Assembly: GCF_003663885.1 (NCBI RefSeq)
Contig: NZ_RCCE01000003.1
Location: 124,001-188,000, forward strand
Direction: 5' to 3'
From: Litoreibacter meonggei
GTDB lineage: Bacteria > Pseudomonadota > Alphaproteobacteria > Rhodobacterales > Rhodobacteraceae
DNA length: 64,000 nucleotides
In this document: in pieces, positions 1 through 64,000 of the stretch
Layout: every line of letters begins with the position of its first letter
How positions within the stretch are numbered: position 1 is the first letter of the stretch
The notes under the pieces: generated by a model
Database searches by the model: none
The model's input: the letters and a program-made list of their open reading frames with translations, nothing else
Told to the model about the DNA's origin: nothing
Program-made: the position numbers and the translations under genes

Positions 1-322
1 CTTTGCCAAGGATATCCCAGCAGGCCATTTCCAAGCCGGAAAACGCCCCCATAACAGTCGGATCAGGGCGTTGCGTAAAGCCGGAGGAATAGACGCGTCG
101 GAACATCAGCTCGATATTTTCGGGGTTTTCGCCTTCGATATGGCGCGCGAAGACATCTTCGATCACGGCGCTCATGGCATCGGGGCCGACGGCGGAGGCG
201 TAGACCTCCCCGATCCCTTCGATCCCGCAAGCGGTCGTCAGCTTCACGAATATCCAATACTGCCCGCCCCAGCCCGGTGCGGGGGGCGATGTTACGATGA
301 TCTGCAGGTTCTGGAGTTTCAT
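1..322 (-). CDS. Enolase-superfamily enzyme (mandelate racemase/muconate lactonizing family), N-terminal part
   Basis: About 107 N-terminal residues are visible and the gene runs off the left edge. The protein opens MKLQNLQIIVTSPP and continues with WIFVKLTTACGIEGIGEVYA and, further on, GAFSGLEMACWDILGK. This is the usual capping-domain layout of the mandelate racemase/muconate lactonizing branch, whose members abstract a proton alpha to a carboxylate of sugar acids or aromatics. The catalytic barrel lies outside the window, so substrate class cannot be assigned. Its ATG overlaps the stop of the upstream alcohol dehydrogenase by four bases (ATGA), so the two are probably co-translated and act in one catabolic route. 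Confidence 0.8.
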   Translation of the reverse strand, partial: MKLQNLQIIVTSPPAPGWGGQYWIFVKLTTACGIEGIGEVYASAVGPDAMSAVIEDVFARHIEGENPENIELMFRRVYSSGFTQRPDPTVMGAFSGLEMACWDILGK

Positions 323-1407
323 TTGAACACAATCACGTTGCGACGTGCAGCGCCTGAGCGCGTGTCGGCAATGGCCTCGTTGATCTGATCCAGACGCCAG
401 CGCCCCGACACCAATTCGTCGAGCTTCAGACGTCCTTGTCCGTACAGGTCTACCAGCCACGGAATGTCGCGTTTCAAAACCACATCACCCATTTTGGTCC
501 CTTTCATGCCTTGCGCCATGGCGCCAAAAATAACTGGCTCATAGGTCGCCTTGTCACCCGAATGGGGCATTCCGACCAGATACATGTTGCCGCCAGAGCC
601 TAGGAACCGCGGCGCGGATTCGAACGCAGGGATCGAGCCGACCGTGACCATGACGGCATCGGCCATGCGACCACCGGTAATCTCGGCCACTTTCTTCCAT
701 GGCTTGGGATCGGTCGCCAGCACACCGTCCGTCGCGCCGAACTCCTTCGCTGCTTCCAGCTTTTCAGGAACCATATCAATCGCGATAATCCGTGCAGCAC
801 CCGAGATTGCGGCACCTTGGATAGCGTTCAGGCCAACGCCGCCCGCCCCGATCACCACAACCGTTTGACCTGGCCGCACCTTTGCCGTGTTCACCACCGC
901 GCCAACGCCCGTGACGACCCCGCAAGACAACAACGACGCGGCGTCCATCGGGATGGTGTCAGGGATGCGCGCGATCTGGCTTTGGTCAACCACCGCGCGT
1001 TCCGCAAACGCCCCGCAGGCCAGCCCGTGCTCCAACGCGCTTCCGTCGGGCATGGAGAGCGGGCCAGCCATCCGGTCATAGGGCGTCGCGCATTGCGTCG
1101 GCACGCCGGACGCGCAGGGTGTGCAGGTCGCGCAGGAGCGGATCAGGGTGACCAAGACCGCGTCGCCGATGGACAAGCCCGTGACGCCGGCGCCCAAGGC
1201 GGCCACGCGACCGGCAGCCTCATGGCCGTATACTGCGGGCAAGTCACCGCCCCATCCACCATCCAGATAGGAGATGTCGGAGAAGCAAATCGCGCAGGCT
1301 TCAAGGTCAACCTCCACCTCGCCCGCCTGCGGTGCACGAAGTTCCACCTCCTCGATGCTCAGAGGTGCACCGAATTCGTGGCACACGGCGGCTTTGATTT
1401 TGGTCAT
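319..1407 (-). CDS. Zinc-dependent alcohol dehydrogenase (MDR superfamily)
   Basis: A 362-residue medium-chain dehydrogenase that should oxidise an alcohol with NAD(P). Visible features are the catalytic zinc region with ACAICFSDISY and GHEAAG, the structural zinc cysteine cluster CATCTPCASGVPTQC, and the Rossmann glycines GAGGVGLNA. The frame is open upstream to 1491, but the ATG at 1407 begins the usual family N-terminus (MTKIKAAVCHEFG) and is preceded by GAGGG. The gene overlaps the enolase-superfamily gene downstream by four bases and is divergent from the enol-lactonase gene. The substrate is unknown; the neighbours suggest sugar-acid or aromatic catabolism. Confidence 0.88.
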   Translation of the reverse strand: MTKIKAAVCHEFGAPLSIEEVELRAPQAGEVEVDLEACAICFSDISYLDGGWGGDLPAVYGHEAAGRVAALGAGVTGLSIGDAVLVTLIRSCATCTPCASGVPTQCATPYDRMAGPLSMPDGSALEHGLACGAFAERAVVDQSQIARIPDTIPMDAASLLSCGVVTGVGAVVNTAKVRPGQTVVVIGAGGVGLNAIQGAAISGAARIIAIDMVPEKLEAAKEFGATDGVLATDPKPWKKVAEITGGRMADAVMVTVGSIPAFESAPRFLGSGGNMYLVGMPHSGDKATYEPVIFGAMAQGMKGTKMGDVVLKRDIPWLVDLYGQGRLKLDELVSGRWRLDQINEAIADTRSGAARRNVIVFK

Positions 1408-1535
1408 GGCTCGGCCCTCGCAGAATGTTGTGTTTGAACACAACCCGCGAAGCTGGCACATCGCAAGGGCGATATGCAATATTTCTGCCACGGGCCTGCA
1501 TTTTCGCCCCCAACACGGATCATGAGGCCGTCACT

Positions 1536-2321
1536 GTGAAACTAGACCTTGGACACATCACCCTGAACGTAGTTGAGGACGGTGACCCGTCCGGCGCGCT
1601 TGTTGTGTTCTCCAACTCGCTCGGGACGTCGCTGGAGTTGTGGGACAAAGTGATTCCCCTGCTCCCGCAAAATCTGCGGCTAATCCGCTACGACATGCGC
1701 GGCCACGGGGCGTCGGATGTGCCGGATGCGCCCTATTCCATGGGGATGCTGATACGCGACGCCGAGGCATTGCTGGACCACCTGAAGGTGCGCGACTGCG
1801 TGTTCGTCGGGCTGTCGGTTGGCGGCATGATCGCGCAAGGTTTGGCTACGAAAAGGCTGGACCAGATACGCGCCATGGTGCTGTCCAACAGCGCCGCCAA
1901 AATGGGACATCCCCAGATGTGGAAGGACCGCATTGCGGCTGTTGAGCAAGGCGGGATCGAGAGCATCGCCGACGATGTTATGGAACGCTGGTTCTCGCGT
2001 GCATTCCTGAAAACGCCGGAGCTGGCCTATTGGCGCGACATGCTGAAGAGCACGCCGAAGCAAGGCTACCTTGGAGCGTGTGCTGCAATCGCAGGAACCG
2101 ACTTTTACACGACCACAGCCGCGTTGACGCTTCCGACGCTGGCAATCGCGGGTAGCGAGGACGGGGCGTCGCCACCAGACTTGATCCGCGAGACGGCCGA
2201 CCTGATCAAAGGTAGCCGGTTTGAGCTGATCCGGCGTGCGGGTCACCTACCTTGCGTGGAGCAGCCCGACATTTATGCGACCTTGCTGACGCAATTCCTG
2301 AGCGACATTGGCCATACGTAA
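1536..2321 (+). CDS. pcaD: 3-oxoadipate enol-lactonase-like alpha/beta hydrolase
   Basis: A 261-residue alpha/beta hydrolase resembling PcaD, which hydrolyses 3-oxoadipate enol-lactone to 3-oxoadipate in the beta-ketoadipate pathway. It has the oxyanion-hole stretch VVFSNSLGTS, the nucleophile elbow GLSVGG, a late acid in AGSEDGASPP and the catalytic His in RRAGHLPCVEQP. I place the start at the GTG at 1536, which follows a GAGG ribosome site and gives the family N-terminus (KLDLGHITLNVVEDG); the open frame extends upstream without homology. No other pca genes are visible in the window, so the exact lactone substrate is less certain than the fold. Confidence 0.8.
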   Translation: MKLDLGHITLNVVEDGDPSGALVVFSNSLGTSLELWDKVIPLLPQNLRLIRYDMRGHGASDVPDAPYSMGMLIRDAEALLDHLKVRDCVFVGLSVGGMIAQGLATKRLDQIRAMVLSNSAAKMGHPQMWKDRIAAVEQGGIESIADDVMERWFSRAFLKTPELAYWRDMLKSTPKQGYLGACAAIAGTDFYTTTAALTLPTLAIAGSEDGASPPDLIRETADLIKGSRFELIRRAGHLPCVEQPDIYATLLTQFLSDIGHT

Positions 2322-2360
2322 ACCTTGCCTTGCCCACTGGTCGCAGCCATTTAGACCGCT

Positions 2361-3581
2361 ATGACCCGTAATCTGCCCATCACGTTCATTCTGATCACCG
2401 TGCTGATCGACGCCATGGGCATCGGCCTGATCCTGCCGGTGATGCCGCAGCTTATTCAGGATGTGGGACATACCGACATCTCAGGGGCGGCTGTTTGGGG
2501 TGGTATTTTGTCGGCGGTGTTTGCCTTCATGCAGTTCATGTTCTCGCCCATGGTTGGCTCTTTGTCAGACAGGTTCGGGCGGCGTCCGGTGCTGCTGACC
2601 TCTAACGCCGCCATGGCGTTTGACTATGTGTTGATGGCCTTGGCCGGCACCATCTGGTTGCTGTTGATCGGGCGTATCATCGGCGGCGTCACAGCGGCCA
2701 CCCATGCGACGGCCAACGCCTTCATGGCGGATGTGTCCCCGCGCGAGAAGAAATCCCAGAACTTCGGCCTGATCGGTGCCGCCTTTGGCGTCGGCTTCGT
2801 CCTTGGCCCCGTGATCGGCGGCTTGCTGGCAGAGCTTGGACCGCGTGCGCCGTTTTGGGCGGCGGCGATATTGGCAGGTGCGAATTTCGTGCTTGGCTAT
2901 TTCGTGTTGCCGGAAACCGTGACGCCTGAAAAGCAACGCTCGTTCCAATGGGCGCGGGCCAATCCGGTGGGCGGGCTGAAAGCTGTCACCGCCCTCCCCG
3001 GCCTTGGCGCTTTGCTGTCGGTCTATTTCTTCTACCAGATCGCCAACATGGTCTACCCGGCCATATGGGCCTATTACACCGCAGCCAGCTTTGGCTGGTC
3101 CCCCGGTGTCATCGGGGCGTCGCTGGCGATCTACGGTGTGTCCATGGCGATCACTCAGGCCGTGCTGATCCGTTGGGTGATTGCGAAACTGGGAGAGGTC
3201 AAAACCGTCTATTGGGGCTTGATATACAACGCCTGCACTTTGGCGATGATGGCGTTTACTTCCGACGGATGGGTGTTGCTGATGCTTACCCCGTTGGCGG
3301 CATTCGGGGCCGTCGTTGGCCCTGCGTTACAAGCCGTGATGTCGGGCCGCGCTGCCGACAACCAGCAAGGTGAACTGCTAGGGGTGATGTCGTCGATCAA
3401 CGCACTTGGCATGATTTTCGCGCCGCTGGTATTCACCCGCGTGTTTTCCTATTTCACCGGTGAGGACGCGTTGTTTTTCCTACCGGGTGCAGCCTTCTTG
3501 CTGGCGATGGGATTGATGCTTGTCGCGTGGGGCATGGTCGCCCGCGCCCTTACGCGTCCCATAAGCGCAGGTGCGCCATGA
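2361..3581 (+). CDS. MFS transporter of the TetA-like drug:H+ antiporter family
   Basis: A 406-residue inner-membrane protein with about twelve hydrophobic segments. It contains the major facilitator motif A in the first cytoplasmic loop (GSLSDRFGRRPVLL) and starts with TFILITVLIDAMGIGLILPV, typical of the TCR/Tet(A) branch. Members pump tetracyclines or other small molecules out in exchange for protons, but chromosomal homologues are often of unknown substrate, so resistance should not be assumed. It follows the enol-lactonase gene by 39 bases and its 3' end overlaps the convergent nuclease-fold gene by 32 bases. Confidence 0.85.
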   Translation: MTRNLPITFILITVLIDAMGIGLILPVMPQLIQDVGHTDISGAAVWGGILSAVFAFMQFMFSPMVGSLSDRFGRRPVLLTSNAAMAFDYVLMALAGTIWLLLIGRIIGGVTAATHATANAFMADVSPREKKSQNFGLIGAAFGVGFVLGPVIGGLLAELGPRAPFWAAAILAGANFVLGYFVLPETVTPEKQRSFQWARANPVGGLKAVTALPGLGALLSVYFFYQIANMVYPAIWAYYTAASFGWSPGVIGASLAIYGVSMAITQAVLIRWVIAKLGEVKTVYWGLIYNACTLAMMAFTSDGWVLLMLTPLAAFGAVVGPALQAVMSGRAADNQQGELLGVMSSINALGMIFAPLVFTRVFSYFTGEDALFFLPGAAFLLAMGLMLVAWGMVARALTRPISAGAP

Positions 3582-4740
3582 TTTGCCCGTGGTCCGAGGC
3601 CAGCTTGTTATAGGGTGCCTCGTCATGCGAGCCATCTGTCAGGTGGTCGTTGAATACCGAGAAGTACGACATTTCACCGATCTGATTGGTGCCACCTGTG
3701 AAGTGGCGTGACAACAGGATCTGGTCGATGCTCTCGAAGACCCCGCCAAACGCTGACGTATAGACCATGTCGCGCAGTGACTTGCGGACGAACAGCTTTT
3801 CGCAGCTTTCCAGACGCACCGCTTTGATCTTTTCCTGAATGATCTCGTTTTCTTCGTCTGAGTATCGGTCATTTGCCTTCTTGGCATCGTGCCGCCGCAT
3901 CCACGCGTAATTTTTGAACGGGCGTTCACCGGCAATGATCTCGGAGCTGACGGCATTGTCGCTGTCGTTTAAATCGCCCAGCACGATGACGGGGTTCCCT
4001 TTGTTGATCTCTTCGACAACCAACTGGCGCAGCACCCAAGCCTCGGCCATACGCCGCGTCGCGGCACGTAGCGACCCAAGCGCGCGACCGACCGGATCAT
4101 AGTTGACCAAGTCGACCTCGGGCGGCTGACCGCCCCCGTCAGGGCGCGTGAAATCGCCCAGTTTCGACTTCAGGTGGCAGTTGAAGACCGTGACGACCTG
4201 CTTTCCCACCGGAATCCGTGCCTTTAGGATCGGGCGCGACAAGCGATCGAGACGGAACGAGCCGCCATCCCCTCCGCCCATCATGGCGAACGGGATCACC
4301 AAGTCGGGATCAACCTCCTGAATCACTTCTGGTTTGCCGACGAAGCCATAGCGCGACAGGATTGCCAAACCGGGGCGGCGTTCCCCTGGCTCCCCGTCAT
4401 TCAGGTTCGGCGCGAACGCCAGTTGCGCGCCGGAATAATCCTTGTAAGCGAGCTTGCGGAAAATCGCCTTGCGGGCGTAGCGCTTGTTGCGATCCGGCAC
4501 GGCGTCTTCGTTGGAGGCCTTACCGCGACGGTCCGCCTCCGCGATCACCTCTTGTAGTGGGGCTTTGTCGAATATTTCCTGAAAGCCCACGATATCGGCG
4601 TTCAGCGTGAAGACCTGATCGGCCAGCCAGTCCTCCTTCCACGCGTGCTCCTCGGGTGTGTATTTCTCGAAACGATAATACTCCTGATCGGCGGCGATCA
4701 GGTTTTTGACGTTGAAGCTGGCAATGGTGAAATCGGTCAT
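3550..4740 (-). CDS. Endonuclease/exonuclease/phosphatase-fold protein
   Basis: A 396-residue protein of the EEP superfamily, which hydrolyses phosphodiester or phosphate ester bonds with a divalent metal. Motifs seen are IASFNVKNL at the N-terminus, VGFQEIF (metal-binding Glu), FNCHLKSK, VILGDLNDSDNA (Asp/Asn pair) and the C-terminal LASDHGQIMAHL (catalytic Asp-His). There is no obvious signal peptide. The substrate could be nucleic acid or a small phosphoester. Its start overlaps the dehydratase stop by ATGA, making it the last gene of a four-gene overlapping run, and its 3' end overlaps the MFS gene. Confidence 0.8.
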   Translation of the reverse strand: MTDFTIASFNVKNLIAADQEYYRFEKYTPEEHAWKEDWLADQVFTLNADIVGFQEIFDKAPLQEVIAEADRRGKASNEDAVPDRNKRYARKAIFRKLAYKDYSGAQLAFAPNLNDGEPGERRPGLAILSRYGFVGKPEVIQEVDPDLVIPFAMMGGGDGGSFRLDRLSRPILKARIPVGKQVVTVFNCHLKSKLGDFTRPDGGGQPPEVDLVNYDPVGRALGSLRAATRRMAEAWVLRQLVVEEINKGNPVIVLGDLNDSDNAVSSEIIAGERPFKNYAWMRRHDAKKANDRYSDEENEIIQEKIKAVRLESCEKLFVRKSLRDMVYTSAFGGVFESIDQILLSRHFTGGTNQIGEMSYFSVFNDHLTDGSHDEAPYNKLASDHGQIMAHLRLWDA

Positions 4741-5717
4741 ACGTCATCCCCGTATTTGGCGAGCGCCATCTGGAATACTTCGGCATCGACATTACCACCA
4801 GATGCCACGGCGATGACGTCATCGCCCTCGATTTTGTCCCCGTGAAACAGCGCTGCTGCAAGCGCGATCGCCCCGCCCGGCTCCAGCACCACCTTGAGGC
4901 GGGCAAAGGCGACAGCCATGGCGCGCAGGCAATCTTCCTCGGGCACGACAAGGCCAGAGCCACACAAGCGCTTGAGGATCGGGAAGGTAACATCGCCCGG
5001 TTGCGGGGTAATGATCGCGTCACATATCGAGCCTGACAGGCTTTTGTTGCGCTTGATCTCCCCCGCTTCCAGCGAACGGGTCACGTCGTCGAAGTTTTCC
5101 GGCTCAACAGGGCGGACACGCATGTCCGGCGCTTTGGCCTCCAGCGCCAATGCGATGCCAGAGGTCAGCCCGCCACCGCCGCAGCAGACCAGAACCTCTC
5201 GCGCATTCGCACCAAGTTCCGCCGCCTGCTCCGCGATTTCCAGACCGACAGTGCCTTGGCCTGCGATCACCAAGGGCTCGTCGAATGGCTTGATCAGGGT
5301 CAGGCCCCGTTCCGTTGCGAGGCGTGCGCCGATTTCGTCGCGATCCTCGGTTGCACGGTCATATAGAACCACCTCCGCACCCAAGGCGCGCGTGTTCTCG
5401 ATTTTCATCTGGGGTGCGTCCGCTGGCATCACGATGACCGCACTCGTCCCGTGCTCACGCGCCGCCAAAGCCACCCCTTGCGCGTGGTTGCCAGATGAAA
5501 AGGCAATAACACCAGCCTTGAGCGCATTGTCGGTGAGCGCAGAAACAGCCGACCACGCACCGCGAAACTTGAAGGACCCTGTGTGTTGCAATGCCTCGGG
5601 CTTCACGAACACGCGGCGACCGGCAATGTCGTCAACAAACGGCGAGGTCAGCAGCGGTGTGCGCCGTACGTGGCCGTCAATCCGCTTTGCGGCGGCTTCG
5701 ATCATTTCGATGTTCAT
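4737..5717 (-). CDS. PLP-dependent threonine/serine dehydratase
   Basis: A 326-residue fold-type II PLP enzyme that likely deaminates L-threonine or L-serine to the 2-oxo acid. The PLP lysine sits in HTGSFKFRGA, the substrate loop is SSGNHAQGVA, and the phosphate-binding glycine loop is CCGGGGLTSG. There is no ACT regulatory domain, so it resembles the catabolic short form (TdcB-like) or serine racemase-type proteins more than biosynthetic IlvA. The start at 5717 (MNIEMIEAAAKRI) is preferred over an upstream in-frame codon. It overlaps the downstream gene by four bases and the upstream hydrolase by four bases. Confidence 0.85.
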   Translation of the reverse strand: MNIEMIEAAAKRIDGHVRRTPLLTSPFVDDIAGRRVFVKPEALQHTGSFKFRGAWSAVSALTDNALKAGVIAFSSGNHAQGVALAAREHGTSAVIVMPADAPQMKIENTRALGAEVVLYDRATEDRDEIGARLATERGLTLIKPFDEPLVIAGQGTVGLEIAEQAAELGANAREVLVCCGGGGLTSGIALALEAKAPDMRVRPVEPENFDDVTRSLEAGEIKRNKSLSGSICDAIITPQPGDVTFPILKRLCGSGLVVPEEDCLRAMAVAFARLKVVLEPGGAIALAAALFHGDKIEGDDVIAVASGGNVDAEVFQMALAKYGDDV

Positions 5718-6535
5718 TGCATTTCCCCCAACCACGCTTTGATCGTCAGCAGGGATTCCGGCTCGTCAAGGAATGGAACATGGCCCCGCCCTTGCACCTC
5801 GACGGACAGCATGTCCGGTCGGCGTCGCTCCATCTCTGCCGTGGTTTCGCGTGTTAGCAGGTCTGAATTCGCCCCGCGTAGCAGTGCCAATGGCAAGCCC
5901 TCCAAAGCATCGAAAAAGGGCCACAGATCGGGGTTCAGGTTTTGCGGCCCTGACAGCACACCTTCGCGCAGTTTGGGATCGTAGTTGATGTCCAACCCGT
6001 CGGGCTTTTCGACATAGTGTTTCTCTGCCTCTTCGCGCCAGCGGCTTTCGGGGACATCCTCGAACCCTGCCATCAATTTGGCGCGTTGGGCCGTTGCTTC
6101 TTCATATGTTTTGAACGCCGGGCGGCGGCCAAGATAGTTTTTGATCGCGTCCAGACCCGTCTCTGCGATCTCCGGTCCGATATCGTTGAGGCACACGCCC
6201 AGAAGCCGGTCTTTGACCGTCGCCGCCAACCCCATGGCAATGATGCCACCGCGCGAGGTGCCCAAAATTGCGGCTTTCGGGATGCCTAGATGATCCAGCA
6301 AGGCCAGCGCGTCCTGCCCTTCCTGCGGCAAGGTGTAGGTCGACGGGTCTGCCCAGTCCGACTGTCCGCGCCCGCGATAATCCATGCGGATCAGACGCAC
6401 CTCATTCAGGTGCGGCGCGACATAGTCGAAGTCAGAGCTGTTGCGGGTTAAGCCTGCAAGACACAAGACCGGAAGCCCCTCTCCCTCGTCGGTGTAGTGC
6501 AGTGAAATGCCGTCAGCGTTGGTGAAATTGCTCAT
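5714..6535 (-). CDS. Alpha/beta hydrolase
   Basis: A 273-residue alpha/beta hydrolase. It has the oxyanion stretch LPVLCLAGLTRN, the nucleophile elbow GTSRGG (Ser), the acid region in LRGANSDLLT and the terminal catalytic His in VQGRGHVPFLDEPE. The start at 6535 (MSNFTNADGISLHYTDEG) overlaps the upstream dehalogenase stop by ATGA; the open frame extends further, but that part only re-reads the dehalogenase gene. The substrate is unknown; co-translation with a HAD hydrolase and a Thr/Ser dehydratase suggests a small catabolic or detoxifying operon. Confidence 0.82.
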   Translation of the reverse strand: MSNFTNADGISLHYTDEGEGLPVLCLAGLTRNSSDFDYVAPHLNEVRLIRMDYRGRGQSDWADPSTYTLPQEGQDALALLDHLGIPKAAILGTSRGGIIAMGLAATVKDRLLGVCLNDIGPEIAETGLDAIKNYLGRRPAFKTYEEATAQRAKLMAGFEDVPESRWREEAEKHYVEKPDGLDINYDPKLREGVLSGPQNLNPDLWPFFDALEGLPLALLRGANSDLLTRETTAEMERRRPDMLSVEVQGRGHVPFLDEPESLLTIKAWLGEMQ

Positions 6536-7218
6536 AGGGATGCCGCCAGTTCTGGAATGGTCGTCAGGTCGCTGAGGATGTGTGCAGGTTTCCATGGCAA
6601 GCGGTCGACGGGCTCGCCGGCACGGTTCACCCATGCGGTCGCAAAGCCGTAGCCTGTCGCGCAAGCCGCGTCCCAACCGTTTGAGGACACGAACAGCACT
6701 TCGTCCTTCGCGCAGCCGAACCGTTTACCGACCAAGTCGTAAACCGAAGCATGAGGTTTGAAGACACCCACATCTTCCACCGACAGGACATCGTCCAGAT
6801 GTTCGCCAATGCCCGCTGACGACACTGCACCATCAAGCATGTTCGGGGAGCCGTTCGACAAGATCGCTGTGTTCATTCCAGCCGCCTTCAAATGGGCGAG
6901 CATGAACGGCACTTCCTTGTAGGCACGCAATTCCCAATACAGCGCGAGCATGCGTTCCCGAAGCTCCGGATCGTCCAGACAGTTGGCTTCCATGGCCCAG
7001 TCCAGCCCGTTTTGGGTCACGTCCCAGAAATCGGCATGGTCACCGGTTACCGCGCGGAGCCATGTGTATTGCAGCTGCTTGAGACGCCAGTCATTCGCGA
7101 CCTTCTGCCAGCAAGCGGCAAGCTTGTCGCGGCCCGGCTCCTCTGCCGCGATACGGGCGGCGGCGGACACGTCGAACAAGGTGCCATAGGCATCGAAAAC
7201 ACAGGTGGTGATTGGCAT
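6532..7218 (-). CDS. Haloacid dehalogenase, type II (L-2-haloacid dehalogenase-like)
   Basis: A 228-residue HAD-superfamily hydrolase. It begins with the nucleophile motif VFDAYGTLFD, contains AILSNGSP (motif II) and the lysine/Asp motifs in FKPHASVYDLV and VSSNGWDAACATGYG, the pattern of L-2-haloacid dehalogenases, which replace halogen by hydroxyl through an aspartyl ester. The ATG at 7218 is preceded by GGAGGAACCCC, a good ribosome site, so the long upstream open frame is not used. First gene of the overlapping run dehalogenase, hydrolase, dehydratase, EEP protein. Confidence 0.88.
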   Translation of the reverse strand: MPITTCVFDAYGTLFDVSAAARIAAEEPGRDKLAACWQKVANDWRLKQLQYTWLRAVTGDHADFWDVTQNGLDWAMEANCLDDPELRERMLALYWELRAYKEVPFMLAHLKAAGMNTAILSNGSPNMLDGAVSSAGIGEHLDDVLSVEDVGVFKPHASVYDLVGKRFGCAKDEVLFVSSNGWDAACATGYGFATAWVNRAGEPVDRLPWKPAHILSDLTTIPELAASL

Positions 7219-7274
7219 AGGGGTTCCTCCGGCTGTGCAGGCAGAGTGGCACAGCCCGAGACCGAGGAAAACGC

Positions 7275-8057
7275 CTAAAGGTAGCGCATCAACATCGTGA
7301 GCCCGCCCCAGAAATGCGCGCCCGCCGTGAACAGATAGGCCGCCAGTGCCAACACGCCTTGCGGCTTGGTCAGCGGTGTTCTGTGCACCCAAGCCTCCGA
7401 CCAGCTGAACAGAGATTGCGCGCCGAGTATGGCGAAAAAGAACAAGGCCATGGAGTGCATTGCCACGGCAGCGGCGGCCAAAGCCGCACTCATTCCCAAG
7501 GTGACGAAGTTTGTGACACCGGGCGCGAATGTGTCGATCAGGATGCGCACGCAACGCCCGCCATCAAGGGGCCAGAACGGCAACAGGTTGAAGAAGTTCA
7601 ACGCACCGGTGACGATGGCAAACACCCATAAGAAATGCGCCGCCTCGGCGGAGTATGGCACGATGACCTCCGACAAGGCGTAGGCCAGCGCCATCGGGGC
7701 GAGGCAGATACCCGGCCCCATCAGGGTGATGAAAAAGTCGTGCGCTTGCGTCTCTGGCGCGCGGTCCGATATCGCCACGCCGCCCATCAACGGGATCAGG
7801 CGAAAGCGTGCGTCGTCATGGCCTGCGATGCGGTAAGCGGCAACGTGACCAAATTCATGGATCATCACAGACAGAACAATTGCCACGCCATAAAGCGGGC
7901 CGAAATACCAAGCGGCCGCCACAAAGGCGAGCACGCCCATGCCGAGCCCTTGGATGTCCATGCCAACGACCGTCAGGCCGCGATTGGATACCATCCCACC
8001 GCGAAGGGTGTAGACCATCAATGTGCACAGCACGATTGCAGCGAATAGCACGAACAT
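7275..8057 (-). CDS. Site-2 protease-type metalloprotease (M50 family) membrane protein
   Basis: A 260-residue polytopic membrane protein with the zinc protease motif HEFGH inside a hydrophobic segment and the second metal site FFNLLPFWPLDGGR (NPDG-like). M50 proteases cut transmembrane substrates such as anti-sigma factors or process membrane proteins. There is no PDZ domain or CBS pair, so this is a minimal form. I choose the ATG at 8057 (MFVLFAAIVL) because AAAGG lies just upstream; a TTG at 8108 is in frame but has no such site. It stands alone between fabI and the dehalogenase operon. Confidence 0.8.
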   Translation of the reverse strand: MFVLFAAIVLCTLMVYTLRGGMVSNRGLTVVGMDIQGLGMGVLAFVAAAWYFGPLYGVAIVLSVMIHEFGHVAAYRIAGHDDARFRLIPLMGGVAISDRAPETQAHDFFITLMGPGICLAPMALAYALSEVIVPYSAEAAHFLWVFAIVTGALNFFNLLPFWPLDGGRCVRILIDTFAPGVTNFVTLGMSAALAAAAVAMHSMALFFFAILGAQSLFSWSEAWVHRTPLTKPQGVLALAAYLFTAGAHFWGGLTMLMRYL

Positions 8058-8160
8058 TGCGAAACCTTTTTCAGACCTGACGGCAAAGAACACTGTTAAG
8101 ATGGCCAAAGAAGGACGTCATATTGGCCCAATTATGGGCAAAAGCCGCGTGGCCTTGGCC

Positions 8161-8949
8161 CTACAGGTTCTCTGGTTGAGGCATGCCGAGCACGTGATAT
8201 CCACCATCGACGCGGATAATTTCACCTGTCGTGCAGTTGCCGTGATCGCTGGCAAGGTAGACGGCGGTGCCGCCCACGGCCTCCAGCGTCGCATTGGCCC
8301 GCATGGGGGAATTTGCCTCCGTCTGGCGGAAGGTCTTGCGCGCACCGCCGATGGCAGCCCCCGCAAGGGTTTTCATCGGACCGGGGGAGATTGCGTTCAC
8401 GCGGATGCCGTCCGGCCCAAGATCGTTGGCCAGATAGCGCACGGTTGATTCCAACGCCGCCTTGGCGACGCCCATGACGTTGTAGAACGGGGTCACGCGG
8501 TTTGACCCTTGATAGGTCAGCGTCAGCAAAGTGCCGCCGTCTTTCATCAACGGGGCCGCACGGCGGGCCACATCAATCAGCGAGTAGCAGCTGATGACGA
8601 GCGAGTTCTTGAAGTTGTCGCGGGAGGTGTTGATGAACCGGCCCGTCAGCTCGTTCTTGTCCGAAAATGCGATGGCATGGACGACGAAATCGAGGCCGCC
8701 CCACTTGTCTTCAAGTGTCTTGAAACAGGCATCTAGCGAGTCGTCGTCGGTGACATCCACATCCACCAAGATGTCAGACCCTACCGACGCCGCCAAAGGC
8801 TCTACACGTTTACCAAAAGCATCGCCTTGGTACGAAAACGCCAGTTCCGCGCCCTCGGCCGCCATGGCTTTTGCAATGCCCCATGCGATGGACCGCTCGT
8901 TGGCGACCCCCATGATCAGGCCGCGCTTGCCGTCCATCAATCCAGCCAT
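8161..8949 (-). CDS. fabI: Enoyl-[acyl-carrier-protein] reductase (NADH)
   Basis: A 262-residue short-chain reductase that performs the last reduction in each round of fatty acid elongation. The N-terminal nucleotide-binding stretch GVANERSIAWGIAKAMAAEG and the active-site Tyr-x6-Lys (YNVMGVAKA) match FabI rather than FabV or FabK. It lies three bases downstream of fabB, in the order fabA-fabB-fabI, and so is probably co-transcribed with them. Length is normal for the family. Many roseobacters carry a second fabI; whether this genome does cannot be told here. Confidence 0.95.
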   Translation of the reverse strand: MAGLMDGKRGLIMGVANERSIAWGIAKAMAAEGAELAFSYQGDAFGKRVEPLAASVGSDILVDVDVTDDDSLDACFKTLEDKWGGLDFVVHAIAFSDKNELTGRFINTSRDNFKNSLVISCYSLIDVARRAAPLMKDGGTLLTLTYQGSNRVTPFYNVMGVAKAALESTVRYLANDLGPDGIRVNAISPGPMKTLAGAAIGGARKTFRQTEANSPMRANATLEAVGGTAVYLASDHGNCTTGEIIRVDGGYHVLGMPQPENL

Positions 8950-8952
8950 TCT

Positions 8953-10182
8953 TTATTCCTTGAACTTTGAAAGCAACATGGACCCGTTGGTCCCGCCGAA
9001 CCCGAAGGAGTTCGTCATAACCGTGTCCAGACCTGCGTTTTCCACCAGCTTGGTGGCAATTTCTTCCGGCTTCAGAGCCGGATCCAGCGTCTCGACATTG
9101 ATCGAGGGGACGATGAAGTCGTCCTTCAGCATGAGCAGGCAATAGACGGCCTCCTGCGCACCGGTCGCCCCTTGGGAGTGGCCGGTCATCGACTTGGTGG
9201 AGCTGATTGGCGGCGTGCTGCCCTCGCCGAACACACGGCGGACGGCTTCGACCTCGCCCACGTCACCTACCGGTGTCGACGTGCCATGTGCGTTGATGTA
9301 GCTAACCTTGCGGCCTTCCGGGATCGTGTCCATCGCCAAGCGCATCGCCCGCTCGCCGCCTTCGCCCGAAGGTGCGACCATGTCGGCGCCATCGGAGGTT
9401 GCGCCGAAACCGGTGACTTCCGCGTAGATTTTTGCGCCGCGCGCTTTGGCGTGTTCCAAATCTTCCAGCACCACGATGCCGCCGCCGCCAGCAATGACGA
9501 ACCCGTCCCGATCCGCATCGAACGCGCGGGAGGCTTTGGTCGGCGTGTCGTTATACTTGCTGCTCATCGCGCCCATGGCGTCGAACAGGCACGACAACGT
9601 CCAGTCCAACTCCTCGCCGCCGCCCGCAAACATGACGTCTTGTTTGCCCATCATGATCTGCTCGGACGCGGCCCCAATGCAGTGCAGCGAGGTCGAGCAG
9701 GCGGAGGTGATCGAGTAGTTGATGCCCTTGATTTGATACGCTGTCGCCAGATTGGCGGAAATGGTGGAGCCCATACATTTCGGCACCGCAAACGGCCCGA
9801 TGCGTTTGGTCGCGCCCGTTTTTAGCACCGACTGGTGCGCGGCGAACATGGCAGAGGTAGACGGCCCGCCAGAGCCAGCAATCAGGCCGGTGCGTGGGTT
9901 GATCACATCGCTGTCCTCTAGGCCCGCATCAGCAATCGCCTGCTCCATCGCGATATGCGCGTAAGCAGCCCCCGGCCCCATGAAACGCAGGCGGCGTTTG
10001 TCGACATGCTCGGCCACGTCGATCTTCAACGTGCCGGCAATCTGGCTGCGAAATCCGTGCTCCGCCATCTCCGGCGAGGCGACAATGCCGGAGGTGCCGG
10101 ATTTCAATGCAGCGGTGACTTCTTCGGCTGAGTTGCCGATGGGGGATACGATCCCCAGACCTGTAACGACGACGCGGCGCAT
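8953..10182 (-). CDS. fabB: Beta-ketoacyl-ACP synthase I
   Basis: A 409-residue condensing enzyme. The catalytic Cys is in TSACSTSLHC and the two His in NAHGTSTPVGD and TGHSQGATGAQE, the Cys-His-His triad of FabB/FabF. Location directly after fabA identifies it as FabB, which elongates the cis-3 unsaturated intermediate that FabA makes, so the pair determines unsaturated fatty acid synthesis. Separated from fabA by 21 bases and from fabI by three. The start MRRVVVTGLGIVSPIG is typical. Confidence 0.95.
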   Translation of the reverse strand: MRRVVVTGLGIVSPIGNSAEEVTAALKSGTSGIVASPEMAEHGFRSQIAGTLKIDVAEHVDKRRLRFMGPGAAYAHIAMEQAIADAGLEDSDVINPRTGLIAGSGGPSTSAMFAAHQSVLKTGATKRIGPFAVPKCMGSTISANLATAYQIKGINYSITSACSTSLHCIGAASEQIMMGKQDVMFAGGGEELDWTLSCLFDAMGAMSSKYNDTPTKASRAFDADRDGFVIAGGGGIVVLEDLEHAKARGAKIYAEVTGFGATSDGADMVAPSGEGGERAMRLAMDTIPEGRKVSYINAHGTSTPVGDVGEVEAVRRVFGEGSTPPISSTKSMTGHSQGATGAQEAVYCLLMLKDDFIVPSINVETLDPALKPEEIATKLVENAGLDTVMTNSFGFGGTNGSMLLSKFKE

Positions 10183-10203
10183 GGGCGTGCTCCTCTTTGG
10201 ACT

Positions 10204-10713
10204 TTAGCTCTCGGAGAGAGCGACTTTCATATCTTTGACTTCGTAAATCACTTCACCATCGGCTTCCACAATGCCATCGGCGACGCCCATAGTCAGGCGG
10301 CGGGTCTGGAGCGCTTTCGTGAAATCAATCTTGTAGGTCAGCATTTTGCGATCCGGGCGTACCATGCCTTTGAGTTTGACTTCACCCACACCCAACGCAT
10401 AGCCGCGCCCCTGCCAGCCGCGCCAGCCAAGGTTGAAACCGGTCAGTTGCCACAGGCCATCGAGGCCAAGGCAGCCGGGCATGATGGGGTTGCCGGGGAA
10501 GTGGCACTCGAAGAACCACAGGTCGGGCGTGATGTCGAACTCGGCCAGAATGTGGCCTTTACCATGTGCGCCGCCATCGCCAGAGACCTCGGTGATGCGG
10601 TCCATCATCAACATGGGCGGCGCCGGAAGCTGCGCGTTGCCCTCGCCAAACAGCTCACCGCGCGCGCATTTCAGAAGTGCGTCCTTGTCAAAGCTCGTTG
10701 GGTAATCGCTCAT
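10204..10713 (-). CDS. fabA: 3-hydroxydecanoyl-ACP dehydratase/isomerase
   Basis: A 169-residue hot-dog-fold enzyme that dehydrates 3-hydroxydecanoyl-ACP and isomerises the trans-2 to the cis-3 double bond, the branch point to unsaturated fatty acids. The active-site His lies in [20 protein letters not shown] together with the downstream Asp; length is exactly that expected. First gene of fabA-fabB-fabI, divergent from irr with 161 bases between, where both promoters must lie. Confidence 0.95.
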
Positions 10714-10818
10714 GCCACCCTGCCCCCATATCTCGTTTTGTTACCTTATGTTACACCTAGCATTGGCGCTTTATCGCGTGCAAGGGCCGCCAACCTGTAA
10801 GCTGCGACTGATTTTCAT

Positions 10819-10848
10819 TTGAAACATGGGGGGTGCACGCCCTATATG
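10819..10848 (+). promoter_or_regulatory. Probable housekeeping promoter of irr
   Basis: TTGAAA (10819-10824) and TATATG (10843-10848) are separated by 18 bases, close to the sigma-70 consensus, and the irr ATG follows 27 bases later. This is inferred from the match alone. No clear Irr or RirA operator was recognised by eye in the fabA-irr gap. Confidence 0.4.
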
Positions 10849-10874
10849 TAAGGCGAGCAAAGGGAATTTGGCGA

Positions 10875-11291
10875 ATGTTGTCGATAGAAACCAAGCGTGG
10901 AACAGAATGGCTGGCGGGTGCAGGGTTGCGCCCGACGCGTCAACGCGTGGCTTTGGCGGAACTTTTGGTTGGCGACGGCCAGCATCGCCACATTACCGCT
11001 GAAAGCCTGCACGCGGCAGCCACTGACCAAACCGACGGTGTATCGCTGGCGACGGTTTACAACACGCTCAAAGCATTCTCCGAGGCCGGACTGATCCGCG
11101 AAATCATGGTCGACGGCACCAAAAGCTACTTCGACACCCGTGTAGACGACCACCCCCATTTCTTCTGGGAAGACGAAGGCCACCTGACCGACGCCCCGAA
11201 AGAGCAGTTGGAAATCGCCTCGTTGCCCGACGCACCCGCTGGGACCGAGATTGCCAAGGTCGATGTCGTGATCCGGCTGCGCCGCACCTGA
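10875..11291 (+). CDS. irr: Fur-family transcriptional regulator, Irr type
   Basis: A 138-residue Fur-superfamily repressor. The winged-helix region includes GLRPTRQRVALAELL and SLATVYNTLKAFSEAGLI, and the dimerisation domain contains the histidine motif DDHPHFFW typical of Irr. In alphaproteobacteria Irr controls haem and iron genes and is destabilised by haem; this protein lacks an N-terminal Cys-Pro haem motif, as is common in Rhodobacterales. The ATG at 10875 is preferred because AAGGGA precedes it. Its position divergent to fabA-fabB-fabI suggests a link between iron status and membrane lipid synthesis, or only conserved neighbourhood. Confidence 0.88.
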   Translation: MLSIETKRGTEWLAGAGLRPTRQRVALAELLVGDGQHRHITAESLHAAATDQTDGVSLATVYNTLKAFSEAGLIREIMVDGTKSYFDTRVDDHPHFFWEDEGHLTDAPKEQLEIASLPDAPAGTEIAKVDVVIRLRRT

Positions 11292-11319
11292 ACCGCCCGC
11301 ATCAAGGGAATCTGACCCA

Positions 11320-11991
11320 ATGTTGAATGCCCGAACAGGTATCGCCGCTGTACTTGCCGCGATGCTGGCCACTGGACCCGCACCTGTCGCCGCCCACCCT
11401 CATGTCTTCATTGATACGGGCCTCGAGATTATTTTCGATGCCGAAGGCCGGCTGACCCATGTGAAGGTGACGTGGAACTACGACGATCTTTATTCGCTGC
11501 TTTTGGCCGAAGATTATAAGGTCGACGCAGATGGCGACGGGATGCTTACCCCCGAAGAGCGCGAAGAACTGACGGGCTTCGACGCGGATTGGGTGCAGGG
11601 CTATGCGGGCGATTTGGAAGCGATACTGGACGGCCAGATATTGAGGCTGTCACGACCAATCGAGCCGACCGCGGATATGGTGGATGGCAGAATCATCTCG
11701 ACGCATCTGCGCGAGGTTGTCGGGACGCCAATCCTGTCCGGTGACCCTATATCGTTTAAAGCCTTCGATCCGACATATTACACCGCTTATGACATGACGC
11801 TTCCGGTCACTGTCACAGGGCGCGACGACTGCCAAATCCTGCGTATCGAGCCTGATATTGACGGCCAGCTTGCGCAGATGCAGGCGCAGCTTTTGACGCT
11901 GGACGCGAATGCCGACCTTGAGGAAAACGACATCCCGCTGATCGGCGGGGATTTCGCCACCGACATCCGCGTCACATGCCCCGCGTTGTAA
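11320..11991 (+). CDS. DUF1007 family periplasmic protein
   Basis: A 223-residue protein with an N-terminal signal sequence ending near PVAAHPHVFIDT; the AHPH motif right after cleavage is characteristic of DUF1007. A stretch YKVDADGDGMLTPEEREEL resembles a calcium-binding EF-hand loop. DUF1007 proteins are usually encoded with NicO-type nickel/cobalt exporters, and here the downstream nicO-like gene overlaps it by 16 bases. It probably presents or senses a metal in the periplasm; the metal is not known. Confidence 0.82.
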   Translation: MLNARTGIAAVLAAMLATGPAPVAAHPHVFIDTGLEIIFDAEGRLTHVKVTWNYDDLYSLLLAEDYKVDADGDGMLTPEEREELTGFDADWVQGYAGDLEAILDGQILRLSRPIEPTADMVDGRIISTHLREVVGTPILSGDPISFKAFDPTYYTAYDMTLPVTVTGRDDCQILRIEPDIDGQLAQMQAQLLTLDANADLEENDIPLIGGDFATDIRVTCPAL

Positions 11992-12878
11992 TCGTTCCAG
12001 TCGCAATAGCTATTGCAGCGCTGATCTGGCTGTGGAGCAGCGGCGGATTTGACAGCCTTGCGGCCTTTGCAGCAGGCGAACAACGCGACTTTCAAAACCA
12101 AATCGCCCGCACTCTGCGCGCGTTGCGCAGTGGCGACGCGGGCGCGCTTACCCTGCTGATGACGCTGTGCTTTGCCTACGGATTCTTCCACGCCGTCGGG
12201 CCGGGTCATGGCAAGGTTTTGATCGGCGGTTATGGATTGGGTCGTCAGGTGCCATGGATGCGCTTGTCGCTGATCTCGCTGATCTCAAGCCTTGGGCAAG
12301 CGGTCACCGCCGTCTTGCTGGTCTATGCAGGTGTGCTGGTGTTCAACCTGAGCCGCACCCAAATGGTCGGCGCGGCCGAGGACTACATGGCCCCGTTCAG
12401 TTATGCCGCAATCGGGGCGATCGGGGTTTGGTTGACGGTGCGCGCGCTGCGGAAGTTCCTAAAGCTTCGCGAGCAGCCTGCCCATGACCACTCGCATCAC
12501 GGGGACGGCACCTGCTCGGAATGCGGGCACAAACACGGGCCCAGCATGGAAGAGGTGGAGAATGCCAGCTCGCTGCGCGATGCGCTGATCCTGATCGGGG
12601 GGATCGCCATCCGGCCCTGCACTGGCGCGTTGTTTGTTCTGATCATCACATGGCAGATGGGCATTGCGATGGCGGGAATTGCCGGAGCCTTCGCCATGGC
12701 GCTTGGCACCGCTGTCGTCACCATCGGCGTCGGGGTTGCAGCCGTGACGATGCGGGCGGGTGTGATCGGATCGTTTGCGTCGTCGCGCGTCGCGACCCAG
12801 ATCGTGCCAGCCATTGAATTGATTGCGGGGCTGCTGGTCCTTGTGATCGCGTCGGGCCTATTGCTGCGCGCCATATGA
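11976..12878 (+). CDS. NicO/RcnA-like nickel/cobalt transporter
   Basis: A 300-residue membrane protein with six or so hydrophobic segments. The family signature GFFHAVGPGHGKVLIGGY is in the second segment, a histidine-rich cytoplasmic loop (HDHSHHGDGTCSECGHKHG) follows near residue 170, and RPCTGALFVL is the second conserved motif. Homologues export Ni(II)/Co(II); direction here is inferred. It overlaps the DUF1007 gene by 16 bases, so the two are translationally coupled. It is followed directly by a terminator hairpin. Confidence 0.85.
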   Translation: MPRVVIVPVAIAIAALIWLWSSGGFDSLAAFAAGEQRDFQNQIARTLRALRSGDAGALTLLMTLCFAYGFFHAVGPGHGKVLIGGYGLGRQVPWMRLSLISLISSLGQAVTAVLLVYAGVLVFNLSRTQMVGAAEDYMAPFSYAAIGAIGVWLTVRALRKFLKLREQPAHDHSHHGDGTCSECGHKHGPSMEEVENASSLRDALILIGGIAIRPCTGALFVLIITWQMGIAMAGIAGAFAMALGTAVVTIGVGVAAVTMRAGVIGSFASSRVATQIVPAIELIAGLLVLVIASGLLLRAI

Positions 12879-12881
12879 AAA

Positions 12882-12901
12882 GGCCGCCCCAAGGGGCGGC
12901 C
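12882..12901. terminator. Bidirectional intrinsic terminator
   Basis: A perfect 9-base-pair stem (GGCCGCCCC / GGGGCGGCC) with a two-base spacer sits in the 30 bases between the convergent nicO-like and dctM genes. AAAA lies on the 5' side, so it would work best for the minus-strand TRAP operon and as a block on the plus side. Confidence 0.65.
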
Positions 12902-12908
12902 ATTCAGG

Positions 12909-14354
12909 TCAATTTCCGTATGCGATGGCAGGTAGCCACGTCACGATACTGGGGAAGGCGAACACGATCCCGAGCCCCGTGAGTTGCAGCAGCACAAAGG
13001 GGATAACGCCGCGGTAGATGTGGCCCAATGTAATATCCGGCGGGCAGACACCCTTGAGATAGAACAGCGCAAAGCCCACAGGCGGCGTCAGGAATGACGT
13101 CTGCAACGTCACCGCCACCAGAATGGCAAACCAAACGATAGACGGGTTATCCACCACCCCAAAACCGTCGACAGGGATGTCCAAAGCCAGAACAACCGGC
13201 AGCATCAGCGGCATGATGATCAGCGTGATCTCGATCCAGTCCAGCAGGAAGCCCAGCAGGAAGATGATGAACAGGATGAACAGCACAACCATATACTTGT
13301 CGTCGAAGGAGGACAGCACCAGATGCTCGATGATCTCATCCCCGCCAAAGCGGCGCAGGATGAAGGCAAAGAAATTCGCGGCGATGAAGATACCCACGAT
13401 ATAGCCCGAGGTGTTCAGCGTCTGGCGCATCACGTCCTTGAACACGGTCATATTCAGCTTGCGGTTCAGGAACGCCAGAATGGTCGCCCCCATGGCCCCC
13501 AGACCGGACGCCTCGGTTGGTGTGGCGAAGCCGAAGAAGATCGAGCCGAGAACCAAAAGGATCAGCGCCATTGGTGGCATGACCGACAGGGCGGTTTCCT
13601 TGATGATCGTCATATCGACCGGAGGGCGGTTTTCCGGCACCGGCATCGCTTTGGGATTAATCAAGCCATAGACGATCAGGAATACGATGTAGAGCACGCC
13701 CAACAAAAGGCCTGGGAACAGCGCGCCCATGAACAGGTCACCAAGCGAGATGGCCAACTGATCCGACATGATCACCAGCATGATCGACGGCGGGATTAGA
13801 ATGCCCAACGTGCCGGACGCCGCGATCGTACCCGTCGCGATGGGTTTGGAGTAGTTCTGCGCCATCATGGTTGGGATACCCATGACGCCAAGCAGCACCA
13901 CTGACGCACCGATCACTCCAGTCGAGGCGGCAAGGATGATACCGATCAACATGACCGACAGCGCCAACCCGCCTTTCAGCGCGCCAAACAGCACCTGCAT
14001 GGCCTTCATCATGCGTTGGGCAACACCGGATTGATCAAGCATCAACCCCATGAAAATAAACATCGGCAAGGCGACAAGCACCGGGTTGTTGATGATCCCG
14101 CCAAAGAAGCGGCTGCCATTGGCAAAGAGCTTCGTGTACGTGATGCCGGTTCGGTCAAATTCTATGAATTCGTTGATGTATTTGCGGTTCGGATCAAGCA
14201 CGAATTCGCCCAAAACGATGAACACCAATGACACCCCCACAAGGGCGTAGGCCACCGGAACACCACGAAACAACATCACAATGAAGACCGCAAACATCAG
14301 CAGAACAGACCATTCGTTCAGCGTCAGGAAGTTAAAGAGGGAAAGCAGTTGCAT
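12909..14354 (-). CDS. TRAP transporter large permease (DctM type)
   Basis: A 481-residue polytopic inner-membrane protein, the large subunit that carries the sodium-driven substrate translocation path. It has many hydrophobic segments, with motifs such as ASTGVIGASVVLLGVMGIP, GTLGILIPPSIMLVIMSDQ and LLGFLLDWIEITLIIMPL. Length and motifs fit the subfamily annotated for mannitol/chloroaromatic or 2-oxo-acid uptake (TakM-like). It follows dctQ by three bases in a dctP-dctQ-dctM operon. Confidence 0.92.
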   Translation of the reverse strand: MQLLSLFNFLTLNEWSVLLMFAVFIVMLFRGVPVAYALVGVSLVFIVLGEFVLDPNRKYINEFIEFDRTGITYTKLFANGSRFFGGIINNPVLVALPMFIFMGLMLDQSGVAQRMMKAMQVLFGALKGGLALSVMLIGIILAASTGVIGASVVLLGVMGIPTMMAQNYSKPIATGTIAASGTLGILIPPSIMLVIMSDQLAISLGDLFMGALFPGLLLGVLYIVFLIVYGLINPKAMPVPENRPPVDMTIIKETALSVMPPMALILLVLGSIFFGFATPTEASGLGAMGATILAFLNRKLNMTVFKDVMRQTLNTSGYIVGIFIAANFFAFILRRFGGDEIIEHLVLSSFDDKYMVVLFILFIIFLLGFLLDWIEITLIIMPLMLPVVLALDIPVDGFGVVDNPSIVWFAILVAVTLQTSFLTPPVGFALFYLKGVCPPDITLGHIYRGVIPFVLLQLTGLGIVFAFPSIVTWLPAIAYGN

Positions 14355-14357
14355 GAG

Positions 14358-15155
14358 TTACGCGTCCTTCGCTGAATTGCGCGATAGCGCATAGCCCACG
14401 ACCAGCAACACTAGGATAGTCGCGATAGCGATGTAGCCTGTTTGCTCGAAAATGGGTTCTTTGGTGATGCGACGTGGATTTAGATCGGGCTGGCTCAACG
14501 CGTAGAACCAATAGGCCGCATAGTGGATAATGCGCGTCAGGAAGAACAGCATCGCAGGCAAGCTCCAAAGGACGACTTTGTGCAGCGAAACCGACGAGAA
14601 GATTGCTAGATTGCGCCGGAAAACACCCCATGCTGCAATAATCGCAATGATGAACATCACCGGCAGCGAGGATTTCAGCAGGTAGAGGTGGTGCAACCCG
14701 TTGGGGCTGCTCGACCCTTCAAGCGCAACGATGGACGACCACGCATAATGCAGCAGAATATCAGTCATGATGACCAAAAATGGCAGCAGCAGCCAGCCAA
14801 TCGCGAAGACCTCGATCCTCGCCTTTTTGGCAGGTGAATAATTTTGGTGCAGAATGTCGACGCGCACATGGCTTTGCGTGGTGATGGCATAGGCGAAGCC
14901 CGTGAGCATCGCGAAGCCGTAGATCCACCATTGCGCATCATCAAGCCATGCTTGGTTCACACCGCTTTGGCGCAAGATAACTTGAGCCACGATGCCCACC
15001 ATCAGGAGCGGAAACAGCCATGCAACGACATTCCCGACATTGATCATCAGCCGGTCAGGCCAGCCGTGATGCTCGCGATCTACGTCACCGGGATCGGTGA
15101 TGGCGATGGATACATCATCCAGCCCTCCGGCCAGCTCTACAGTTTCACCCGACAT
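14358..15155 (-). CDS. TRAP transporter small permease (DctQ type)
   Basis: A 265-residue membrane protein with four main hydrophobic segments plus additional ones, longer than the usual 160-180-residue DctQ; such long small subunits go with the TakP/FcbT-type systems. It stabilises the large permease and contacts the binding protein. The ATG at 15155 is preceded by GGGGGAG at good spacing, so it is chosen over an in-frame codon at 15188. Middle gene of the TRAP operon. Confidence 0.88.
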   Translation of the reverse strand: MSGETVELAGGLDDVSIAITDPGDVDREHHGWPDRLMINVGNVVAWLFPLLMVGIVAQVILRQSGVNQAWLDDAQWWIYGFAMLTGFAYAITTQSHVRVDILHQNYSPAKKARIEVFAIGWLLLPFLVIMTDILLHYAWSSIVALEGSSSPNGLHHLYLLKSSLPVMFIIAIIAAWGVFRRNLAIFSSVSLHKVVLWSLPAMLFFLTRIIHYAAYWFYALSQPDLNPRRITKEPIFEQTGYIAIATILVLLVVGYALSRNSAKDA

Positions 15156-15250
15156 GTTGTTCTCCCCCGCCCCGCTCGGAACGTCCAAATCTTTGGAAAA
15201 AGGGCGACCGACCGGGCCGCCCTCAAAGTTTTAGTCTCTAACTGCGCGCC

Positions 15251-16297
15251 TTAGTTGCGTGGGCGTGGCAGGTAGATGTTGTCGTTCCAGACTTTGTAGC
15301 CGGCACGGTATTCTGCCAAGTCAGCCCAGACTTCAGCGAAGAGCGGGTCTTCTTTTGCCAGATCGGCCGCAACTTCGTTCCAAGTGCTCTCGAACAGGTC
15401 AAGAAGCTCTGGCGACCACTGACGGATTTGAACGCCGTTCTTTTCGGTGTTCTCTACCATGGCTTCAAAGTTGGTCGCTTCGCCTTCCGCAAGGTTGGTC
15501 GTGATGTTGGCCAAGCAAGCCACTTCGATTTGTGCCTGTGCCATTTCGCCAAGACCTTCCCACGCGTCTTTGTTGACCAGCAGTTCGAACAAAGTGGATG
15601 GCTGGTGCCAGCCGGGGAAGTAGTTGAACTTCGCGATTTTGTGGAAGCCCAAGCGCGAGTCGATGCGCGGCATGGAGAACTCGGTCGCGTCGATTGCGCC
15701 ACGCTCAAGTGCCGGGAAGATGTCCGACGCGCCAAGAAGCGACGTAGAGACGCCGATCTTTTGCATGACTTCAGCGCCAAGGCCGAAGAAGCGCATGTTC
15801 AGACCTTGCAGGTCTTCAGCGGAATTGATTTCATTCTTGAACCAACCGGAGGTTTCCGGCGCAATCACACCGCATGGGGTCACGTGCACGTCGTAGCCGG
15901 CTTCGTCATACATACGCTGCCAAAGTTCTTTGCCGTCATCATACAGAATCCAGCCAAGGAATTCGCCAGCTTCCGGGCCGAACGGCACAGCGGCAAACAG
16001 CGAGGCGGCCGTGATTTTACCCTGCCAGTAACCGGACGTCGTGAACGCGGCGTCGACAGAGCCGTTCGATACGGCGTCCAGTGCTTCCAAAGTCGGAACC
16101 AATTTGCCGGGGTCAAAGTGCTCAAACTCAACTTCGGTCGAAATCGAGTTCAGCTTTTCAACAAAGTCCGTCGCTGCAGTGCCAAGGATCGGAAGGTTCT
16201 TGCCGAAGGCAGATGTCATTTCCAGCACGTCTTGTGCTTGAGCAGAGCCAGCAGCGACCGATAGGCCAAGCGCGGCTGCGATTAGGTTGGTTTTCAT
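15251..16297 (-). CDS. TRAP transporter substrate-binding protein (DctP/TakP type)
   Basis: A 348-residue periplasmic binding protein with a signal peptide (MKTNLIAAALGLSVAAGSAQAQ). Conserved stretches include VSNGSVDAAFTTSGYW, LNMRFFGLGAEVMQKIG and GAIDATEFSMPRIDSRLG, the last matching the TakP-like family that binds 2-oxo acids through a carboxylate and metal. The start at 16297 follows a strong GGAGGAG site. First gene of the operon; the TakP-like assignment is from motif memory, the ligand is not proven. Confidence 0.9.
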   Translation of the reverse strand: MKTNLIAAALGLSVAAGSAQAQDVLEMTSAFGKNLPILGTAATDFVEKLNSISTEVEFEHFDPGKLVPTLEALDAVSNGSVDAAFTTSGYWQGKITAASLFAAVPFGPEAGEFLGWILYDDGKELWQRMYDEAGYDVHVTPCGVIAPETSGWFKNEINSAEDLQGLNMRFFGLGAEVMQKIGVSTSLLGASDIFPALERGAIDATEFSMPRIDSRLGFHKIAKFNYFPGWHQPSTLFELLVNKDAWEGLGEMAQAQIEVACLANITTNLAEGEATNFEAMVENTEKNGVQIRQWSPELLDLFESTWNEVAADLAKEDPLFAEVWADLAEYRAGYKVWNDNIYLPRPRN

Positions 16298-16568
16298 AGT
16301 ATCTCCTCCCAGAGAGCTAAATTGGTAATATTTTTTCACCACATTGGGGTTTTGCGTCAGTAGAGCGCCGTCAGCAATACCCAGAATTTAGTAGACTAGG
16401 TCCAAAACACGTCGTTAGCAGCCCTTAAATTGGCTGAAAGTTCGTTTTGACCAAGTTTTCCGGCTTTCGCAGTGAACCCGGAGCGGGGGAGTGAGCCTTG
16501 TCAGGCCCCCGATTCGCGACACCAGGCATGACGTGCGCCCGCATCACGGGGACGCATCACGACGTGCC

Positions 16569-17477
16569 TCAAACAGCGGAAATAGCTTCGAGATGTACAT
16601 CTTTGAATTGCGCCAGACAGGCGTCAATCTCGGTACGAGTTTGGAACAAGCAGACCGCCGTCGAAAGGGCATCGGCAAGCGCCGCAGTCGGTGCCGACAC
16701 TGTGATTTCACGCCAGCGGGTGTGGCTTGGCAAACCTGTGCGCGGGTCAAGAATGTGACCCACTTGTGCGCGTTCGTCAAAAGTTGTTCCAAGTGGCGCA
16801 GAAGTGGCCAGCGCCCGCGCGGCAAGCGGGACTTCACCGCCTGCTGCTAGCTTGACAGGCCACGCTTTTCCATCCGGATGCGTGCCAAGTGCGCGAAACT
16901 CACCTGTGTCGATCAATATATTGGTTAGGCCCTCGGAACGCAGCATCTCAGCCACGCGGTCTGCGATGTAACCTTGCGCGATCCCGTTCAGGGTCAGCGC
17001 CATGCCCGGCCGTATGGTTATCGAGGCGGGTTCAAGTGCGACCTGCTTCCAACCGGTAAGCGCAAGGGCATTTGTTACCGCGTGCTCATCTGGCAATGTG
17101 CCGTTTGCCGACGCCTCGGCGTAGCAGGCCCAGAGCGGTTGAACGGACGGATCGAACCGACCACCGCTTGCTTTATATACCGCACCAGCCAGCGACAGGC
17201 ACTCCAGCAACTCAAACGCTGGGGCACGAAGTACGGCCTCACGGTTCAACCGCGACAACGCACTATCAGGGCGATAAAGGCTGAAAACGTCCTCCAGTCG
17301 CGAAATTTCATCGGCGACCCGCGCGCTGATCGCCTTCGCGTCCGGATGGGCAAAGCGCAGCGTGGCGCGGGCGCCAAGGGCAACCCCTTGCCATGTGTAG
17401 ACCGGCTGCGCGTTGCTGCGTCCCGCGCAGGCAAGTGCGGCGGCGGTGATGGTCAGGAAACGGCGGCGGCTGGTCAT
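16569..17477 (-). CDS. nosX: FAD:protein FMN transferase of the nos cluster (NosX/ApbE)
   Basis: A 302-residue ApbE-family flavin transferase, which attaches FMN covalently to a Thr of target proteins. As the last nos gene its expected target is the flavin domain of NosR. The N-terminus TSRRRFLTITAAALACAG is a twin-arginine signal, placing it in the periplasm. ApbE motifs seen are LGARATLRFAH, DVFSLYRPDSALSRLN, LNGIAQGYIADRV and LIDTGEFRALG; HILDPRTGLPS closes the site. The start at 17477 lies four bases after the nosL stop. Periplasmic location and context make NosX more fitting than a generic ApbE call. Confidence 0.9.
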   Translation of the reverse strand: MTSRRRFLTITAAALACAGRSNAQPVYTWQGVALGARATLRFAHPDAKAISARVADEISRLEDVFSLYRPDSALSRLNREAVLRAPAFELLECLSLAGAVYKASGGRFDPSVQPLWACYAEASANGTLPDEHAVTNALALTGWKQVALEPASITIRPGMALTLNGIAQGYIADRVAEMLRSEGLTNILIDTGEFRALGTHPDGKAWPVKLAAGGEVPLAARALATSAPLGTTFDERAQVGHILDPRTGLPSHTRWREITVSAPTAALADALSTAVCLFQTRTEIDACLAQFKDVHLEAISAV

Positions 17478-17481
17478 GGGG

Positions 17482-18042
17482 TCATCCTTCCGAATTGCGC
17501 GACAGGGCGCGCAGGCGGTTGTCAAAATCGTCATCAGTTGTGTCGCCGTCCAAGGCAACGGGCGCAAGCACGGCACTGTCGGGTATCTGCGACAGCTGCA
17601 TCACGTCGCCGCCATTGACGGCGGCAAACTTCACGGCGTCCTCGCGTTTGGAAAACGGCACCAGTTCCGGTGCGCCCATACCGCCCAAAACGCGGCCACC
17701 TACGACATAAAATGCATCCTCGGCGGTGATCCAGTTTGCCGCGCCGGGGGCGTCCCAAGTGGCGTTAGGGGCGCTCATGTCGTTGACCCAGACGGCCAGA
17801 ATGTCGTGGCTCTGCTCCGGCATCCGCGTATAGGCCACCACGTCACGCACCTGAGAGAAAAACAGCGGCGCACCGGGAAGTCCGCCCAGATGCGCCTGCG
17901 CTTTGGGGCCTTCGTGTTCCAGCAGGTTCATCTGGCAGTAATGGCCCACGGCCTCCTCGGTCAGCGGCAAAGCGGTGGTGTCCTGCACGGCCTCTTCCTT
18001 GCACGCAGTCAGCAGCATCAGGGCGACGAGCAGATACCTCAT
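17482..18042 (-). CDS. nosL: NosL, copper-binding lipoprotein for nitrous oxide reductase maturation
   Basis: A 186-residue lipoprotein: the short signal MRYLLVALMLLTAC ends at a lipobox Cys at residue 14. NosL binds Cu(I) and delivers it to NosZ for copper-centre assembly. The conserved Cys/Met region near residues 38-42 (YCQMNLLEHEGPKAQ) matches NosL proteins. It overlaps nosY by four bases and is followed four bases later by nosX, as in other nosDFYLX clusters. Confidence 0.92.
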   Translation of the reverse strand: MRYLLVALMLLTACKEEAVQDTTALPLTEEAVGHYCQMNLLEHEGPKAQAHLGGLPGAPLFFSQVRDVVAYTRMPEQSHDILAVWVNDMSAPNATWDAPGAANWITAEDAFYVVGGRVLGGMGAPELVPFSKREDAVKFAAVNGGDVMQLSQIPDSAVLAPVALDGDTTDDDFDNRLRALSRNSEG

Positions 18043-18863
18043 GGCTCCACCTTCCTAAATGCCAATGCCGCCAGCACCAGCGAGACCAGCGGCCAGATCA
18101 GGATCGACAGCAGCGACTGCCACAGCGGGATCGCCGCCGCCGCCCCCGCCACGCCGGACGCCGCTGCGGTGGCTTGCGAGGCGGTCAGGTTGAACAGCCG
18201 GAACGCGTCGGCGGGGTTGGCGAGCAGCGCTGCGGGGAACACGTCCGTGGTGAAAAAGCCGCCATCATCGGCCACCACGGCGGCCAGCAGGCCCAGATCG
18301 TAGAGCACGACCAGCCCGAGCCACAGCCCGATTGCCAGACCGGCGGCGCCGGACACACGCCGCGCCAGCGAAGACAAAGCGTAGCCGATGCCAATAAACG
18401 TCGCGCCCAGCAGCACGGAAGTCCATGTCAGCCGCCACAAAGCACCCAGACCCGAAACCGCCGCCGGATCGGCAGCAATGGTGATCGCCGCCGCCACGCC
18501 ATAGCCCGCGACGATGGCCACGATCAAGATCGCCGTGTGCGCCAGCAGCTTGCCTGCCAGCACTTCCCAGCGGGCGACGGGGTAGGTCAGCAGCAAGGGC
18601 AACGTGCCGCGTTCCACCTCGCCCGCGACGGCTTCAAACGACATGAGCAACGCCACCAAGGGCACCAGATAAACCGACAGCGAGGTCAGCGAGGCGACCA
18701 CGACCGACAGCCGGTCCGCCCCAAGCGCACCCGTGGGCGCGGAGCCTGCGGCGGACAAAACCAGCGAGAACACTACCATCAGCGCCACGGCGATCAGCAC
18801 CCAGCGGTTGCGCCGCGCGATATGCGCCTCGGTGACGGCGGTGGCAAGGATGCGGGCGATCAT
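18039..18863 (-). CDS. nosY: NosY, ABC transporter permease for nitrous oxide reductase maturation
   Basis: A 274-residue inner-membrane protein with about six hydrophobic segments, the permease partner of NosF. Together with periplasmic NosD it forms the NosDFY complex needed to build the CuZ centre. Conserved ABC-2 stretches are FEAVAGEVERGTLPLLLTYP and YPVARWEVLAGK. The ATG at 18863 overlaps the nosF stop as ATGA; the longer open frame upstream re-reads nosF. Confidence 0.92.
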   Translation of the reverse strand: MIARILATAVTEAHIARRNRWVLIAVALMVVFSLVLSAAGSAPTGALGADRLSVVVASLTSLSVYLVPLVALLMSFEAVAGEVERGTLPLLLTYPVARWEVLAGKLLAHTAILIVAIVAGYGVAAAITIAADPAAVSGLGALWRLTWTSVLLGATFIGIGYALSSLARRVSGAAGLAIGLWLGLVVLYDLGLLAAVVADDGGFFTTDVFPAALLANPADAFRLFNLTASQATAAASGVAGAAAAIPLWQSLLSILIWPLVSLVLAALAFRKVEP

Positions 18864-19750
18864 TGGCCGTCCCTCCGGCTGAAATGGCTGTAGATGTCTT
18901 CGAGCGACGGCGGAATGACCTCCAGATCCGCGACCTTTTCCTGCATCGCGGAGATACGTGCCAGCGTCGCCAGCTTGTCCTCCTGCGTGCAACTCAGATG
19001 CAGCCCGCCATTCAGGCGGATGGCATCGGGCAAGGCTGACATGATGTCCGTGACATAACCGTTGAGCGCGGTGATCTGCATCGATACCGGAAGCGCCGCC
19101 TCGCGCCGCAACTCTGGCAAACTGCCCTCAGCCACCATCCGTCCGCCAGACAGGATCAGCAGGCGGTCGGTGCGGGCCTCCACCTCGGTCAATGCGTGGC
19201 TGGACAGCAGGATCGACGCGCCATCGGCGGCCAAGCCGTCAAGCAGTTCGTAGAAGTCGCGGCGGGACACGGGGTCAAGGCCGCTGGTCGGCTCGTCCAG
19301 CACCAAAAGGCGCGGATGCCCGATCAGCGCCTGCGCCAGCCCCACCCGCTGCCGCATGCCCTTGGAGTAGGTGCCGATGCGCCGCTTGGCAGCATGGCCC
19401 AGCCCGACGCGATCCAGAAGCTCCATCGCGCCGGACACAGGCTCGCCGCGCAAGCGCATGTAATAGGTGATCTGCTCCAGACCCGTCAGGGCCGAATGGA
19501 ACGCCGCGTTTTCCGGCAGGTAGGCCACTTGGCTGCGCGCCTTGCCCGGCGCCGCGCCGCAAACGGTGATCTCGCCACCATCCGGCGCGATCAGGCCAAG
19601 GATCACCTTCATCAGCGTTGACTTCCCCGCGCCGTTATGGCCCAGCAGCGCCACACGCTCGCCCGGCTCCACGGCGAGCGACACGTCGGACAGGGCTTTT
19701 ACCCCGCCAAACGCCTTAGTGAGATGCGAGATCGTTAGCGTCGAAGTCAT
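18860..19750 (-). CDS. nosF: NosF, ABC transporter ATPase for nitrous oxide reductase maturation
   Basis: A 296-residue ATPase with Walker A GHNGAGKST, signature YSKGMRQRVGLAQAL, Walker B LLVLDEPTSGLD and the switch His in LLSSHALTEVE. It powers the NosDFY complex. Its start lies 35 bases inside the 3' end of nosD, and its stop overlaps nosY, so translation of D, F and Y is coupled. Confidence 0.95.
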   Translation of the reverse strand: MTSTLTISHLTKAFGGVKALSDVSLAVEPGERVALLGHNGAGKSTLMKVILGLIAPDGGEITVCGAAPGKARSQVAYLPENAAFHSALTGLEQITYYMRLRGEPVSGAMELLDRVGLGHAAKRRIGTYSKGMRQRVGLAQALIGHPRLLVLDEPTSGLDPVSRRDFYELLDGLAADGASILLSSHALTEVEARTDRLLILSGGRMVAEGSLPELRREAALPVSMQITALNGYVTDIMSALPDAIRLNGGLHLSCTQEDKLATLARISAMQEKVADLEVIPPSLEDIYSHFSRRDGQ

Positions 19751-21047
19751 CTAGGTCACTTTCTTTCCGCCGCGCGGCCGCGTCGGCCTCCATCGCGGTG
19801 TATTCGGGTGAAACGGTTATGGTCGGTGCCGCCATCAGCGGTGCGCTATCGACCACGCCGCCGGGCAGCGTGGCGGGGAAGCTGGACTGCGCCCAGCGGA
19901 TCAGTTGTACGGCAGGCGCGCCGGTCAGCAAAGACGCAGCGGGTTGCGACCACAGGATATGATCCATCAGGTCATTGGGGCGGAACGGGCTGTCGGCGAT
20001 GCCGTCGCCGCCAAGGTCGAAACCGGGGTGGTCGGACCAATAGTTGCCACGCCCCTCAAAGCTCCATTCGATGTCACGGGTGCCCACGTATTTCACCTGC
20101 GTGCGGTTGCCGATGAAGGCGTTTCCGGTCAGCACATTGCGCTCCGAACCTGCGGTGAAATGTATGCCGATATTGCAGCCCTCGAAACGGTTGTCATAGA
20201 TCAGGTTCTTGTGCGCGTTGTAGATAAACGTGCAGCGATCCGCCCCGCCGCGCACCAGATTGCCCGACACGTCGGCGTTGTTGGCGTAGTTCAGCATGAC
20301 CCCGTGGCTAATGTCGGACAGGCTGAGGTTATTCTTCAAAACGACCTTGTTGGAGAACATGATCGCATAGCCCAGATGGTTGCCGATGGATACGTTGCCC
20401 GACACCTCGGAATCGTTGGTATACATGTAGTGCACCGCAAAACGCAGGTCGCGGAACAGGTTGTTGCGGTAGGTGCCCTTGCGCGAGGTGTTGGAGAATA
20501 TCCCGTCGCGGCCCCAGCGGACGGTGTTGCCCTCGACCAGCGTGCCGGGAGAGTTCCACACATAGATGCCGTTGCCGCGGTCGTTCATGCGAAATTGCTG
20601 AGTACCTTCGATCACGTTGCCGCGCACCTGCGCGTCATGGCCGCCATGCACGTCGACGCCGTGCAGATTGCCCAGCACGCGGTTGTTTTCCACCAGCGCG
20701 CGGTCGGCCTTCTTCAAAATCTTGATGCCCGCGTCAAGGTTCTGGCTGTCCAGCCCCGAGCCTGTAACGGTCACGCCGGTCACGGACACATCCGGTGCGT
20801 CGATGGTCACCACGGTGCCCTGCCCCGTGCCGTCAATGATCGCGTCATGGGTGCCGGTGATGGTCAGCGGGCGGTCGATGGTGACGGGGCCGGCGTAAAC
20901 ACCGGCTGAAAGGGTCAGCACATCGCCGGGATTGGCCCCGGCGATGGCTTTTGCAAGCGTCCCCTGCCCCGCAGGCACGCTGACCTGCGCGGCCCAAAGG
21001 GGCAGCGCGACCAGCAGTGACAAAACAAAGAGCAGGGACCGCATCAT
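19716..21047 (-). CDS. nosD: NosD, periplasmic beta-helix protein for nitrous oxide reductase maturation
   Basis: A 443-residue exported protein: signal peptide RSLLFVLSLLVALPLWAA, then a long right-handed beta-helix of CASH type with repeated short strands (GVDVHGGHDAQVRGNVIEG, HLGYAIMFSNKVVLKNNLS). NosD accepts copper from NosL and passes it to NosZ. Start chosen at 21047 just after the nosZ stop; the frame open further upstream only re-reads nosZ. Length is normal. Confidence 0.93.
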   Translation of the reverse strand: MMRSLLFVLSLLVALPLWAAQVSVPAGQGTLAKAIAGANPGDVLTLSAGVYAGPVTIDRPLTITGTHDAIIDGTGQGTVVTIDAPDVSVTGVTVTGSGLDSQNLDAGIKILKKADRALVENNRVLGNLHGVDVHGGHDAQVRGNVIEGTQQFRMNDRGNGIYVWNSPGTLVEGNTVRWGRDGIFSNTSRKGTYRNNLFRDLRFAVHYMYTNDSEVSGNVSIGNHLGYAIMFSNKVVLKNNLSLSDISHGVMLNYANNADVSGNLVRGGADRCTFIYNAHKNLIYDNRFEGCNIGIHFTAGSERNVLTGNAFIGNRTQVKYVGTRDIEWSFEGRGNYWSDHPGFDLGGDGIADSPFRPNDLMDHILWSQPAASLLTGAPAVQLIRWAQSSFPATLPGGVVDSAPLMAAPTITVSPEYTAMEADAAARRKESDLDDFDANDLASH

Positions 21048-21051
21048 GGCT

Positions 21052-22989
21052 TTAGGTTGCCTTTGGCTCAACGAACATCCGGCCGCGCATCTCCATGTGG
21101 AGCGCGTGGCAGAACCACTGGCAATAGTACCAGAAAACACCGGGCTGGGCTGCCACAAAGGTGACCGAGGAGGTTGCTTGCGCCCCGACTTCCATTGCAA
21201 CACCGTGATTGCCCATGGTGAAGCCGTGGGTCAGATCGTCGATGTCATCAAGGTTGGTGACATAGACCGTCACCTCGTTGCCTTGCTGTACGGTAAACGA
21301 CTCCAGCGAGAAGTTCGGCGCTTGGCTCGACATGTAGACGCGCACCTTGTTGCCATCACGGATGATAGTGTCCTGATAGTCATCCAGATCAACGCCATCT
21401 GCCTCGGCTTGTGCGCGGGCATCTGCCCACATCGGGTCATTGCGATCCCAAACCGATTTCGGGTTCACCTTGGACGGGTCAACGATGATCGAATCGTGCG
21501 GCTCGGCAAAAGTCGGGCCGTCATGGATCAAGGTCATCTCGTCGCCATCAATGGCAAAGAGCTGCTCGTTCTCCGGCTTCAGCGGACCAACATTCAAGAA
21601 CCTGTCTTTCGAGAACTTGTTCATCGTCAGATAGTACTTGTCGTTCGCCTCCAGAGTTTCCCCCATCACGGTCGAGTTGTGGCCGGGCTGATAGTGCACG
21701 TCCTTCTTGGTGCGGATCGGGTCAACGTCTTCGCCGTTATACAGCTTGATCGCGTCTTCGATGTTCCATTTCACAACCTGGCTATCAAGGAACAAGGTGG
21801 TGTATGCGCCGCCCTTGCCGTCGAAGCAGGTGTGAAGCGGGCCAAGACCCAATTCAGGCTCTGCCACGACAACGCTGCGTGGATCGGCGCCGTCGTTGAA
21901 GACAGCATCCAGTTTGCGCACGTCGATCACCGACACGGTGGGCGACAGCTTGCCCGCGATGCAAAGGTGGATCTTGTCGGGGGCCATGTTGCAGCCGTGC
22001 GGGTTGTTCGGGATCGGGATGTAGCGGGTGTATTTGTTGCTCGTACCCTTACGCCCGTCCAGTACCTTGACGCCGTTCAACTCTTGGAAATCGCCAGCCT
22101 CGATGCCTTTTTCGATTTCCTTGATGTTGAAGACGACGACATGGTCCATGTCGGCCTCTGTCATCTCGGGCAGGGTCATGCCCATTTCCGAGTTATACGA
22201 GGTCGAGAACGCGTATTTGCCCTCATAGTCGCAATCGGTGTTGTCGAGGTTACCCGTTACCATCACCTGCCATGCAACCGTCATTTCGTCGGCATTCACG
22301 GCGGTGTAGAAGTTTACGTACTTCTCTGGCTCATCCAGAATCTGGCCATCATTGACCATCGGTACTTCGTCTTCACCGTTACAGAAGACGTAGTTCGTGC
22401 GTGGCCATTTTTGTGGACGCAGACCGTGGATTGCCTTGGCGTTCGGGATCTCGATGATCTTGTCGCACTTCATCACGTCACAGCGCACGCGGGCAACGCG
22501 GGTGTTGGCCTTGTCGTTCATGAACAGGAAGCGGCCGTCATATGTGCCTTCGGTGAAGGACATGTGCGGGTGGTGCAAATCGCCGTTTGGCGGGAACTCG
22601 TGGCCGTTAGCCGCCAGATATTCCTTGGTTTTGGGCAGCAGACCCTCGGTCAGGATCTTCTTGGATTCATTGGTGATGCCCCAGCCCGTCGCCGAGCAGG
22701 TGTTGAACACGGGGACCCGCATCAGTTCGCGCATGGATGGAACGCCCAGAATACGCATCTCACCGGCTTGGCCCGAGGACCAGAACCCGTAGAATTCATC
22801 AAGCTGGCCCGGGCCAACTTCGGCACCAGCCGCCGCGCGGGCGCTAGTGGCTGTGGCCATCGTGGCCGCCGTAACAGCGCCGCCGGCCAACATGGCACGA
22901 CCGCCGAATGCCCCTGCGAGCGCTGCGCCTCCGGCCGTGGCGCCTAGCAGGCCACGACGGGTAATTGGCAGTTTCTTATCCTCAGACAT
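21052..22989 (-). CDS. nosZ: Nitrous oxide reductase, clade I (Tat-exported)
   Basis: A 645-residue periplasmic enzyme that reduces N2O to N2. A long twin-arginine signal ([17 protein letters not shown]) marks it as clade I. The seven-bladed propeller carries the CuZ histidines in [33 protein letters not shown] and [10 protein letters not shown]. The C-terminal cupredoxin domain has the CuA motif [12 protein letters not shown] (Cys623, Cys627, His631, Met634). No truncation is visible. It lies 13 bases after nosR and just before nosD; an intact cluster implies the host can respire N2O. Confidence 0.98.
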
Positions 22990-23002
22990 AACTGATCCTT
23001 TC

Positions 23003-25207
23003 TCAGTTGGTTACTTGTGATTTGGTTTGGTTCGGGTGTCCCAGATTGGCGCGCGACAGGTCTGGCGCGGCGCCAACTTTCTCGCGGCGTTTCACCTTTT
23101 TGATGACGACGGGACAGGTGGTTTTGGACTGGTAGAGCACTTGGCAATGCAGGCAGTTGATGCATTCGTTCGGGTTGATTTCTCCCGTCGGATGGATCGA
23201 TTGCACCGGACACTGATTGGCGCAGGTCTGGCACGGATTGCCGCACTCGTGATACCGCTTGAGCCAGTCGAACATCCGCAGCCGCGCCGGGATGGCCAGT
23301 GCCGCGCCCAGCGGGCAGAGGTAGCGGCAGAAGAACCGCTCCACGAACAAGCCCGCAATCAGCAGGGCGGCGACATAAGCCACAAACGGCCATGCGCGCA
23401 CAAAGTTCAGGATGATGGCGGTCTTGAACGGCTCCACCTCGGCCAGACGCTCGGCTTGCTCGATGCTGGTCAGCGACACGCCAAAGAGGCCAAGGAAGAT
23501 CATGTATTTCAGCGGCCACAGGCGTTCATGCAGACCCCAAGGCAGCGTCCATTGCGGGATGCGCAGCTTGCGGGCCACTTGGTTCAGCAACTCCTGTAAC
23601 GCGCCAAACGGGCAGAGCCAGCCGCAATAGGCACCACGGCCCCAGAACAGCAAGGCAGCGGCCACGGCGAACCACAGAATGAACGTCAGCGGGTCAAGTA
23701 GGAACGCCTGCCAGCTGAAGCCCGAGACGAGCGAGCCAAACAATGCCATCAGATTAACGACGGACAGTTGCGCGTTGGCGAACCAGCCCAGATAGACCAG
23801 CGTGACGGTCAGGAAGCCCATTCGGAACCAGTAGAAGCCGCGTTCGTTGCGGGTGACCAAGCCTTGGAAGAAGAAGACACCCGTCAAGATCGTTAGCATG
23901 ATGCCAAGCACCACAATTTCAACCTGTTTGCCCGCCCATATCCGTTTCCAAAGCGCCTGATGAGCGTCGGCCTCGGACTGGGTCGTGACCTGCGCGACCT
24001 CAGCCGGCACGTCCGGCGCAGGGGGCGGTGCGATGGTGCGAATGTATTTCTCCGGCAGCTCGTAGCCCAGATCGAAGGTGGTAAAGACCTTCTCAATGGC
24101 ACCGACCTCGCGCTGCACCAGAAGCTGAATGCGGAAGGGTTGGGTTGGATCGAACCCGCTATCAGCGGGAATTTTGAACAGGTCGGCCTCGTTGAAGACC
24201 GGCGCACCGTCGGCTTCGATGGTGTTGATGCGCTTGTGCATCCGGTCACGGAACCGCACCGACACGTCGTCCTGAATAAGCACGATACGGTCGAAGATGC
24301 CGCCGCGCACATAGCCTGACCCCTTGAAGGAATAGAGCCCGCGCCCGACGATGGCGACGGCATGATCACCCTCCTCCAGCCAGTCTTGAATATTTGCTGC
24401 AACGGCGTCGCCCAGTAATGCGCGCCCGATGGCAGGGTGCGACACAAGGGCGGCCTGCATCTCGATAAACGTGGTTTCCGGCGCTTCGGTCAGGGCACGT
24501 TTGCCCGCACGCTCGTCTTCCATCGCGGCGAAGGCGGCGTTGACCTGCCCCACGTCCAGCGACAGGCGGCGCAATGTACCGTCGCCCTCAAGCGTCATCC
24601 AGTCAGTGGCGGCTTCTGCATCCGGGTTGATTTCGAACTGCGGGCCAGTGCCAGCCTCTTCTACCGCCAGCCCGCCCAGACCAAGCTCACGGGCAACTTT
24701 CAAACCCGCTCGAATAATGGAATCGTCGATCACCATGATCGTTACGGTCGCGCCCGAAATGATGTCGAGCTTGTGTGCGGAACCACCGGACTCTGCCTCG
24801 GCTACAAGGTCGAGGCCACGGTAGTTTGCCACCAATGCCTTCACCTTCTTGTCGGGGATGCCGATCAGAACAATCGGCTCGGAGTGTTTGACCAGTTCCA
24901 CCCCAATAACCTGCGCCGCATCATCGACCGCGACCATTGTATGTATAGGCTTGCCTGAATAACCGGTGGTCGACACATAATCGGAGGTGACAAATGCCCA
25001 CCCAACGCGGTCGCCATTCTTTAGAACCTGAACCGCAGCGATATCAGGATGAGTTGCGCCAAAAGCGTCGGCCCCTTCGACCAACTCGCCTGCTTGGACA
25101 TCGGGCAAAAGCTTCGACAAAACCGACTCCGCTGCGGCTGGAAGCCCGCAAAGGAACGTCACTGTAACGAATGTCAGGATTTTCAGGAGGAAACGGAGGG
25201 TCGTCAT
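23003..25207 (-). CDS. nosR: NosR, flavin and iron-sulfur membrane protein for N2O respiration
   Basis: A 734-residue protein needed for nos expression and electron supply to NosZ. After a signal-like segment ([20 protein letters not shown]) comes a periplasmic FMN-binding domain with the flavin attachment region [14 protein letters not shown], then several membrane spans with two polyferredoxin-type Cys motifs ([16 protein letters not shown]) and two 4Fe-4S clusters near the C-terminus ([31 protein letters not shown]). Start at 25207 overlaps the nosC stop as ATGA. NosX is the likely enzyme that flavinylates it. Confidence 0.95.
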
Positions 25208-25668
25208 GCGGCGGCATCCTTGAGAGAAGGGTGCCCGTCGCTGCGCATCACAAGGCCGGTGATATCCTGATCCGTTTCGGTCAGGAGCGGCTTGGTAAGC
25301 AGTGTAGCAAGCACAACCGGAGGGCCGCGCAGCATAGGGCGGATATTTCTTTTTTGAAGTCGTAGACATTGAATACGAACGCGATCCACCGTCGTTTCCA
25401 ACGGCAAGAAGATCAGCTCAGAAGGCGATGACACGTTCGCTTGAAGCTCGGTTGACTGGCAACAGGTCAGGCAGTTGTTGCAGTCATTGGCAGGCTCAAC
25501 AGGGACTCCATCCGCGTCAACAGGCACCGTTTTCACAACGCCATTGGCGCAAATTTCCACATAAGAGGTCGCGTTCTGAGAACCCGCGTGACCCATGCCC
25601 AGTTGGCCATACAAAGTAACGCACACGACCAAAAATAGCCGGATCAATAGGAAGAACGGTTTATTCAT
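25204..25668 (-). CDS. nosC: NosC-like protein, first gene of the nos cluster
   Basis: A 154-residue protein with a hydrophobic N-terminus (FFLLIRLFLVVCVTLYGQLG) and a cysteine cluster CNNCLTCC near residues 63-70 that could bind a metal or cofactor. Paracoccus-type clusters begin with nosC, a gene of unknown function encoding a protein with closely spaced cysteines; position and motif support the same name here. It is coupled to nosR by an ATGA overlap. No Shine-Dalgarno sequence is visible before the ATG at 25668, so either the mRNA is leaderless or the true start is further in. Confidence 0.72.
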   Translation of the reverse strand: MNKPFFLLIRLFLVVCVTLYGQLGMGHAGSQNATSYVEICANGVVKTVPVDADGVPVEPANDCNNCLTCCQSTELQANVSSPSELIFLPLETTVDRVRIQCLRLQKRNIRPMLRGPPVVLATLLTKPLLTETDQDITGLVMRSDGHPSLKDAAA

Positions 25669-25702
25669 GGTTGCGATCTAGCAACGCGCTGATCGGAGTT
25701 CT

Positions 25703-25716
25703 TTGTGCTAAATCAA
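25703..25716 (-). promoter_or_regulatory. FNR/NnrR-type box upstream of nosC
   Basis: TTGTG-CTAA-ATCAA matches the FNR/NnrR pattern TTGAT-N4-ATCAA at eight of ten defined positions. Its centre lies exactly 41.5 bases upstream of the A of the nosC ATG, the standard class II activator distance if transcription starts at that A. Oxygen or nitric oxide control of nos genes by this family is well established; use of this site is inferred. Confidence 0.55.
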
Positions 25717-25792
25717 ATAACTCCGATTCATCTAGAACTCATGGTTCGCCGTATCGCGCCGCTTGTGCACGCATAGCGGACAGGCGTGACCT

Positions 25793-26605
25793 CTAGGTCT
25801 GATGCTTTTTCAAAATCGCAAAGATGCGATCAATGACCTTACGCACCTCGGGGACGAACCGGTCCTCGTGGTGTGTCACAAGCCACTGATCATGCTCTAG
25901 TTCATCAATGACGGGTGTGACTTGTTTGAGCGCGCCAAAGTGGCGACCAATGAATGTCGGCAACACAACGCGCGCCGTTCCGGTCAATGCCAGATCAAGT
26001 GCATTTCGGGGACTCGTGACCTCGATCGAGTCGCCCCCATCTATCATCTGGAGAACCCATTTCGCGGAGGGCGTAGACCCAATGACCCGCGCCCATGTTT
26101 TGACGTTCCCATCACGGGCATAGACCGCAAACTGAATGCGCGTGACCCTGCGCCCTGCCAGGCCCGGCCCCTCAGGACGCTGGTTTCGAATGCCTATCAG
26201 CGCTTCACGTCTACCGATATCGACCTGCTCATCCGCCGCAATAAATCTCAGACGTATCTGATCTTGGCTGATAATATCGGCCACGTGGTCACATAATAAA
26301 TGTGTCACCCACAGTCCGGCTGAGACCTTCACAACAGGCGTGTTCTGAACGGTAACAATCGGGAGAATTTGTTTCTCAAGCTCCTTAACCTTCGATAGCA
26401 ACGCGTGCCCGTCTTCAGTCAACTCGTAGCCTCGTGCCAGACGCCGGAACAAATCCAACCCTATGCGCCGTTCCAAGGACAGCATTCGTCGCCCCAATGT
26501 CGGCGGGCTCTTTCCTGATTGTGCGGCGGCTGCAGCCAACCCACCCTCGCGCGCCACTGCTAGAAATAGGCGCAGATCATCCCAATCGAAGTTCATTTCA
26601 TTCAT
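25793..26605 (-). CDS. LysR-family transcriptional regulator
   Basis: A LysR-type regulator of about 270 residues. The N-terminal winged helix is seen in DWDDLRLFLAVAREGGLAAAAAQSGKSPPTLGRRMLSLE, followed by a co-inducer domain. It is divergent from the aldo/keto reductase gene, the usual arrangement of a LysR regulator and its target. The frame stays open to 26665, but the helix-turn-helix begins right after Met codons at 26605 and 26596 and a palindrome lies at 26605-26620, so I place the start at 26605; 26596 is equally possible. No strong ribosome site decides. Confidence 0.82.
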   Translation of the reverse strand: MNEMNFDWDDLRLFLAVAREGGLAAAAAQSGKSPPTLGRRMLSLERRIGLDLFRRLARGYELTEDGHALLSKVKELEKQILPIVTVQNTPVVKVSAGLWVTHLLCDHVADIISQDQIRLRFIAADEQVDIGRREALIGIRNQRPEGPGLAGRRVTRIQFAVYARDGNVKTWARVIGSTPSAKWVLQMIDGGDSIEVTSPRNALDLALTGTARVVLPTFIGRHFGALKQVTPVIDELEHDQWLVTHHEDRFVPEVRKVIDRIFAILKKHQT

Positions 26606-26620
26606 GTAACGATCATTACA
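26605..26620. promoter_or_regulatory. Candidate LysR operator
   Basis: TGTAACGATCATTACA is an imperfect palindrome (14 of 16 positions symmetric: TGTAA, GATC and TTACA). It lies between the lysR start region and the divergent reductase gene. LysR regulators bind interrupted palindromes of this general type. The match is from reading alone. Confidence 0.4.
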
Positions 26621-26686
26621 ATACGTTTCATTTTGTTGAAACCGCTTTGGTGCTTTCTTGGTCATGTAAAAATTTAGGAGAGCACA

Positions 26687-27676
26687 ATGAAATTTCTAGA
26701 TAGCGAAATTGTTCCCTTGGGTATGGGCTGCTGGCCAATTGGCGGGGCGATGTATTCTGGCGATCAGGCACTTGGCTACACCCAAACCGATGATGATGAA
26801 TCTATTCGCACCATTCACGCCGCACTCGATCACGGGATTACACTGTTCGACACTGCCGCTGCCTATGGGGCGGGACATTCCGATCGGTTGCTGGCCCGTG
26901 CTTTGCAAAAGAGACCTGACGCCAAGATCGTGTCAAAGATCGGGATCGCCATTGACGAAAAATCTAAGCAACTTACCTTCGGCGACACCAGCCCAGCAAG
27001 TGTTCTTCCGGCGATTGATCAGTGTCTGGCACGGTTAGAACGGGACAGCATTGATCTAATGCTACTCCATGACAATGCCCTGCCGGTCGCGCAAGCTGAA
27101 GTCGTATTTGACGAGATGGAAAAGGCCCGGCAAGCTGGCAAGATCCGCGCCTTTGGGTGGAGTACGGATTTTTCGACCAGTGCCGCAGCGGTCGCAAAGC
27201 GACCGGGGTTCGCAGCGGTCGAGCACGCCATGAATGTACTTGTCGATGCGCCGCGTATGCAGCGCGTTGTGCAGCAGAACGAGGCGATATCCCTTATCCG
27301 CTCGCCGTTGGCCATGGGGCTACTCAGTGGGAAATACGGGGCTGACAAGATCATTCCTGCAGGTGACATCCGGGCGAGCTCAAACTTGGTGGTTGAATAC
27401 TTCAAGGGCGCGCAGGCGAACCCTGACTTCCTTGAAATGCTTCACGCAGTGCGTGACTTGTTAACAATTGGTGGTCGTAGCCTGGTGCAAGGATCACTCG
27501 GCTGGATCTGGGCAAAGCGCGCAGCGAACATTCCAATTCCTGGGGCTCGCAATGTTGCGCAAATCGAGGGCATTGCCAAAGCACTTGAGTTTGGCCCGCT
27601 GCCGCAGGGCGCAATGACTCAAATCGAAGAGCTGATATCACGAGACACGGAAGGTGACGCCGATAAGGAACTATGA
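26687..27676 (+). CDS. Aldo/keto reductase
   Basis: A 329-residue NADPH-dependent reductase of the AKR fold. Visible are the N-terminal VPLGMGCWPIGG, the catalytic Asp/Tyr region LFDTAAAYGAGHSDRLLARAL, IDLMLLHDN, and the C-terminal cofactor site IPIPGARNVAQIEG. It should reduce aldehydes or ketones; the substrate is unknown. The ATG follows AGGAGAGC. It is divergent from the LysR gene, which probably controls it. Confidence 0.86.
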   Translation: MKFLDSEIVPLGMGCWPIGGAMYSGDQALGYTQTDDDESIRTIHAALDHGITLFDTAAAYGAGHSDRLLARALQKRPDAKIVSKIGIAIDEKSKQLTFGDTSPASVLPAIDQCLARLERDSIDLMLLHDNALPVAQAEVVFDEMEKARQAGKIRAFGWSTDFSTSAAAVAKRPGFAAVEHAMNVLVDAPRMQRVVQQNEAISLIRSPLAMGLLSGKYGADKIIPAGDIRASSNLVVEYFKGAQANPDFLEMLHAVRDLLTIGGRSLVQGSLGWIWAKRAANIPIPGARNVAQIEGIAKALEFGPLPQGAMTQIEELISRDTEGDADKEL

Positions 27677-27776
27677 TCCCGAGGCTAGAACAATAACTAG
27701 AGCGCCCTACTCACTTCGTGCGGTCTGCGTTCCACGTAAGGGGGTATGGCGCCCCCACAATAATAACAAACTTGGT

Positions 27777-27807
27777 TGAAACTTTTTAGCACCCCATTCC
27801 GTGACTA
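27777..27807 (+). promoter_or_regulatory. Candidate ECF promoter, copy 1
   Basis: TGAAAC (27777-27782) and CGTGACTA (27800-27807) are separated by 17 bases. The same two blocks with the same spacing occur at 28701-28731. A TGAAAC-like -35 and CGT-containing -10 are typical of ECF sigma factors, and an ECF gene lies 1.5 kb downstream. The start codon of the exported protein is about 90 bases on. Confidence 0.55.
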
Positions 27808-27896
27808 AGCATATGGGAGTGTGTTTATCTCGAGCGCATTGCGCTGCGAATGATCATGGCATTCCTTGTTTAAAGTGGATCAAACAGGGGAAGAAT

Positions 27897-28676
27897 ATGA
27901 GCAAATCTGCAAAATTTATCGCGGCGGCCTTATCATTGATGGTGCTTACGGCGGGCGCAAATGCCGTAACCGTGGGCTCGTTCGACAGCACCCGCGTGCT
28001 GGCAAAACGTGTCCTGAACACTGGCGCAGATCGGGATGCCTTGCGGGGTGCAATCGCTGATGACGGTCACACATTGGCCAACACAACAGATGTCCTGACA
28101 ACGGGTTATCTCAATGGGCTGGACGTTTTCTACACCTCAGTGCTGGGCTTTGGTAGCAGTTCCAGCGTCTTGTCCGCCGCGGAGCAATCCGCTCTGGTGA
28201 ATTGGGTCAGTGACGGCGGCATCCTTTTGTCCACAGGCGAGCAGCCCTTTTTCCGCGCAAGCTACGAGTCTCTTCTTAATCCTTTTGGTATTGACCTCGT
28301 TGGGCAGGCATCCGCCAGCGGTTCTGTCTGGTCGGCAGACACCACTATCGCGTTACTTGGAAACGGTGTCGCGGGCAGCCTCATGTCGGACTCCGGTACC
28401 GGCATCTTGTCGACGGGACCCTCCACGACGCTTGCTACGAACAACGGTAGCGTTATTGGCCTAAGCAAGTCTTTCGGGTCAGGCCTCGTCATTGCCATCG
28501 GAGATAGCAACTTTCTTGACGACCAGCTTATCAATCCCGCCGGGGAACAGTTCTTCCGCAATGCGCTGAACACAGAAATTTCTACGGTCCCGCTCCCTGC
28601 CGGGCTGCCGCTACTCCTTGGAGGCATGGGTTTGCTAGGTCTAGCGCGTATGCGCAGCAACCACCGCAAAGGCTAA
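27897..28676 (+). CDS. Exported protein with VPLPA-CTERM (PEP-CTERM-like) sorting signal
   Basis: A 259-residue secreted protein. It has a signal peptide (FIAAALSLMVLTAGANA), a central region with a DUF4350/ThuA-like look (SALVNWVSDGGILLSTGEQ, GSGLVIAIGDSNFLDDQL), and a C-terminal tripartite tail: VPLPAG, a hydrophobic segment (LPLLLGGMGLLGLA) and basic residues (RMRSNHRKG). That tail is the roseobacter VPLPA variant of PEP-CTERM, recognised by exosortase. No exosortase gene is in the window. The ATG at 27897 follows GGGGAAG. Its upstream region shares a promoter-like motif with the next gene. Confidence 0.78.
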   Translation: MSKSAKFIAAALSLMVLTAGANAVTVGSFDSTRVLAKRVLNTGADRDALRGAIADDGHTLANTTDVLTTGYLNGLDVFYTSVLGFGSSSSVLSAAEQSALVNWVSDGGILLSTGEQPFFRASYESLLNPFGIDLVGQASASGSVWSADTTIALLGNGVAGSLMSDSGTGILSTGPSTTLATNNGSVIGLSKSFGSGLVIAIGDSNFLDDQLINPAGEQFFRNALNTEISTVPLPAGLPLLLGGMGLLGLARMRSNHRKG

Positions 28677-28700
28677 CGCGGGAATAGATCAGCACATCTT

Positions 28701-28731
28701 TGAAACTATTCGGCGTTCATTTGCGTGACTA
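28701..28731 (+). promoter_or_regulatory. Candidate ECF promoter, copy 2
   Basis: TGAAAC (28701-28706), 17 bases, then CGTGACTA (28724-28731): identical blocks and spacing to 27777-27807. The DUF7282-like gene starts 46 bases downstream. The spacer sequences differ, so this is not a simple duplication of the region. Confidence 0.55.
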
Positions 28732-28776
28732 CTGCATCTGGCCAATGAGCGCCGAGATTTATAACGGGAGAGAAAC

Positions 28777-29190
28777 ATGGAAAAGTTCACAATACTTGTA
28801 TTTTTGGGCATGATGACCACGGGAGCCTTCGCGGACGGACATGCGCTTACTCCATCTGTTGAGGCCGCAGATCAGTCAGTTTCAAACGGCGTGGTAAGTG
28901 CTGAAACGATTGTCGCGGCTGAAAACGGATGGCTCGTAGTGCACCGTACAGATGCCGACAAAACGCCGGGCCCTGTGGTTGGACATGCCCCCCTGCGCAT
29001 GGGAGAGAACATCGACGTCGCGGCAATCCTAAACGAAGATATCAAGGCGGGCGAAATGCTGATGCTAATGGTCCATTCCGAGGCTGGCGGCACAGAAACT
29101 GGCATTTTTGAGTATACTCTTGGCGCGAAAGAAGATGGTCCGGTTCGTGTTGACGACAAACTTGTCATGACCGTTGTGACTGCGCAGTAA
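28777..29190 (+). CDS. DUF7282-like exported protein
   Basis: A 137-residue secreted protein with signal peptide (FTILVFLGMMTTGAFA). The rest is a small beta-rich domain with SAETIVAAENGWLVVHRTD, VVGHAPLRMGEN and a central LKAGEMLMLMVHSEAG-like segment, resembling the DUF7282 domain found in secreted archaeal and bacterial proteins. Function is unknown. It is followed 122 bases later by the ECF sigma gene and may be its target through the motif at 28701. Confidence 0.65.
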   Translation: MEKFTILVFLGMMTTGAFADGHALTPSVEAADQSVSNGVVSAETIVAAENGWLVVHRTDADKTPGPVVGHAPLRMGENIDVAAILNEDIKAGEMLMLMVHSEAGGTETGIFEYTLGAKEDGPVRVDDKLVMTVVTAQ

Positions 29191-29312
29191 ACGCGACGTC
29201 TACGGGTCTCGAAAACTTAGCGTGTCGTCCGGAAGCTCCGGGAGGCACGGTGTCTCGAATTTGACATCACCTCTATTAAGCATACCGTATCGCCGATGGG
29301 GAACGGAACCAA

Positions 29313-29855
29313 ATGACCACACCGGCAGAAATAGAAAAAATGATCGCGCAAACGGCTTTGCGCGATCAATCTGCTTTTTCTGCACTTTATGACGCGACAA
29401 GTGGGAAGCTTTTTGGCGTCTGCCTCCGGGTGTTGAACAACCGCGGCGAAGCGGAGGAAGTGCTGCAAGAGGTCTATATCCGCATCTGGCACAAGGCAGA
29501 CAACTATGCTGTCACAGGCCATAGTCCCATGACTTGGCTGATAACGGTGGCGCGCAATCTTGCAATCGACAGGTTGCGGACGCGCAAAGCGCCCACCAGA
29601 GATATCGAAACAGTTTTTGATTTGGCAGATGAGGGACCCGGCCCCGAAGCCGCGGCCATCGCCAGTTCACAGCGAACTCAGTTGAACGCATGTTTGGACG
29701 AGCTTGAACCTGAGCGCGCTGATGCTGTGAAGCAGGCCTACTTGGCGGGAGAAACATATAAGGATCTAGCGGCGCGTCACGCAGTTCCCTTGAACACAAT
29801 GAGGACTTGGCTCCGGCGCAGTCTACTCAAACTGAAGGAGTGCTTAACGCGATGA
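29313..29855 (+). CDS. ECF RNA polymerase sigma factor
   Basis: A 180-residue sigma-70-family factor of the extracytoplasmic type. Region 2 is seen in ALYDATSGKLFGVCLRVL and EVLQEVYIRIWHKAD (about residues 25-60), region 4 in AVKQAYLAGETYKDLAARH and PLNTMRTWLRRSLLKLKECL at the C-terminus. Its stop overlaps the anti-sigma gene as ATGA, the classic sigma/anti-sigma arrangement of the SigK/RskA type. Candidate targets are the two upstream exported proteins. Confidence 0.92.
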   Translation: MTTPAEIEKMIAQTALRDQSAFSALYDATSGKLFGVCLRVLNNRGEAEEVLQEVYIRIWHKADNYAVTGHSPMTWLITVARNLAIDRLRTRKAPTRDIETVFDLADEGPGPEAAAIASSQRTQLNACLDELEPERADAVKQAYLAGETYKDLAARHAVPLNTMRTWLRRSLLKLKECLTR

Positions 29856-30541
29856 CTGCTCCTCATGACCCCAATGACGACGACATCCTGGCAGCTGAGT
29901 ACGTTTTGCGCCTTCTGGATACTGCAGGCCATCGCCAGTTCGAGGCGCGTTTGCGTGACGAACCAGCCCTACGCGATCTCGTGCATGAGTGGGAAGCGCG
30001 TTTGGCAGCGATTGCCGCCAGTGAGGTAGAAGAGGTCGCCCCTCCCTCCACCGTTAAGCTCGCCGTTTTCTCGGCGGTCGCGCCAGAGACAAGGGAAACA
30101 TCGTCCCGCCGCAGCTGGTTCACGGGGCTAATCGGAGTTGCAGCCGCGGCGGCCATCGCATTTGTAGCAATTGGCCCACTCCTGCGCGACCAAGTCGACC
30201 TTAGCCCAAAATTTCAGACCGAGCTTGCATCAGCGGATGGCGAACTTGTTTTGGTTGCGGGTGTTATCCCGGCCATCCATGAGATCGTGATTGAACGCGT
30301 TGCGGGCCAAGCGCCAGAAGGGCGCGTGTTGGAGTTGTGGCTGATTGCAGAGGGGTCTGACGCGCCGATCTCCCTCGGCCTCCTCCAAACGACCGGCGAA
30401 ACTCGCATTCGCGTAGCGGATGACATCGCCCCCAGCGTTCGCAGCGGTACAATTGCGATTTCTGAGGAGCCGCCGGGCGGGTCGCCTACGGGCATGCCCA
30501 CAGGCCAAGTTTTGGCTACCGGAACTTTCGTCGATATATAA
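29852..30541 (+). CDS. Membrane-bound anti-sigma factor (RskA-like)
   Basis: A 229-residue protein. The N-terminal part (DDDILAAEYVLRLLDTAGHRQFEARL) resembles the anti-sigma binding domain, a single membrane segment lies near residues 90-110 (GLIGVAAAAAIAFVAIGPLL), and the periplasmic domain is RskA-like (LELWLIAEGSDAPISLGLL). No zinc HxxxCxxC motif is present. Start at 29852 overlaps the sigma gene stop by four bases; the longer reading frame upstream re-reads the sigma gene. Confidence 0.88.
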   Translation: MTAPHDPNDDDILAAEYVLRLLDTAGHRQFEARLRDEPALRDLVHEWEARLAAIAASEVEEVAPPSTVKLAVFSAVAPETRETSSRRSWFTGLIGVAAAAAIAFVAIGPLLRDQVDLSPKFQTELASADGELVLVAGVIPAIHEIVIERVAGQAPEGRVLELWLIAEGSDAPISLGLLQTTGETRIRVADDIAPSVRSGTIAISEEPPGGSPTGMPTGQVLATGTFVDI

Positions 30542-30624
30542 GATGCTCGCGCTATTTACCGAGGCAGTAGATCACCTTTGCGAGTGAAACTTGAATATAA
30601 GTTATGACAGGGATCAAAGCACCA

Positions 30625-31200
30625 TCAGGTTACGCGTATGATCAACCAGGCAGCACCAACATACGGCACCAGACCAAGCATCACGAAAAGGCCGTCGCGG
30701 GCGAGCATTCCAAACGCCAATAGTGACACAGCGATACCAATCAAAGACGACGAAAACGGAACGAACTCCAGAAAGGGCATGATGAGCCCTGATAGAACAC
30801 ACAGTATTTGGGGGACAAAAATGAGTGGTCTATGTGCGAATGCCTCCAGTCGTGCCTGTGTATGATCATCCAACCAAGACAGTATCGGGCGCAACCTCTC
30901 GAAAGCAGATCTAACGCGCATACCATCTGCCTTGCGGGAGAGCAGCCACTCAGGCAGCCAAAGGTGATCTCGGCGCAACAGCATTTGCAGTGCAACAAAG
31001 AAGATCAAGAGACCCATCAGGGAAGAAAACATTGGTATCCCGCTGAGTGGTGTCGCGACCGCAATCGCGGGAACCAGCAAAACAGGGGAAAAACTGGCTT
31101 GGCCGACGCTTTGCACCAAGTCTCGAATGCCAATTTGCTTGTCTTCAGCGGCCTCAACAATGCTATCCAAAACGCTGATCAAGCTTCGCTGTCGTTTCAC
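30625..31200 (-). CDS. ExoD-like membrane protein
   Basis: A 191-residue membrane protein of the ExoD family, first linked to exopolysaccharide synthesis and alkali tolerance in rhizobia; the biochemical role is unknown. Motifs seen are LPAIAVATPLSGIPMFSSLMGLLIFFVALQ-like segments, LRRDHLWLPEWLLSR and LEFVPFSSSLIGIAVSLLAFG. It is 88 bases downstream of the mscS-like gene on the same strand and may be co-transcribed with it. Confidence 0.82.
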   Translation of the reverse strand: MKRQRSLISVLDSIVEAAEDKQIGIRDLVQSVGQASFSPVLLVPAIAVATPLSGIPMFSSLMGLLIFFVALQMLLRRDHLWLPEWLLSRKADGMRVRSAFERLRPILSWLDDHTQARLEAFAHRPLIFVPQILCVLSGLIMPFLEFVPFSSSLIGIAVSLLAFGMLARDGLFVMLGLVPYVGAAWLIIRVT

Positions 31201-31288
31201 AATGTTGCCTTTTGTTATCTAGCGCACCGCCCTGCCCACTCGCGGCGACAGTGAGCACAGCCTTCGGGCGGTTAGATCCGTTTCAAAA

Positions 31289-32221
31289 TCACTCGGCTGC
31301 TATCGATTGTGATTGTGCGGCGTCATCCATTGCCTCCTCACGCTCCACCACGATTGTTCGCGTCGGGAACGGGATATCAATATCGGCGTCATCCAACGCT
31401 TCTTTCACCTTGCGCTTCATGTCAGCCTTGTATTGGAAATACACGTCCGCATCACACCAGACCCGCAAAAGAAAATCTACGCTGCTGCTGCCAAGATTGT
31501 TTACTTGCAAGAACGGCTCTGGGTCCGCGTGTGACCTTGGGTCCGACATAACTGTATCTTTGATAACGCGCTCAGCCTGCGCAAGATTCACCCCATAGCC
31601 CACGCCAAATGTCCATTCGGCGCGCCGCGTCGAATACCCCGAATAATTCATGATGGTATTGCCCCAAACTTCCGAATTAGGGACAACAACGCGAACGTTG
31701 CTGAGATCTGCCAACTCAGTGTAGTTGAGAGTGATTTCTTTTACCGTGCCCATCACGTCATCGACTTGAACAAAATCACCTACTTTGAGCGGGCGAAACA
31801 GGATGATCATCACGCCAGCCGCCACATTGGACAGCGTCCCCTGCAGCGCTAAACCTACTGCCAGACCGGCAGCACCTATCACAGCCACAATCGAAGTCGT
31901 TTGAACTCCAAAAGTATTCAGGACGAACAAGCCTGTGAAAGCCAATATCGTGTAGCGCGCGATGTTACCCAGAAAGCTGAAAAGTGTCTTGTCCAATCCT
32001 CCATGCGATTCCGCGACACGACGAATCCGGCGGCGCAAAAACCCGGAAATGGCAAAACCAAGAATGATAATAATGGCAGCTGCGGCTAAGCTTCCCACAA
32101 CAGAAAGCATGGCCTCTAAGGTAAGGATATCTGCGACGGACTTGCCATTATAGATGTCCATTTGAAATACCGAAGCCAACTGATCCCAGACCGATTCTTT
32201 AGATTCTGTGGTCTGTTCCAT
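31289..32221 (-). CDS. Mechanosensitive ion channel, MscS family
   Basis: A 310-residue channel with an N-terminal periplasmic/cytosolic segment, three membrane spans and the pore helix AVIGAAGLAVGLALQGTLSNVAAG rich in Gly and Ala, followed by the MscS beta domain (FRPLKVGDFVQVDDVMGTVKEI) and the C-terminal cage. It opens under membrane tension during osmotic downshock. A perfect EcfG-type promoter lies 67 bases before its start, so it probably belongs to the general stress regulon. Confidence 0.9.
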   Translation of the reverse strand: MEQTTESKESVWDQLASVFQMDIYNGKSVADILTLEAMLSVVGSLAAAAIIIILGFAISGFLRRRIRRVAESHGGLDKTLFSFLGNIARYTILAFTGLFVLNTFGVQTTSIVAVIGAAGLAVGLALQGTLSNVAAGVMIILFRPLKVGDFVQVDDVMGTVKEITLNYTELADLSNVRVVVPNSEVWGNTIMNYSGYSTRRAEWTFGVGYGVNLAQAERVIKDTVMSDPRSHADPEPFLQVNNLGSSSVDFLLRVWCDADVYFQYKADMKRKVKEALDDADIDIPFPTRTIVVEREEAMDDAAQSQSIAAE

Positions 32222-32287
32222 GTGCTTTTCCTTACTTCATCATCAATTGCGTTTTAGGGGCGCTTTCTTCCCCGAACTCTGAGTTTG

Positions 32288-32312
32288 AACGCACAAGGGC
32301 CCAAAGAGTTCC
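32288..32312 (-). promoter_or_regulatory. EcfG-type promoter of the mscS gene
   Basis: On the minus strand GGAAC (32312-32308), 16 bases, then CGTT (32291-32288): an exact match to the alphaproteobacterial EcfG consensus GGAAC-N16/17-CGTT, with the MscS start 67 bases downstream. Confidence 0.75.
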
Positions 32313-32320
32313 GCCCTTGG

Positions 32321-32346
32321 GGAACATTGCGCCGCATTGAAGCGTT
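32321..32346 (+). promoter_or_regulatory. EcfG-type promoter of the FNT gene
   Basis: GGAAC (32321-32325), 17 bases, then CGTT (32343-32346), exact in both blocks. The FNT ATG is 31 bases downstream. It lies back-to-back with the mscS promoter at 32288-32312, eight bases apart. Confidence 0.75.
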
Positions 32347-32376
32347 GGACTGATCACTCACAAAGGAACGGTGACA

Positions 32377-33180
32377 ATGGCGAAACAAGAAAAACTTGCG
32401 ATAGAACGAGCTGAGAACCTTTCACCAAAAATGATCTTCGAAGTAATCCGTCGTGATGGGCAGGAGGAGTTGGAGCGCCCAAACCTTTCCCTCATGTGGT
32501 CGGGTGTCGCAGCAGGCATCATGATCTCGCTCTCAGTGCTGGGAGAGGCGATTTTTCGAACCCACTTGCCTGACACGGGTTGGAGATTTCTCGTGGAAAA
32601 CATCGGGTACAGCCTTGGTTTCCTTGTGGTAATCCTAGGCAGGATGCAACTTTTCACCGAGAACACAATCACGACTGTTTTGCCCGTGATGCAAAAGCCA
32701 AACCGCGAAATGTTTAGCCGAATGGCTCTGCTATGGGCCATTGTATTGTTCGCAAATGTCGTAGGCGCTTTTGCTGCAGCGGCGCTTTTTGCATTTACAT
32801 CAGCAATCCCCGCCGAACTACTTCCTGCTATTGAAGAGCTGTCACGCCACGCGACAGGGTTTGAGCCAGCAGAGGCATTTCAACGTGCGATTCCCGCCGG
32901 AGTACTCGTTGCCGCTATCGTTTGGATGCTGCCTGAGTCCGAAGGTTTCGGCTTCTTCGTTATCCTGACTTTTACTTGGTTGATTGCTGCGGGCGATTTT
33001 ACGCACGTCGTAGCTGGCTCCGTTGAGATGGCATTCTTACTGGTACAGGGCCTGCTCCCCCCCCATGACGCAATTTTTGGGTTCTTCCTCCCGGTGCTAG
33101 CAGGCAACATTCTTGGTGGTACTGCGATCTTTGCGCTGTTGGCATTCGGGCAGGTCCGCAGAGAGTTGCCGGACGAGTAA
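32377..33180 (+). CDS. Formate/nitrite transporter (FNT) family protein
   Basis: A 267-residue membrane protein of the FNT fold with six hydrophobic segments. Conserved pieces are LSLMWSGVAAGIMISLSVLGEA, LGRMQLFTENTITTVLPVM, TFTWLIAAGDFTHVVAGSVE and LAGNILGGTAIF. It has an N-terminal cytosolic extension and belongs to the YfdC-like branch rather than FocA or NirC, so formate or nitrite as substrate is uncertain. The ATG at 32377 is preferred over a GTG six bases earlier because AAGGA is well spaced from it. An EcfG promoter lies just upstream. Confidence 0.85.
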   Translation: MAKQEKLAIERAENLSPKMIFEVIRRDGQEELERPNLSLMWSGVAAGIMISLSVLGEAIFRTHLPDTGWRFLVENIGYSLGFLVVILGRMQLFTENTITTVLPVMQKPNREMFSRMALLWAIVLFANVVGAFAAAALFAFTSAIPAELLPAIEELSRHATGFEPAEAFQRAIPAGVLVAAIVWMLPESEGFGFFVILTFTWLIAAGDFTHVVAGSVEMAFLLVQGLLPPHDAIFGFFLPVLAGNILGGTAIFALLAFGQVRRELPDE

Positions 33181-33195
33181 CTCGAAATATTGTTA

Positions 33196-33220
33196 GGAAC
33201 CTTTATTGGCTTGGGGTGTT
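33196..33220 (+). promoter_or_regulatory. EcfG-type promoter of the PLDc_N gene
   Basis: GGAAC (33196-33200), 16 bases, then TGTT (33217-33220), one mismatch from GGAAC-N16-CGTT. The small PLDc_N gene starts 37 bases downstream. Confidence 0.55.
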
Positions 33221-33257
33221 GGGATTGCGATAACAACGAATTGGAGGGTCTTTTCAA

Positions 33258-33446
33258 ATGGAATATGCAGGTATTGGCGGTTTTATCGTCCTTGCGCTCA
33301 ACATCTGGGCTATCGTTTCAATCATCGGGTCCGGTGCAACAACTGGGTCTAAGGTTTTGTGGACATTGCTCGTTCTCATACTTCCGGTGTTGGGCTTCAT
33401 AATCTGGTTGATTGCAGGTCCGCGCGCCAACCGAAGCACAGTGTAA
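33258..33446 (+). CDS. Small PLDc_N-domain membrane protein
   Basis: A 62-residue protein with two hydrophobic helices (GIGGFIVLALNIWAIVSII and VLWTLLVLILPVLGFIIWLIAG), the PLDc_N (phospholipase D N-terminal) fold. In cardiolipin synthases this domain is fused to two PLD domains; here it stands alone. It lies between two stress-linked membrane genes and has its own EcfG-type promoter. A GGAGGG site precedes the ATG. Confidence 0.78.
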   Translation: MEYAGIGGFIVLALNIWAIVSIIGSGATTGSKVLWTLLVLILPVLGFIIWLIAGPRANRSTV

Positions 33447-33475
33447 CGACGCATTAATTATCGCACCTGGTTTCT

Positions 33476-33506
33476 GAGGCGCGCGAGGCTCAAGCCCGTG
33501 CGCCTC
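33476..33506 (+). terminator. Hairpin, possible weak terminator
   Basis: A 7-base-pair stem GAGGCGC (33476-33482) / GCGCCTC (33500-33506) with a further small inner stem lies between the PLDc_N and AI-2E genes. There is no strong T run after it, so termination is doubtful. Confidence 0.3.
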
Positions 33507-33538
33507 TATATTGGGCATTCTTATGATGGAGATAGACC

Positions 33539-34594
33539 ATGCAACGACTGTCACTACAGACAACTTGTCTAGTCCTCCTCACGACCATCAGTGTCTTCAC
33601 CGTACTGCACTACACTAAAGATATTTTTGCACCAGTTTTTGCGGCCCTGTTGCTTGGTATCGTTCTTACCCCGCTATCGGACTTTTGGATCCGGTTGCGC
33701 ATCCCACCCGCACTGGCGGCCCTAATCTCCACCTCGCTGTCTCTGATGAGCATCATGATACTTTTGCTGTTGATTGAGCCCTACATTACCCAAGCAATCA
33801 ACAAAGCTCCTATTATCTGGTATGAGCTTCGAGAGACAATCGATGAGTTCAAACGCATGTTACGCGGGCTTGAACGCATGTCTGAAGATGTCGCAGATGC
33901 TATCGAGCCGACATCCGGTGAAGCCGAAAAAGCGCCTGCGATACTCCCCTCGGTCACCGACGCGCTATTTTATGCCCCCAAGTTTGCGGCCCAGTTTATG
34001 ATGTTTACTGGCACGCTTTATTTTTTTCTGATGGCGCAAAACAGCATCTATGCGTGGGTGGGCCAAACCTTCAGTGAGTTTGGAGAAGAAGATTTACGTC
34101 ACGCTGGCAGTCAGGTTGCACGCTATGTTGTGACGATTTCGGCCATTAACTTGGGCTTTGGGGTGCTGGTAACATTGGCTATGCAACTTCTTGGGATGCC
34201 ATCGCCGGTGTTATGGGGGGTGCTGGCATTTACGTTGAATTTTGTACTTTATCTTGGCCCGATTGCATTGGTTTGCGCGCTGCTTGTGACCGGCATTGTC
34301 GTATTTGACGGTGTCGAAAGCTTCGTTCCGGCCGCGCTCTACCTAGCGATGAACGCCACCGAGGCGCAATTTGTGACGCCTACGCTTGTTGGTCGCAGCT
34401 TATCAGTGAACCCCCTGTTGGTATTCTTGTCGCTGGTTTTCTGGCTTTGGCTTTGGGGGCCGATCGGCGGCATTATTGCGATCCCGATTTTGATTTGGAG
34501 CATGTCGGTATTTCAAAGTGCCTATGGTCAGACCATCTCTTCCGGCACACCGGGTAAATTGCGCCCAAGCTCTGCAGCCGGCTCCGCCGAATAG
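33539..34594 (+). CDS. AI-2E family transporter (YdiK/PerM-like)
   Basis: A 351-residue membrane protein of the AI-2E/PerM family with about eight hydrophobic segments and a long central cytosolic or periplasmic loop around residues 95-150. Conserved parts are FAPVFAALLLGIVLTPLSDFWIRL, GMPSPVLWGVLAFTLNFVLYLGPI and FVTPTLVGRSLSVNPLLVFLSLVFW. Members export small molecules or act as ion antiporters; the substrate is not known. Its last 67 bases overlap the convergent phospholipase D gene, so antisense transcripts would be made. Confidence 0.85.
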   Translation: MQRLSLQTTCLVLLTTISVFTVLHYTKDIFAPVFAALLLGIVLTPLSDFWIRLRIPPALAALISTSLSLMSIMILLLLIEPYITQAINKAPIIWYELRETIDEFKRMLRGLERMSEDVADAIEPTSGEAEKAPAILPSVTDALFYAPKFAAQFMMFTGTLYFFLMAQNSIYAWVGQTFSEFGEEDLRHAGSQVARYVVTISAINLGFGVLVTLAMQLLGMPSPVLWGVLAFTLNFVLYLGPIALVCALLVTGIVVFDGVESFVPAALYLAMNATEAQFVTPTLVGRSLSVNPLLVFLSLVFWLWLWGPIGGIIAIPILIWSMSVFQSAYGQTISSGTPGKLRPSSAAGSAE

Positions 34595-36063
34595 GGAAGT
34601 ATAAACCCCTCACGTTTGTCCGGCGGGACATTGGCATTCATCTCGGCGCGCTCGGCCCAAGCCTTTCGCGCCGACGTGTTGCCGTAAAACTCAGCCCCTG
34701 CCTTGGTGCCAAGCCAGTGCTGGAAACAGCGTGACTTCAACAAGGACACTTCTTGTTTGCTCTCTGTTCCCACACCGGCTTCTGTATCCCATGCCATACT
34801 GCGCCCGTTTAGGTTGGCAGACGAGATGGTCCCGTATTGATCGTCGAATATCGAAACCTTTGCATGAAGATAGACAATTGGCGCGCCGTAATGCGTGTCG
34901 CGGCCGCTGGATGCAGCGGCACGAGGCTGTGCAGGAGAGCCGACAAAAAGCCGTTTGCCAAAACCATCCGCTAAGATTTCTAACGACTTAGTCTGAAGAT
35001 GTTCGCCATACTCGACATCGCTCGATGGTTCATCAACGAACGCTACATCGTCTGGGGCGGCAGGCAAAATTAGAATGAGAGATAGGGCTGGTTTCTTCTT
35101 GGCACATTGAGCGATTTGCTTTGCAAAGCGCCGATCCCGAAAAAACTGAGTTTCCAGATATATCAGCCTCTCGGCGCGCGCGGCCCACGCATGGTGGGCT
35201 TCCGCCAGTTCGTTGACAACGGGTCGGGGCGAAAGGAATGGAAACGATATTGAACGCTTCGCCGAGATCGTCCGGAGCAGATGGCGAGTTGGCTTCGGTT
35301 TATCCCCGCGGGTGACCGCTTCGAAACTCTCCAAATGATCCGCAGCTTCTGCTGCAACCGGGCCATCGACCAAAACCTGCGTGTCATGCCAAGTCTGATC
35401 GGCCGCACAGGAATGCTCAAGCGTGTCGTAGCGCCGATCGTTCAGATCAAGGCCGCCAATGTAGAGTCTTTTGCGGTCGAAGACAGCAAGTTTCTGGTGA
35501 TGGGTTACGGGCGCGAGCGGTGGCGGTGCAATGCGAGTGACCAGCATGTCACCTCGCCATTTCAACAATGGGCGCAGCCCAGGGGCGCTGTCCAGGAACG
35601 CCTGTTTCTCCGGGCGCGACCTTTGATTGATGTCTGACAGTCCGCTGCGTATCTCCTTAAGGAGACGCGGCCATAAAATAAGCCTTGGTAGCAAACCTAC
35701 CCGAGCCGGGTGCATTGAAACACGCATCCTCAACAAATCAGAGCGATCCGACGCCTCGCCCGCAGCCAAAACCCCACGTGCACATTCCCAAGAGTATCTG
35801 TGCTCATTCAGGCCAACGACCGGATCAAAATCGCTGAGGAATAGGGTTACTTGAACGCCTCGGTTTAGCGTGTCGACCAGCAGATCGGCCCAAGTGTCCC
35901 CTACCTTTTTCGCCTCGTCAGAAAGAAGCTTGGTGCGCGGATCGAAGATACGAAAACCGGCAACGATACTGTGTGTGGCCCCTAAGAATTCGCGCTCAAG
36001 GACGGGAAACGCCTCGTGTGCGGTGAGCAACACCTGAAACCGCCTGTCTAATCCCCGCTCCAC
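34528..36063 (-). CDS. Phospholipase D-like protein with two HKD motifs
   Basis: A 511-residue protein with two PLD catalytic motifs: HHQKLAVFDRKRLYIGG near residue 188 and LHAKVSIFDDQYGTISSANLNGRS near residue 410 (HxKxxxxD each), as in cardiolipin synthases and bacterial PLDs, which cleave or transfer phosphatidyl groups. No N-terminal membrane segment is seen. The start is a GTG that overlaps the histidine kinase stop by one base, so it is the fourth gene of nepR-ecfG-kinase-PLD. That puts a lipid enzyme under direct general-stress control. Confidence 0.85.
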   Translation of the reverse strand: MERGLDRRFQVLLTAHEAFPVLEREFLGATHSIVAGFRIFDPRTKLLSDEAKKVGDTWADLLVDTLNRGVQVTLFLSDFDPVVGLNEHRYSWECARGVLAAGEASDRSDLLRMRVSMHPARVGLLPRLILWPRLLKEIRSGLSDINQRSRPEKQAFLDSAPGLRPLLKWRGDMLVTRIAPPPLAPVTHHQKLAVFDRKRLYIGGLDLNDRRYDTLEHSCAADQTWHDTQVLVDGPVAAEAADHLESFEAVTRGDKPKPTRHLLRTISAKRSISFPFLSPRPVVNELAEAHHAWAARAERLIYLETQFFRDRRFAKQIAQCAKKKPALSLILILPAAPDDVAFVDEPSSDVEYGEHLQTKSLEILADGFGKRLFVGSPAQPRAAASSGRDTHYGAPIVYLHAKVSIFDDQYGTISSANLNGRSMAWDTEAGVGTESKQEVSLLKSRCFQHWLGTKAGAEFYGNTSARKAWAERAEMNANVPPDKREGFILPYSAEPAAELGRNLPGVPEEMV

Positions 36064-37769
36064 TAATAATCTCGACTTTCAGGAGCAAACTCTTGAGCCT
36101 GGAAATAGACGCAGACCGAATATCTATCTGGTCTCTCGCCTATCTCGACCCGCCCACCTAATTGGATCGCAAAAGCGCTGATCAGCTCGGCCCCAAGACC
36201 GGTGCTTTCAATTTCGGCGGCTTCGCCAACAGAGTTTGCCAGCGTCAACACGCATTCCCTGTCATCTTGATGAAGCGAGACAGTAACCCAATCCGTAGAA
36301 CCTGCCGAAACGCCAACGAATTTCACGATGTTGGTCGCCGCTTCGGCTGCAAGCAATGATAACGGAACAGCCTGATCTGGATAGAGCAAGACGTCTTCAA
36401 TATCAATTTTGACATCCAAATCGACGTTCTCAGGCAATGCGACTTCAAACGTTTTCTCCACCACTTCGGAAATCAACGCGCCTACATTAACCATACCCCC
36501 ATGCTGAGATCGATATAAGTTTCGGTGGATCGTAGCGAGGCTGAGAACACGATTTTGAAGCCGAGCGAGCACCGATTTGGTCTCGTCCTCAGTGGCGGCT
36601 CGGATTTTCATGCTCATGATCGAGGAAATCAGTTGAAGGTTGTTTTTCACCCGATGATGGATTTCTTTAATCAAAACTCCCTTCTCGTGCAGAGCATCTT
36701 CAAGATTGGCTTCGTCTTGCACAATATTCTCCGTCATGCGGTCGAAATTATGCGACAGGTCCCGCAATTCATTTGGCATAGATTGGGTATTGTTTGTGTG
36801 TGCAAGGCTGCGATCCCGCGTGAAGGCATCCATATTTTTCCGCAATGTCGCTACGTGACGAAGCACGAGCAGATAGACGGACATCAACGCGACACCCATG
36901 CTTGCCATCCACATCAACAACGGAAAGAGGGACGGGCCAACATAGGCTGCGGCTTCATTAGCCAACCCGTCACCGACACGCCAAATACCGATAGTGGTCG
37001 CCGGGCTGCCTTCGATTGGGACGATCGTGTAAGTCCGCCGCTCACCTAACCGATTGCTAGCTTGGAAAGCATAGGACTGTCCGGTATTCAACTGGGCCAA
37101 GGCGCGCGATGCTGGCAACTCGTTACTTGCGTCTTCGATGCTCGCGCGGGCCGTTAGTACCGCCCCGTCAGTGTTGAAAGTTATAAGCTCTTCCAGCCCA
37201 AGATCGGTTAGGTCATCCGGCGTGTTAGGCAGCCCTGAATGTGGGATAGATACCGTTACGAACCCGGCAAATTTGTCGTTGATCTCATAAGGTTCCGAAA
37301 TAACAAAAACGGACTGTTTGCTAAGAGGAGCGTCCTCACTCACAACGATTGTGGGCTTCGGCGTCGCCATAAAGTTATTGAAACTCGCCCCACCCGAAAA
37401 GTCGTAGGTATCGCCGGATGACGTACAGGTCATCATACCTGTTTTTGGAAGAAGTCCGATAAAGCTATAACGCTGATTGGTATCAACGAATTTCCCCAAA
37501 TCTCGGTTACAGCGTTCTGGATTTTCAATAAAATCAGGCGCGATCGTCGCAAGAAACCGCGCGGTTCCAAAGGCGCGCTCAATGATAAGCTCTTCGGTCT
37601 TAGCGGCGCGACCAGTCACCGCAACAAGAGCAAGGTCTGCGTTTCGACCTGCCTCTTGGGCCACACGATTGGTCTGATAGACCGCAACGGCACCAAGCGG
37701 AAAAAGAGCCAGCGACAACAACACAACGATTTGCACGCTTAAACTGTTGTACCAAGGGGCGGTTTTCAC
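36063..37769 (-). CDS. Membrane sensor histidine kinase of the HWE/HisKA_2 type (general stress)
   Basis: A 568-residue kinase. Two membrane spans (about residues 12-31 and 278-303) enclose a periplasmic sensor domain; after a HAMP-like linker comes the HisKA_2 box with the phospho-accepting His in LIKEIHHRVKNNLQLISSI near residue 370, then an ATPase domain with LLAAEAATNIVKF (N box) and STGLGAELI (G box). Kinases of this type phosphorylate PhyR. Its gene overlaps ecfG upstream (ATGA) and the PLD gene downstream, so it is the likely stress input for this locus. The sensed signal is unknown. Confidence 0.88.
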   Translation of the reverse strand: MKTAPWYNSLSVQIVVLLSLALFPLGAVAVYQTNRVAQEAGRNADLALVAVTGRAAKTEELIIERAFGTARFLATIAPDFIENPERCNRDLGKFVDTNQRYSFIGLLPKTGMMTCTSSGDTYDFSGGASFNNFMATPKPTIVVSEDAPLSKQSVFVISEPYEINDKFAGFVTVSIPHSGLPNTPDDLTDLGLEELITFNTDGAVLTARASIEDASNELPASRALAQLNTGQSYAFQASNRLGERRTYTIVPIEGSPATTIGIWRVGDGLANEAAAYVGPSLFPLLMWMASMGVALMSVYLLVLRHVATLRKNMDAFTRDRSLAHTNNTQSMPNELRDLSHNFDRMTENIVQDEANLEDALHEKGVLIKEIHHRVKNNLQLISSIMSMKIRAATEDETKSVLARLQNRVLSLATIHRNLYRSQHGGMVNVGALISEVVEKTFEVALPENVDLDVKIDIEDVLLYPDQAVPLSLLAAEAATNIVKFVGVSAGSTDWVTVSLHQDDRECVLTLANSVGEAAEIESTGLGAELISAFAIQLGGRVEIGERPDRYSVCVYFQAQEFAPESRDY

Positions 37770-38320
37770 GCGGGTAGCCCCGGGTTACCCACAACAGCGA
37801 TCGTAGCACTATCGGTCAATTCAAGCGCGTCGTCCTCATCAAGGTGCAACAATTCCGTCAACTTCGCGCGGGCGCGGTTCACGCGGCTTTTGATCGTTCC
37901 CGTTGCCACGCCGCACATCTCCGCAGCATCGTCATACGAAAACCCTGACGCACCCACTAACATCAGCGCTTCACGCTGCTCGTCGGGAAGTTCATTAAGC
38001 GCCTGCTTGAAATCCATCATCTGAAGTCGCCCATCATGTTCCGGCTTTACTGACAAGGTATCCGTGAACACGTTGTCTACATCAGCGACTTCGCGGTTGA
38101 GTTTGCGACGTGAGGTGTAAAAATTGTTACGCAAAATTGTGAACAGCCAAGCGCGCATGTTCGTGCCCGGCTCGAACTTATCAATATTAGTCCATGCCTT
38201 AAGCACTGTATCTTGCATCATATCGTCGGCAGTCGCACGATTACGTGTGAGGCTCAAAGCGAATGCGCGAAGGGCAGGCAAATGCGTGACCACCTCATCT
38301 CTGGGATCAGGAGCGTTCAT
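37766..38320 (-). CDS. ecfG: General stress sigma factor (EcfG family)
   Basis: A 184-residue ECF sigma factor. Region 2 (SLTRNRATADDMMQDTVLKAWTNIDKF, NMRAWLFTILRNNFYTSRRK) and region 4 (LNELPDEQREALMLVGASGFSYDDAAEMCGVATGTIKSRVNRARAKL) match EcfG. Overlap with nepR on one side and the kinase on the other, and the divergent phyR, identify it. It should direct transcription from GGAAC-N16/17-CGTT promoters, several of which are in this window. Confidence 0.92.
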   Translation of the reverse strand: MNAPDPRDEVVTHLPALRAFALSLTRNRATADDMMQDTVLKAWTNIDKFEPGTNMRAWLFTILRNNFYTSRRKLNREVADVDNVFTDTLSVKPEHDGRLQMMDFKQALNELPDEQREALMLVGASGFSYDDAAEMCGVATGTIKSRVNRARAKLTELLHLDEDDALELTDSATIAVVGNPGLPA

Positions 38321-38481
38321 TTTTTTGCCTTCAGTTCTTCGTCTTGCGCGCGAAGAACAGTCAGTAGGTCGGTCAGCTGATCAGGCAGTTGATCCTGCTC
38401 GAATTCTGAAAAGACCTGCTTCAGGTTTTCTTTGATGTAATTTTCAATCTTGTCCTTTTTGGGATCTCGGTTACTTGCCAT
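38317..38481 (-). CDS. nepR: Anti-sigma factor NepR
   Basis: A 54-residue protein (KDKIENYIKENLKQVFSEFEQDQLPDQLTDLLTVLR) with the two short helices typical of NepR, which sequesters EcfG until phosphorylated PhyR binds NepR instead. Start at 38481 is the Met of MASNRDPKK; stop overlaps ecfG by four bases. The gene is too small to be recognised by length alone, but location between phyR and ecfG makes the call firm. Confidence 0.88.
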   Translation of the reverse strand: MASNRDPKKDKIENYIKENLKQVFSEFEQDQLPDQLTDLLTVLRAQDEELKAKK

Positions 38482-38522
38482 TAGAAATCGATGCCTCATC
38501 TGAAGAAATATCACACATAACT

Positions 38523-38548
38523 GGAACCAACTGTCGTCTAGGGTGTTT
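38523..38548 (+). promoter_or_regulatory. EcfG-type promoter of phyR
   Basis: GGAAC (38523-38527), 16 bases, then TGTT (38544-38547): one mismatch from the consensus. phyR starts 32 bases downstream. It almost fully overlaps the opposed nepR promoter at 38529-38554. Confidence 0.65.
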
Positions 38549-38554
38549 GGTTCC
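38529..38554 (-). promoter_or_regulatory. EcfG-type promoter of nepR-ecfG
   Basis: On the minus strand GGAAC (38554-38550), 17 bases, then AGTT (38532-38529). With the phyR promoter it forms an inverted repeat whose ends are GGAACCAA and TTGGTTCC, so each -35 box abuts the -10 box of the other. Confidence 0.55.
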
Positions 38555-38579
38555 CAGAAAAATCGAAAAAGGGAAAACC

Positions 38580-39389
38580 ATGAGCGACATCAGTGCAGAA
38601 CCAAATTTCACGGACCTTATTGCCGCTGAGCTACCTTACCTACGCCGTTACACCCGCGCTCTTACCGGATCCCAAACCCGCGGCGATACCTATACCGTTG
38701 CCACGCTTGAAGCCATTCTAAAGGACAGATCGCCATTTGAGAATGATGCTTCGACCAAAGTGAATCTGTTCAAATGCTTCCATTCGATCTGGTCGACATC
38801 GGGTCAGGCCCTCTCAGAGCCTGAAGACAACCTGCGTAGCCGTGCCCACGGGCTTCTGGCGAAACTCACCCCCTATTCGCGCGAAGCCCTGCTGTTAAGG
38901 ACAGTCGAAGAGTTCAGTTTGGCTCAAATCGCCACTATTATGCAGATTGATCTGGAAGATGTACGTCACCTGATCACGAAGGCGAACGAGGAACTGTCCC
39001 ACAGCGTCAAAGGCCGTATCATGATTATTGAGGACGAACCGATAATCGCAGCCGACTTGAAGGCGATTGTAACCAGTCTGGGTCATGAGGTTACAGGAAT
39101 CGCGCGCACACACCGAGAAGCCGTGGCGCTTGGAAAAGATCAAACGCCGGACTTGATCCTTGCCGATATTCAGTTAGCAGACAATTCTTCCGGCATTGAT
39201 GCGGTAAATGACTTGCTGGAGCTCATGGACGTACCCGTAATCTTTATAACGGCGTTCCCTGAACGACTTTTGACGGGCGACCGTCCGGAGCCGGCGTTCT
39301 TGATATCCAAGCCGTTCCAAGAAGCTCAGGTCCTGTCTGCTGTCAGCCAAGCTATGTTCTTCGCGTCAACGGAAACGCTGAAGGCATAG
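38580..39389 (+). CDS. phyR: PhyR, anti-anti-sigma response regulator
   Basis: A 269-residue protein. Residues 10-130 look like an ECF sigma factor (AAELPYLRRYTRALTGSQTRGDTY, LLRTVEEFSLAQIATIMQIDLEDV) and the C-terminal half is a receiver domain with the phosphorylated Asp in DLILADIQLADNSSG and the Lys in LISKPFQEAQ. Phosphorylation exposes the sigma-like domain to capture NepR and free EcfG. The ATG at 38580 follows GGGAAAACC. Divergent from nepR-ecfG. Confidence 0.95.
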   Translation: MSDISAEPNFTDLIAAELPYLRRYTRALTGSQTRGDTYTVATLEAILKDRSPFENDASTKVNLFKCFHSIWSTSGQALSEPEDNLRSRAHGLLAKLTPYSREALLLRTVEEFSLAQIATIMQIDLEDVRHLITKANEELSHSVKGRIMIIEDEPIIAADLKAIVTSLGHEVTGIARTHREAVALGKDQTPDLILADIQLADNSSGIDAVNDLLELMDVPVIFITAFPERLLTGDRPEPAFLISKPFQEAQVLSAVSQAMFFASTETLKA

Positions 39390-39401
39390 TCAAAAAAGTC
39401 T

Positions 39402-39426
39402 GCCCCGCACATTTGTTGTGCGGGGC
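39402..39426. terminator. Bidirectional intrinsic terminator between phyR and dps
   Basis: A perfect 10-base-pair stem GCCCCGCACA (39402-39411) / TGTGCGGGGC (39417-39426) with a five-base loop. An A run precedes it and a T run follows at 39431-39435, so it can end both convergent transcripts. Confidence 0.8.
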
Positions 39427-39436
39427 TACGTTTTTG

Positions 39437-39934
39437 TTAGTCTGCCGTAATCGCCCGCCACATCCACGCGGCCTGTTCGTGAAAGGCCGATCGCGCAGTC
39501 GCAAGGTCTTCTGTGACCGGGTCATTTTGTTCTCCTGCGATCTCGATCAAGGCATGTAAGCGGTGAGCAACGCGCTCATGATCATCTGCAAGGATGGCGC
39601 ACATCTCCCCAGCAGTCGGCGACTTGTTGTCGTCTTTGACAACCGATTTCTCAATAATCTCTTCCATAGCCATGGGGGCCATTTGACCAACTGCGCGAAT
39701 GCGCTCCGCCAACTTGTCGGCCGCAGCGAACATATCCTCGTACTGGGCCTCTGTCAGGTTGTGGATCGAGTAAAACAGCGGCCCTTCGACATTCCAGTGA
39801 AACGCGTGGGTCTTGAAAGTCAGCCGGTATGTATCTGCAAGTACTTGGCTCAAACCTGTTGCAATAGTCTCAGGCTTTCGAACTCCGGATGAGACTTCTT
39901 TTGGCGTCGCTACAACATTAAGTGGCTGTGTCAT
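39437..39934 (-). CDS. dps: Dps-family DNA-binding ferritin
   Basis: A 165-residue ferritin-like protein that oxidises and stores iron with peroxide and protects DNA. The ferroxidase residues are in FKTHAFHWNVEGPLFYSIHNLTEAQYEDMFAAADKLAERIR and AAWMWRAI ends the helix bundle. The N-terminal 20 residues are disordered-looking and may bind DNA. It follows the DUF1328 gene by 34 bases on the same strand and probably shares its EcfG-type promoter. Confidence 0.92.
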   Translation of the reverse strand: MTQPLNVVATPKEVSSGVRKPETIATGLSQVLADTYRLTFKTHAFHWNVEGPLFYSIHNLTEAQYEDMFAAADKLAERIRAVGQMAPMAMEEIIEKSVVKDDNKSPTAGEMCAILADDHERVAHRLHALIEIAGEQNDPVTEDLATARSAFHEQAAWMWRAITAD

Positions 39935-39968
39935 TGTCTGTCCTTTCTATCAAATGGGCGAGGCTGAG

Positions 39969-40130
39969 TTAGCTGCGGAAGGCGCGTAAAAGTAGTGTCC
40001 CGACGAACAGCAGTAAGAATACGAAGAACAGGATCTGTGCGATCCCTGCCGAAGCCGACGCGATACCGCCGAACCCAAAGACCGCTGCAACCAACGCTAC
40101 GACCAAAAAGACGAGTGAATAATAAAGCAT
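39969..40130 (-). CDS. DUF1328 family small membrane protein
   Basis: A 53-residue protein with two hydrophobic helices ([43 protein letters not shown] is the whole core). Such DUF1328 (YtjA-like) proteins are common members of alphaproteobacterial general-stress regulons; function is unknown. The ATG at 40130 has GGAGAACG upstream. First gene of a likely DUF1328-dps unit. Confidence 0.85.
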
Positions 40131-40188
40131 TTTCGTTCTCCATTTTCCCAATTTTGCGCAAACCGTTGGCCGCGCTTTCTGAGTCACC

Positions 40189-40214
40189 AACCGTTTGTCA
40201 TGCGATCCGGTTCC
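40189..40214 (-). promoter_or_regulatory. EcfG-type promoter of DUF1328-dps
   Basis: On the minus strand GGAAC (40214-40210), 17 bases, then GGTT (40192-40189), one base off CGTT. The small membrane protein starts 59 bases downstream. Confidence 0.5.
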
Positions 40215-40237
40215 TAATCATTTGAAAAAAAGAAATT

Positions 40238-40262
40238 GGAACTACATCGGTTGTCCCGCGTT
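40238..40262 (+). promoter_or_regulatory. EcfG-type promoter of the DUF883 gene
   Basis: GGAAC (40238-40242), 16 bases, CGTT (40259-40262), an exact match. The DUF883 gene starts 32 bases downstream. Confidence 0.75.
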
Positions 40263-40293
40263 GAGCAGGAAGAAACGTATGAGGAGAAAAATC

Positions 40294-40629
40294 ATGGCAT
40301 CTACAATGACCAAGCTTAGCACCAAGTCGAAATCCGCTACCGCAGAGGATCTCGCTGAACAAATTGAGACCTTGCGCAACGATCTGGGATCGCTGACACA
40401 AACTATCGCTGATCTTGGGAAAGCGAAGGGTGACGAGGCCCTCGCAAGCGCCAAGTCAACCGCTGACAACGTTCGCGCCAAAGCGGCCGACTCCGCTGAG
40501 ACAGCTCGCCTTCAGGCGATGGAGCTCCAAGATCAGGCCAACGATTTCGTTAAGAATCAACCCGCAACCGCGCTCGGGATTGCGGCAGGGCTTGGGTTCT
40601 TAGTCGGCTTCTTTGGCGCGCGGAAGTAG
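40294..40629 (+). CDS. DUF883 (ElaB/YqjD-like) membrane-anchored protein
   Basis: A 111-residue protein with a long charged coiled-coil region (residues 15-85) and a C-terminal hydrophobic anchor (ATALGIAAGLGFLVGFFGARK). ElaB/YqjD relatives are tail-anchored inner-membrane proteins that bind ribosomes in stationary phase in E. coli; role here is inferred. The ATG at 40294 follows GAGGAG. A consensus EcfG promoter precedes it. Confidence 0.85.
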   Translation: MASTMTKLSTKSKSATAEDLAEQIETLRNDLGSLTQTIADLGKAKGDEALASAKSTADNVRAKAADSAETARLQAMELQDQANDFVKNQPATALGIAAGLGFLVGFFGARK

Positions 40630-40632
40630 TCG

Positions 40633-40968
40633 ATGTTCAACATTGAACAAAAGGTAGCAAAAACTGCCAGGAAAGTAGGTCTCCTATCCGGAGGCCTACT
40701 TCTATGTAGTATAGGGATTGGCTTTCTAACCGTTGCTGGGTGGCTTGCGTTAGCTCCAATCGTTGGCGTCCAGCTGACGGCAACCATAATGGCCGGCCTG
40801 TACTTGGGCGTCGGCTGCATTATGATTGGGATTAGCTCAAGAAACTCTCATAGCCCTGAATACCAGAAACAAGCTGAAGCGCCTGTAAAACCCGAAGGAC
40901 CACCGGTCATGCAAGCGTTCATGTTTGGCCTTCAGGCCGGCGCAAAAGCCGAGCAAGCGCGCCGTTGA
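40633..40968 (+). CDS. Small membrane protein, phage-holin-like (DUF1469-type)
   Basis: A 111-residue protein with two hydrophobic segments (LLSGGLLLCSIGIGFLTVAGWLAL and LTATIMAGLYLGVGCIMIGI) and a polar tail. It begins three bases after the DUF883 stop, a common pairing of DUF883 with holin-superfamily III-like proteins in stress operons. No lysis role is implied. Precise family name is uncertain. Confidence 0.65.
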   Translation: MFNIEQKVAKTARKVGLLSGGLLLCSIGIGFLTVAGWLALAPIVGVQLTATIMAGLYLGVGCIMIGISSRNSHSPEYQKQAEAPVKPEGPPVMQAFMFGLQAGAKAEQARR

Positions 40969-41116
40969 ACAGCGGCCCGACTCGACACCAAAGCGAAATC
41001 GATCGACCTAGGTCACCATAGACATCCCTTTTGGTGGCAGCATGCGTGCATGATGAAGCCCCCCTGCCAGAAGGTGCTCGTATGAGTACATCAATTTTCT
41101 AATCTATTTGTCTTGG

Positions 41117-41193
41117 TGGCGATCCCTGAAGGACTCGAACCCTCAACCTGCTGATTAGAAGTCAGCTGCTCTATCCAGTTGAGCTAAGGGACC
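41117..41193 (-). tRNA. tRNA-Arg (anticodon TCT)
   Basis: The minus strand folds as a 77-base tRNA: acceptor GGTCCCT pairs with AGGGATC, followed by discriminator G and an encoded CCA. The D arm includes AGCTCAACTGGATAGAGC, the anticodon arm has stem GCTGA/TCAGC with loop CTTCTAA (anticodon TCT), and the T arm contains GGTTCGAGTCC. It reads AGA codons. Confidence 0.95.
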
Positions 41194-41264
41194 GCTGCCC
41201 GCTTATTGCGAAAGGCTGACTTGAAACGCAAGGGCTTTGCTTCTTTATCGTCACTGGTTAAACG

Positions 41265-41277
41265 TGAACATAGTTCA
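41265..41277. promoter_or_regulatory. TetR operator, copy 1 (tetR leader)
   Basis: TGAACATAGTTCA, matching TGAAC-N3-GTTCA. It lies 10 bases before the tetR ATG and after a likely promoter (TTGAAA at 41221-41226), suggesting autorepression. Confidence 0.65.
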
Positions 41278-41287
41278 AGGGGGCCAT

Positions 41288-41896
41288 ATGGCGGGTAAAG
41301 TTCAAAAGAAGCGCGAAGATTTGCGCGCAAAGCTCATTGATCTTGCTGAGGAGCGGATCAAGGTCGGCGGCATCTCGGCAGTCCGCGCCCGTGATCTAGC
41401 CAAGGAAGCAGGCTGCGCGGTCGGAGCCATCTACAATGTCTTTGGTGACATGAACGATCTGGTGATGGCCGTGAATGCGCGCACGTTCAAACGCGTCGGT
41501 GCTCAGGTCTCCGCAGCGGTCGCAGAAGAACCGCCCGGCCATCCCGTCAAAACCATGATCGCGATGTCCCATGCCTACCTTCACTTCGCGCGCGACAACA
41601 CACCCGCATGGCGAACCCTTTTTGATCTAGAGGTTTCGACCGAGGAATCCGTGCCGAAGTGGTATCTTGAGGAACTGCAGAAGGTATTTTCGCTGATTGC
41701 TGATCCACTCAAGCGAATCTTCCCTGATATGTCGCCCGAAGATGTGAGTCTTATGACCCGCGGGCTGTTCTCTTCGGTGCATGGAATCGTGCTATTGGGG
41801 CTGGAGAAGCGTATTTCGGGCGTCCCTATCGACCAGCTTGAGCATATGATTACCCTTGTTTTCAGCCACTTAACCTCCACTCCGTCAAAAAAGTGA
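41288..41896 (+). CDS. TetR-family transcriptional regulator
   Basis: A 202-residue regulator. The N-terminal helix-turn-helix is in ISAVRARDLAKEAGCAVGAIYNVFGDMNDLVMAV (residues 28-62), typical of TetR, with a ligand-binding C-terminal domain of the WHG/TetR_C_33 type (WRTLFDLEVSTEESVPKWYLEEL). The ATG at 41288 is preceded by AAGGGGG. Four TGAAC-N3-GTTCA sites flank the gene, one before it and three between it and pspA, so it most likely represses itself and pspA. The inducer is unknown. Confidence 0.88.
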   Translation: MAGKVQKKREDLRAKLIDLAEERIKVGGISAVRARDLAKEAGCAVGAIYNVFGDMNDLVMAVNARTFKRVGAQVSAAVAEEPPGHPVKTMIAMSHAYLHFARDNTPAWRTLFDLEVSTEESVPKWYLEELQKVFSLIADPLKRIFPDMSPEDVSLMTRGLFSSVHGIVLLGLEKRISGVPIDQLEHMITLVFSHLTSTPSKK

Positions 41897-41906
41897 ACAT
41901 TGTTCA
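41894..41906. promoter_or_regulatory. TetR operator, copy 2
   Basis: TGAACATTGTTCA, a near-perfect palindrome; it begins at the tetR stop codon (TGA at 41894) and lies upstream of the pspA promoter. Confidence 0.65.
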
Positions 41907-41916
41907 AAATATTTCT

Positions 41917-41929
41917 TGAACAATGTTCA
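41917..41929. promoter_or_regulatory. TetR operator, copy 3, over the pspA -35 box
   Basis: TGAACAATGTTCA. It overlaps TTGAAC (41916-41921), a plausible -35 element that pairs with TATCTT (41938-41943) at 16-base spacing. Binding here would block RNA polymerase. Confidence 0.65.
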
Positions 41930-41950
41930 GAAACTCGTATCTTGAATTCA

Positions 41951-41963
41951 TGAACGGCGTTCA
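41951..41963. promoter_or_regulatory. TetR operator, copy 4, downstream of the pspA -10 box
   Basis: TGAACGGCGTTCA, the most diverged spacer of the four. It sits about at the expected pspA transcription start, 30 bases before the ATG. Confidence 0.55.
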
Positions 41964-41992
41964 CGAAGCGCTACCATGTAGGAGAGACCAAG

Positions 41993-42670
41993 ATGTTTTT
42001 GACTTTGAAGACCCTTATGACCGGTGCGAACGCCCGGGCCGAAGAAAAGGTCCGCGACGTCTATGCCATCGAATTGATTGAACAAAAGACACGTGAAGCC
42101 TCAAGCAGCCTCGCCGCTGCCAAGGCGACGCTTGCCAGCCTGATCCAACGCCACCGCGGCGAGGATCGCCAGGTCCGCTCGATAGAGGCCCGCGTATCTG
42201 ACCTTACTGATCGTGCCACGAAGGCGCTGGACGATGACAACGAAGCCATGGCCTCCGAGGCAGCCAACGCGATCGCCCAGCTTGAAAACGAGCTGGAGGT
42301 CCGCCGCCAGACCCTCGCACGCCTTGATCAACGCATCATGCGTCTGCGTCAAAGCATTGAGACCGGCCACCGACGCATCATCGACCTGAAGCAAGGCGCC
42401 ATCACCGCTAAGGCTGTGCGCTACGAGCAGTCGATACAAGCCAAGCTGAACACAACCCTGCAAGGGCAATCCAGCGTGGCCGAGGCGGAAGAGCTGATCG
42501 CAAACGTCCTGAAGAAGGACGACCCGTTCGAGCAGGCAGAAATCCTCGCCGATATCGACCGCGACCTGAGCCACGAAACGCTCGCCGATCGTATGTCTGA
42601 CGCCGGATACGGTGCCGCGACGCGGGCCACGGGGGCAGATGTCCTCAAGCGCCTGAAGTCCAAGAAATAA
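41993..42670 (+). CDS. pspA: PspA/IM30 family envelope-stress protein
   Basis: A 225-residue coiled-coil protein of the PspA/IM30 (ESCRT-III-like) family, with long helices from residue 15 to 150 (VRDVYAIELIEQKTREASSSL, MASEAANAIAQLENELEVRRQTLARLDQRI). PspA coats and repairs damaged inner membranes. No PspF or sigma-54 site was seen; instead three TetR operators precede it. It is followed 40 bases later by the yiaA-like gene. Confidence 0.85.
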   Translation: MFLTLKTLMTGANARAEEKVRDVYAIELIEQKTREASSSLAAAKATLASLIQRHRGEDRQVRSIEARVSDLTDRATKALDDDNEAMASEAANAIAQLENELEVRRQTLARLDQRIMRLRQSIETGHRRIIDLKQGAITAKAVRYEQSIQAKLNTTLQGQSSVAEAEELIANVLKKDDPFEQAEILADIDRDLSHETLADRMSDAGYGAATRATGADVLKRLKSKK

Positions 42671-42709
42671 GCCAATTCAAACGCAATATCCAAGACAAGG
42701 AATACTCCA

Positions 42710-42997
42710 ATGAACAACGCATTCAAATCCGACAACGCCCTGATCATGATGGTGAACTTGGCTGGTGTTTTTATCGCCTACGGCATGCTGGCCCTATCGC
42801 TTTACATGTCCCCTGACGTGCCGCTGGCCACCAAAGGTTACTGGGGTATCGGTATCCTGATGCTGTCGCTCAGCTTGGTGAACTTCGTGAAATACCGTTT
42901 TGACGAGCGGATCAACGAAGACCGCATCCAGCAGATCGAACGCGCCAAGAACGAGAAAATCCTCGAGGACTACGTGACGGTCGACAAAGCTGCTTAG
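42710..42997 (+). CDS. YiaA/YiaB family inner-membrane protein
   Basis: A 95-residue protein with two hydrophobic helices (NLAGVFIAYGMLALSLYM and GYWGIGILMLSLSLVNFVKY), the YiaAB two-helix domain, and a charged C-terminus (FDERINEDRIQQIERAKNEKI). The domain's function is unknown; here it accompanies pspA, so it may anchor or sense for it. A strong terminator follows. Confidence 0.8.
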   Translation: MNNAFKSDNALIMMVNLAGVFIAYGMLALSLYMSPDVPLATKGYWGIGILMLSLSLVNFVKYRFDERINEDRIQQIERAKNEKILEDYVTVDKAA

Positions 42998-43014
42998 CCG
43001 ACCCTCACGATAGC

Positions 43015-43047
43015 AACCGCGCCCTCCTCCCCGGGGGCGCGGTTTTT
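43015..43047 (+). terminator. Intrinsic terminator after pspA-yiaA
   Basis: Stem AACCGCGCCC (43015-43024) / GGGCGCGGTT (43035-43044) followed by a T run to 43047. It ends the pspA transcript ahead of plsC. Confidence 0.85.
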
Positions 43048-43106
43048 CTTGATTAAAGCACGCAAAACTTGTCCCTTGGGTGGACCAAATAAAAAGAGAC
43101 CCCCGT

Positions 43107-43745
43107 ATGCGCCGTTTCGCCGCCTCCATCGTTGGGCAATTGCTGATCTTCTTCGCGCAGTTCATCACCGCCGCGCGCGCCGACTGGCGCGGAATCGAGC
43201 CCGTTCGCCGTCAACGCATCTACTATGCCAACCATTCCTCCAATGCGGACCTGCCCCTGATCTGGACTGTGCTTCCCGCAGCTTTGCGCCGCGACACCCG
43301 TGCCGTGGCCGCTGCCGACTATTGGCTAAAAAACAAGCTGCGCGCCTTCATCGGCCGCGACGTGTTCCACGGCATCCTGATCGACCGCCGGGCCGAGCAC
43401 CGCACAGAGGACCCGATTGCCAAAATCGTCGAAGCCTTGGACGAGGGCGCGTCGATCATCATCTTCCCCGAAGGTGGCCGCAACCGAACCGAGGACCCGC
43501 TGATGCCGTTCAAGGCCGGCCTCTACAATATCGCCCGCCAACGCCCCGAGATTGATCTGGTCCCTTGCTGGATCGACAACATTTCCCACATCATGCCGAC
43601 GGGCGAGGTGATCCCCGTCCCGCTTGCCTGCACCGTCACCTTTGGGGCCCCCGTCCATGTGCGCGAAGAAGAGGCCAAAAACGCCTTCCTCAAACGCGCC
43701 TCCGACGCCTTGCGAGACCTGATCCCCGCGCGAGGGCATGCGTGA
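43107..43745 (+). CDS. plsC: 1-acyl-sn-glycerol-3-phosphate acyltransferase-like protein
   Basis: A 212-residue acyltransferase that makes phosphatidic acid from lysophosphatidate. The catalytic NHSSNAD (HxxxxD) motif and the glycerophosphate motif FPEGGRNRT are present. A GTG at 43080 is in frame, but the ATG at 43107 gives a standard N-terminus with a hydrophobic segment. It overlaps the cdsA-like gene by one base; the two catalyse consecutive steps of phospholipid synthesis. A second, unlinked plsC is likely elsewhere. Confidence 0.85.
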   Translation: MRRFAASIVGQLLIFFAQFITAARADWRGIEPVRRQRIYYANHSSNADLPLIWTVLPAALRRDTRAVAAADYWLKNKLRAFIGRDVFHGILIDRRAEHRTEDPIAKIVEALDEGASIIIFPEGGRNRTEDPLMPFKAGLYNIARQRPEIDLVPCWIDNISHIMPTGEVIPVPLACTVTFGAPVHVREEEAKNAFLKRASDALRDLIPARGHA

Positions 43746-44704
43746 TGGAAATGACCCAAACCAATTCCGACCTCCTATTCCTGCTGGCGGCCTGCTGCGG
43801 CCTCCTCGTCATCGCGACGCTGATCGGTGAAGTGCTGCGCGCGCGCCTGCACAAAACCCATGCGAACCTCACGGTGGAGACCTACCTGACGCGGGTCCAC
43901 AGCTGGTGGGGAATGGTGTTTCTGTTCTCCATCGCCTTGTTGCTCGGACCCGTGGGGATCATCACCCTATTCGCCTTTTGCTCACTCGCCGCCCTGCGCG
44001 AATTCCTGACGCTGACCACCAAAACAAACGCCGACCATTGGTCGTTGATCGCCAGCTTCTACCTGATCCTGCCGCTGCAATACGTGCTAATCTGGTGGGG
44101 CGCGGTCGGGCTGTTTTCAACGCTGATCCCGATCTACGCCTTCCTCCTGCTGCCCATCCTCAGCGTCCTGCGAGGCGGCGAAGGGGCCGACAAAAACTTC
44201 CTCGCCCGCATATCCGAAACCCAATGGGGCCTGATGATTTGCGTGTTCTGCGCCAGCTACATCCCCGCCTTGGTCACACTCGACATTCCCGACTACGGCG
44301 ACCGCGCACCGCTGCTCATCGCCTACTTGGTGTTTGTCATCCAGATGGGTGATCTGATGGAGTACTTCGCAGGCCGCCGCATCGGCAAACGCAAGGTGGC
44401 GCCAGCCGTTTCGCCAAAAACCCGTGAAGGCATTGCGTGTGGCGCAGCGCTCGCTGCGGGTCTCGGCCTGCTGCTCACATGGATGACGCCATTCTCGCCG
44501 CTCGCATCCATGGCGATGGCAGTGATGGCATACATGGTCGGCGTCGGTGGGTCTTTGGTTCTGGCGGCAATCAAGTCAGATCGCGGCATCAAGAACTGGG
44601 GCCACCTGATCCCCGGCCAAGGCGGTTTCGTCGATCAACTCGACTCAGTGGTCTTTGCCGCGCCAGTGTTTTTCCACGTCACGCGCCATTACTACGGAGG
44701 CTAG
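43745..44704 (+). CDS. cdsA: Phosphatidate cytidylyltransferase (CDP-diacylglycerol synthase)
   Basis: A 319-residue membrane protein with about eight hydrophobic segments and the CdsA signature region near the C-terminus (SDRGIKNWGHLIPGQGGFVDQLDSVVFA), though it deviates from the textbook pattern (GQGGFVDQLD instead of HGGxxDRxD). It makes CDP-diacylglycerol from phosphatidate and CTP. Start chosen at the ATG 43745, directly on the plsC stop. Its 3' end overlaps the convergent NDUFS4-like gene by four bases. Confidence 0.82.
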   Translation: MEMTQTNSDLLFLLAACCGLLVIATLIGEVLRARLHKTHANLTVETYLTRVHSWWGMVFLFSIALLLGPVGIITLFAFCSLAALREFLTLTTKTNADHWSLIASFYLILPLQYVLIWWGAVGLFSTLIPIYAFLLLPILSVLRGGEGADKNFLARISETQWGLMICVFCASYIPALVTLDIPDYGDRAPLLIAYLVFVIQMGDLMEYFAGRRIGKRKVAPAVSPKTREGIACGAALAAGLGLLLTWMTPFSPLASMAMAVMAYMVGVGGSLVLAAIKSDRGIKNWGHLIPGQGGFVDQLDSVVFAAPVFFHVTRHYYGG

Positions 44705-45012
44705 TGCGTCCAAACCCCACGGCGGTTCGTCGCGAAGTTCTCACCGTAGCCGCCCGGACGGATCACCGGTTTGCGTTTCTTGGGGTCAGTGACGACCGCG
44801 ACGATGCCCTTGTCTTTGGCATAATCCAACGCGGCTTCCTTGCTGTCGAAGGTCAGCTTCACCTGCGCTTGCGTGTCAGCCGACGACGTCCAGCCCATCA
44901 ACGGGTCCACTTCACGGGCCGTTTCGTTCACGAACTCCAAAACCCAATTTTTGGTCTTGGCCGTGCCCGATTGCATGGCGGTTCTGGTTGGCTGGTAAAT
45001 GCGTGCGCGCAT
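44701..45012 (-). CDS. Complex I NDUFS4-like (ETC complex I subunit conserved region) protein
   Basis: A 103-residue protein: [27 protein letters not shown], then [18 protein letters not shown] and [16 protein letters not shown], and a C-terminal [19 protein letters not shown]. This is the NDUFS4 fold, an accessory subunit of complex I in alphaproteobacteria and mitochondria. Start at 45012 has GGAGAAAATCCC upstream; the longer frame extends into uvrB on the other strand and is not used. Divergent from uvrB. Confidence 0.88.
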
Positions 45013-45142
45013 GGGATTTTCTCCAAAAACTCTATGTATATATCGCGCTCCTGACACCCTATGGCAAGAGCACAAAACAGCACGGGTTGAAGCTGCTGCC
45101 AAAAGCATCATCTTAGGGGCAACCTCCGAGGAATCGCGCGAC

Positions 45143-47362
45143 ATGCACAGCAACTCCCCTGAATCTATGCCCCAACAGCTTCCGATCCTGTCCAATCCGG
45201 CACCGGACGTGAAAACCCGTGGAAAGCTGGAAGGCGGAATCAAATTCCGGCTGGAAACGGAATTCGAGCCCGCCGGTGACCAGCCGACGGCGATCCGCGA
45301 GCTGAAAGCGGGTATATTAAGCGGCGACCGCGACCAAGTCCTCCTTGGGGCCACAGGTACCGGCAAAACCTTTACGATGGCTAAACTCATCGAAGAAACC
45401 AACCGCCCCGCGATTATCCTTGCCCCGAACAAGACCCTCGCGGCGCAGCTCTACGGCGAGTTCAAAGGCTTCTTCCCCGATAATGCCGTCGAGTATTTCG
45501 TCAGCTACTACGACTACTACCAGCCCGAGGCCTATGTCGCCCGCTCGGATACTTTCATCGAGAAGGAATCGCAGATCAACGAGCAGATCGACCGTATGCG
45601 CCACTCCGCCACCCGCGCGCTGTTGGAGCGTGACGACGTGATCATCGTCGCCTCGGTCTCGTGCATCTACGGCATCGGCTCCGTCGAGACATACGGCGCG
45701 ATGACCCAAGACCTGCATGTCGGCCAGGAATACGACCAACGCAAAGTCATGGCCGACCTGATCGCGCAGGCCTACAAACGCAACGACCAAGCCTTCCAGC
45801 GCGGCACCTTCCGCGTGCGCGGCGACTCTTTGGAAATCTGGCCCGCCCACCTAGATGATCGCGCATGGCGGCTGTCCTTCTTCGGCGAGGATCTGGAAAC
45901 CATCGCCGAATTCGACCCGCTCACCGGCACCAAAACCGACACTTTCGACCGCGTGCGCATCTACGCCAACTCCCACTACGTCACGCCGCGCCCCACGATG
46001 CAGCAAGCCATTAAAGGCATCAAAAACGAGCTGGCAATCCGCCTGCCGCAGCTGACAGGCGAAGGCAAACTGCTGGAAGCCCAGCGGCTGGAGCAGCGGG
46101 TCAATTTCGACCTCGAAATGCTGGAAGCCACAGGCGTGTGCAACGGGATCGAGAATTATTCGCGCTACCTCACGGGCCGCGCTCCGGGGGAGCCGCCCCC
46201 CACCCTGTTCGAGTTCATCCCCGACAACGCCATTGTGTTCGCCGACGAGTCCCACGTCTCCGTCCCGCAAATCGGCGGCATGTACAAAGGCGACTACCGG
46301 CGCAAATTCACGCTGGCCGAACACGGCTTCCGCCTGCCCTCCTGCATGGACAACCGCCCGCTGAAATTCGAGGAATGGGACGCCATGCGCCCGCAATCCG
46401 TCTTCGTCTCTGCCACGCCCGCCGCGTGGGAGATCGAGCAATCCGGCGGCGTTTTCGTCGAGCAGGTGATCCGCCCCACGGGCTTGCTGGACCCGATGAT
46501 CGAAATCCGGCCCGTCGAGACGCAAGTCGACGACGTCATGGACGAAATCCGCCGTGTGACCGCCAAGGGCATGCGCACGCTGGTCACCACCCTGACCAAA
46601 CGCATGGCCGAAGACCTGACCGAATTCCTGCATGAAAACGGCATCAAGGTCCGCTACATGCACTCCGATATCGACACGATCGAGCGGATCGAAATCCTGC
46701 GCGACTTGCGCCTCGGTGCCTTCGACGTGCTTATTGGCATCAACCTGCTGCGCGAGGGGCTCGACATCCCCGAATGTGGCCTCGTCGCAATCCTTGACGC
46801 CGACAAGGAGGGCTTCCTGCGCTCGGAGACGTCTCTCATCCAAACCATCGGCCGCGCCGCGCGCAACGCCGACGGCCGCGTGATCATGTATGCCGATCGC
46901 ATCACCGGCAGCATGGAGCGCGCCATGGGCGAAACCGACCGCCGCCGCGCCAAGCAGATCGCCTATAACGAGAAACATGGCATCACGCCCGCCACCGTGA
47001 AAAAAAACGTCGAGGACATCCTCGCCGGTCTCTACAAAGGCGACGTCGACATGAACCGCGTCACCGCCACCATCGACGCCCCCGCCGGTGCCAACCTGCA
47101 AGCCGTCCTCGACGGCCTGCGCACCGACATGCGCAAGGCCGCCGAGAACCTGGAGTTCGAAGAGGCCGCCCGCCTGCGCGACGAGGTAAAACGGCTGGAA
47201 ACGGTCGATCTGGTGATCTCCGACGACCCGCTGGCACGCCAGTATGCGGTGGAGAAAGCCGTGAGTGACGGTCAGAAAATGAGCGGTCGGTCAACGGCTG
47301 GCAGGCCGGGGCAACGAGGTGGTGTTAAGAGACGGGGGGGTAAATTTTCGGACTACTCCTAA
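45143..47362 (+). CDS. uvrB: Excinuclease ABC subunit B
   Basis: A 739-residue DNA repair helicase. Walker A is [14 protein letters not shown], the beta-hairpin region [17 protein letters not shown] grips damaged DNA, helicase motif VI is [10 protein letters not shown], and the C-terminal UVR motif ([18 protein letters not shown]) binds UvrC. The N-terminal 45 residues before the core are rich in Pro and Ser and variable. The ATG at 45143 is chosen because GAGGAA precedes it; an open frame upstream overlaps the NDUFS4-like gene. It loads at lesions with UvrA. Confidence 0.97.
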
Positions 47363-47425
47363 AGTTCAAATTTCTAGATTTGAGAGATTTATGTTAGTAT
47401 GTATTTTTGTGGGGTTTTTTTGGGG

Positions 47426-48088
47426 ATGGCGAACGAAAACTCTTGGTTAAGCGACCTGCTTGGCAATCTGCCAAAAATACTACAAACATTGCCTCAAAAT
47501 ACTGCTGGGATAGTTTCGATGTCCCTGTTTTTTCTGTTTTTTCTCGGTTTGGTTTTCTTTTGGAATTCAGATGCAAAAGTCAAACTAACCGCATTTGTGC
47601 TTATGATATTATCCGGAGCCGCGGTAGGCTACACCGCGTATTCACTTACAATAGTAAGTTCAATCACTGGAGGGGGGGGCAGTCTCAAACTTCCTTCTGA
47701 TGCCAGATTTGGTTTCCTCAAAGGGGATCGAAATGTCCTAATTTTTGACGCTAGTAGTGACAAAAAGAAAGCCAAGGAACTCGCCAAGGCAATTATCGAT
47801 GAGTCGAGCATTTCCAGCGTCGATATTTTAATCGCTTGGAAAGGCGAGTGGGCCATGGACCACACCAGAATTTACTATCAAGGGGAAGACGAAAACGAGA
47901 GTCAGGCGTATGAGATTGCTTCATCGCTCCACGGGACGCAGTTTGTGATCGACTACGAAAAACAACTTGATTTTCAGGACCCAGCCTTCTGGCCAGACAA
48001 ATCGGAGGGCGATTTCACTAGGATGGTGGGTTTCAACGAAGATAGGGATCTCGTAATTTTTGCCGGAAATGACATTAATCTAAAATAG
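47426..48088 (+). CDS. Hypothetical membrane protein, low GC
   Basis: A 220-residue protein that I do not recognise. Two hydrophobic segments (GIVSMSLFFLFFLGLVFF and LTAFVLMILSGAAVGYTAYSL) near the N-terminus are followed by a soluble domain with FGFLKGDRNVLIFDASSDKKKAKELAKAI and VDILIAWKGEWAMDHTRIYYQ. Base composition is visibly lower in GC than the flanking genes, as expected for acquired DNA. Start is uncertain: ATG at 47399 or at 47426, with only a poly-G/T sequence in front. It lies 63 bases after the uvrB stop. Confidence 0.6.
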   Translation: MANENSWLSDLLGNLPKILQTLPQNTAGIVSMSLFFLFFLGLVFFWNSDAKVKLTAFVLMILSGAAVGYTAYSLTIVSSITGGGGSLKLPSDARFGFLKGDRNVLIFDASSDKKKAKELAKAIIDESSISSVDILIAWKGEWAMDHTRIYYQGEDENESQAYEIASSLHGTQFVIDYEKQLDFQDPAFWPDKSEGDFTRMVGFNEDRDLVIFAGNDINLK

Positions 48089-48097
48089 CAAGCTTAG

Positions 48098-48116
48098 GAT
48101 GGGCGCCGCACCCATC
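48098..48116 (+). other. Short hairpin after the low-GC gene
   Basis: GATGGG (48098-48103) and CCCATC (48111-48116) could form a six-base-pair stem. No T run follows, so it is weak as a terminator. Confidence 0.3.
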
Positions 48117-48121
48117 ACCCT

Positions 48122-48262
48122 CTCACGCAAACGTTTCTGCCAACTTATTCATTACCCGCTCAAAGCACTCGTAAATACCGCAGATCAACGGGTTGCGATT
48201 GTGCGCATCTCGTCGGGGCGAACCGTTGTCTGAAAATCCTCGTGTCTCCTCCATTGGGAACA
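48122..48262 (-). pseudogene. Remnant of a monooxygenase-like gene (decayed paralogue of 48733-49053)
   Basis: The minus strand here encodes a broken copy of the C-terminal part of the neighbouring antibiotic-biosynthesis-monooxygenase-like gene. Matching pieces are SQWRRHEDFQ against SQWARREDFQ and, after a frameshift, GIYECFERVM against GLCKSFEPVM. Several in-frame stops follow. No start or complete frame is left, so it cannot be expressed as a normal protein. Confidence 0.65.
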
Positions 48263-48378
48263 GCAGCCACAGGGCTGGGTTCACCCCTCACACATTCCTC
48301 ACGCGCCGTAACCGACCAAATCAGCTACACTCCCTGACATATTAACAAGTTCCTTTGTCAGCCCACGGGGGTGCCCCG

Positions 48379-48717
48379 ATGCTCAATATTGCTCTTGGAT
48401 ACGGATTTTGCCTGCTCACCGCGTTGATCGTCATCACTGGTGACTACCTGCTGAAAGTCGCCGCGGACGGCGGCATGGCCCTCAACTCGCGCCACGTGAT
48501 TGCAGGCGGCCTGCTCTACGCCTTTTCCGCCATCATGTGGTATTTCGCCATGCGGTATATGACCTTGGCACAGGCGGGCGTGGTGTTCTCGATGCTCACC
48601 CTGCTGGCTTTGTGCCTGATCGGATACTACGCCTTCGGGGAGCGGTTCTATTTGCGTGAATACGCCGGTGTCGGCTGCGCCTTGGCAGCCATGGTTCTAC
48701 TGGTGCGCGTCACCTGA
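48379..48717 (+). CDS. Small EamA/SMR-like membrane transporter protein
   Basis: A 112-residue protein with four predicted membrane helices (ALGYGFCLLTALIVITGDYLLK, HVIAGGLLYAFSAIMWYFAM, GVVFSMLTLLALCLIGYYAF, YAGVGCALAAMVLLV). The size fits small multidrug-resistance proteins or half-size EamA (DMT) transporters, which act as dimers. No conserved Glu in the first helix is clear, so substrate is unknown. The ATG at 48379 follows GGGGG; a TTG at 48355 is in frame but less likely. Confidence 0.72.
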   Translation: MLNIALGYGFCLLTALIVITGDYLLKVAADGGMALNSRHVIAGGLLYAFSAIMWYFAMRYMTLAQAGVVFSMLTLLALCLIGYYAFGERFYLREYAGVGCALAAMVLLVRVT

Positions 48718-48732
48718 GGGGTAAAGAGACGC

Positions 48733-49053
48733 TCACCCGAACCCCTCCACCACATCATACATCACCGGCTCAAAGCTCTTGCACAGCCCGCTGATCACAC
48801 GGTTGCGCTTGCGCATCTCGTCGGTCCTCAGCATCGCCTGAAAATCCTCGCGCCGCGCCCATTGGGAGTAGTTGGCGATCCGCGTTTGCGCGTCGTTCAC
48901 ATGCAAGGCGGCGGAAATGAACCCCTCCTGCTTCGAGATAAATTCCGCATAGGCCAAGGTCAGCTCGTCCAGCAAATCCTGACACGTCCCCGGCGTCATC
49001 TCGAAGGTGGTGATCACCGTCTGGCATTGCGATTGTTTTGAGATTACAGTCAT
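48733..49053 (-). CDS. Antibiotic biosynthesis monooxygenase-like (ABM domain) protein
   Basis: A 106-residue protein with a dimeric alpha-beta barrel of the ABM type: VITTFEMTPGTCQDLLDEL, EFISKQEGFISAALHVN, RIANYSQWARREDFQAML. The family includes heme-degrading and quinone-forming enzymes and many of unknown role, so the name is domain-based only. Start at 49053 follows GGAGGG. A decayed copy of its 3' half lies 0.5 kb away at 48122-48262. Confidence 0.78.
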   Translation of the reverse strand: MTVISKQSQCQTVITTFEMTPGTCQDLLDELTLAYAEFISKQEGFISAALHVNDAQTRIANYSQWARREDFQAMLRTDEMRKRNRVISGLCKSFEPVMYDVVEGFG

Positions 49054-49150
49054 TAAATGGCCCTCCTGCAATTAAGTCTAACATATCAATTTCCAGATTG
49101 GAGCGGTGCTTTTAACGAAGCCGCAACCCGAATCCGCACAGCATCGGGGG

Positions 49151-49480
49151 ATGACAGACCGCACAACAGACCCGCTGGCCCTGCGCCACGGCCCGCTGAT
49201 CGCCCAAATCTGGGACCAGATCGCGGAAGCCCGCAACGCAGCACGCCAAAACCCGACCCAAAACCGCGCCGCCTTCTGGCTGCGCCGCATCCGCCATCTG
49301 CGACGGCAGGTTCTGACAGCCCATAAACTTGAATTGACGCGGCATGATGCCTCCACACCCGCCATCGACGGCTGGTTTCACCCCGTAACCTCGACACTAG
49401 ACCGTGCCGAGGCTCATTTTGCGGCTCACCTCGCGGCGAACACGCTGGCCCAAAACGAGAAAACCGCCGCAGCCAGATGA
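49151..49480 (+). CDS. Hypothetical protein
   Basis: A 109-residue protein, positively charged, with RAAFWLRRIRHLRRQVLTAHKLELTRH in the middle and an Ala-rich C-terminus. No domain recognised. The ATG at 49151 is directly preceded by GGGGG, a poor but possible ribosome site. Codon positions look like those of real GC-rich genes, and it fills the gap between the ABM and universal stress genes, but it could be chance. Confidence 0.42.
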   Translation: MTDRTTDPLALRHGPLIAQIWDQIAEARNAARQNPTQNRAAFWLRRIRHLRRQVLTAHKLELTRHDASTPAIDGWFHPVTSTLDRAEAHFAAHLAANTLAQNEKTAAAR

Positions 49481-49511
49481 CTGCGGCAGCAAATATTATA
49501 TGTGATCGCCG

Positions 49512-49919
49512 TTAACGCACCACATGCACGGCGCACTGGGCATACCGCACCACCCGCGCAGCCGTACCACCAAGGAAGTAGTCCTGCACACCGGGTTTGT
49601 GCGACGACACGATGATGCAATCATTGCCATGCGTGTCGGCCCATTCCAGAATGGTCCGGGCCGAGTGCCCCGTGACCACCATGGCCTCCCCGCCGGGAAC
49701 CATGCCAGCGATCTCGTCAAGGCGAGCTTTCACGTCCTCGCGACTCTTCTCGATAAAGTCCCCCGAAACATATCGGGACGCATAACTCGGTAGCTCCTCG
49801 ATAACGTGCAAAATGGTGACCCGCGCGTCGTCTGCAGAAATGGCTTTCGCCACTTCAAGTGCTGCGTCAGGCGTGTTGTCAGGGTCGAACACAACGGGGA
49901 CAAGGATTCTGGAATACAT
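49512..49919 (-). CDS. Universal stress protein (UspA family)
   Basis: A 135-residue UspA-fold protein: start RILVPVVFDPDNTPDAALEVAKAI, strand ARVTILHVIEELP, and the C-terminal nucleotide loop CIIVSSHKPGVQDYFLGGTAARVVRYAQCAVHVVR, which has the G-x2-G-x9-G-like ATP-binding pattern in altered form. The start at 49919 follows AGGAGAAG. An exact FNR-type box at 49974-49987 suggests induction under low oxygen, as for several bacterial usp genes. Confidence 0.9.
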   Translation of the reverse strand: MYSRILVPVVFDPDNTPDAALEVAKAISADDARVTILHVIEELPSYASRYVSGDFIEKSREDVKARLDEIAGMVPGGEAMVVTGHSARTILEWADTHGNDCIIVSSHKPGVQDYFLGGTAARVVRYAQCAVHVVR

Positions 49920-49973
49920 GGGGCTTCTCCTATTATTTGCCTGACTTTTACCGCTGAACCTTGGTCGCGCGCC

Positions 49974-49987
49974 TTGATCCACGTCAA
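49974..49987 (-). promoter_or_regulatory. FNR/NnrR-type box of the universal stress protein gene
   Basis: TTGAT-CCAC-GTCAA, an exact match to TTGAT-N4-RTCAA. A transcription start 41.5 bases away would fall near 49939, 20 bases before the ATG, with TAAAAG (49950-49945) as the -10 element. Confidence 0.7.
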
Positions 49988-50055
49988 GCAGACCTTCCAG
50001 AGAAGGGGCTGGCCGAATGATTGTTAGCATCTTCGGCCAGCCACCATACTCGCCC

Positions 50056-52347
50056 CTAGTACGGGTTATCGACCCGCGCAGTAACGTTCACTTTACCCTT
50101 CACAGCCGTTCCCCAGATAATGTCAACGGTGCCACCGCCAACCCCCTCGTTAGGATCGGTGTAATGCGTCACGAACTGTTTCACGTTATTTGCATTGCGA
50201 AGCGCCCCCACCGGCGTCACATCCGTCACATTCCGCGCGCGCCCTCCAAACGGAAGCCAGTCGGAAAAATCACAACTCCAGGTTTCAACAGGGCTACTTT
50301 CACTAAAGGACAGCATCACCGGGCTTTGCGTCCACTGGTTGATCGCGTGATACGTATTGCCCGACCAATTGATATTGCGGAAGCGACTGGTGTCTAACGA
50401 AGCAACACTGCCATCCATCTTGTCCACGCGGTCGATATTCCCATTGGTCACCTTGAACGTGTTTCCAGATACGTTCAGCCCGTTGATGAAATGGCCCGTT
50501 CCGTAAGGCTTGATAACGATGAAGCGAAAATACGACGCAGCTCCGATCGCCGTGAAGATGTTGCCCACAATCGACAGTGCCCCAAAGCTCAGCTCGCTGG
50601 AAAAATTCGGCAACGCGTCGTGCTCGTTGTTCCACTCAATGTAGTTGTTGTCGCTGTAATTGCCGTTGATGACAATTTTGGAAGACGGCTTCGTCAGGAT
50701 CAGCCCCGCCACGCGCGGGGCGCCGTTCAGGTTGTCCCCGTGGAACCAATGATTGCCCAGGATCATATGGCCCGACCCGTGAATTACCGCAAACGCGCCC
50801 ATCCTGATGCATCGGTTGTCGCGGATCTTCGCGTCATTCGCGTTGATATTGAAGCCGATCGACGTGCGCGCCGTCGCCGCCAGCGATTGCTCGTTGGAAA
50901 TGAACTGACAGCGGTCAATCATCATCCCCTGACACGCCAACCCGATGGACGTCACCGCACGGTCCAGCGGCTGGTTAAAGAAGCAGTCACGCAGGTGCCA
51001 GATCAACCCGGCAGGCGGCAACATCACACAGCTGGCCACGCCGTCCGCCTTCAGATCGACATCCGCGATGTTGAACTGCGACAGCTTCTGGAACCCGCTA
51101 AAGTCCAACATGTAGCGGAAGCGCTTGAAACTATAGGATTGCGTCCCCACCGCATCATAAAGCTGCTGGCTAAGGGTCAATGTCTGGGCGCCGACATTCT
51201 TGCTGGTCACATAGACCTCGCGCCCGACACCATTTCCGCTGACCAGACTGCCAATCTCGATATTGGCGACATTGGTCACGTTGCTCAGCCGGTAGGGCTG
51301 GGACGTGGAATAGGTGCCGCTCGACGTCGCCGTACCCGTGGTCCACGCCGGATCGCTGATCGCGTCAAGCTGGCCATTGCGGATCACCCGCCGCGACGTG
51401 AAAGACGACACATCAGGCACCGCAGCGCGCATATCCACCGGCCCACGCAACCCGATGGAGCGTCCGCACAGGTCAAGACTGTCATGGCTCGACTGCTTCA
51501 AAAGCGCCTGGAACGCCTTGCGAAACGCCAGTTCTTCATCCCCGAAGGCCGCAGCATAATGGTCGAAGTCGAAATTCTGCGACAGGGCCAGATACTTGTC
51601 GGTCGGCATCGTCACCGTGCCTTGGAACCGGACGCGGTTGTCAAACGTCACATTGCCCGCCAAGTGGAAAACCCCGTCAGACACCAGCACCTCGCGCCCG
51701 TCGGCAGCCGCGTCAGCGGCCTCGAAGGCGTCGGTGTTGTCCGTGGTCCCGTCACCCACAGCGCCGAAGTCTTTGACATCGACCCAATCCATCATAGTGC
51801 GCAGGAAGGCTCCCGTGACATCCTCGATTTGCACATCATCAATGCGAACCACGCCGCCATTCGGGCCCGCCAGATCAATGCCGAAATGCCCGTAAAGCGC
51901 GTCACGCCCCCAGCTCAGATCGACACCATTGCGCGCACCACCGCCTACAATTGCGGTGACTTCGACCACATTCCCGTAACTGGTCAGCGCCACGCCCGGC
52001 CCCTGCGTCTGCACGCCAGTGATTGCAGTACCGCCCGCACCACCGGCGAAGGCACCCACCCGCACCGTTGGCAAATTGCCCGATATCGCCTTGATCCGCA
52101 CCTTGATCTGCAAATAGCAGCCCGGCAGCAATGGCGTCTCGCCCATGTAGCGCAGGCGCTGCGTGTTCTCGGTTTTCAAAACCTCAAGACAGCCACCAAA
52201 ATCCTGATCCGCAGGGACAAAGGCCGCCGTGGCATAGCCGTCATATGTCGCGGTTCCCGGCGTCCCGTCACCGCGAGACCACACGTCCAGACCGTTTGCA
52301 AATGGGGGCGGCGTCAACACCAGCCCGTCAGTAATCGCCTTGTTCAT
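50056..52347 (-). CDS. Large right-handed beta-helix protein (pectate lyase 3/GH28-related)
   Basis: A 763-residue protein. Residues 1-190 form a beta-sandwich-like carbohydrate-binding-type region (GGCLEVLKTENTQRLRYMGE, GNVVEVTAIVGGG). A pectate-lyase-3 motif follows (VKDFGAVGDGTTDNTDAFEAADAA), then a long parallel beta-helix with repeated Asn and hydrophobic positions up to residue 740. Similar architectures occur in phage tail spikes and surface polysaccharide-degrading enzymes. There is no signal peptide at the chosen start. It stands alone between housekeeping genes; its enzyme activity is not certain. Confidence 0.78.
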   Translation of the reverse strand: MNKAITDGLVLTPPPFANGLDVWSRGDGTPGTATYDGYATAAFVPADQDFGGCLEVLKTENTQRLRYMGETPLLPGCYLQIKVRIKAISGNLPTVRVGAFAGGAGGTAITGVQTQGPGVALTSYGNVVEVTAIVGGGARNGVDLSWGRDALYGHFGIDLAGPNGGVVRIDDVQIEDVTGAFLRTMMDWVDVKDFGAVGDGTTDNTDAFEAADAAADGREVLVSDGVFHLAGNVTFDNRVRFQGTVTMPTDKYLALSQNFDFDHYAAAFGDEELAFRKAFQALLKQSSHDSLDLCGRSIGLRGPVDMRAAVPDVSSFTSRRVIRNGQLDAISDPAWTTGTATSSGTYSTSQPYRLSNVTNVANIEIGSLVSGNGVGREVYVTSKNVGAQTLTLSQQLYDAVGTQSYSFKRFRYMLDFSGFQKLSQFNIADVDLKADGVASCVMLPPAGLIWHLRDCFFNQPLDRAVTSIGLACQGMMIDRCQFISNEQSLAATARTSIGFNINANDAKIRDNRCIRMGAFAVIHGSGHMILGNHWFHGDNLNGAPRVAGLILTKPSSKIVINGNYSDNNYIEWNNEHDALPNFSSELSFGALSIVGNIFTAIGAASYFRFIVIKPYGTGHFINGLNVSGNTFKVTNGNIDRVDKMDGSVASLDTSRFRNINWSGNTYHAINQWTQSPVMLSFSESSPVETWSCDFSDWLPFGGRARNVTDVTPVGALRNANNVKQFVTHYTDPNEGVGGGTVDIIWGTAVKGKVNVTARVDNPY

Positions 52348-52542
52348 CGGTAGCCCTTTTCAACTTGGTTGGAACGGGCGTGTCGGACAAATAGGCGCGC
52401 AAGGCACAGGCCAAGCGCCCCTTTGGCAGGGGGTATTAGATTTGCTCTGAATTGGAAGTATCGGACACGCCGTCCTGACGTGGGCGGTTTAACTCCGAAC
52501 AGTTAAGGCTGGCTTAAAAAGCACCGTGCGCAGGTCGGGCGA

Positions 52543-52947
52543 TCACGCACCAACGGGCGGGGCTACAAGGTATTGCACACCGTCTATCACCCAGCCCTGC
52601 GCGGTCTGCATCATTTTGTATTCCAGCACATGCGGCGCGCCGTTTTTGTCCACGAACAGCACCTTCTGGAACAACAACTCTCCTTGTCGGCGCAGCTCCA
52701 GAAACCTCACTTCGGCCGGTGCCCACACCATCGGGTAGCCGCTCTGCACCATCGTGCCAAACCGCTCCGGCGTGCCAAACAGGCGCTTTAAATTCGGGGA
52801 GGCGTAGGAAAATGCTGTCGCGGTGTCTTCCGCCAAGAAGGCATCCACTTGGCTTTGAATGGTGTTCTCGATGCCAGCCGACGGCTCTTCGGCCATTGCC
52901 GAACCCGCCACAAACACCGCCGCTACTATCGCCAACAAAACCCGCAT
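52543..52947 (-). CDS. DUF4864 family exported protein
   Basis: A 134-residue protein with signal peptide (LLAIVAAVFVAGSAMAEE) followed by a DUF4864 domain (AGIENTIQSQVDAFLAEDTATAFSYASPNLKRLFGTPERFGTMVQSGYPMVW). It has a cystatin/NTF2-like fold of unknown role. Single-gene unit between the beta-helix gene and lysK. Confidence 0.8.
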   Translation of the reverse strand: MRVLLAIVAAVFVAGSAMAEEPSAGIENTIQSQVDAFLAEDTATAFSYASPNLKRLFGTPERFGTMVQSGYPMVWAPAEVRFLELRRQGELLFQKVLFVDKNGAPHVLEYKMMQTAQGWVIDGVQYLVAPPVGA

Positions 52948-53008
52948 CGCACTCTCCTTGTTGCTTTCAAGGTAGACGCGACGCGGGTTTAGTCAAATCA
53001 CACGACTG

Positions 53009-54586
53009 TCAGCCAACCAGCTTGCCAGCCAACGCATCATCAATTAGCGCAATGGTTTCATCCACACCATATAGCGCGATGAACCCGCCAAAACGTGGCC
53101 CTTGAGACGCCCCAAGCAGCACTTCATACAGCGCTTTGAACCAGTCCCGCAGCGGATCAAACCGCTCGCGACCGCAGGCGAACACCACCGATTGCAGCGC
53201 CTCCGCGTCCAAACCGCCATCCCAGTCCGCCAACTGTCCACGCAGATCCAACAACGCCTCGCGCTCCAGATCGCTGGGCAGGCGGAACACTTTGTTCGGC
53301 TTCACAAAATCGTTGTAATAACGCACGGCATACCCCGCCGCCTGATCCAGATCGCCATGCGTCTCCGGCGTCGCGTCCGGCGCATAGCGCTGGATGAAGC
53401 CCCAAAGCTGCTCCTTTTCCTCCGCATTCGCCACAGAAGCCAAGTTCAGCAACATCGAGAACGGCACCACCATCTTCGACTCAGGCACATCCGCGCCGTG
53501 AATATGGAACACCGGATTATTCGCCCGCGCCACCGCATCCTGATCCACATAAGCCCGCAATTGCTGGTGATATTCGTCCATCGCTTTCGGGATCACATCA
53601 AAATGCATCCGCTTCGCCGTCTTCGGCTTGGCATACATGAAGTACGACAGCGATTCCGAGGACGCATAGGTCAGCCACTCGTCAATCGACACGCCATTGC
53701 CCGACGATTTGGAAATCTTGTGCCCGTCGGCATCCAGAAACAGCTCGTAAGTGAAATGCTCCGGCTTACGCCCGCCCAGAATTTCGCAAATCCGGTCATA
53801 AATCGGCGTGTTGGTCGAGTGGTCCTTGCCATACATCTCGAAATCCACGTCTAGCGCAGCCCAGCGCGCGCCAAAGTCCGGCTTCCATTGCAGCTTCACG
53901 TTACCGCCCGTGACAGGCAACGTCCATTCGCGGCCATCCTCGTCGTCAAAGGTGATCTCGCCCTTCTCGGCGTCCACATTCTTCATCGGCACATACATGA
54001 CGCGCCCGGTTTCGGGATGGATCGGCAGGAAAATCGAATAAGTCTCCCGACGTTCTTCACGAAGGGATTTCAGCATCACCTTCATGATGTCATCATACTT
54101 CTCGCAGGCACGCAGCAGCACTTCGTCGAACTGGCCGGACGCATAAAATTCAGTGGCCGAGATGAACTCGTACTCAAACCCGAACGTATCAAGGAACCGG
54201 CGCAGCATGGCGTTGTTGTGGTGACCAAAGCTCTCGAACTCGCCAAACGGGTCCGGCACTTTCGTCAGCGGCATTTGCAGGTATTGCGCCAGCTTCTCGG
54301 GGTCAGGCACATTCCCCGGCACTTTGCGCATCCCGTCCACATCATCCGAGAAGCAGATCAACCGCGTCGGGATGTCCGAGATCACTTCGAACGCGCGCCG
54401 GATCATCGTCGTCCGCGCAACCTCGCCAAAAGTCCCGATATGCGGCAGCCCTGACGGGCCATAACCTGTCTCGAAAAGCACATACCCCTTGTCCGGCGCG
54501 CCCTTTTCATACCGTTTGAGCAACGTGCGCGCCTCCACAAAGGGCCAGGCTTTCGAGGTCATTCCAGCGTCACGCATATCCGTCAT
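53009..54586 (-). CDS. lysK: Lysyl-tRNA synthetase, class I
   Basis: A class I enzyme of about 525 residues that attaches lysine to tRNA-Lys. The HIGH-type motif [10 protein letters not shown] lies near residue 45 and the KMSKS-type motif KISKSSGNG near residue 290. Class I LysRS is found in archaea and most alphaproteobacteria, unlike the class II LysS of enterics. Start is not firmly decided among Met codons at 54586, 54577 and 54562; no strong ribosome site was seen. Divergent from terB. Confidence 0.94.
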
Positions 54587-54707
54587 CGGAGCACATCCAG
54601 TTTTATCGCACGGCACACCATATGCCGCAGCAGTGTCGCTACCTATTGTGTGCTATGGCTCAGGTCAATATTCTGCGCTGCAACAATACAATTGGCCGGA
54701 GGCCGCG

Positions 54708-55130
54708 ATGACACTCGATACAGCAACCCTGTCCCCTCAAGACGCCCTTGTCGCCATAATGATCTCGGTCTCCATGTCCGACCAGAACGTCCGCACGTCA
54801 GAACTGGTCGCCATCCAGCAAGCGGTGAACTATTTGCCGATATTTGCCGGCTACGACGTCGATCGCATCAAAGAAATCTCTCAGATTACAACTGAACTTT
54901 TTGAGGAAGAGGAAGGTCTCGATGCCCTGTTCGGTATGGTCCGCGCAGCATTGCCTGAACATCTCTATGAGACCGCCTATGCCTTTGCATGCGACGTCGC
55001 AGCCGCAGACGGGGCCTTGTACCAACCCGAACTCCGGCTCTTGGAAGAAATCCGCTACGAGCTGAAAATCGACCGTCTCCACGCGGCGGCAATTGAACGC
55101 GGGTCGCGGGCGCGGCACCTGAAAGGCTAG
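54708..55130 (+). CDS. TerB-family tellurite resistance-like protein
   Basis: A 140-residue all-helical protein with a TerB-like domain (TLSPQDALVAIMISVSMSDQNVRTSELVAIQQAV, LFEEEEGLDALFGMVRAALPEHLYETAYAFACDVAAADGALYQPELRLLEEI). The repeated acidic Asp/Glu patterns may bind metal. Whether it gives tellurite resistance is unknown; many such genes are housekeeping. Start at 54708 follows CGGAGG. Its 3' end overlaps dacB by four bases. Confidence 0.8.
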   Translation: MTLDTATLSPQDALVAIMISVSMSDQNVRTSELVAIQQAVNYLPIFAGYDVDRIKEISQITTELFEEEEGLDALFGMVRAALPEHLYETAYAFACDVAAADGALYQPELRLLEEIRYELKIDRLHAAAIERGSRARHLKG

Positions 55131-56596
55131 GTTCCGTGCAGCACCGCCCAGCGGTTGATCAACTGCGCCTGTAGCTTCTTCGCCCGCCCGTTCCATGACC
55201 GCGATCCGCGCGGGGCTTCCCGTTCAGACTTTTTCAACGCCCTGCGGCGCGGCACATCCGCCATGAAAATCGCGAAGGCCAGATCGCGCCCATCGGGCGT
55301 GCGCACATATCCGGCCAGCGCACTGACAAAGTTCAACGTCCCCGTCTTCGCAACGACCTTGGTCGGGCTGTTCTGGACGACTTTGTTGTTCTCATCGCGC
55401 ACCGCAATCGGCTTTAGAATCGACCGAAGCTCGCCCTTGGCTCCAGCACCCACAAGCGCTTTGACCATTTCCTGAGCACTGATCTGCGACGCATCCCCAA
55501 GGCCGGAGTGGTCAACAAACTTCGCCTTCCTCACCCCGTGCCTGGTTTTCAGCCAATCCGTCATCGCTCGTGCGGACGCTCTCAGGCTTCCCGCCCCGCT
55601 CGATTGCAACCCCAGCACTTCCGCGGTCAGGTTGGTTGAATACCTCAACATGTCTTTGGCAATCACCCGCACGTCTTGGCTAAGATGCTCAACCAGCAAC
55701 GTCCCTCGTGGCGCGCTAGAGGCCTGCACAGGAAACGGCAGCTGAATGCCATGCGAGCGGGCAACCGTTTGCAGCACGTCGCCCGCGTAGATCTCGGGGC
55801 GACGCACCGGAAGCCAGCGCCCGCCGCCTTTGCCCAGCGCCTTGCTGGCGACGCTCCAATTGTCGCGCCCGCCTTGGCCCGAGTATTTGAAAATCGGCAA
55901 ACTCCGCGCCTCGACCGTGGTTTTCGCGAACCCGACCCCGGGCCGGATCTTGTTGGATCGCGCGTCCATGGTGACGGCATACCCGCCCCCGTTTCGCTTC
56001 CATTCCAGATAGACGCGGTTGAAATTCAGGTTCAGCCCGGCCACGGCAGGATTATACCCCACATGGTCCGGCTGGTCGGCGTCGATGCGGTCGATCACGG
56101 ACGCACCGCCATACACGCGCAGCTTGCCTTTGACCGAGGTCACGCCCGCGGTCTTCAACCTGCCCGCCATTTTGAACAGATCGTCCGTGCTCAGCGTCGG
56201 GTCACCGCCGCCCTTCAGCACTAAATCTCCGGCCAATGCGCCTTTCTGCACCGGCCCGGTCGCGATCAGCTGCGTCTTGAACCGTTTGCCGCCACCCAAT
56301 CGGTCCAGCGCAAACAGGGTCGTGATTGCCTTCGCCACGCTGGCAGGCGGCTGTCCGGCAAGCGGGTTATGCGCCTCCAAAACCTGCCCCGTCCGGGCGT
56401 CGGCCACAACGAAGCTGACCTTGCCGCCCAGTTTGGCGTCCGAGATCAGCGCATCGACGCCTTTGACCGCACGCTTGATCGCGTCAGACGGCTTGCGCAC
56501 CGGACGCAGCGAAACAGCCGGAGCACCCGCCAACGCGGCGTCAGCCACACCGAACATCAAGAACCCCAAAACGGTACGTCGACCAAATCTTGCCAC
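55127..56596 (-). CDS. dacB: D-alanyl-D-alanine carboxypeptidase/endopeptidase (PBP4 type)
   Basis: A 489-residue penicillin-binding protein of the DacB/S13 type that trims peptidoglycan peptides. Signal with twin arginine (GRRTVLGFLMFGVADAALAG), then SxxK in PPASVAKAITTLFALDRLG, SxN in YSTNLTAEVLGL, and KTG in VVAKTGTLNFVSALAGYV. It is of normal family length. Ends convergent with the terB-like gene. Confidence 0.92.
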   Translation of the reverse strand: MARFGRRTVLGFLMFGVADAALAGAPAVSLRPVRKPSDAIKRAVKGVDALISDAKLGGKVSFVVADARTGQVLEAHNPLAGQPPASVAKAITTLFALDRLGGGKRFKTQLIATGPVQKGALAGDLVLKGGGDPTLSTDDLFKMAGRLKTAGVTSVKGKLRVYGGASVIDRIDADQPDHVGYNPAVAGLNLNFNRVYLEWKRNGGGYAVTMDARSNKIRPGVGFAKTTVEARSLPIFKYSGQGGRDNWSVASKALGKGGGRWLPVRRPEIYAGDVLQTVARSHGIQLPFPVQASSAPRGTLLVEHLSQDVRVIAKDMLRYSTNLTAEVLGLQSSGAGSLRASARAMTDWLKTRHGVRKAKFVDHSGLGDASQISAQEMVKALVGAGAKGELRSILKPIAVRDENNKVVQNSPTKVVAKTGTLNFVSALAGYVRTPDGRDLAFAIFMADVPRRRALKKSEREAPRGSRSWNGRAKKLQAQLINRWAVLHGT

Positions 56597-56678
56597 GGCA
56601 GCGCCCTCCTCGTCCTAAACTTAATCGCCGATGCGGTTGATGGTGGCAAGCGCCCTTGCGCCCTGATACGCAGCTGTG

Positions 56679-57536
56679 ATGGAGCGTTCAATTCTTTTGG
56701 CCGTCACGACGATGTCGATGGGCATGCTGCTGATCCCCTTGGGGGATACGGCCGGAAAACTGATGACCTCATCAGGCATCGCGCCGTTCTTCGTGGCGTG
56801 GACCCGCTACCTGATCGGGCTGGTCGTCCTGCTCCCCTTTGCGATGCACAAGGACGCCGTTCGCCTGCTGTCAAACTGGCGCATCTGGTTGCGCAGCTCC
56901 ATTCAGGTCGTGACAATCACTACAATCCTCACCGCCCTGCAAACAGAGCCGATTGCCAACGTCTTCGCCGCCTTCTTCCTTGGCCCGACGGTCAGCTACA
57001 TCCTGTCCGTCACGCTCCTGAAAGAGCAGGCCAGCGCCATGCGGATCATCCTGCTCGCCATTGGTCTTGGCGGGGTGATGCTTGTCGTGAAGCCCGGCTT
57101 CGGTATGACCACCGGCCTCGCATGGGCGGCGTTTTCAGGCTGTTGCTACGGTATGTTCCTGACCGCCTCCCGTTGGGTTTCCCCGCTGGGTAAGCCCGTG
57201 CATCTGTTGATTACACAGCTTTTCATCGGGGCGCTTTTGCTGACCCCGTTGGGCCTGCTAAACCTCCCGCCGATCACGCCAACGCTTTCGGGCCTCGTGG
57301 TATGGTCTGCCATCGCGTCAATGCTGGGAAATCTGCTGCTGGTGTTCGCCTATGCCCGCGCCGGCGCGTCGGTGCTGGCGCCTTTCGTCTATGTCCAGCT
57401 GGTCGGTGCCACGGCCTATGGCTGGCTGGTGTTTGACAACTGGCCCGACGGCTTGTCCGCGCTTGGTCTCGTGGTAATCTTCGTTTCGGGCTTCGCCACG
57501 CTGTTTCTCAGGAAATCCAAGCCCCGGACGCTCTGA
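56679..57536 (+). CDS. EamA-family (DMT superfamily) transporter
   Basis: A 285-residue protein with ten hydrophobic helices arranged as two EamA repeats. Visible parts are [68 protein letters not shown] and [24 protein letters not shown]. Such proteins export metabolites; the substrate is unknown. Start at 56679 is the ATG after a GTG at 56676. It overlaps nadD convergently by 29 bases. Confidence 0.85.
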
Positions 57537-58110
57537 TCGCGCTCGAAGACGCATCGCTTAGCGGCAGGTTGATGTAGCACCAACGCGGGGCGGCCCCATG
57601 TGCCAACAACTGCGACGCCACACCCGGCAACTGGTCAGTTGCATACCGCTGGGCCGCAACAGACCGACGGGCCGAAATCCGGTCCCCCGGCCGCGCCAAC
57701 ACGCCCACCGGCACGTTTTCCATGATCCAGTCCCAGTCCTGCCACCGGTGAAAACTCGCCAGATTATCCGCCCCCATCAGCCACACGAAATTCACCCTCG
57801 GGTATCGGTCCTGCAGGGCTTTGAGGGTTTGCGCGGTATATCGCGTCCCCAGTTTCGTCTCCAGATCGGTGACCTTCACTCTGGGATGCTGCATCACCTT
57901 GCGCGCCCGCATCATCCGCGCATCCATCGGCGCAGGCCCGCGCTCTTTAAGCGGATTGCCCGGACTGACAAGCCACCAGACAAAATCCAGATCGAACCTC
58001 TTCAAAGCTTCACGCGTGATATGCGCATGTCCCGTATGCGCCGGATCAAACGACCCGCCCAAAAGGCCAACAGTTTGCCCCGCTTGCGCCACAGGCCAGC
58101 CCGCCCTCAT
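57508..58110 (-). CDS. nadD: Nicotinate-nucleotide adenylyltransferase
   Basis: A 200-residue nucleotidyltransferase for NAD synthesis. It begins [22 protein letters not shown], containing the (H/T)xGH motif in HTGH, and has the C-terminal [13 protein letters not shown]-like ISSTxIR element (here [12 protein letters not shown]). Start at 58110 ([11 protein letters not shown]) gives normal length. It follows the aldo/keto reductase gene by four bases on the same strand. Confidence 0.9.
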
Positions 58111-58114
58111 GGGA

Positions 58115-59182
58115 TCAGTCGGTCTCAGAGGATTTTGCCCAAAGGTTGATCTCCTCCTCGGAAGAAATGCGGTCAATCTCCGCCAGCTCGTCGGCGGTGA
58201 ACTCAAGATTGGCAACAGCGCCAGCGCAATCCTCGATCTGGCTCGGCTTCGACGCACCAATCAGCGCGGTCGTCACCCGTCCGCCACGCAACACCCAAGC
58301 CAGCGCCATCTGCGCCAAGGTTTGCCCACGGGCCTCCGCCACGTCATTCAGCGCACGCACGCTGGCCAAAGACCGCTCGTTAATCATGCCGTCCAGTAGC
58401 GATTTGCCTTGCGTGGCGCGGCTTCCTTCGGGAATGCCGCCCAGATATTTCTTCGTCAGTATCCCCTGCGCCAAAGGCGTGAACGCAATCGACCCCATAC
58501 CCAGATTATCCAACGTGTCCAGCAACCCGTCATGCTCCACCCAACGGTTCAGCAAGTTATACGACGGCTGGTGGATCAGCATCGGCGTGCCAAGGTCTTT
58601 CAGGATCGCCACGGCCTCACGGGTTCGCTGCGAGTTATACGATGAAATCCCCGCATACAGCGCGCGCCCCGACCGCACGATATAATCCAGCGCGCCCATG
58701 GTCTCCTCCAAAGGCGTGTCAGGATCAAAGCGGTGCGAGTAGAAAATATCGACATAGTCCAGCCCCAGCCGCTTCAACGATTGGTCACAGGACGCCAACA
58801 GATACTTCCGACTGCCCCATTCGCCATACGGCCCCGGCCACATGTCGTAACCCGCCTTGCTGGAGACAATCAGCTCGTCCCGATGCCCTGCAAAATCGGT
58901 TCGCAAAATCTCGCCAAACGCGCTCTCCGCACTCCCCGGAGGCGGGCCATAGTTGTTCGCCAGATCAAAATGCGTGATCCCGTGATCAAACGCCGTCCGG
59001 CACAAACCACGCTTCACTTCATGCGGGGTATCCCCGCCAAAATTGTGCCACAGCCCAAGGCTGATGGCAGGCAGTTTCACACCGGATTTCCCGCAGCGAC
59101 GGTATACCATGCGGTCATAACGGTCGTCGGCGGGGCGGTAGGTCACGGGGCGGGGCTTTGCGGGGCGGCTGGGTTTTGTCAT
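58115..59182 (-). CDS. Aldo/keto reductase (YghZ/L-glyceraldehyde 3-phosphate reductase-like)
   Basis: A 355-residue AKR14-type enzyme with [20 protein letters not shown] (catalytic Asp, Tyr), the [31 protein letters not shown] block and the C-terminal [14 protein letters not shown] cofactor-binding site. In E. coli YghZ reduces methylglyoxal and L-glyceraldehyde 3-phosphate. Start at 59182 is Met of [12 protein letters not shown]. It precedes nadD by four bases and is divergent from ettA. Confidence 0.9.
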
Positions 59183-59302
59183 GCCGCGCAATCTGCGCTG
59201 TATCCGACCCGCCGTCAAATCAAAGCGCTACGATTGCCCTTGGCCGCAAGCCCGACTAAACACGGCCCCAAAGCATTCTCATTCTAGTCCGGAGCTCATC
59301 CC

Positions 59303-60958
59303 ATGGCAGCCAATCAATTCGTCTATTTTATGGACGGCGTCTCAAAGCATTATCCCGGCGGCAAGAAGGTGTTCGAGAACATCCGCCTGAACTTCCTCCC
59401 CGGCGTCAAAATCGGCGTCGTCGGCGTCAACGGTTCCGGTAAGTCGTCGCTGATGCGCATCATGGCGGGCACCGACAAGGACTTCACCGGCGAGGCTTGG
59501 GCCGCCGAGGGCGCGCATGTGGGCTACCTGCCTCAAGAGCCCGCATTGGACGAAACCCTCGACGTGCGAGGCAACGTGATGCTGGGTGTGAAGGCCAAGA
59601 AGGACATCCTCGACCGCTATAACGAACTGGCGATGAACTACTCCGACGAGACCGCCGACGAGATGGCCAAGCTGCAAGACGAGATCGACGCCCAGAACCT
59701 CTGGGACCTCGACGCGCAAGTCGACGTCTCCATGGAAGCCCTGCGCTGCCCGCCTGATGATGCATCGGTCGACACCCTGTCCGGCGGTGAAAAACGCCGC
59801 GTGGCCCTGTGCAAGCTGCTGCTCGAAGCCCCTGACATGCTGCTCCTTGACGAGCCGACCAACCACCTTGACGCCGAAACCATCGCATGGCTGCAAAAGC
59901 ACCTGATCGACTACAAAGGCACCATCCTGATCGTCACCCACGACCGCTATTTCCTCGATAGCATCACCGGCTGGATTCTCGAGCTCGACCGCGGTCGCGG
60001 CATCCCTTACGAGGGCAACTATTCCAGCTGGCTGGAACAAAAAGCCAAACGGCTGGAGCGCGAGGCGAAAGAGGACAAATCCAAGCAAAAGACGCTGGAG
60101 AAAGAACTCCAATGGATTCGCGCAGGTGCCAAGGCCCGCCAAGCCAAGTCCAAGGCCCGCATCAACTCCTATAACGAGATGGCCAACCAGTCAGAGCGCG
60201 AAAAGCTCGGCAAAGCCCAGATCATCATTCCCAATGGCCCCCGCCTTGGGAATAAGGTGATCGAGGTCGAAAACCTCACCAAGGCTTACGGCGACAAGCT
60301 GCTGGTCGAAGACCTCAGCTTCTCCCTGCCTGCGGGCGGGATTGTCGGCGTGATCGGCCCCAACGGCGCAGGTAAATCCACGCTGTTCCGGATGCTCACA
60401 GGGCAGGAACAGCCCGATTCCGGCACTGTAACCTTTGGCGAGACTGTGCAGCTATCCTATGTCGACCAGTCCCGCGACGCGCTGAAAGCCGACGCCAATG
60501 TGTGGGAAGAAATCTCCGACGGCGGGGAAATCATCCAGTTGGGCGACGCCCAGATGAACTCCCGCGCCTACTGCTCCGCCTTCAACTTCAAGGGCGGCGA
60601 CCAGCAGAAAAAGGTGGGCCTGCTGTCTGGTGGTGAACGCAACCGAGTGCACATGGCGAAACTCCTCAAATCCGGCGGCAACGTGTTGCTGCTCGATGAA
60701 CCTACCAACGATCTAGACGTGGAAACGTTAAGGGCGCTTGAAGATGCCATCGAAGATTTCGCCGGTTGCGCCGTGGTCATCTCCCACGACCGCTTCTTCC
60801 TCGACCGCCTCTGCACACACATCCTGGCCTTCGAAGGCGAGGCCCATGTGGAATGGTTCGAGGGCAACTTCGAAGCCTACGAAGAAGACAAAATCCGCCG
60901 CCTTGGGCCGGATGCCGTGGAGCCGAAACGGGTGAAGTATAAGAAGTTTACGAGGTAG
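59303..60958 (+). CDS. ettA: ABC-F translation factor EttA (energy-dependent translational throttle)
   Basis: A 551-residue ABC-F protein with two ATPase domains: Walker A GVNGSGKSSLMRIM and GPNGAGKSTLFRML, signatures LSGGEKRRVALCKLLLEAP and LSGGERNRVHMAKLL, and Walker B LLLDEPTNHLD and LLLDEPTNDLD. The arm insert in domain 1 and the linker (YSSWLEQKAKRLEREAKEDKSKQKTLEKEL) fit EttA. It binds the ribosomal E site and gates elongation by ATP/ADP ratio. Normal length. Confidence 0.96.
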   Translation: MAANQFVYFMDGVSKHYPGGKKVFENIRLNFLPGVKIGVVGVNGSGKSSLMRIMAGTDKDFTGEAWAAEGAHVGYLPQEPALDETLDVRGNVMLGVKAKKDILDRYNELAMNYSDETADEMAKLQDEIDAQNLWDLDAQVDVSMEALRCPPDDASVDTLSGGEKRRVALCKLLLEAPDMLLLDEPTNHLDAETIAWLQKHLIDYKGTILIVTHDRYFLDSITGWILELDRGRGIPYEGNYSSWLEQKAKRLEREAKEDKSKQKTLEKELQWIRAGAKARQAKSKARINSYNEMANQSEREKLGKAQIIIPNGPRLGNKVIEVENLTKAYGDKLLVEDLSFSLPAGGIVGVIGPNGAGKSTLFRMLTGQEQPDSGTVTFGETVQLSYVDQSRDALKADANVWEEISDGGEIIQLGDAQMNSRAYCSAFNFKGGDQQKKVGLLSGGERNRVHMAKLLKSGGNVLLLDEPTNDLDVETLRALEDAIEDFAGCAVVISHDRFFLDRLCTHILAFEGEAHVEWFEGNFEAYEEDKIRRLGPDAVEPKRVKYKKFTR

Positions 60959-60961
60959 CAA

Positions 60962-61825
60962 ATGGCGCCTAAAATTTCGAATACAAAGAGCAGGCAGTTC
61001 CCAGTAAGAGTTGCTATAGTCAGTTGGATCGATTTGCTCGGCTTCGGAAGCCAAATCGGAGCTCTAGGCCTCAACCCACTGGCTGAGGGTGCAGACGTAG
61101 CGATCAATAGACTCCGTTCATTTCATGAAGTGGTCGCCAGTTGCAGTAAGCGAAATTTTCCAACACTAGTTATAAACGACGGTGCCGTTGCGTTCAGGGA
61201 CCTGTCTTACAGATCGCAAAGCACTACTTACGACTTTTTCAAAGACAGCTGGAAGTTATTCAAAGCTGTTTCGCATAAAGAAAGTCAAGTAGGTCACCCA
61301 GGCCCTAGAATGGTGACGGCAATCGGCTTTAGACGACTCGGCAGGGGTAACGCTATCCGATCTTCTGAGGATCAATTTACGTCCCTTTTAAAGCGACTAA
61401 AGGATGGAAAAATCACTAAAGAGCAAGCCATCTATGAAGCGAGAACGATAAAAAAAGACTTTGACATAGTCCCGCAGTTGCAAGCAAATTTCGCGTTTTC
61501 CAAAGCTTATGTCGCTGAAAGCGGCGGGAAAAAAGAGGGATTTGAAGGACCAAATTGGTTTGTTGAACTGAAGTGTTTTTCTGGAGGGAAATGTCAGTGT
61601 TTTGATTTTTCAAGTCAATTTCCTTGGGAGTCCAAGGAGCTTGGTATTAGCACTGAATTTGGAAAGGTTAGAGAGTTCAGACCACACAAGGGTGACGGCA
61701 TTTATCCACCAGATTTCCTAAACGCGGAGGATATAGCCAAGATGCTCTCCTCCGATCCAAATGTGATTGCTTCACTACGAAAACATACAAAACCCAACAC
61801 TAGTTCCCGTGTGAAATCCAGTTAG
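60962..61825 (+). CDS. Hypothetical protein with a cyclase-like N-terminal motif, low GC
   Basis: A 287-residue protein that I cannot name. The N-terminal VRVAIVSWIDLLGFGSQIG and later PTLVINDGAVAFRDL resemble the DxxGF and second-Asp positions of class III nucleotidyl cyclase folds, and similar DILGF-type proteins occur near defence genes, but the match is weak. The rest is Lys-rich. GC content and codon use are lower than in ettA, which it follows by only three bases. No partner gene is visible. Confidence 0.55.
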   Translation: MAPKISNTKSRQFPVRVAIVSWIDLLGFGSQIGALGLNPLAEGADVAINRLRSFHEVVASCSKRNFPTLVINDGAVAFRDLSYRSQSTTYDFFKDSWKLFKAVSHKESQVGHPGPRMVTAIGFRRLGRGNAIRSSEDQFTSLLKRLKDGKITKEQAIYEARTIKKDFDIVPQLQANFAFSKAYVAESGGKKEGFEGPNWFVELKCFSGGKCQCFDFSSQFPWESKELGISTEFGKVREFRPHKGDGIYPPDFLNAEDIAKMLSSDPNVIASLRKHTKPNTSSRVKSS

Positions 61826-61897
61826 AGACTTCCCAAAAGATAGTAACTACATGTGCGTAGCTGCGCTCCCTCCCTATATGCCACACAGACCTAACCC

Positions 61898-62302
61898 TCA
61901 AACCTCCCCCTCCTGCGGCCCCTCCTCAATATCGTCCGGCACCGGATCGTTGTACTTGTCCAACGTCTCCTCAACGACAAACTTATAAAAATCCTTCTCA
62001 ATCGTCAGGTAGTCCGCAATCCTCGCCTGCGCGTAGGTCGCCAGTATCCGGTTGATCCGCGCCTGATAGCCGTTGCCCCAAGCGCGGTAGAACTTCGCCA
62101 CGCTGCGGTCGACGCGTAGGGTGATCTTCACCTTCGGCTCCTCGACATCAATGTCATGCTCCAGCCGGTGCCATGCCTGCGGGATCAGATCGCGGACCAG
62201 TTCGGTCACGTTGTCCTCCAAATCCCCCAGCTGCAAAAGTCGGCCCAGTTTTTCCTTCGCGATGCGTTGCGACTTGGGGCGGGTGTTGGGAGTGAAACTC
62301 AT
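61898..62302 (-). CDS. BrnA-antitoxin-like (DUF4415) protein, apparently without BrnT
   Basis: A 134-residue protein whose centre, KVKITLRVDRSVAKFYRAWGNGYQARINRILATYAQARI, matches the DUF4415/BrnA antitoxin ribbon-helix-helix pattern. BrnA usually follows a BrnT toxin gene, but no BrnT frame is present upstream within about 240 bases or downstream. The C-terminus is acidic (DDIEEGPQEGEV). It could be a stand-alone DNA-binding regulator. Confidence 0.7.
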   Translation of the reverse strand: MSFTPNTRPKSQRIAKEKLGRLLQLGDLEDNVTELVRDLIPQAWHRLEHDIDVEEPKVKITLRVDRSVAKFYRAWGNGYQARINRILATYAQARIADYLTIEKDFYKFVVEETLDKYNDPVPDDIEEGPQEGEV

Positions 62303-62439
62303 GGGGCAATCCTGATGAATATCTGATGGCTCACCCTATCCCATCAGCCGTTAAATCCGCGCAAACCCAGCGCGCGCAACTGCCCGACACATCGCCGACG
62401 CTTTGCCGACGGGATGCAGACCCTCCGAAAAACGCAAAA

Positions 62440-62463
62440 AACGCTCAGGCGGTCCTGAGCGTT
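62440..62463 (-). terminator. Intrinsic terminator of the small gene at 62540
   Basis: Stem AACGCTCAGG (62440-62449) / CCTGAGCGTT (62454-62463) with a four-base loop. Read on the minus strand it is followed by TTTTTT, so it terminates the small minus-strand gene; on the plus strand the T run is shorter. Confidence 0.75.
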
Positions 62464-62539
62464 TTCTGGGGGGAAGGGACCGACATGTCGGCCCTTGGCG
62501 GAGCGCTTTACGTGTAGCGAGCGGCGCTCCTATCGCGGC

Positions 62540-62725
62540 TTACGCAGCGACGAATAGGTTGTGCATAGGGTTCTGCGCCCGGCGAGACGTAAACATGATC
62601 TGATCCGCTTCCCGATCTGCGCTAGGGAACAGCGTAACACGATCAGAACCGGACTTGCGGATCTGGATAGCACGCAGAGCGATGATGCGGTTGTGACGGG
62701 CTTTTTCGACGAGGGATACGGTCAT
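62540..62725 (-). CDS. Small hypothetical protein (61 residues)
   Basis: A short basic protein (VEKARHNRIIALRAIQIRKSGSDRV, FPSADREADQIMFTSRRAQNPMHNLF). No domain is recognised. It is preceded by TTTAGGAGACTGCC before the ATG, a good ribosome site, and followed by a strong terminator, which together argue that it is expressed. Confidence 0.62.
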   Translation of the reverse strand: MTVSLVEKARHNRIIALRAIQIRKSGSDRVTLFPSADREADQIMFTSRRAQNPMHNLFVAA

Positions 62726-63105
62726 GGCAGTCTCCTAAAATTCATTTGGCTGGCGATTGGTTAATGGCAGGTGGCGAAGAACTGATTACGCAACAATAAG
62801 GCGAAAATACTTCATTTCACGCAAGTAAGTTTCTCCTTACCGGAGCTCATTGACATAATATTTTCACATTTTCCGCGATTTACGAACACATTTCCGGCGC
62901 TTTTCGCTTCATTTTCAGCCATTTAAGGCAGAGATGTGGCGAAAACCACAAGATCATTAAGATTGGTGTGTTAAAAATAAGTTAACTTGGGGCGATTTTT
63001 GCCGGAATTCACGCTCAAAATTGCCTCGAACTGGGATGACTTTTTTCCAATTTTGGCAATTTGAGACCGGACTCACCCAAATCGCTGCAGAAATAAGCAG
63101 GCCCT
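62726..63105. other. AT-rich non-coding stretch
   Basis: About 380 bases between the small gene and the FNR-type box with no convincing gene, repeat or RNA. It is clearly richer in A and T than its neighbours and contains several runs of T and A; promoters of the flanking divergent genes must be inside it. Confidence 0.5.
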
Positions 63106-63119
63106 TTGACCCATATCAA
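63106..63119 (+). promoter_or_regulatory. FNR/NnrR-type box of the YdcH gene
   Basis: TTGAC-CCAT-ATCAA, one base off the TTGAT-N4-ATCAA consensus. CATATT at 63141-63146 is placed as a -10 element for a start near 63154, 41.5 bases from the box centre, and the ATG follows at 63179. Confidence 0.6.
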
Positions 63120-63178
63120 TGCCCCTCGTCACGTCGCGTCCATATTCATCAAGAAGAAACATAGCTAGGGAGCAGAAT

Positions 63179-63409
63179 ATGTCTCACACACCCCACGAAC
63201 TCGCCGAAGAATTCCCGGACAAAGTCGCGCAGATGCACGAACTTAAGGAATCCGACGCCCATTTCCGCAAGCTGTTCGACGAATACCACGAGGTGAACCG
63301 CGCCGTGCACCGCGCCGAGACCAATGTGGAGCCGACAGACGAGGCCCATGAGGCAACCTTGCGCAAACAACGCCTGGCTCTGAAGGATCAGATCGCTGCG
63401 ATGCTATAA
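63179..63409 (+). CDS. YdcH family (DUF465) protein
   Basis: A 76-residue helical hairpin protein (HELAEEFPDKVAQMHELKESDAHFRKLFDEYHEVNRAVHRAE, LRKQRLALKDQIAAML) of the YdcH/DUF465 type, common in proteobacteria with unknown function. Start at 63179 follows AGGGAGC. Its FNR-type promoter points to a role under low oxygen. Confidence 0.85.
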   Translation: MSHTPHELAEEFPDKVAQMHELKESDAHFRKLFDEYHEVNRAVHRAETNVEPTDEAHEATLRKQRLALKDQIAAML

Positions 63410-63574
63410 GCGGAAAAAGCTTTACTTGCAGGGCGAAGTCTGGCAAACGCGCCCTGCAACGTTTGCCTCTTTCGACCCACTGTCTTCCCTAATACGGCCG
63501 CCAGTCTATCGTCACAGACCAATCGAGCCGGGTTGCCGCGATCATGCGGGCAGCATCAATTAAGGAATAACACG

Positions 63575-63781
63575 ATGGCTAATGGCACCGTGAAATGGTT
63601 TAACTCTACTAAAGGCTTCGGCTTTATCGCACCAGAAGGTGGCGCTAAGGACGTGTTCGTGCACATCTCCGCACTGGAACGCTCCGGCCTGTCCACACTG
63701 GACGACAACCAAGCTGTAACTTTCGACATCGAAGCTGGCCGTGACGGCCGCGAAAGCGCAGTGAACATCGCTCTGGCCTAA
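63575..63781 (+). CDS. Cold shock protein (CspA family)
   Basis: A 68-residue OB-fold nucleic-acid-binding protein: [21 protein letters not shown] (RNP1), [14 protein letters not shown] (RNP2). Such proteins melt mRNA structure in the cold. The ATG at 63575 follows TAAGGA. A terminator follows. Confidence 0.95.
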
Positions 63782-63803
63782 GCCACCGCGATCAAGAATT
63801 TGA

Positions 63804-63836
63804 GGGCGTGCGAAGGCAACTTCGCGCGCCCTTTTT
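63804..63836 (+). terminator. Intrinsic terminator after the cold shock gene
   Basis: A 12-base-pair stem GGGCGTGCGAAG (63804-63815) / CTTCGCGCGCCC (63820-63831) with one mismatch, a GCAA tetraloop and a run of five T. Confidence 0.85.
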
Positions 63837-63845
63837 CTTTGGGTG

Positions 63846-64000
63846 TTACTTTTTCTTCACAAACTCGGTCAGAATCACGATCCGCTGACCTTCGACGCGC
63901 CCTTCGATATGGCCCGCATTATCCGACACCAGAGAAATGCTGCGGACCGCAGTGCCACGCTTGGCTGTAAAGCCCCCACCTTTGACCGGCAGGTCCTTGA
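63846..64000 (-). CDS. C-terminal fragment of an unidentified protein
   Basis: About 50 residues at the end of a gene that continues past the right edge: KDLPVKGGGFTAKRGTAV, then ISLVSDNAGHIEGRVEG and IVILTEFVKKK before the stop. The visible part suggests beta strands but no domain is recognised. Confidence 0.55.
   Translation of the reverse strand, partial: KDLPVKGGGFTAKRGTAVRSISLVSDNAGHIEGRVEGQRIVILTEFVKKK

Follow-up and report, generated by a model that had tools for sequence, protein, structure and literature searches.

The pspA gene of Litoreibacter meonggei appears to belong to a regulon, spread through Alphaproteobacteria, in which a TetR-family regulator joins PspA and YiaA to lysophospholipid recycling; binding of the regulator to its operators is predicted from sequence. 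The locus lies within a 64,000-nucleotide stretch of contig NZ_RCCE01000003.1 (positions 124,001 to 188,000, forward strand; assembly GCF_003663885.1), referred to below as the window. In the window genome, the TetR-family repressor would keep a membrane-repair operon, pspA-yiaA, shut, and in relatives the same type of repressor would shut pspA-yiaA-lplT/aas, or lplT/aas alone. The features of the locus, in window coordinates, are listed here.

41265–41277, no strand: putative operator O1, exact palindrome TGAACATAGTTCA, 10 bp 5′ of the tetR start, for autoregulation
41288–41896, plus strand: tetR, TetR-family repressor of 202 aa (TetR_N 31.0 bits, cut-off 24)
41894–41906, no strand: putative operator O2, exact palindrome TGAACATTGTTCA, upstream member of the pspA array
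41916–41943, plus strand: predicted pspA promoter, TTGAAC (41916–41921), 16 bp, TATCTT (41938–41943)
41917–41929, no strand: putative operator O3, exact palindrome TGAACAATGTTCA, containing the −35 box
41951–41963, no strand: putative operator O4, exact palindrome TGAACGGCGTTCA, at the expected pspA transcription start
41993–42670, plus strand: pspA, PspA/IM30 family (PF04012), 225 aa (57.0 bits, Pfam cut-off 33.9)
42710–42997, plus strand: gene of a YiaA-like two-helix membrane protein of 95 aa, directly 3′ of pspA
43015–43044, plus strand: terminator-like intrinsic hairpin 3′ of the YiaA-like gene
43107–43745, plus strand: plsC-like acyltransferase gene (Acyltransferase 71.1 bits), a possible, unproven regulon member
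43745–44704, plus strand: cdsA-like cytidylyltransferase gene (CTP_transf_1 162.9 bits), a possible, unproven regulon member

The initial annotation had described four TGAAC-N3-GTTCA palindromes starting at 41265, 41894, 41917 and 41951, and all four are exact and begin at these positions. Only 0.08 occurrences are expected, none of 100 shuffles reaches four, and across the whole 3.95-Mb genome the exact palindrome is found at these four places only (a reversed control pattern occurs at one). Given the excess over expectation and a count of 0 for the reversed control in 198 genomes of the family, a chance origin can be rejected. When one mismatch is allowed, the genome holds 96 places as against 84 for the control pattern; this gives no clear sign of additional sites, and the idea of further operators elsewhere in the genome was dropped. 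The tetR stop codon coincides with the first three bases of O2, and the O2–O3 and O3–O4 distances are 23 and 34 bp, respectively. The promoter proposed earlier for pspA (TTGAAC-N16-TATCTT) is present in the sequence as described, though a generic sigma-70 scan of 41000–44800 returned no promoter-like site. TetR dimers on O2, O3 and O4 would mask, in that order, the region 5′ of the pspA promoter, its −35 box and the transcription start, and occupancy of O1 would close tetR itself.

The window TetR has the all-helical TetR fold, and Y97, W108 and H165 of its ligand domain are invariant. It is 99% identical to the TetR of Litoreibacter ascidiaceicola, and the tree groups both with that of L. halocynthiae. 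The pspA product is the single PspA_IM30 match in the window genome; a search of NCBIfam with E up to 0.001 left it unmatched, which places it outside the TIGR02977 PspA equivalog. The YiaA name is less secure. Against a YiaAB (PF05360) cut-off of 26.6 bits, the window protein scores 15.9 and its counterpart in an uncultured Litoreibacter 19.8, both below, and the label comes from more distant counterparts above the cut-off, in Ensifer (63.9 bits), Rhizobium (64.9 bits) and Mesorhizobium (36.1 bits). The linkage of tetR, pspA and yiaA is borne out; the three genes are co-directional in the window and recur together in family genomes. The plsC-like and cdsA-like genes were not accepted as firm members of the operon, considering the intervening terminator, the presence of the plsC-like gene in only 7 of the 31 PspA-bearing stretches from the family, and the arrangement in a second genome of the window's genus (G171, locus L065). 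There, pspA and yiaA are gone, O2 and O3 have decayed, O4 is kept, and plsC-cdsA now follow. Control of pspA by PspF was likewise rejected because no PspF match in the window genome exceeds the cut-off (best 193.7 versus 443.55 bits).

Conservation was assessed in 198 Rhodobacteraceae genomes, with TetR found at E up to 1e-20 and PspA by its cut-off. TetR is present in 43 genomes and PspA over the cut-off in 36. Exact sites precede pspA in every one of these 36 genomes (three sites in 27, two in nine), so a lack of conserved palindromes at orthologous loci, which the initial annotation had named as grounds for abandoning its proposal, was looked for and is not what the family displays. TetR shares the stretch with pspA in 35 of the 36, and a YiaA-like gene lies directly downstream of pspA in 34. 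Relative to pspA, tetR is co-directional in 31 genomes, divergent in four and unlinked in one. In the four divergent cases the array sits between tetR and pspA, and in co-directional loci a site 23–60 bp before tetR recurs. One genome (G132) carries tetR on a separate contig with a single site 5′ of it, and its pspA retains a pair. Among tetR loci that lack an adjacent pspA, a single site before tetR is kept in L068, L074, L078, L088 and L098, two sites are found in L065, and no exact site is found in L081, L091 and L097.

Site pairs occur in 31 of the 198 genomes, 29 of which have PspA over the cut-off (Fisher p 7e-26). G055, which belongs to these 29, has its pair at a different gene, and the two sites at its pspA are spaced otherwise. 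In a sample of the class, 7 of 385 genomes contain a site pair. It lies at the tetR-pspA module in three (the window genome, G075 and G427), at other genes in G055 and G275, and without a recognised neighbour in G473. Since only three of the seven have it at the module, a lone pair carries less weight than a triple array.

In order to view the array independently of the proteins, GTDB contigs were scanned for two palindromes 8–11 bp apart with no protein information, which yielded at least 120 stretches. Among the matches listed, 103 of 120 stretches contain a triple array; of these, 101 have O2–O3 distances of 22 or 23 bp and 95 have O3–O4 distances of 33–36 bp. The middle three bases read purine-any-pyrimidine in 289 of the 309 sites of these listed arrays. 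A T precedes the site (giving TTGAAC) at O3 in 101 of the 103 listed arrays, compared with 41 at O2 and 10 at O4, and a TANNNT motif follows 16 bp past the half-site at O3 in 32, at O2 in none and at O4 in two. The two features together indicate that O3 doubles as a −35 element, a layout typical of promoters under repression. This anatomy supports repression well as the mode of TetR action, which we infer from the placement of the sites. TetR and PspA matches in the stretches are open frames detected by HMM rather than called genes; on this basis a TetR match, weak ones included, is found in 87 of the 103 listed triple-array stretches. The remaining 17 of the 120 listed stretches have a pair only, at Aas in three, a PldB-like gene in one and PspA in one (L110, by Pfam); the 12 without a recognised target are probably chance occurrences or other systems. 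The arrangement, which had been regarded as unusual, is in fact found widely in Alphaproteobacteria.

The genes behind the arrays connect PspA to lipid metabolism. Downstream of the 103 triple arrays among the matches listed are PspA (69), an LplT-Aas fusion (35) and a PldB-like hydrolase (3), in overlapping sets; the PspA of L174 was seen and falls outside the 69 by the distance rule. Of the 35 listed LplT-Aas genes, 18 follow pspA-yiaA in a continuous row. For 6 of the 103 listed arrays the target falls outside the sequence retrieved, and other genes stand 3′ of eight (L124, L168, L170, L184, L185, L199, L212 and L213). In L168 (4672–6404), the triple array is about 390 bp 5′ of a glucose/sorbosone dehydrogenase-like gene. 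The fusion of the relatives is composed of MFS, PlsC and AMP-binding domains; that of L122 passes NF005291 (acyl-[ACP]--phospholipid O-acyltransferase) with 1631.1 versus 1349 bits, and the fusions at other loci were judged by tblastn to the L122 protein (39–63% identity). The hydrolase of L169 has PldB (lysophospholipase L2) as its best match at 46.9 bits, below the equivalog cut-off of 362, and on its sequence is called PldB-like only. An NCBI-annotated Ensifer plasmid encodes, in a row, a WHG-domain TetR, PspA, a YiaA/YiaB family inner membrane protein and an acyl-[ACP]--phospholipid O-acyltransferase.

The same link is visible between loci. In all six Mesorhizobium genomes with two arrays, one array precedes aas in a stretch from which TetR is absent, and TetR is found at the other array, which bears pspA-yiaA in five of the six. 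A further genome (G591) has one array at tetR and a PldB-like gene and another at pspA-yiaA. When 85 regulators were placed on a quick tree, the aas-only label proved scattered (nine changes among 10 rows, with equally low values in 162 of 500 shuffles), and the pspA label is clustered (16 changes versus a shuffled mean of 28.5), as species relatedness would give. Linkage and tree together point to one regulator family with one operator, whose targets alternate between pspA, lplT-aas and lysophospholipase-like genes. LplT-Aas was not matched in the window genome at E up to 1e-100, and with three candidates scored per genome it exceeded the cut-off nowhere in the 198 family genomes. LplT-Aas as a target within Rhodobacteraceae is thus not supported, and the link to lipids in this family is drawn from relatives.

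The presence of arrays 5′ of lipid-recycling genes in some relatives suggests damaged lipids as the signal to which the switch responds. We consider it probable that the TetR repressor controls its own gene and derepresses a membrane-repair regulon once a product of phospholipid breakdown accumulates. Phospholipid damage would raise the level of a degradation product able to occupy the TetR pocket, most probably lysophospholipid or the fatty acid or acyl-CoA accompanying it, and the repressor would be released from O1–O4, to which the window TetR is predicted to bind. PspA and its small partner YiaA would then be made and patch the inner membrane, and in relatives LplT-Aas would re-import and re-acylate the lysolipid, removing the signal. 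Because the array precedes lysophospholipid-recycling genes in relatives, the better-supported class of ligand is endogenous and arises as the cell degrades its phospholipids; its identity is a candidate assignment derived from the neighbouring genes. The narrower proposal, in which TetR is a dedicated lysophospholipid sensor, the first of its kind, with the ESCRT-III-like repair protein PspA, YiaA and a lysophospholipid flippase-acyltransferase induced by the lipid that they remove, is plausible and somewhat short of an even chance.

Several results weigh against the proposed reading: LplT-Aas was not found in the window genome, eight of the listed triple arrays stand before other genes, 12 of the 17 listed pair-only stretches have no recognised target, four of the seven pairs in the class sample are not at the module, and some tetR genes have lost pspA and retain O1 only. 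The fold neighbours of TetR, moreover, comprise both drug-binding and acyl-CoA-binding repressors (the structure alignment took 56 of 65 non-redundant TetR rows). Expression of the orthologous pspA in Rhizobium tropici supports the reading; it is induced by acid, which does not name a lipid. R. tropici CIAT 899 carries tetR, three sites, pspA, yiaA and aas on plasmid c, with a single PspA. The RNA-seq data of PMC5936775 give a log2 fold change of 4.87 for PspA (RS28825) and 4.46 for RS28820 at pH 4.5 versus 6.8, a rise of roughly 20- to 30-fold for pspA and its neighbour, and a value of 4.42 for PspA at 45 min into an acid shock that raised 11 genes by then. The same study places TetR (RS28830) among the responding regulators, direction not given, and ties it to efflux (PMC5936775). 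The R. tropici record examined here is unannotated, and the RS tags were matched to the CIAT 899 tetR-pspA locus because plasmid, gene order and the single PspA agree.

A repressor of this fold could instead sense foreign amphiphiles such as drugs or detergents, as QacR does, with PspA and lipid recycling switched on to protect the cell. The membrane-perturbing ligand guessed in the initial annotation comes near to this alternative, which we regard as unlikely, given that the recognised targets of the 103 listed triple arrays are PspA, LplT-Aas and the PldB-like hydrolase. TetR might also receive its signal by touching PspA or YiaA rather than by binding a small ligand, by analogy with E. coli, in which PspA holds PspF. 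The near-constant company of the three genes in the family (TetR in 35 and YiaA-like genes in 34 of 36) would fit such contact; at least six TetR-bearing triple arrays stand before lplT-aas in stretches without PspA or YiaA, and we judge protein contact to be distinctly improbable.

That another regulator binds the palindromes and TetR is a bystander seems very improbable. TetR binding to the palindromes is itself a prediction, and 16 of the 103 listed arrays have no TetR match in the fetched stretch. Against this, a TetR match accompanies the other 87 listed arrays, the TetR-less array in the six two-array Mesorhizobium genomes has TetR at its partner array, and in several genomes tetR genes without pspA keep a site 5′ of themselves.

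Comparison with known systems places the locus in context. The classical phage-shock system senses loosely defined membrane stress via protein contacts, and the signal sensed by PspA systems is a long-standing question. As in E. coli pspF-pspABC, a PspA/IM30 protein is under dedicated transcriptional control; the window locus differs in its predicted TetR repression, its lack of a PspF over the cut-off and its YiaA-like partner. The regulator is only 14–18% identical to KstR and to the acyl-CoA-responsive TetR repressors FadR and FasR, which have other targets, and we take the KstR operator to resemble the TGAAC-N3-GTTCA palindrome. A solved structure exists for an apparent ortholog of the window TetR, the TetR regulator of Jannaschia sp. 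CCS1 (PDB 3cjd); a literature search for 3cjd found no paper describing it. The systems surveyed in PMC11237479 likewise set a regulator and a small membrane protein beside PspA; the main text of that paper contains no occurrence of TetR, YiaA, lysophosph- or acyltransferase. The relatives' fusions, with their MFS, PlsC and AMP-binding domains, resemble the LplT-Aas lysophospholipid remodelling system of PMC11416262 and differ from it in standing under a PspA array; in the window genome the fusion was not found. In the literature searched, which covers papers under some open licences only, titles and abstracts gave no description of TetR control of pspA or lplT-aas, and no paper was found on PspA jointly with YiaAB, or with YiaA and TetR.

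TetR-controlled PspA would constitute a new form of phage-shock control with a directly testable inducer. The sensor looks like a pocket-bearing one-component repressor, and its defined operators, the recurrence of the promoter and the 3cjd structure allow the inducer to be sought by simple release assays. Its connection with lysophospholipid recycling hints at a PspA response to phospholipid breakdown or to defects in lipid packing, and the tetR-pspA regulon offers a context for YiaA as well as a control point for LplT-Aas. If the lysophospholipid-sensor reading is true, PspA gains a chemically defined inducer. A 2026 E. coli paper presents its own result as the first case in which bacterial lysophospholipids act in signalling (PMC13170283); a lysolipid-gated repressor, if true, would be a second and direct signalling role.

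Several further observations concern the surroundings of the module and the reach of the arrays. In the window, a tRNA-Arg (TCT) gene lies just ahead of the module on the minus strand (41117–41193), and upstream of the tRNA a DUF883/ElaB-like gene (below cut-off) is paired with a Holin-X family gene (above cut-off) at 40294–40968. Frames at 38317–39934, 1.4–3 kb upstream, resemble NepR, PhyR and Dps, presumably of the general stress response. The pair in G275 (L253, 3556–4238) has a third site 52 bp off and adjoins a TetR of much more remote similarity (E 2e-6), which may reflect convergence or a deep relative. In two Rhodobacterales (L144, 2531–2947; L255, 4075–4473), a pair is directly 5′ of a small gene that is lipoprotein-like by eye. 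A DUF2339 membrane protein gene behind a pair in G054 (L259, 4222–7059; 305 bits) and the gene of an unassigned 233-aa protein behind a full triple array in G022 (L260, 1755–2534) are possible further regulon members. In G166 (L262, 128–602), a triple array precedes a short frame that by eye resembles a truncated PspA.
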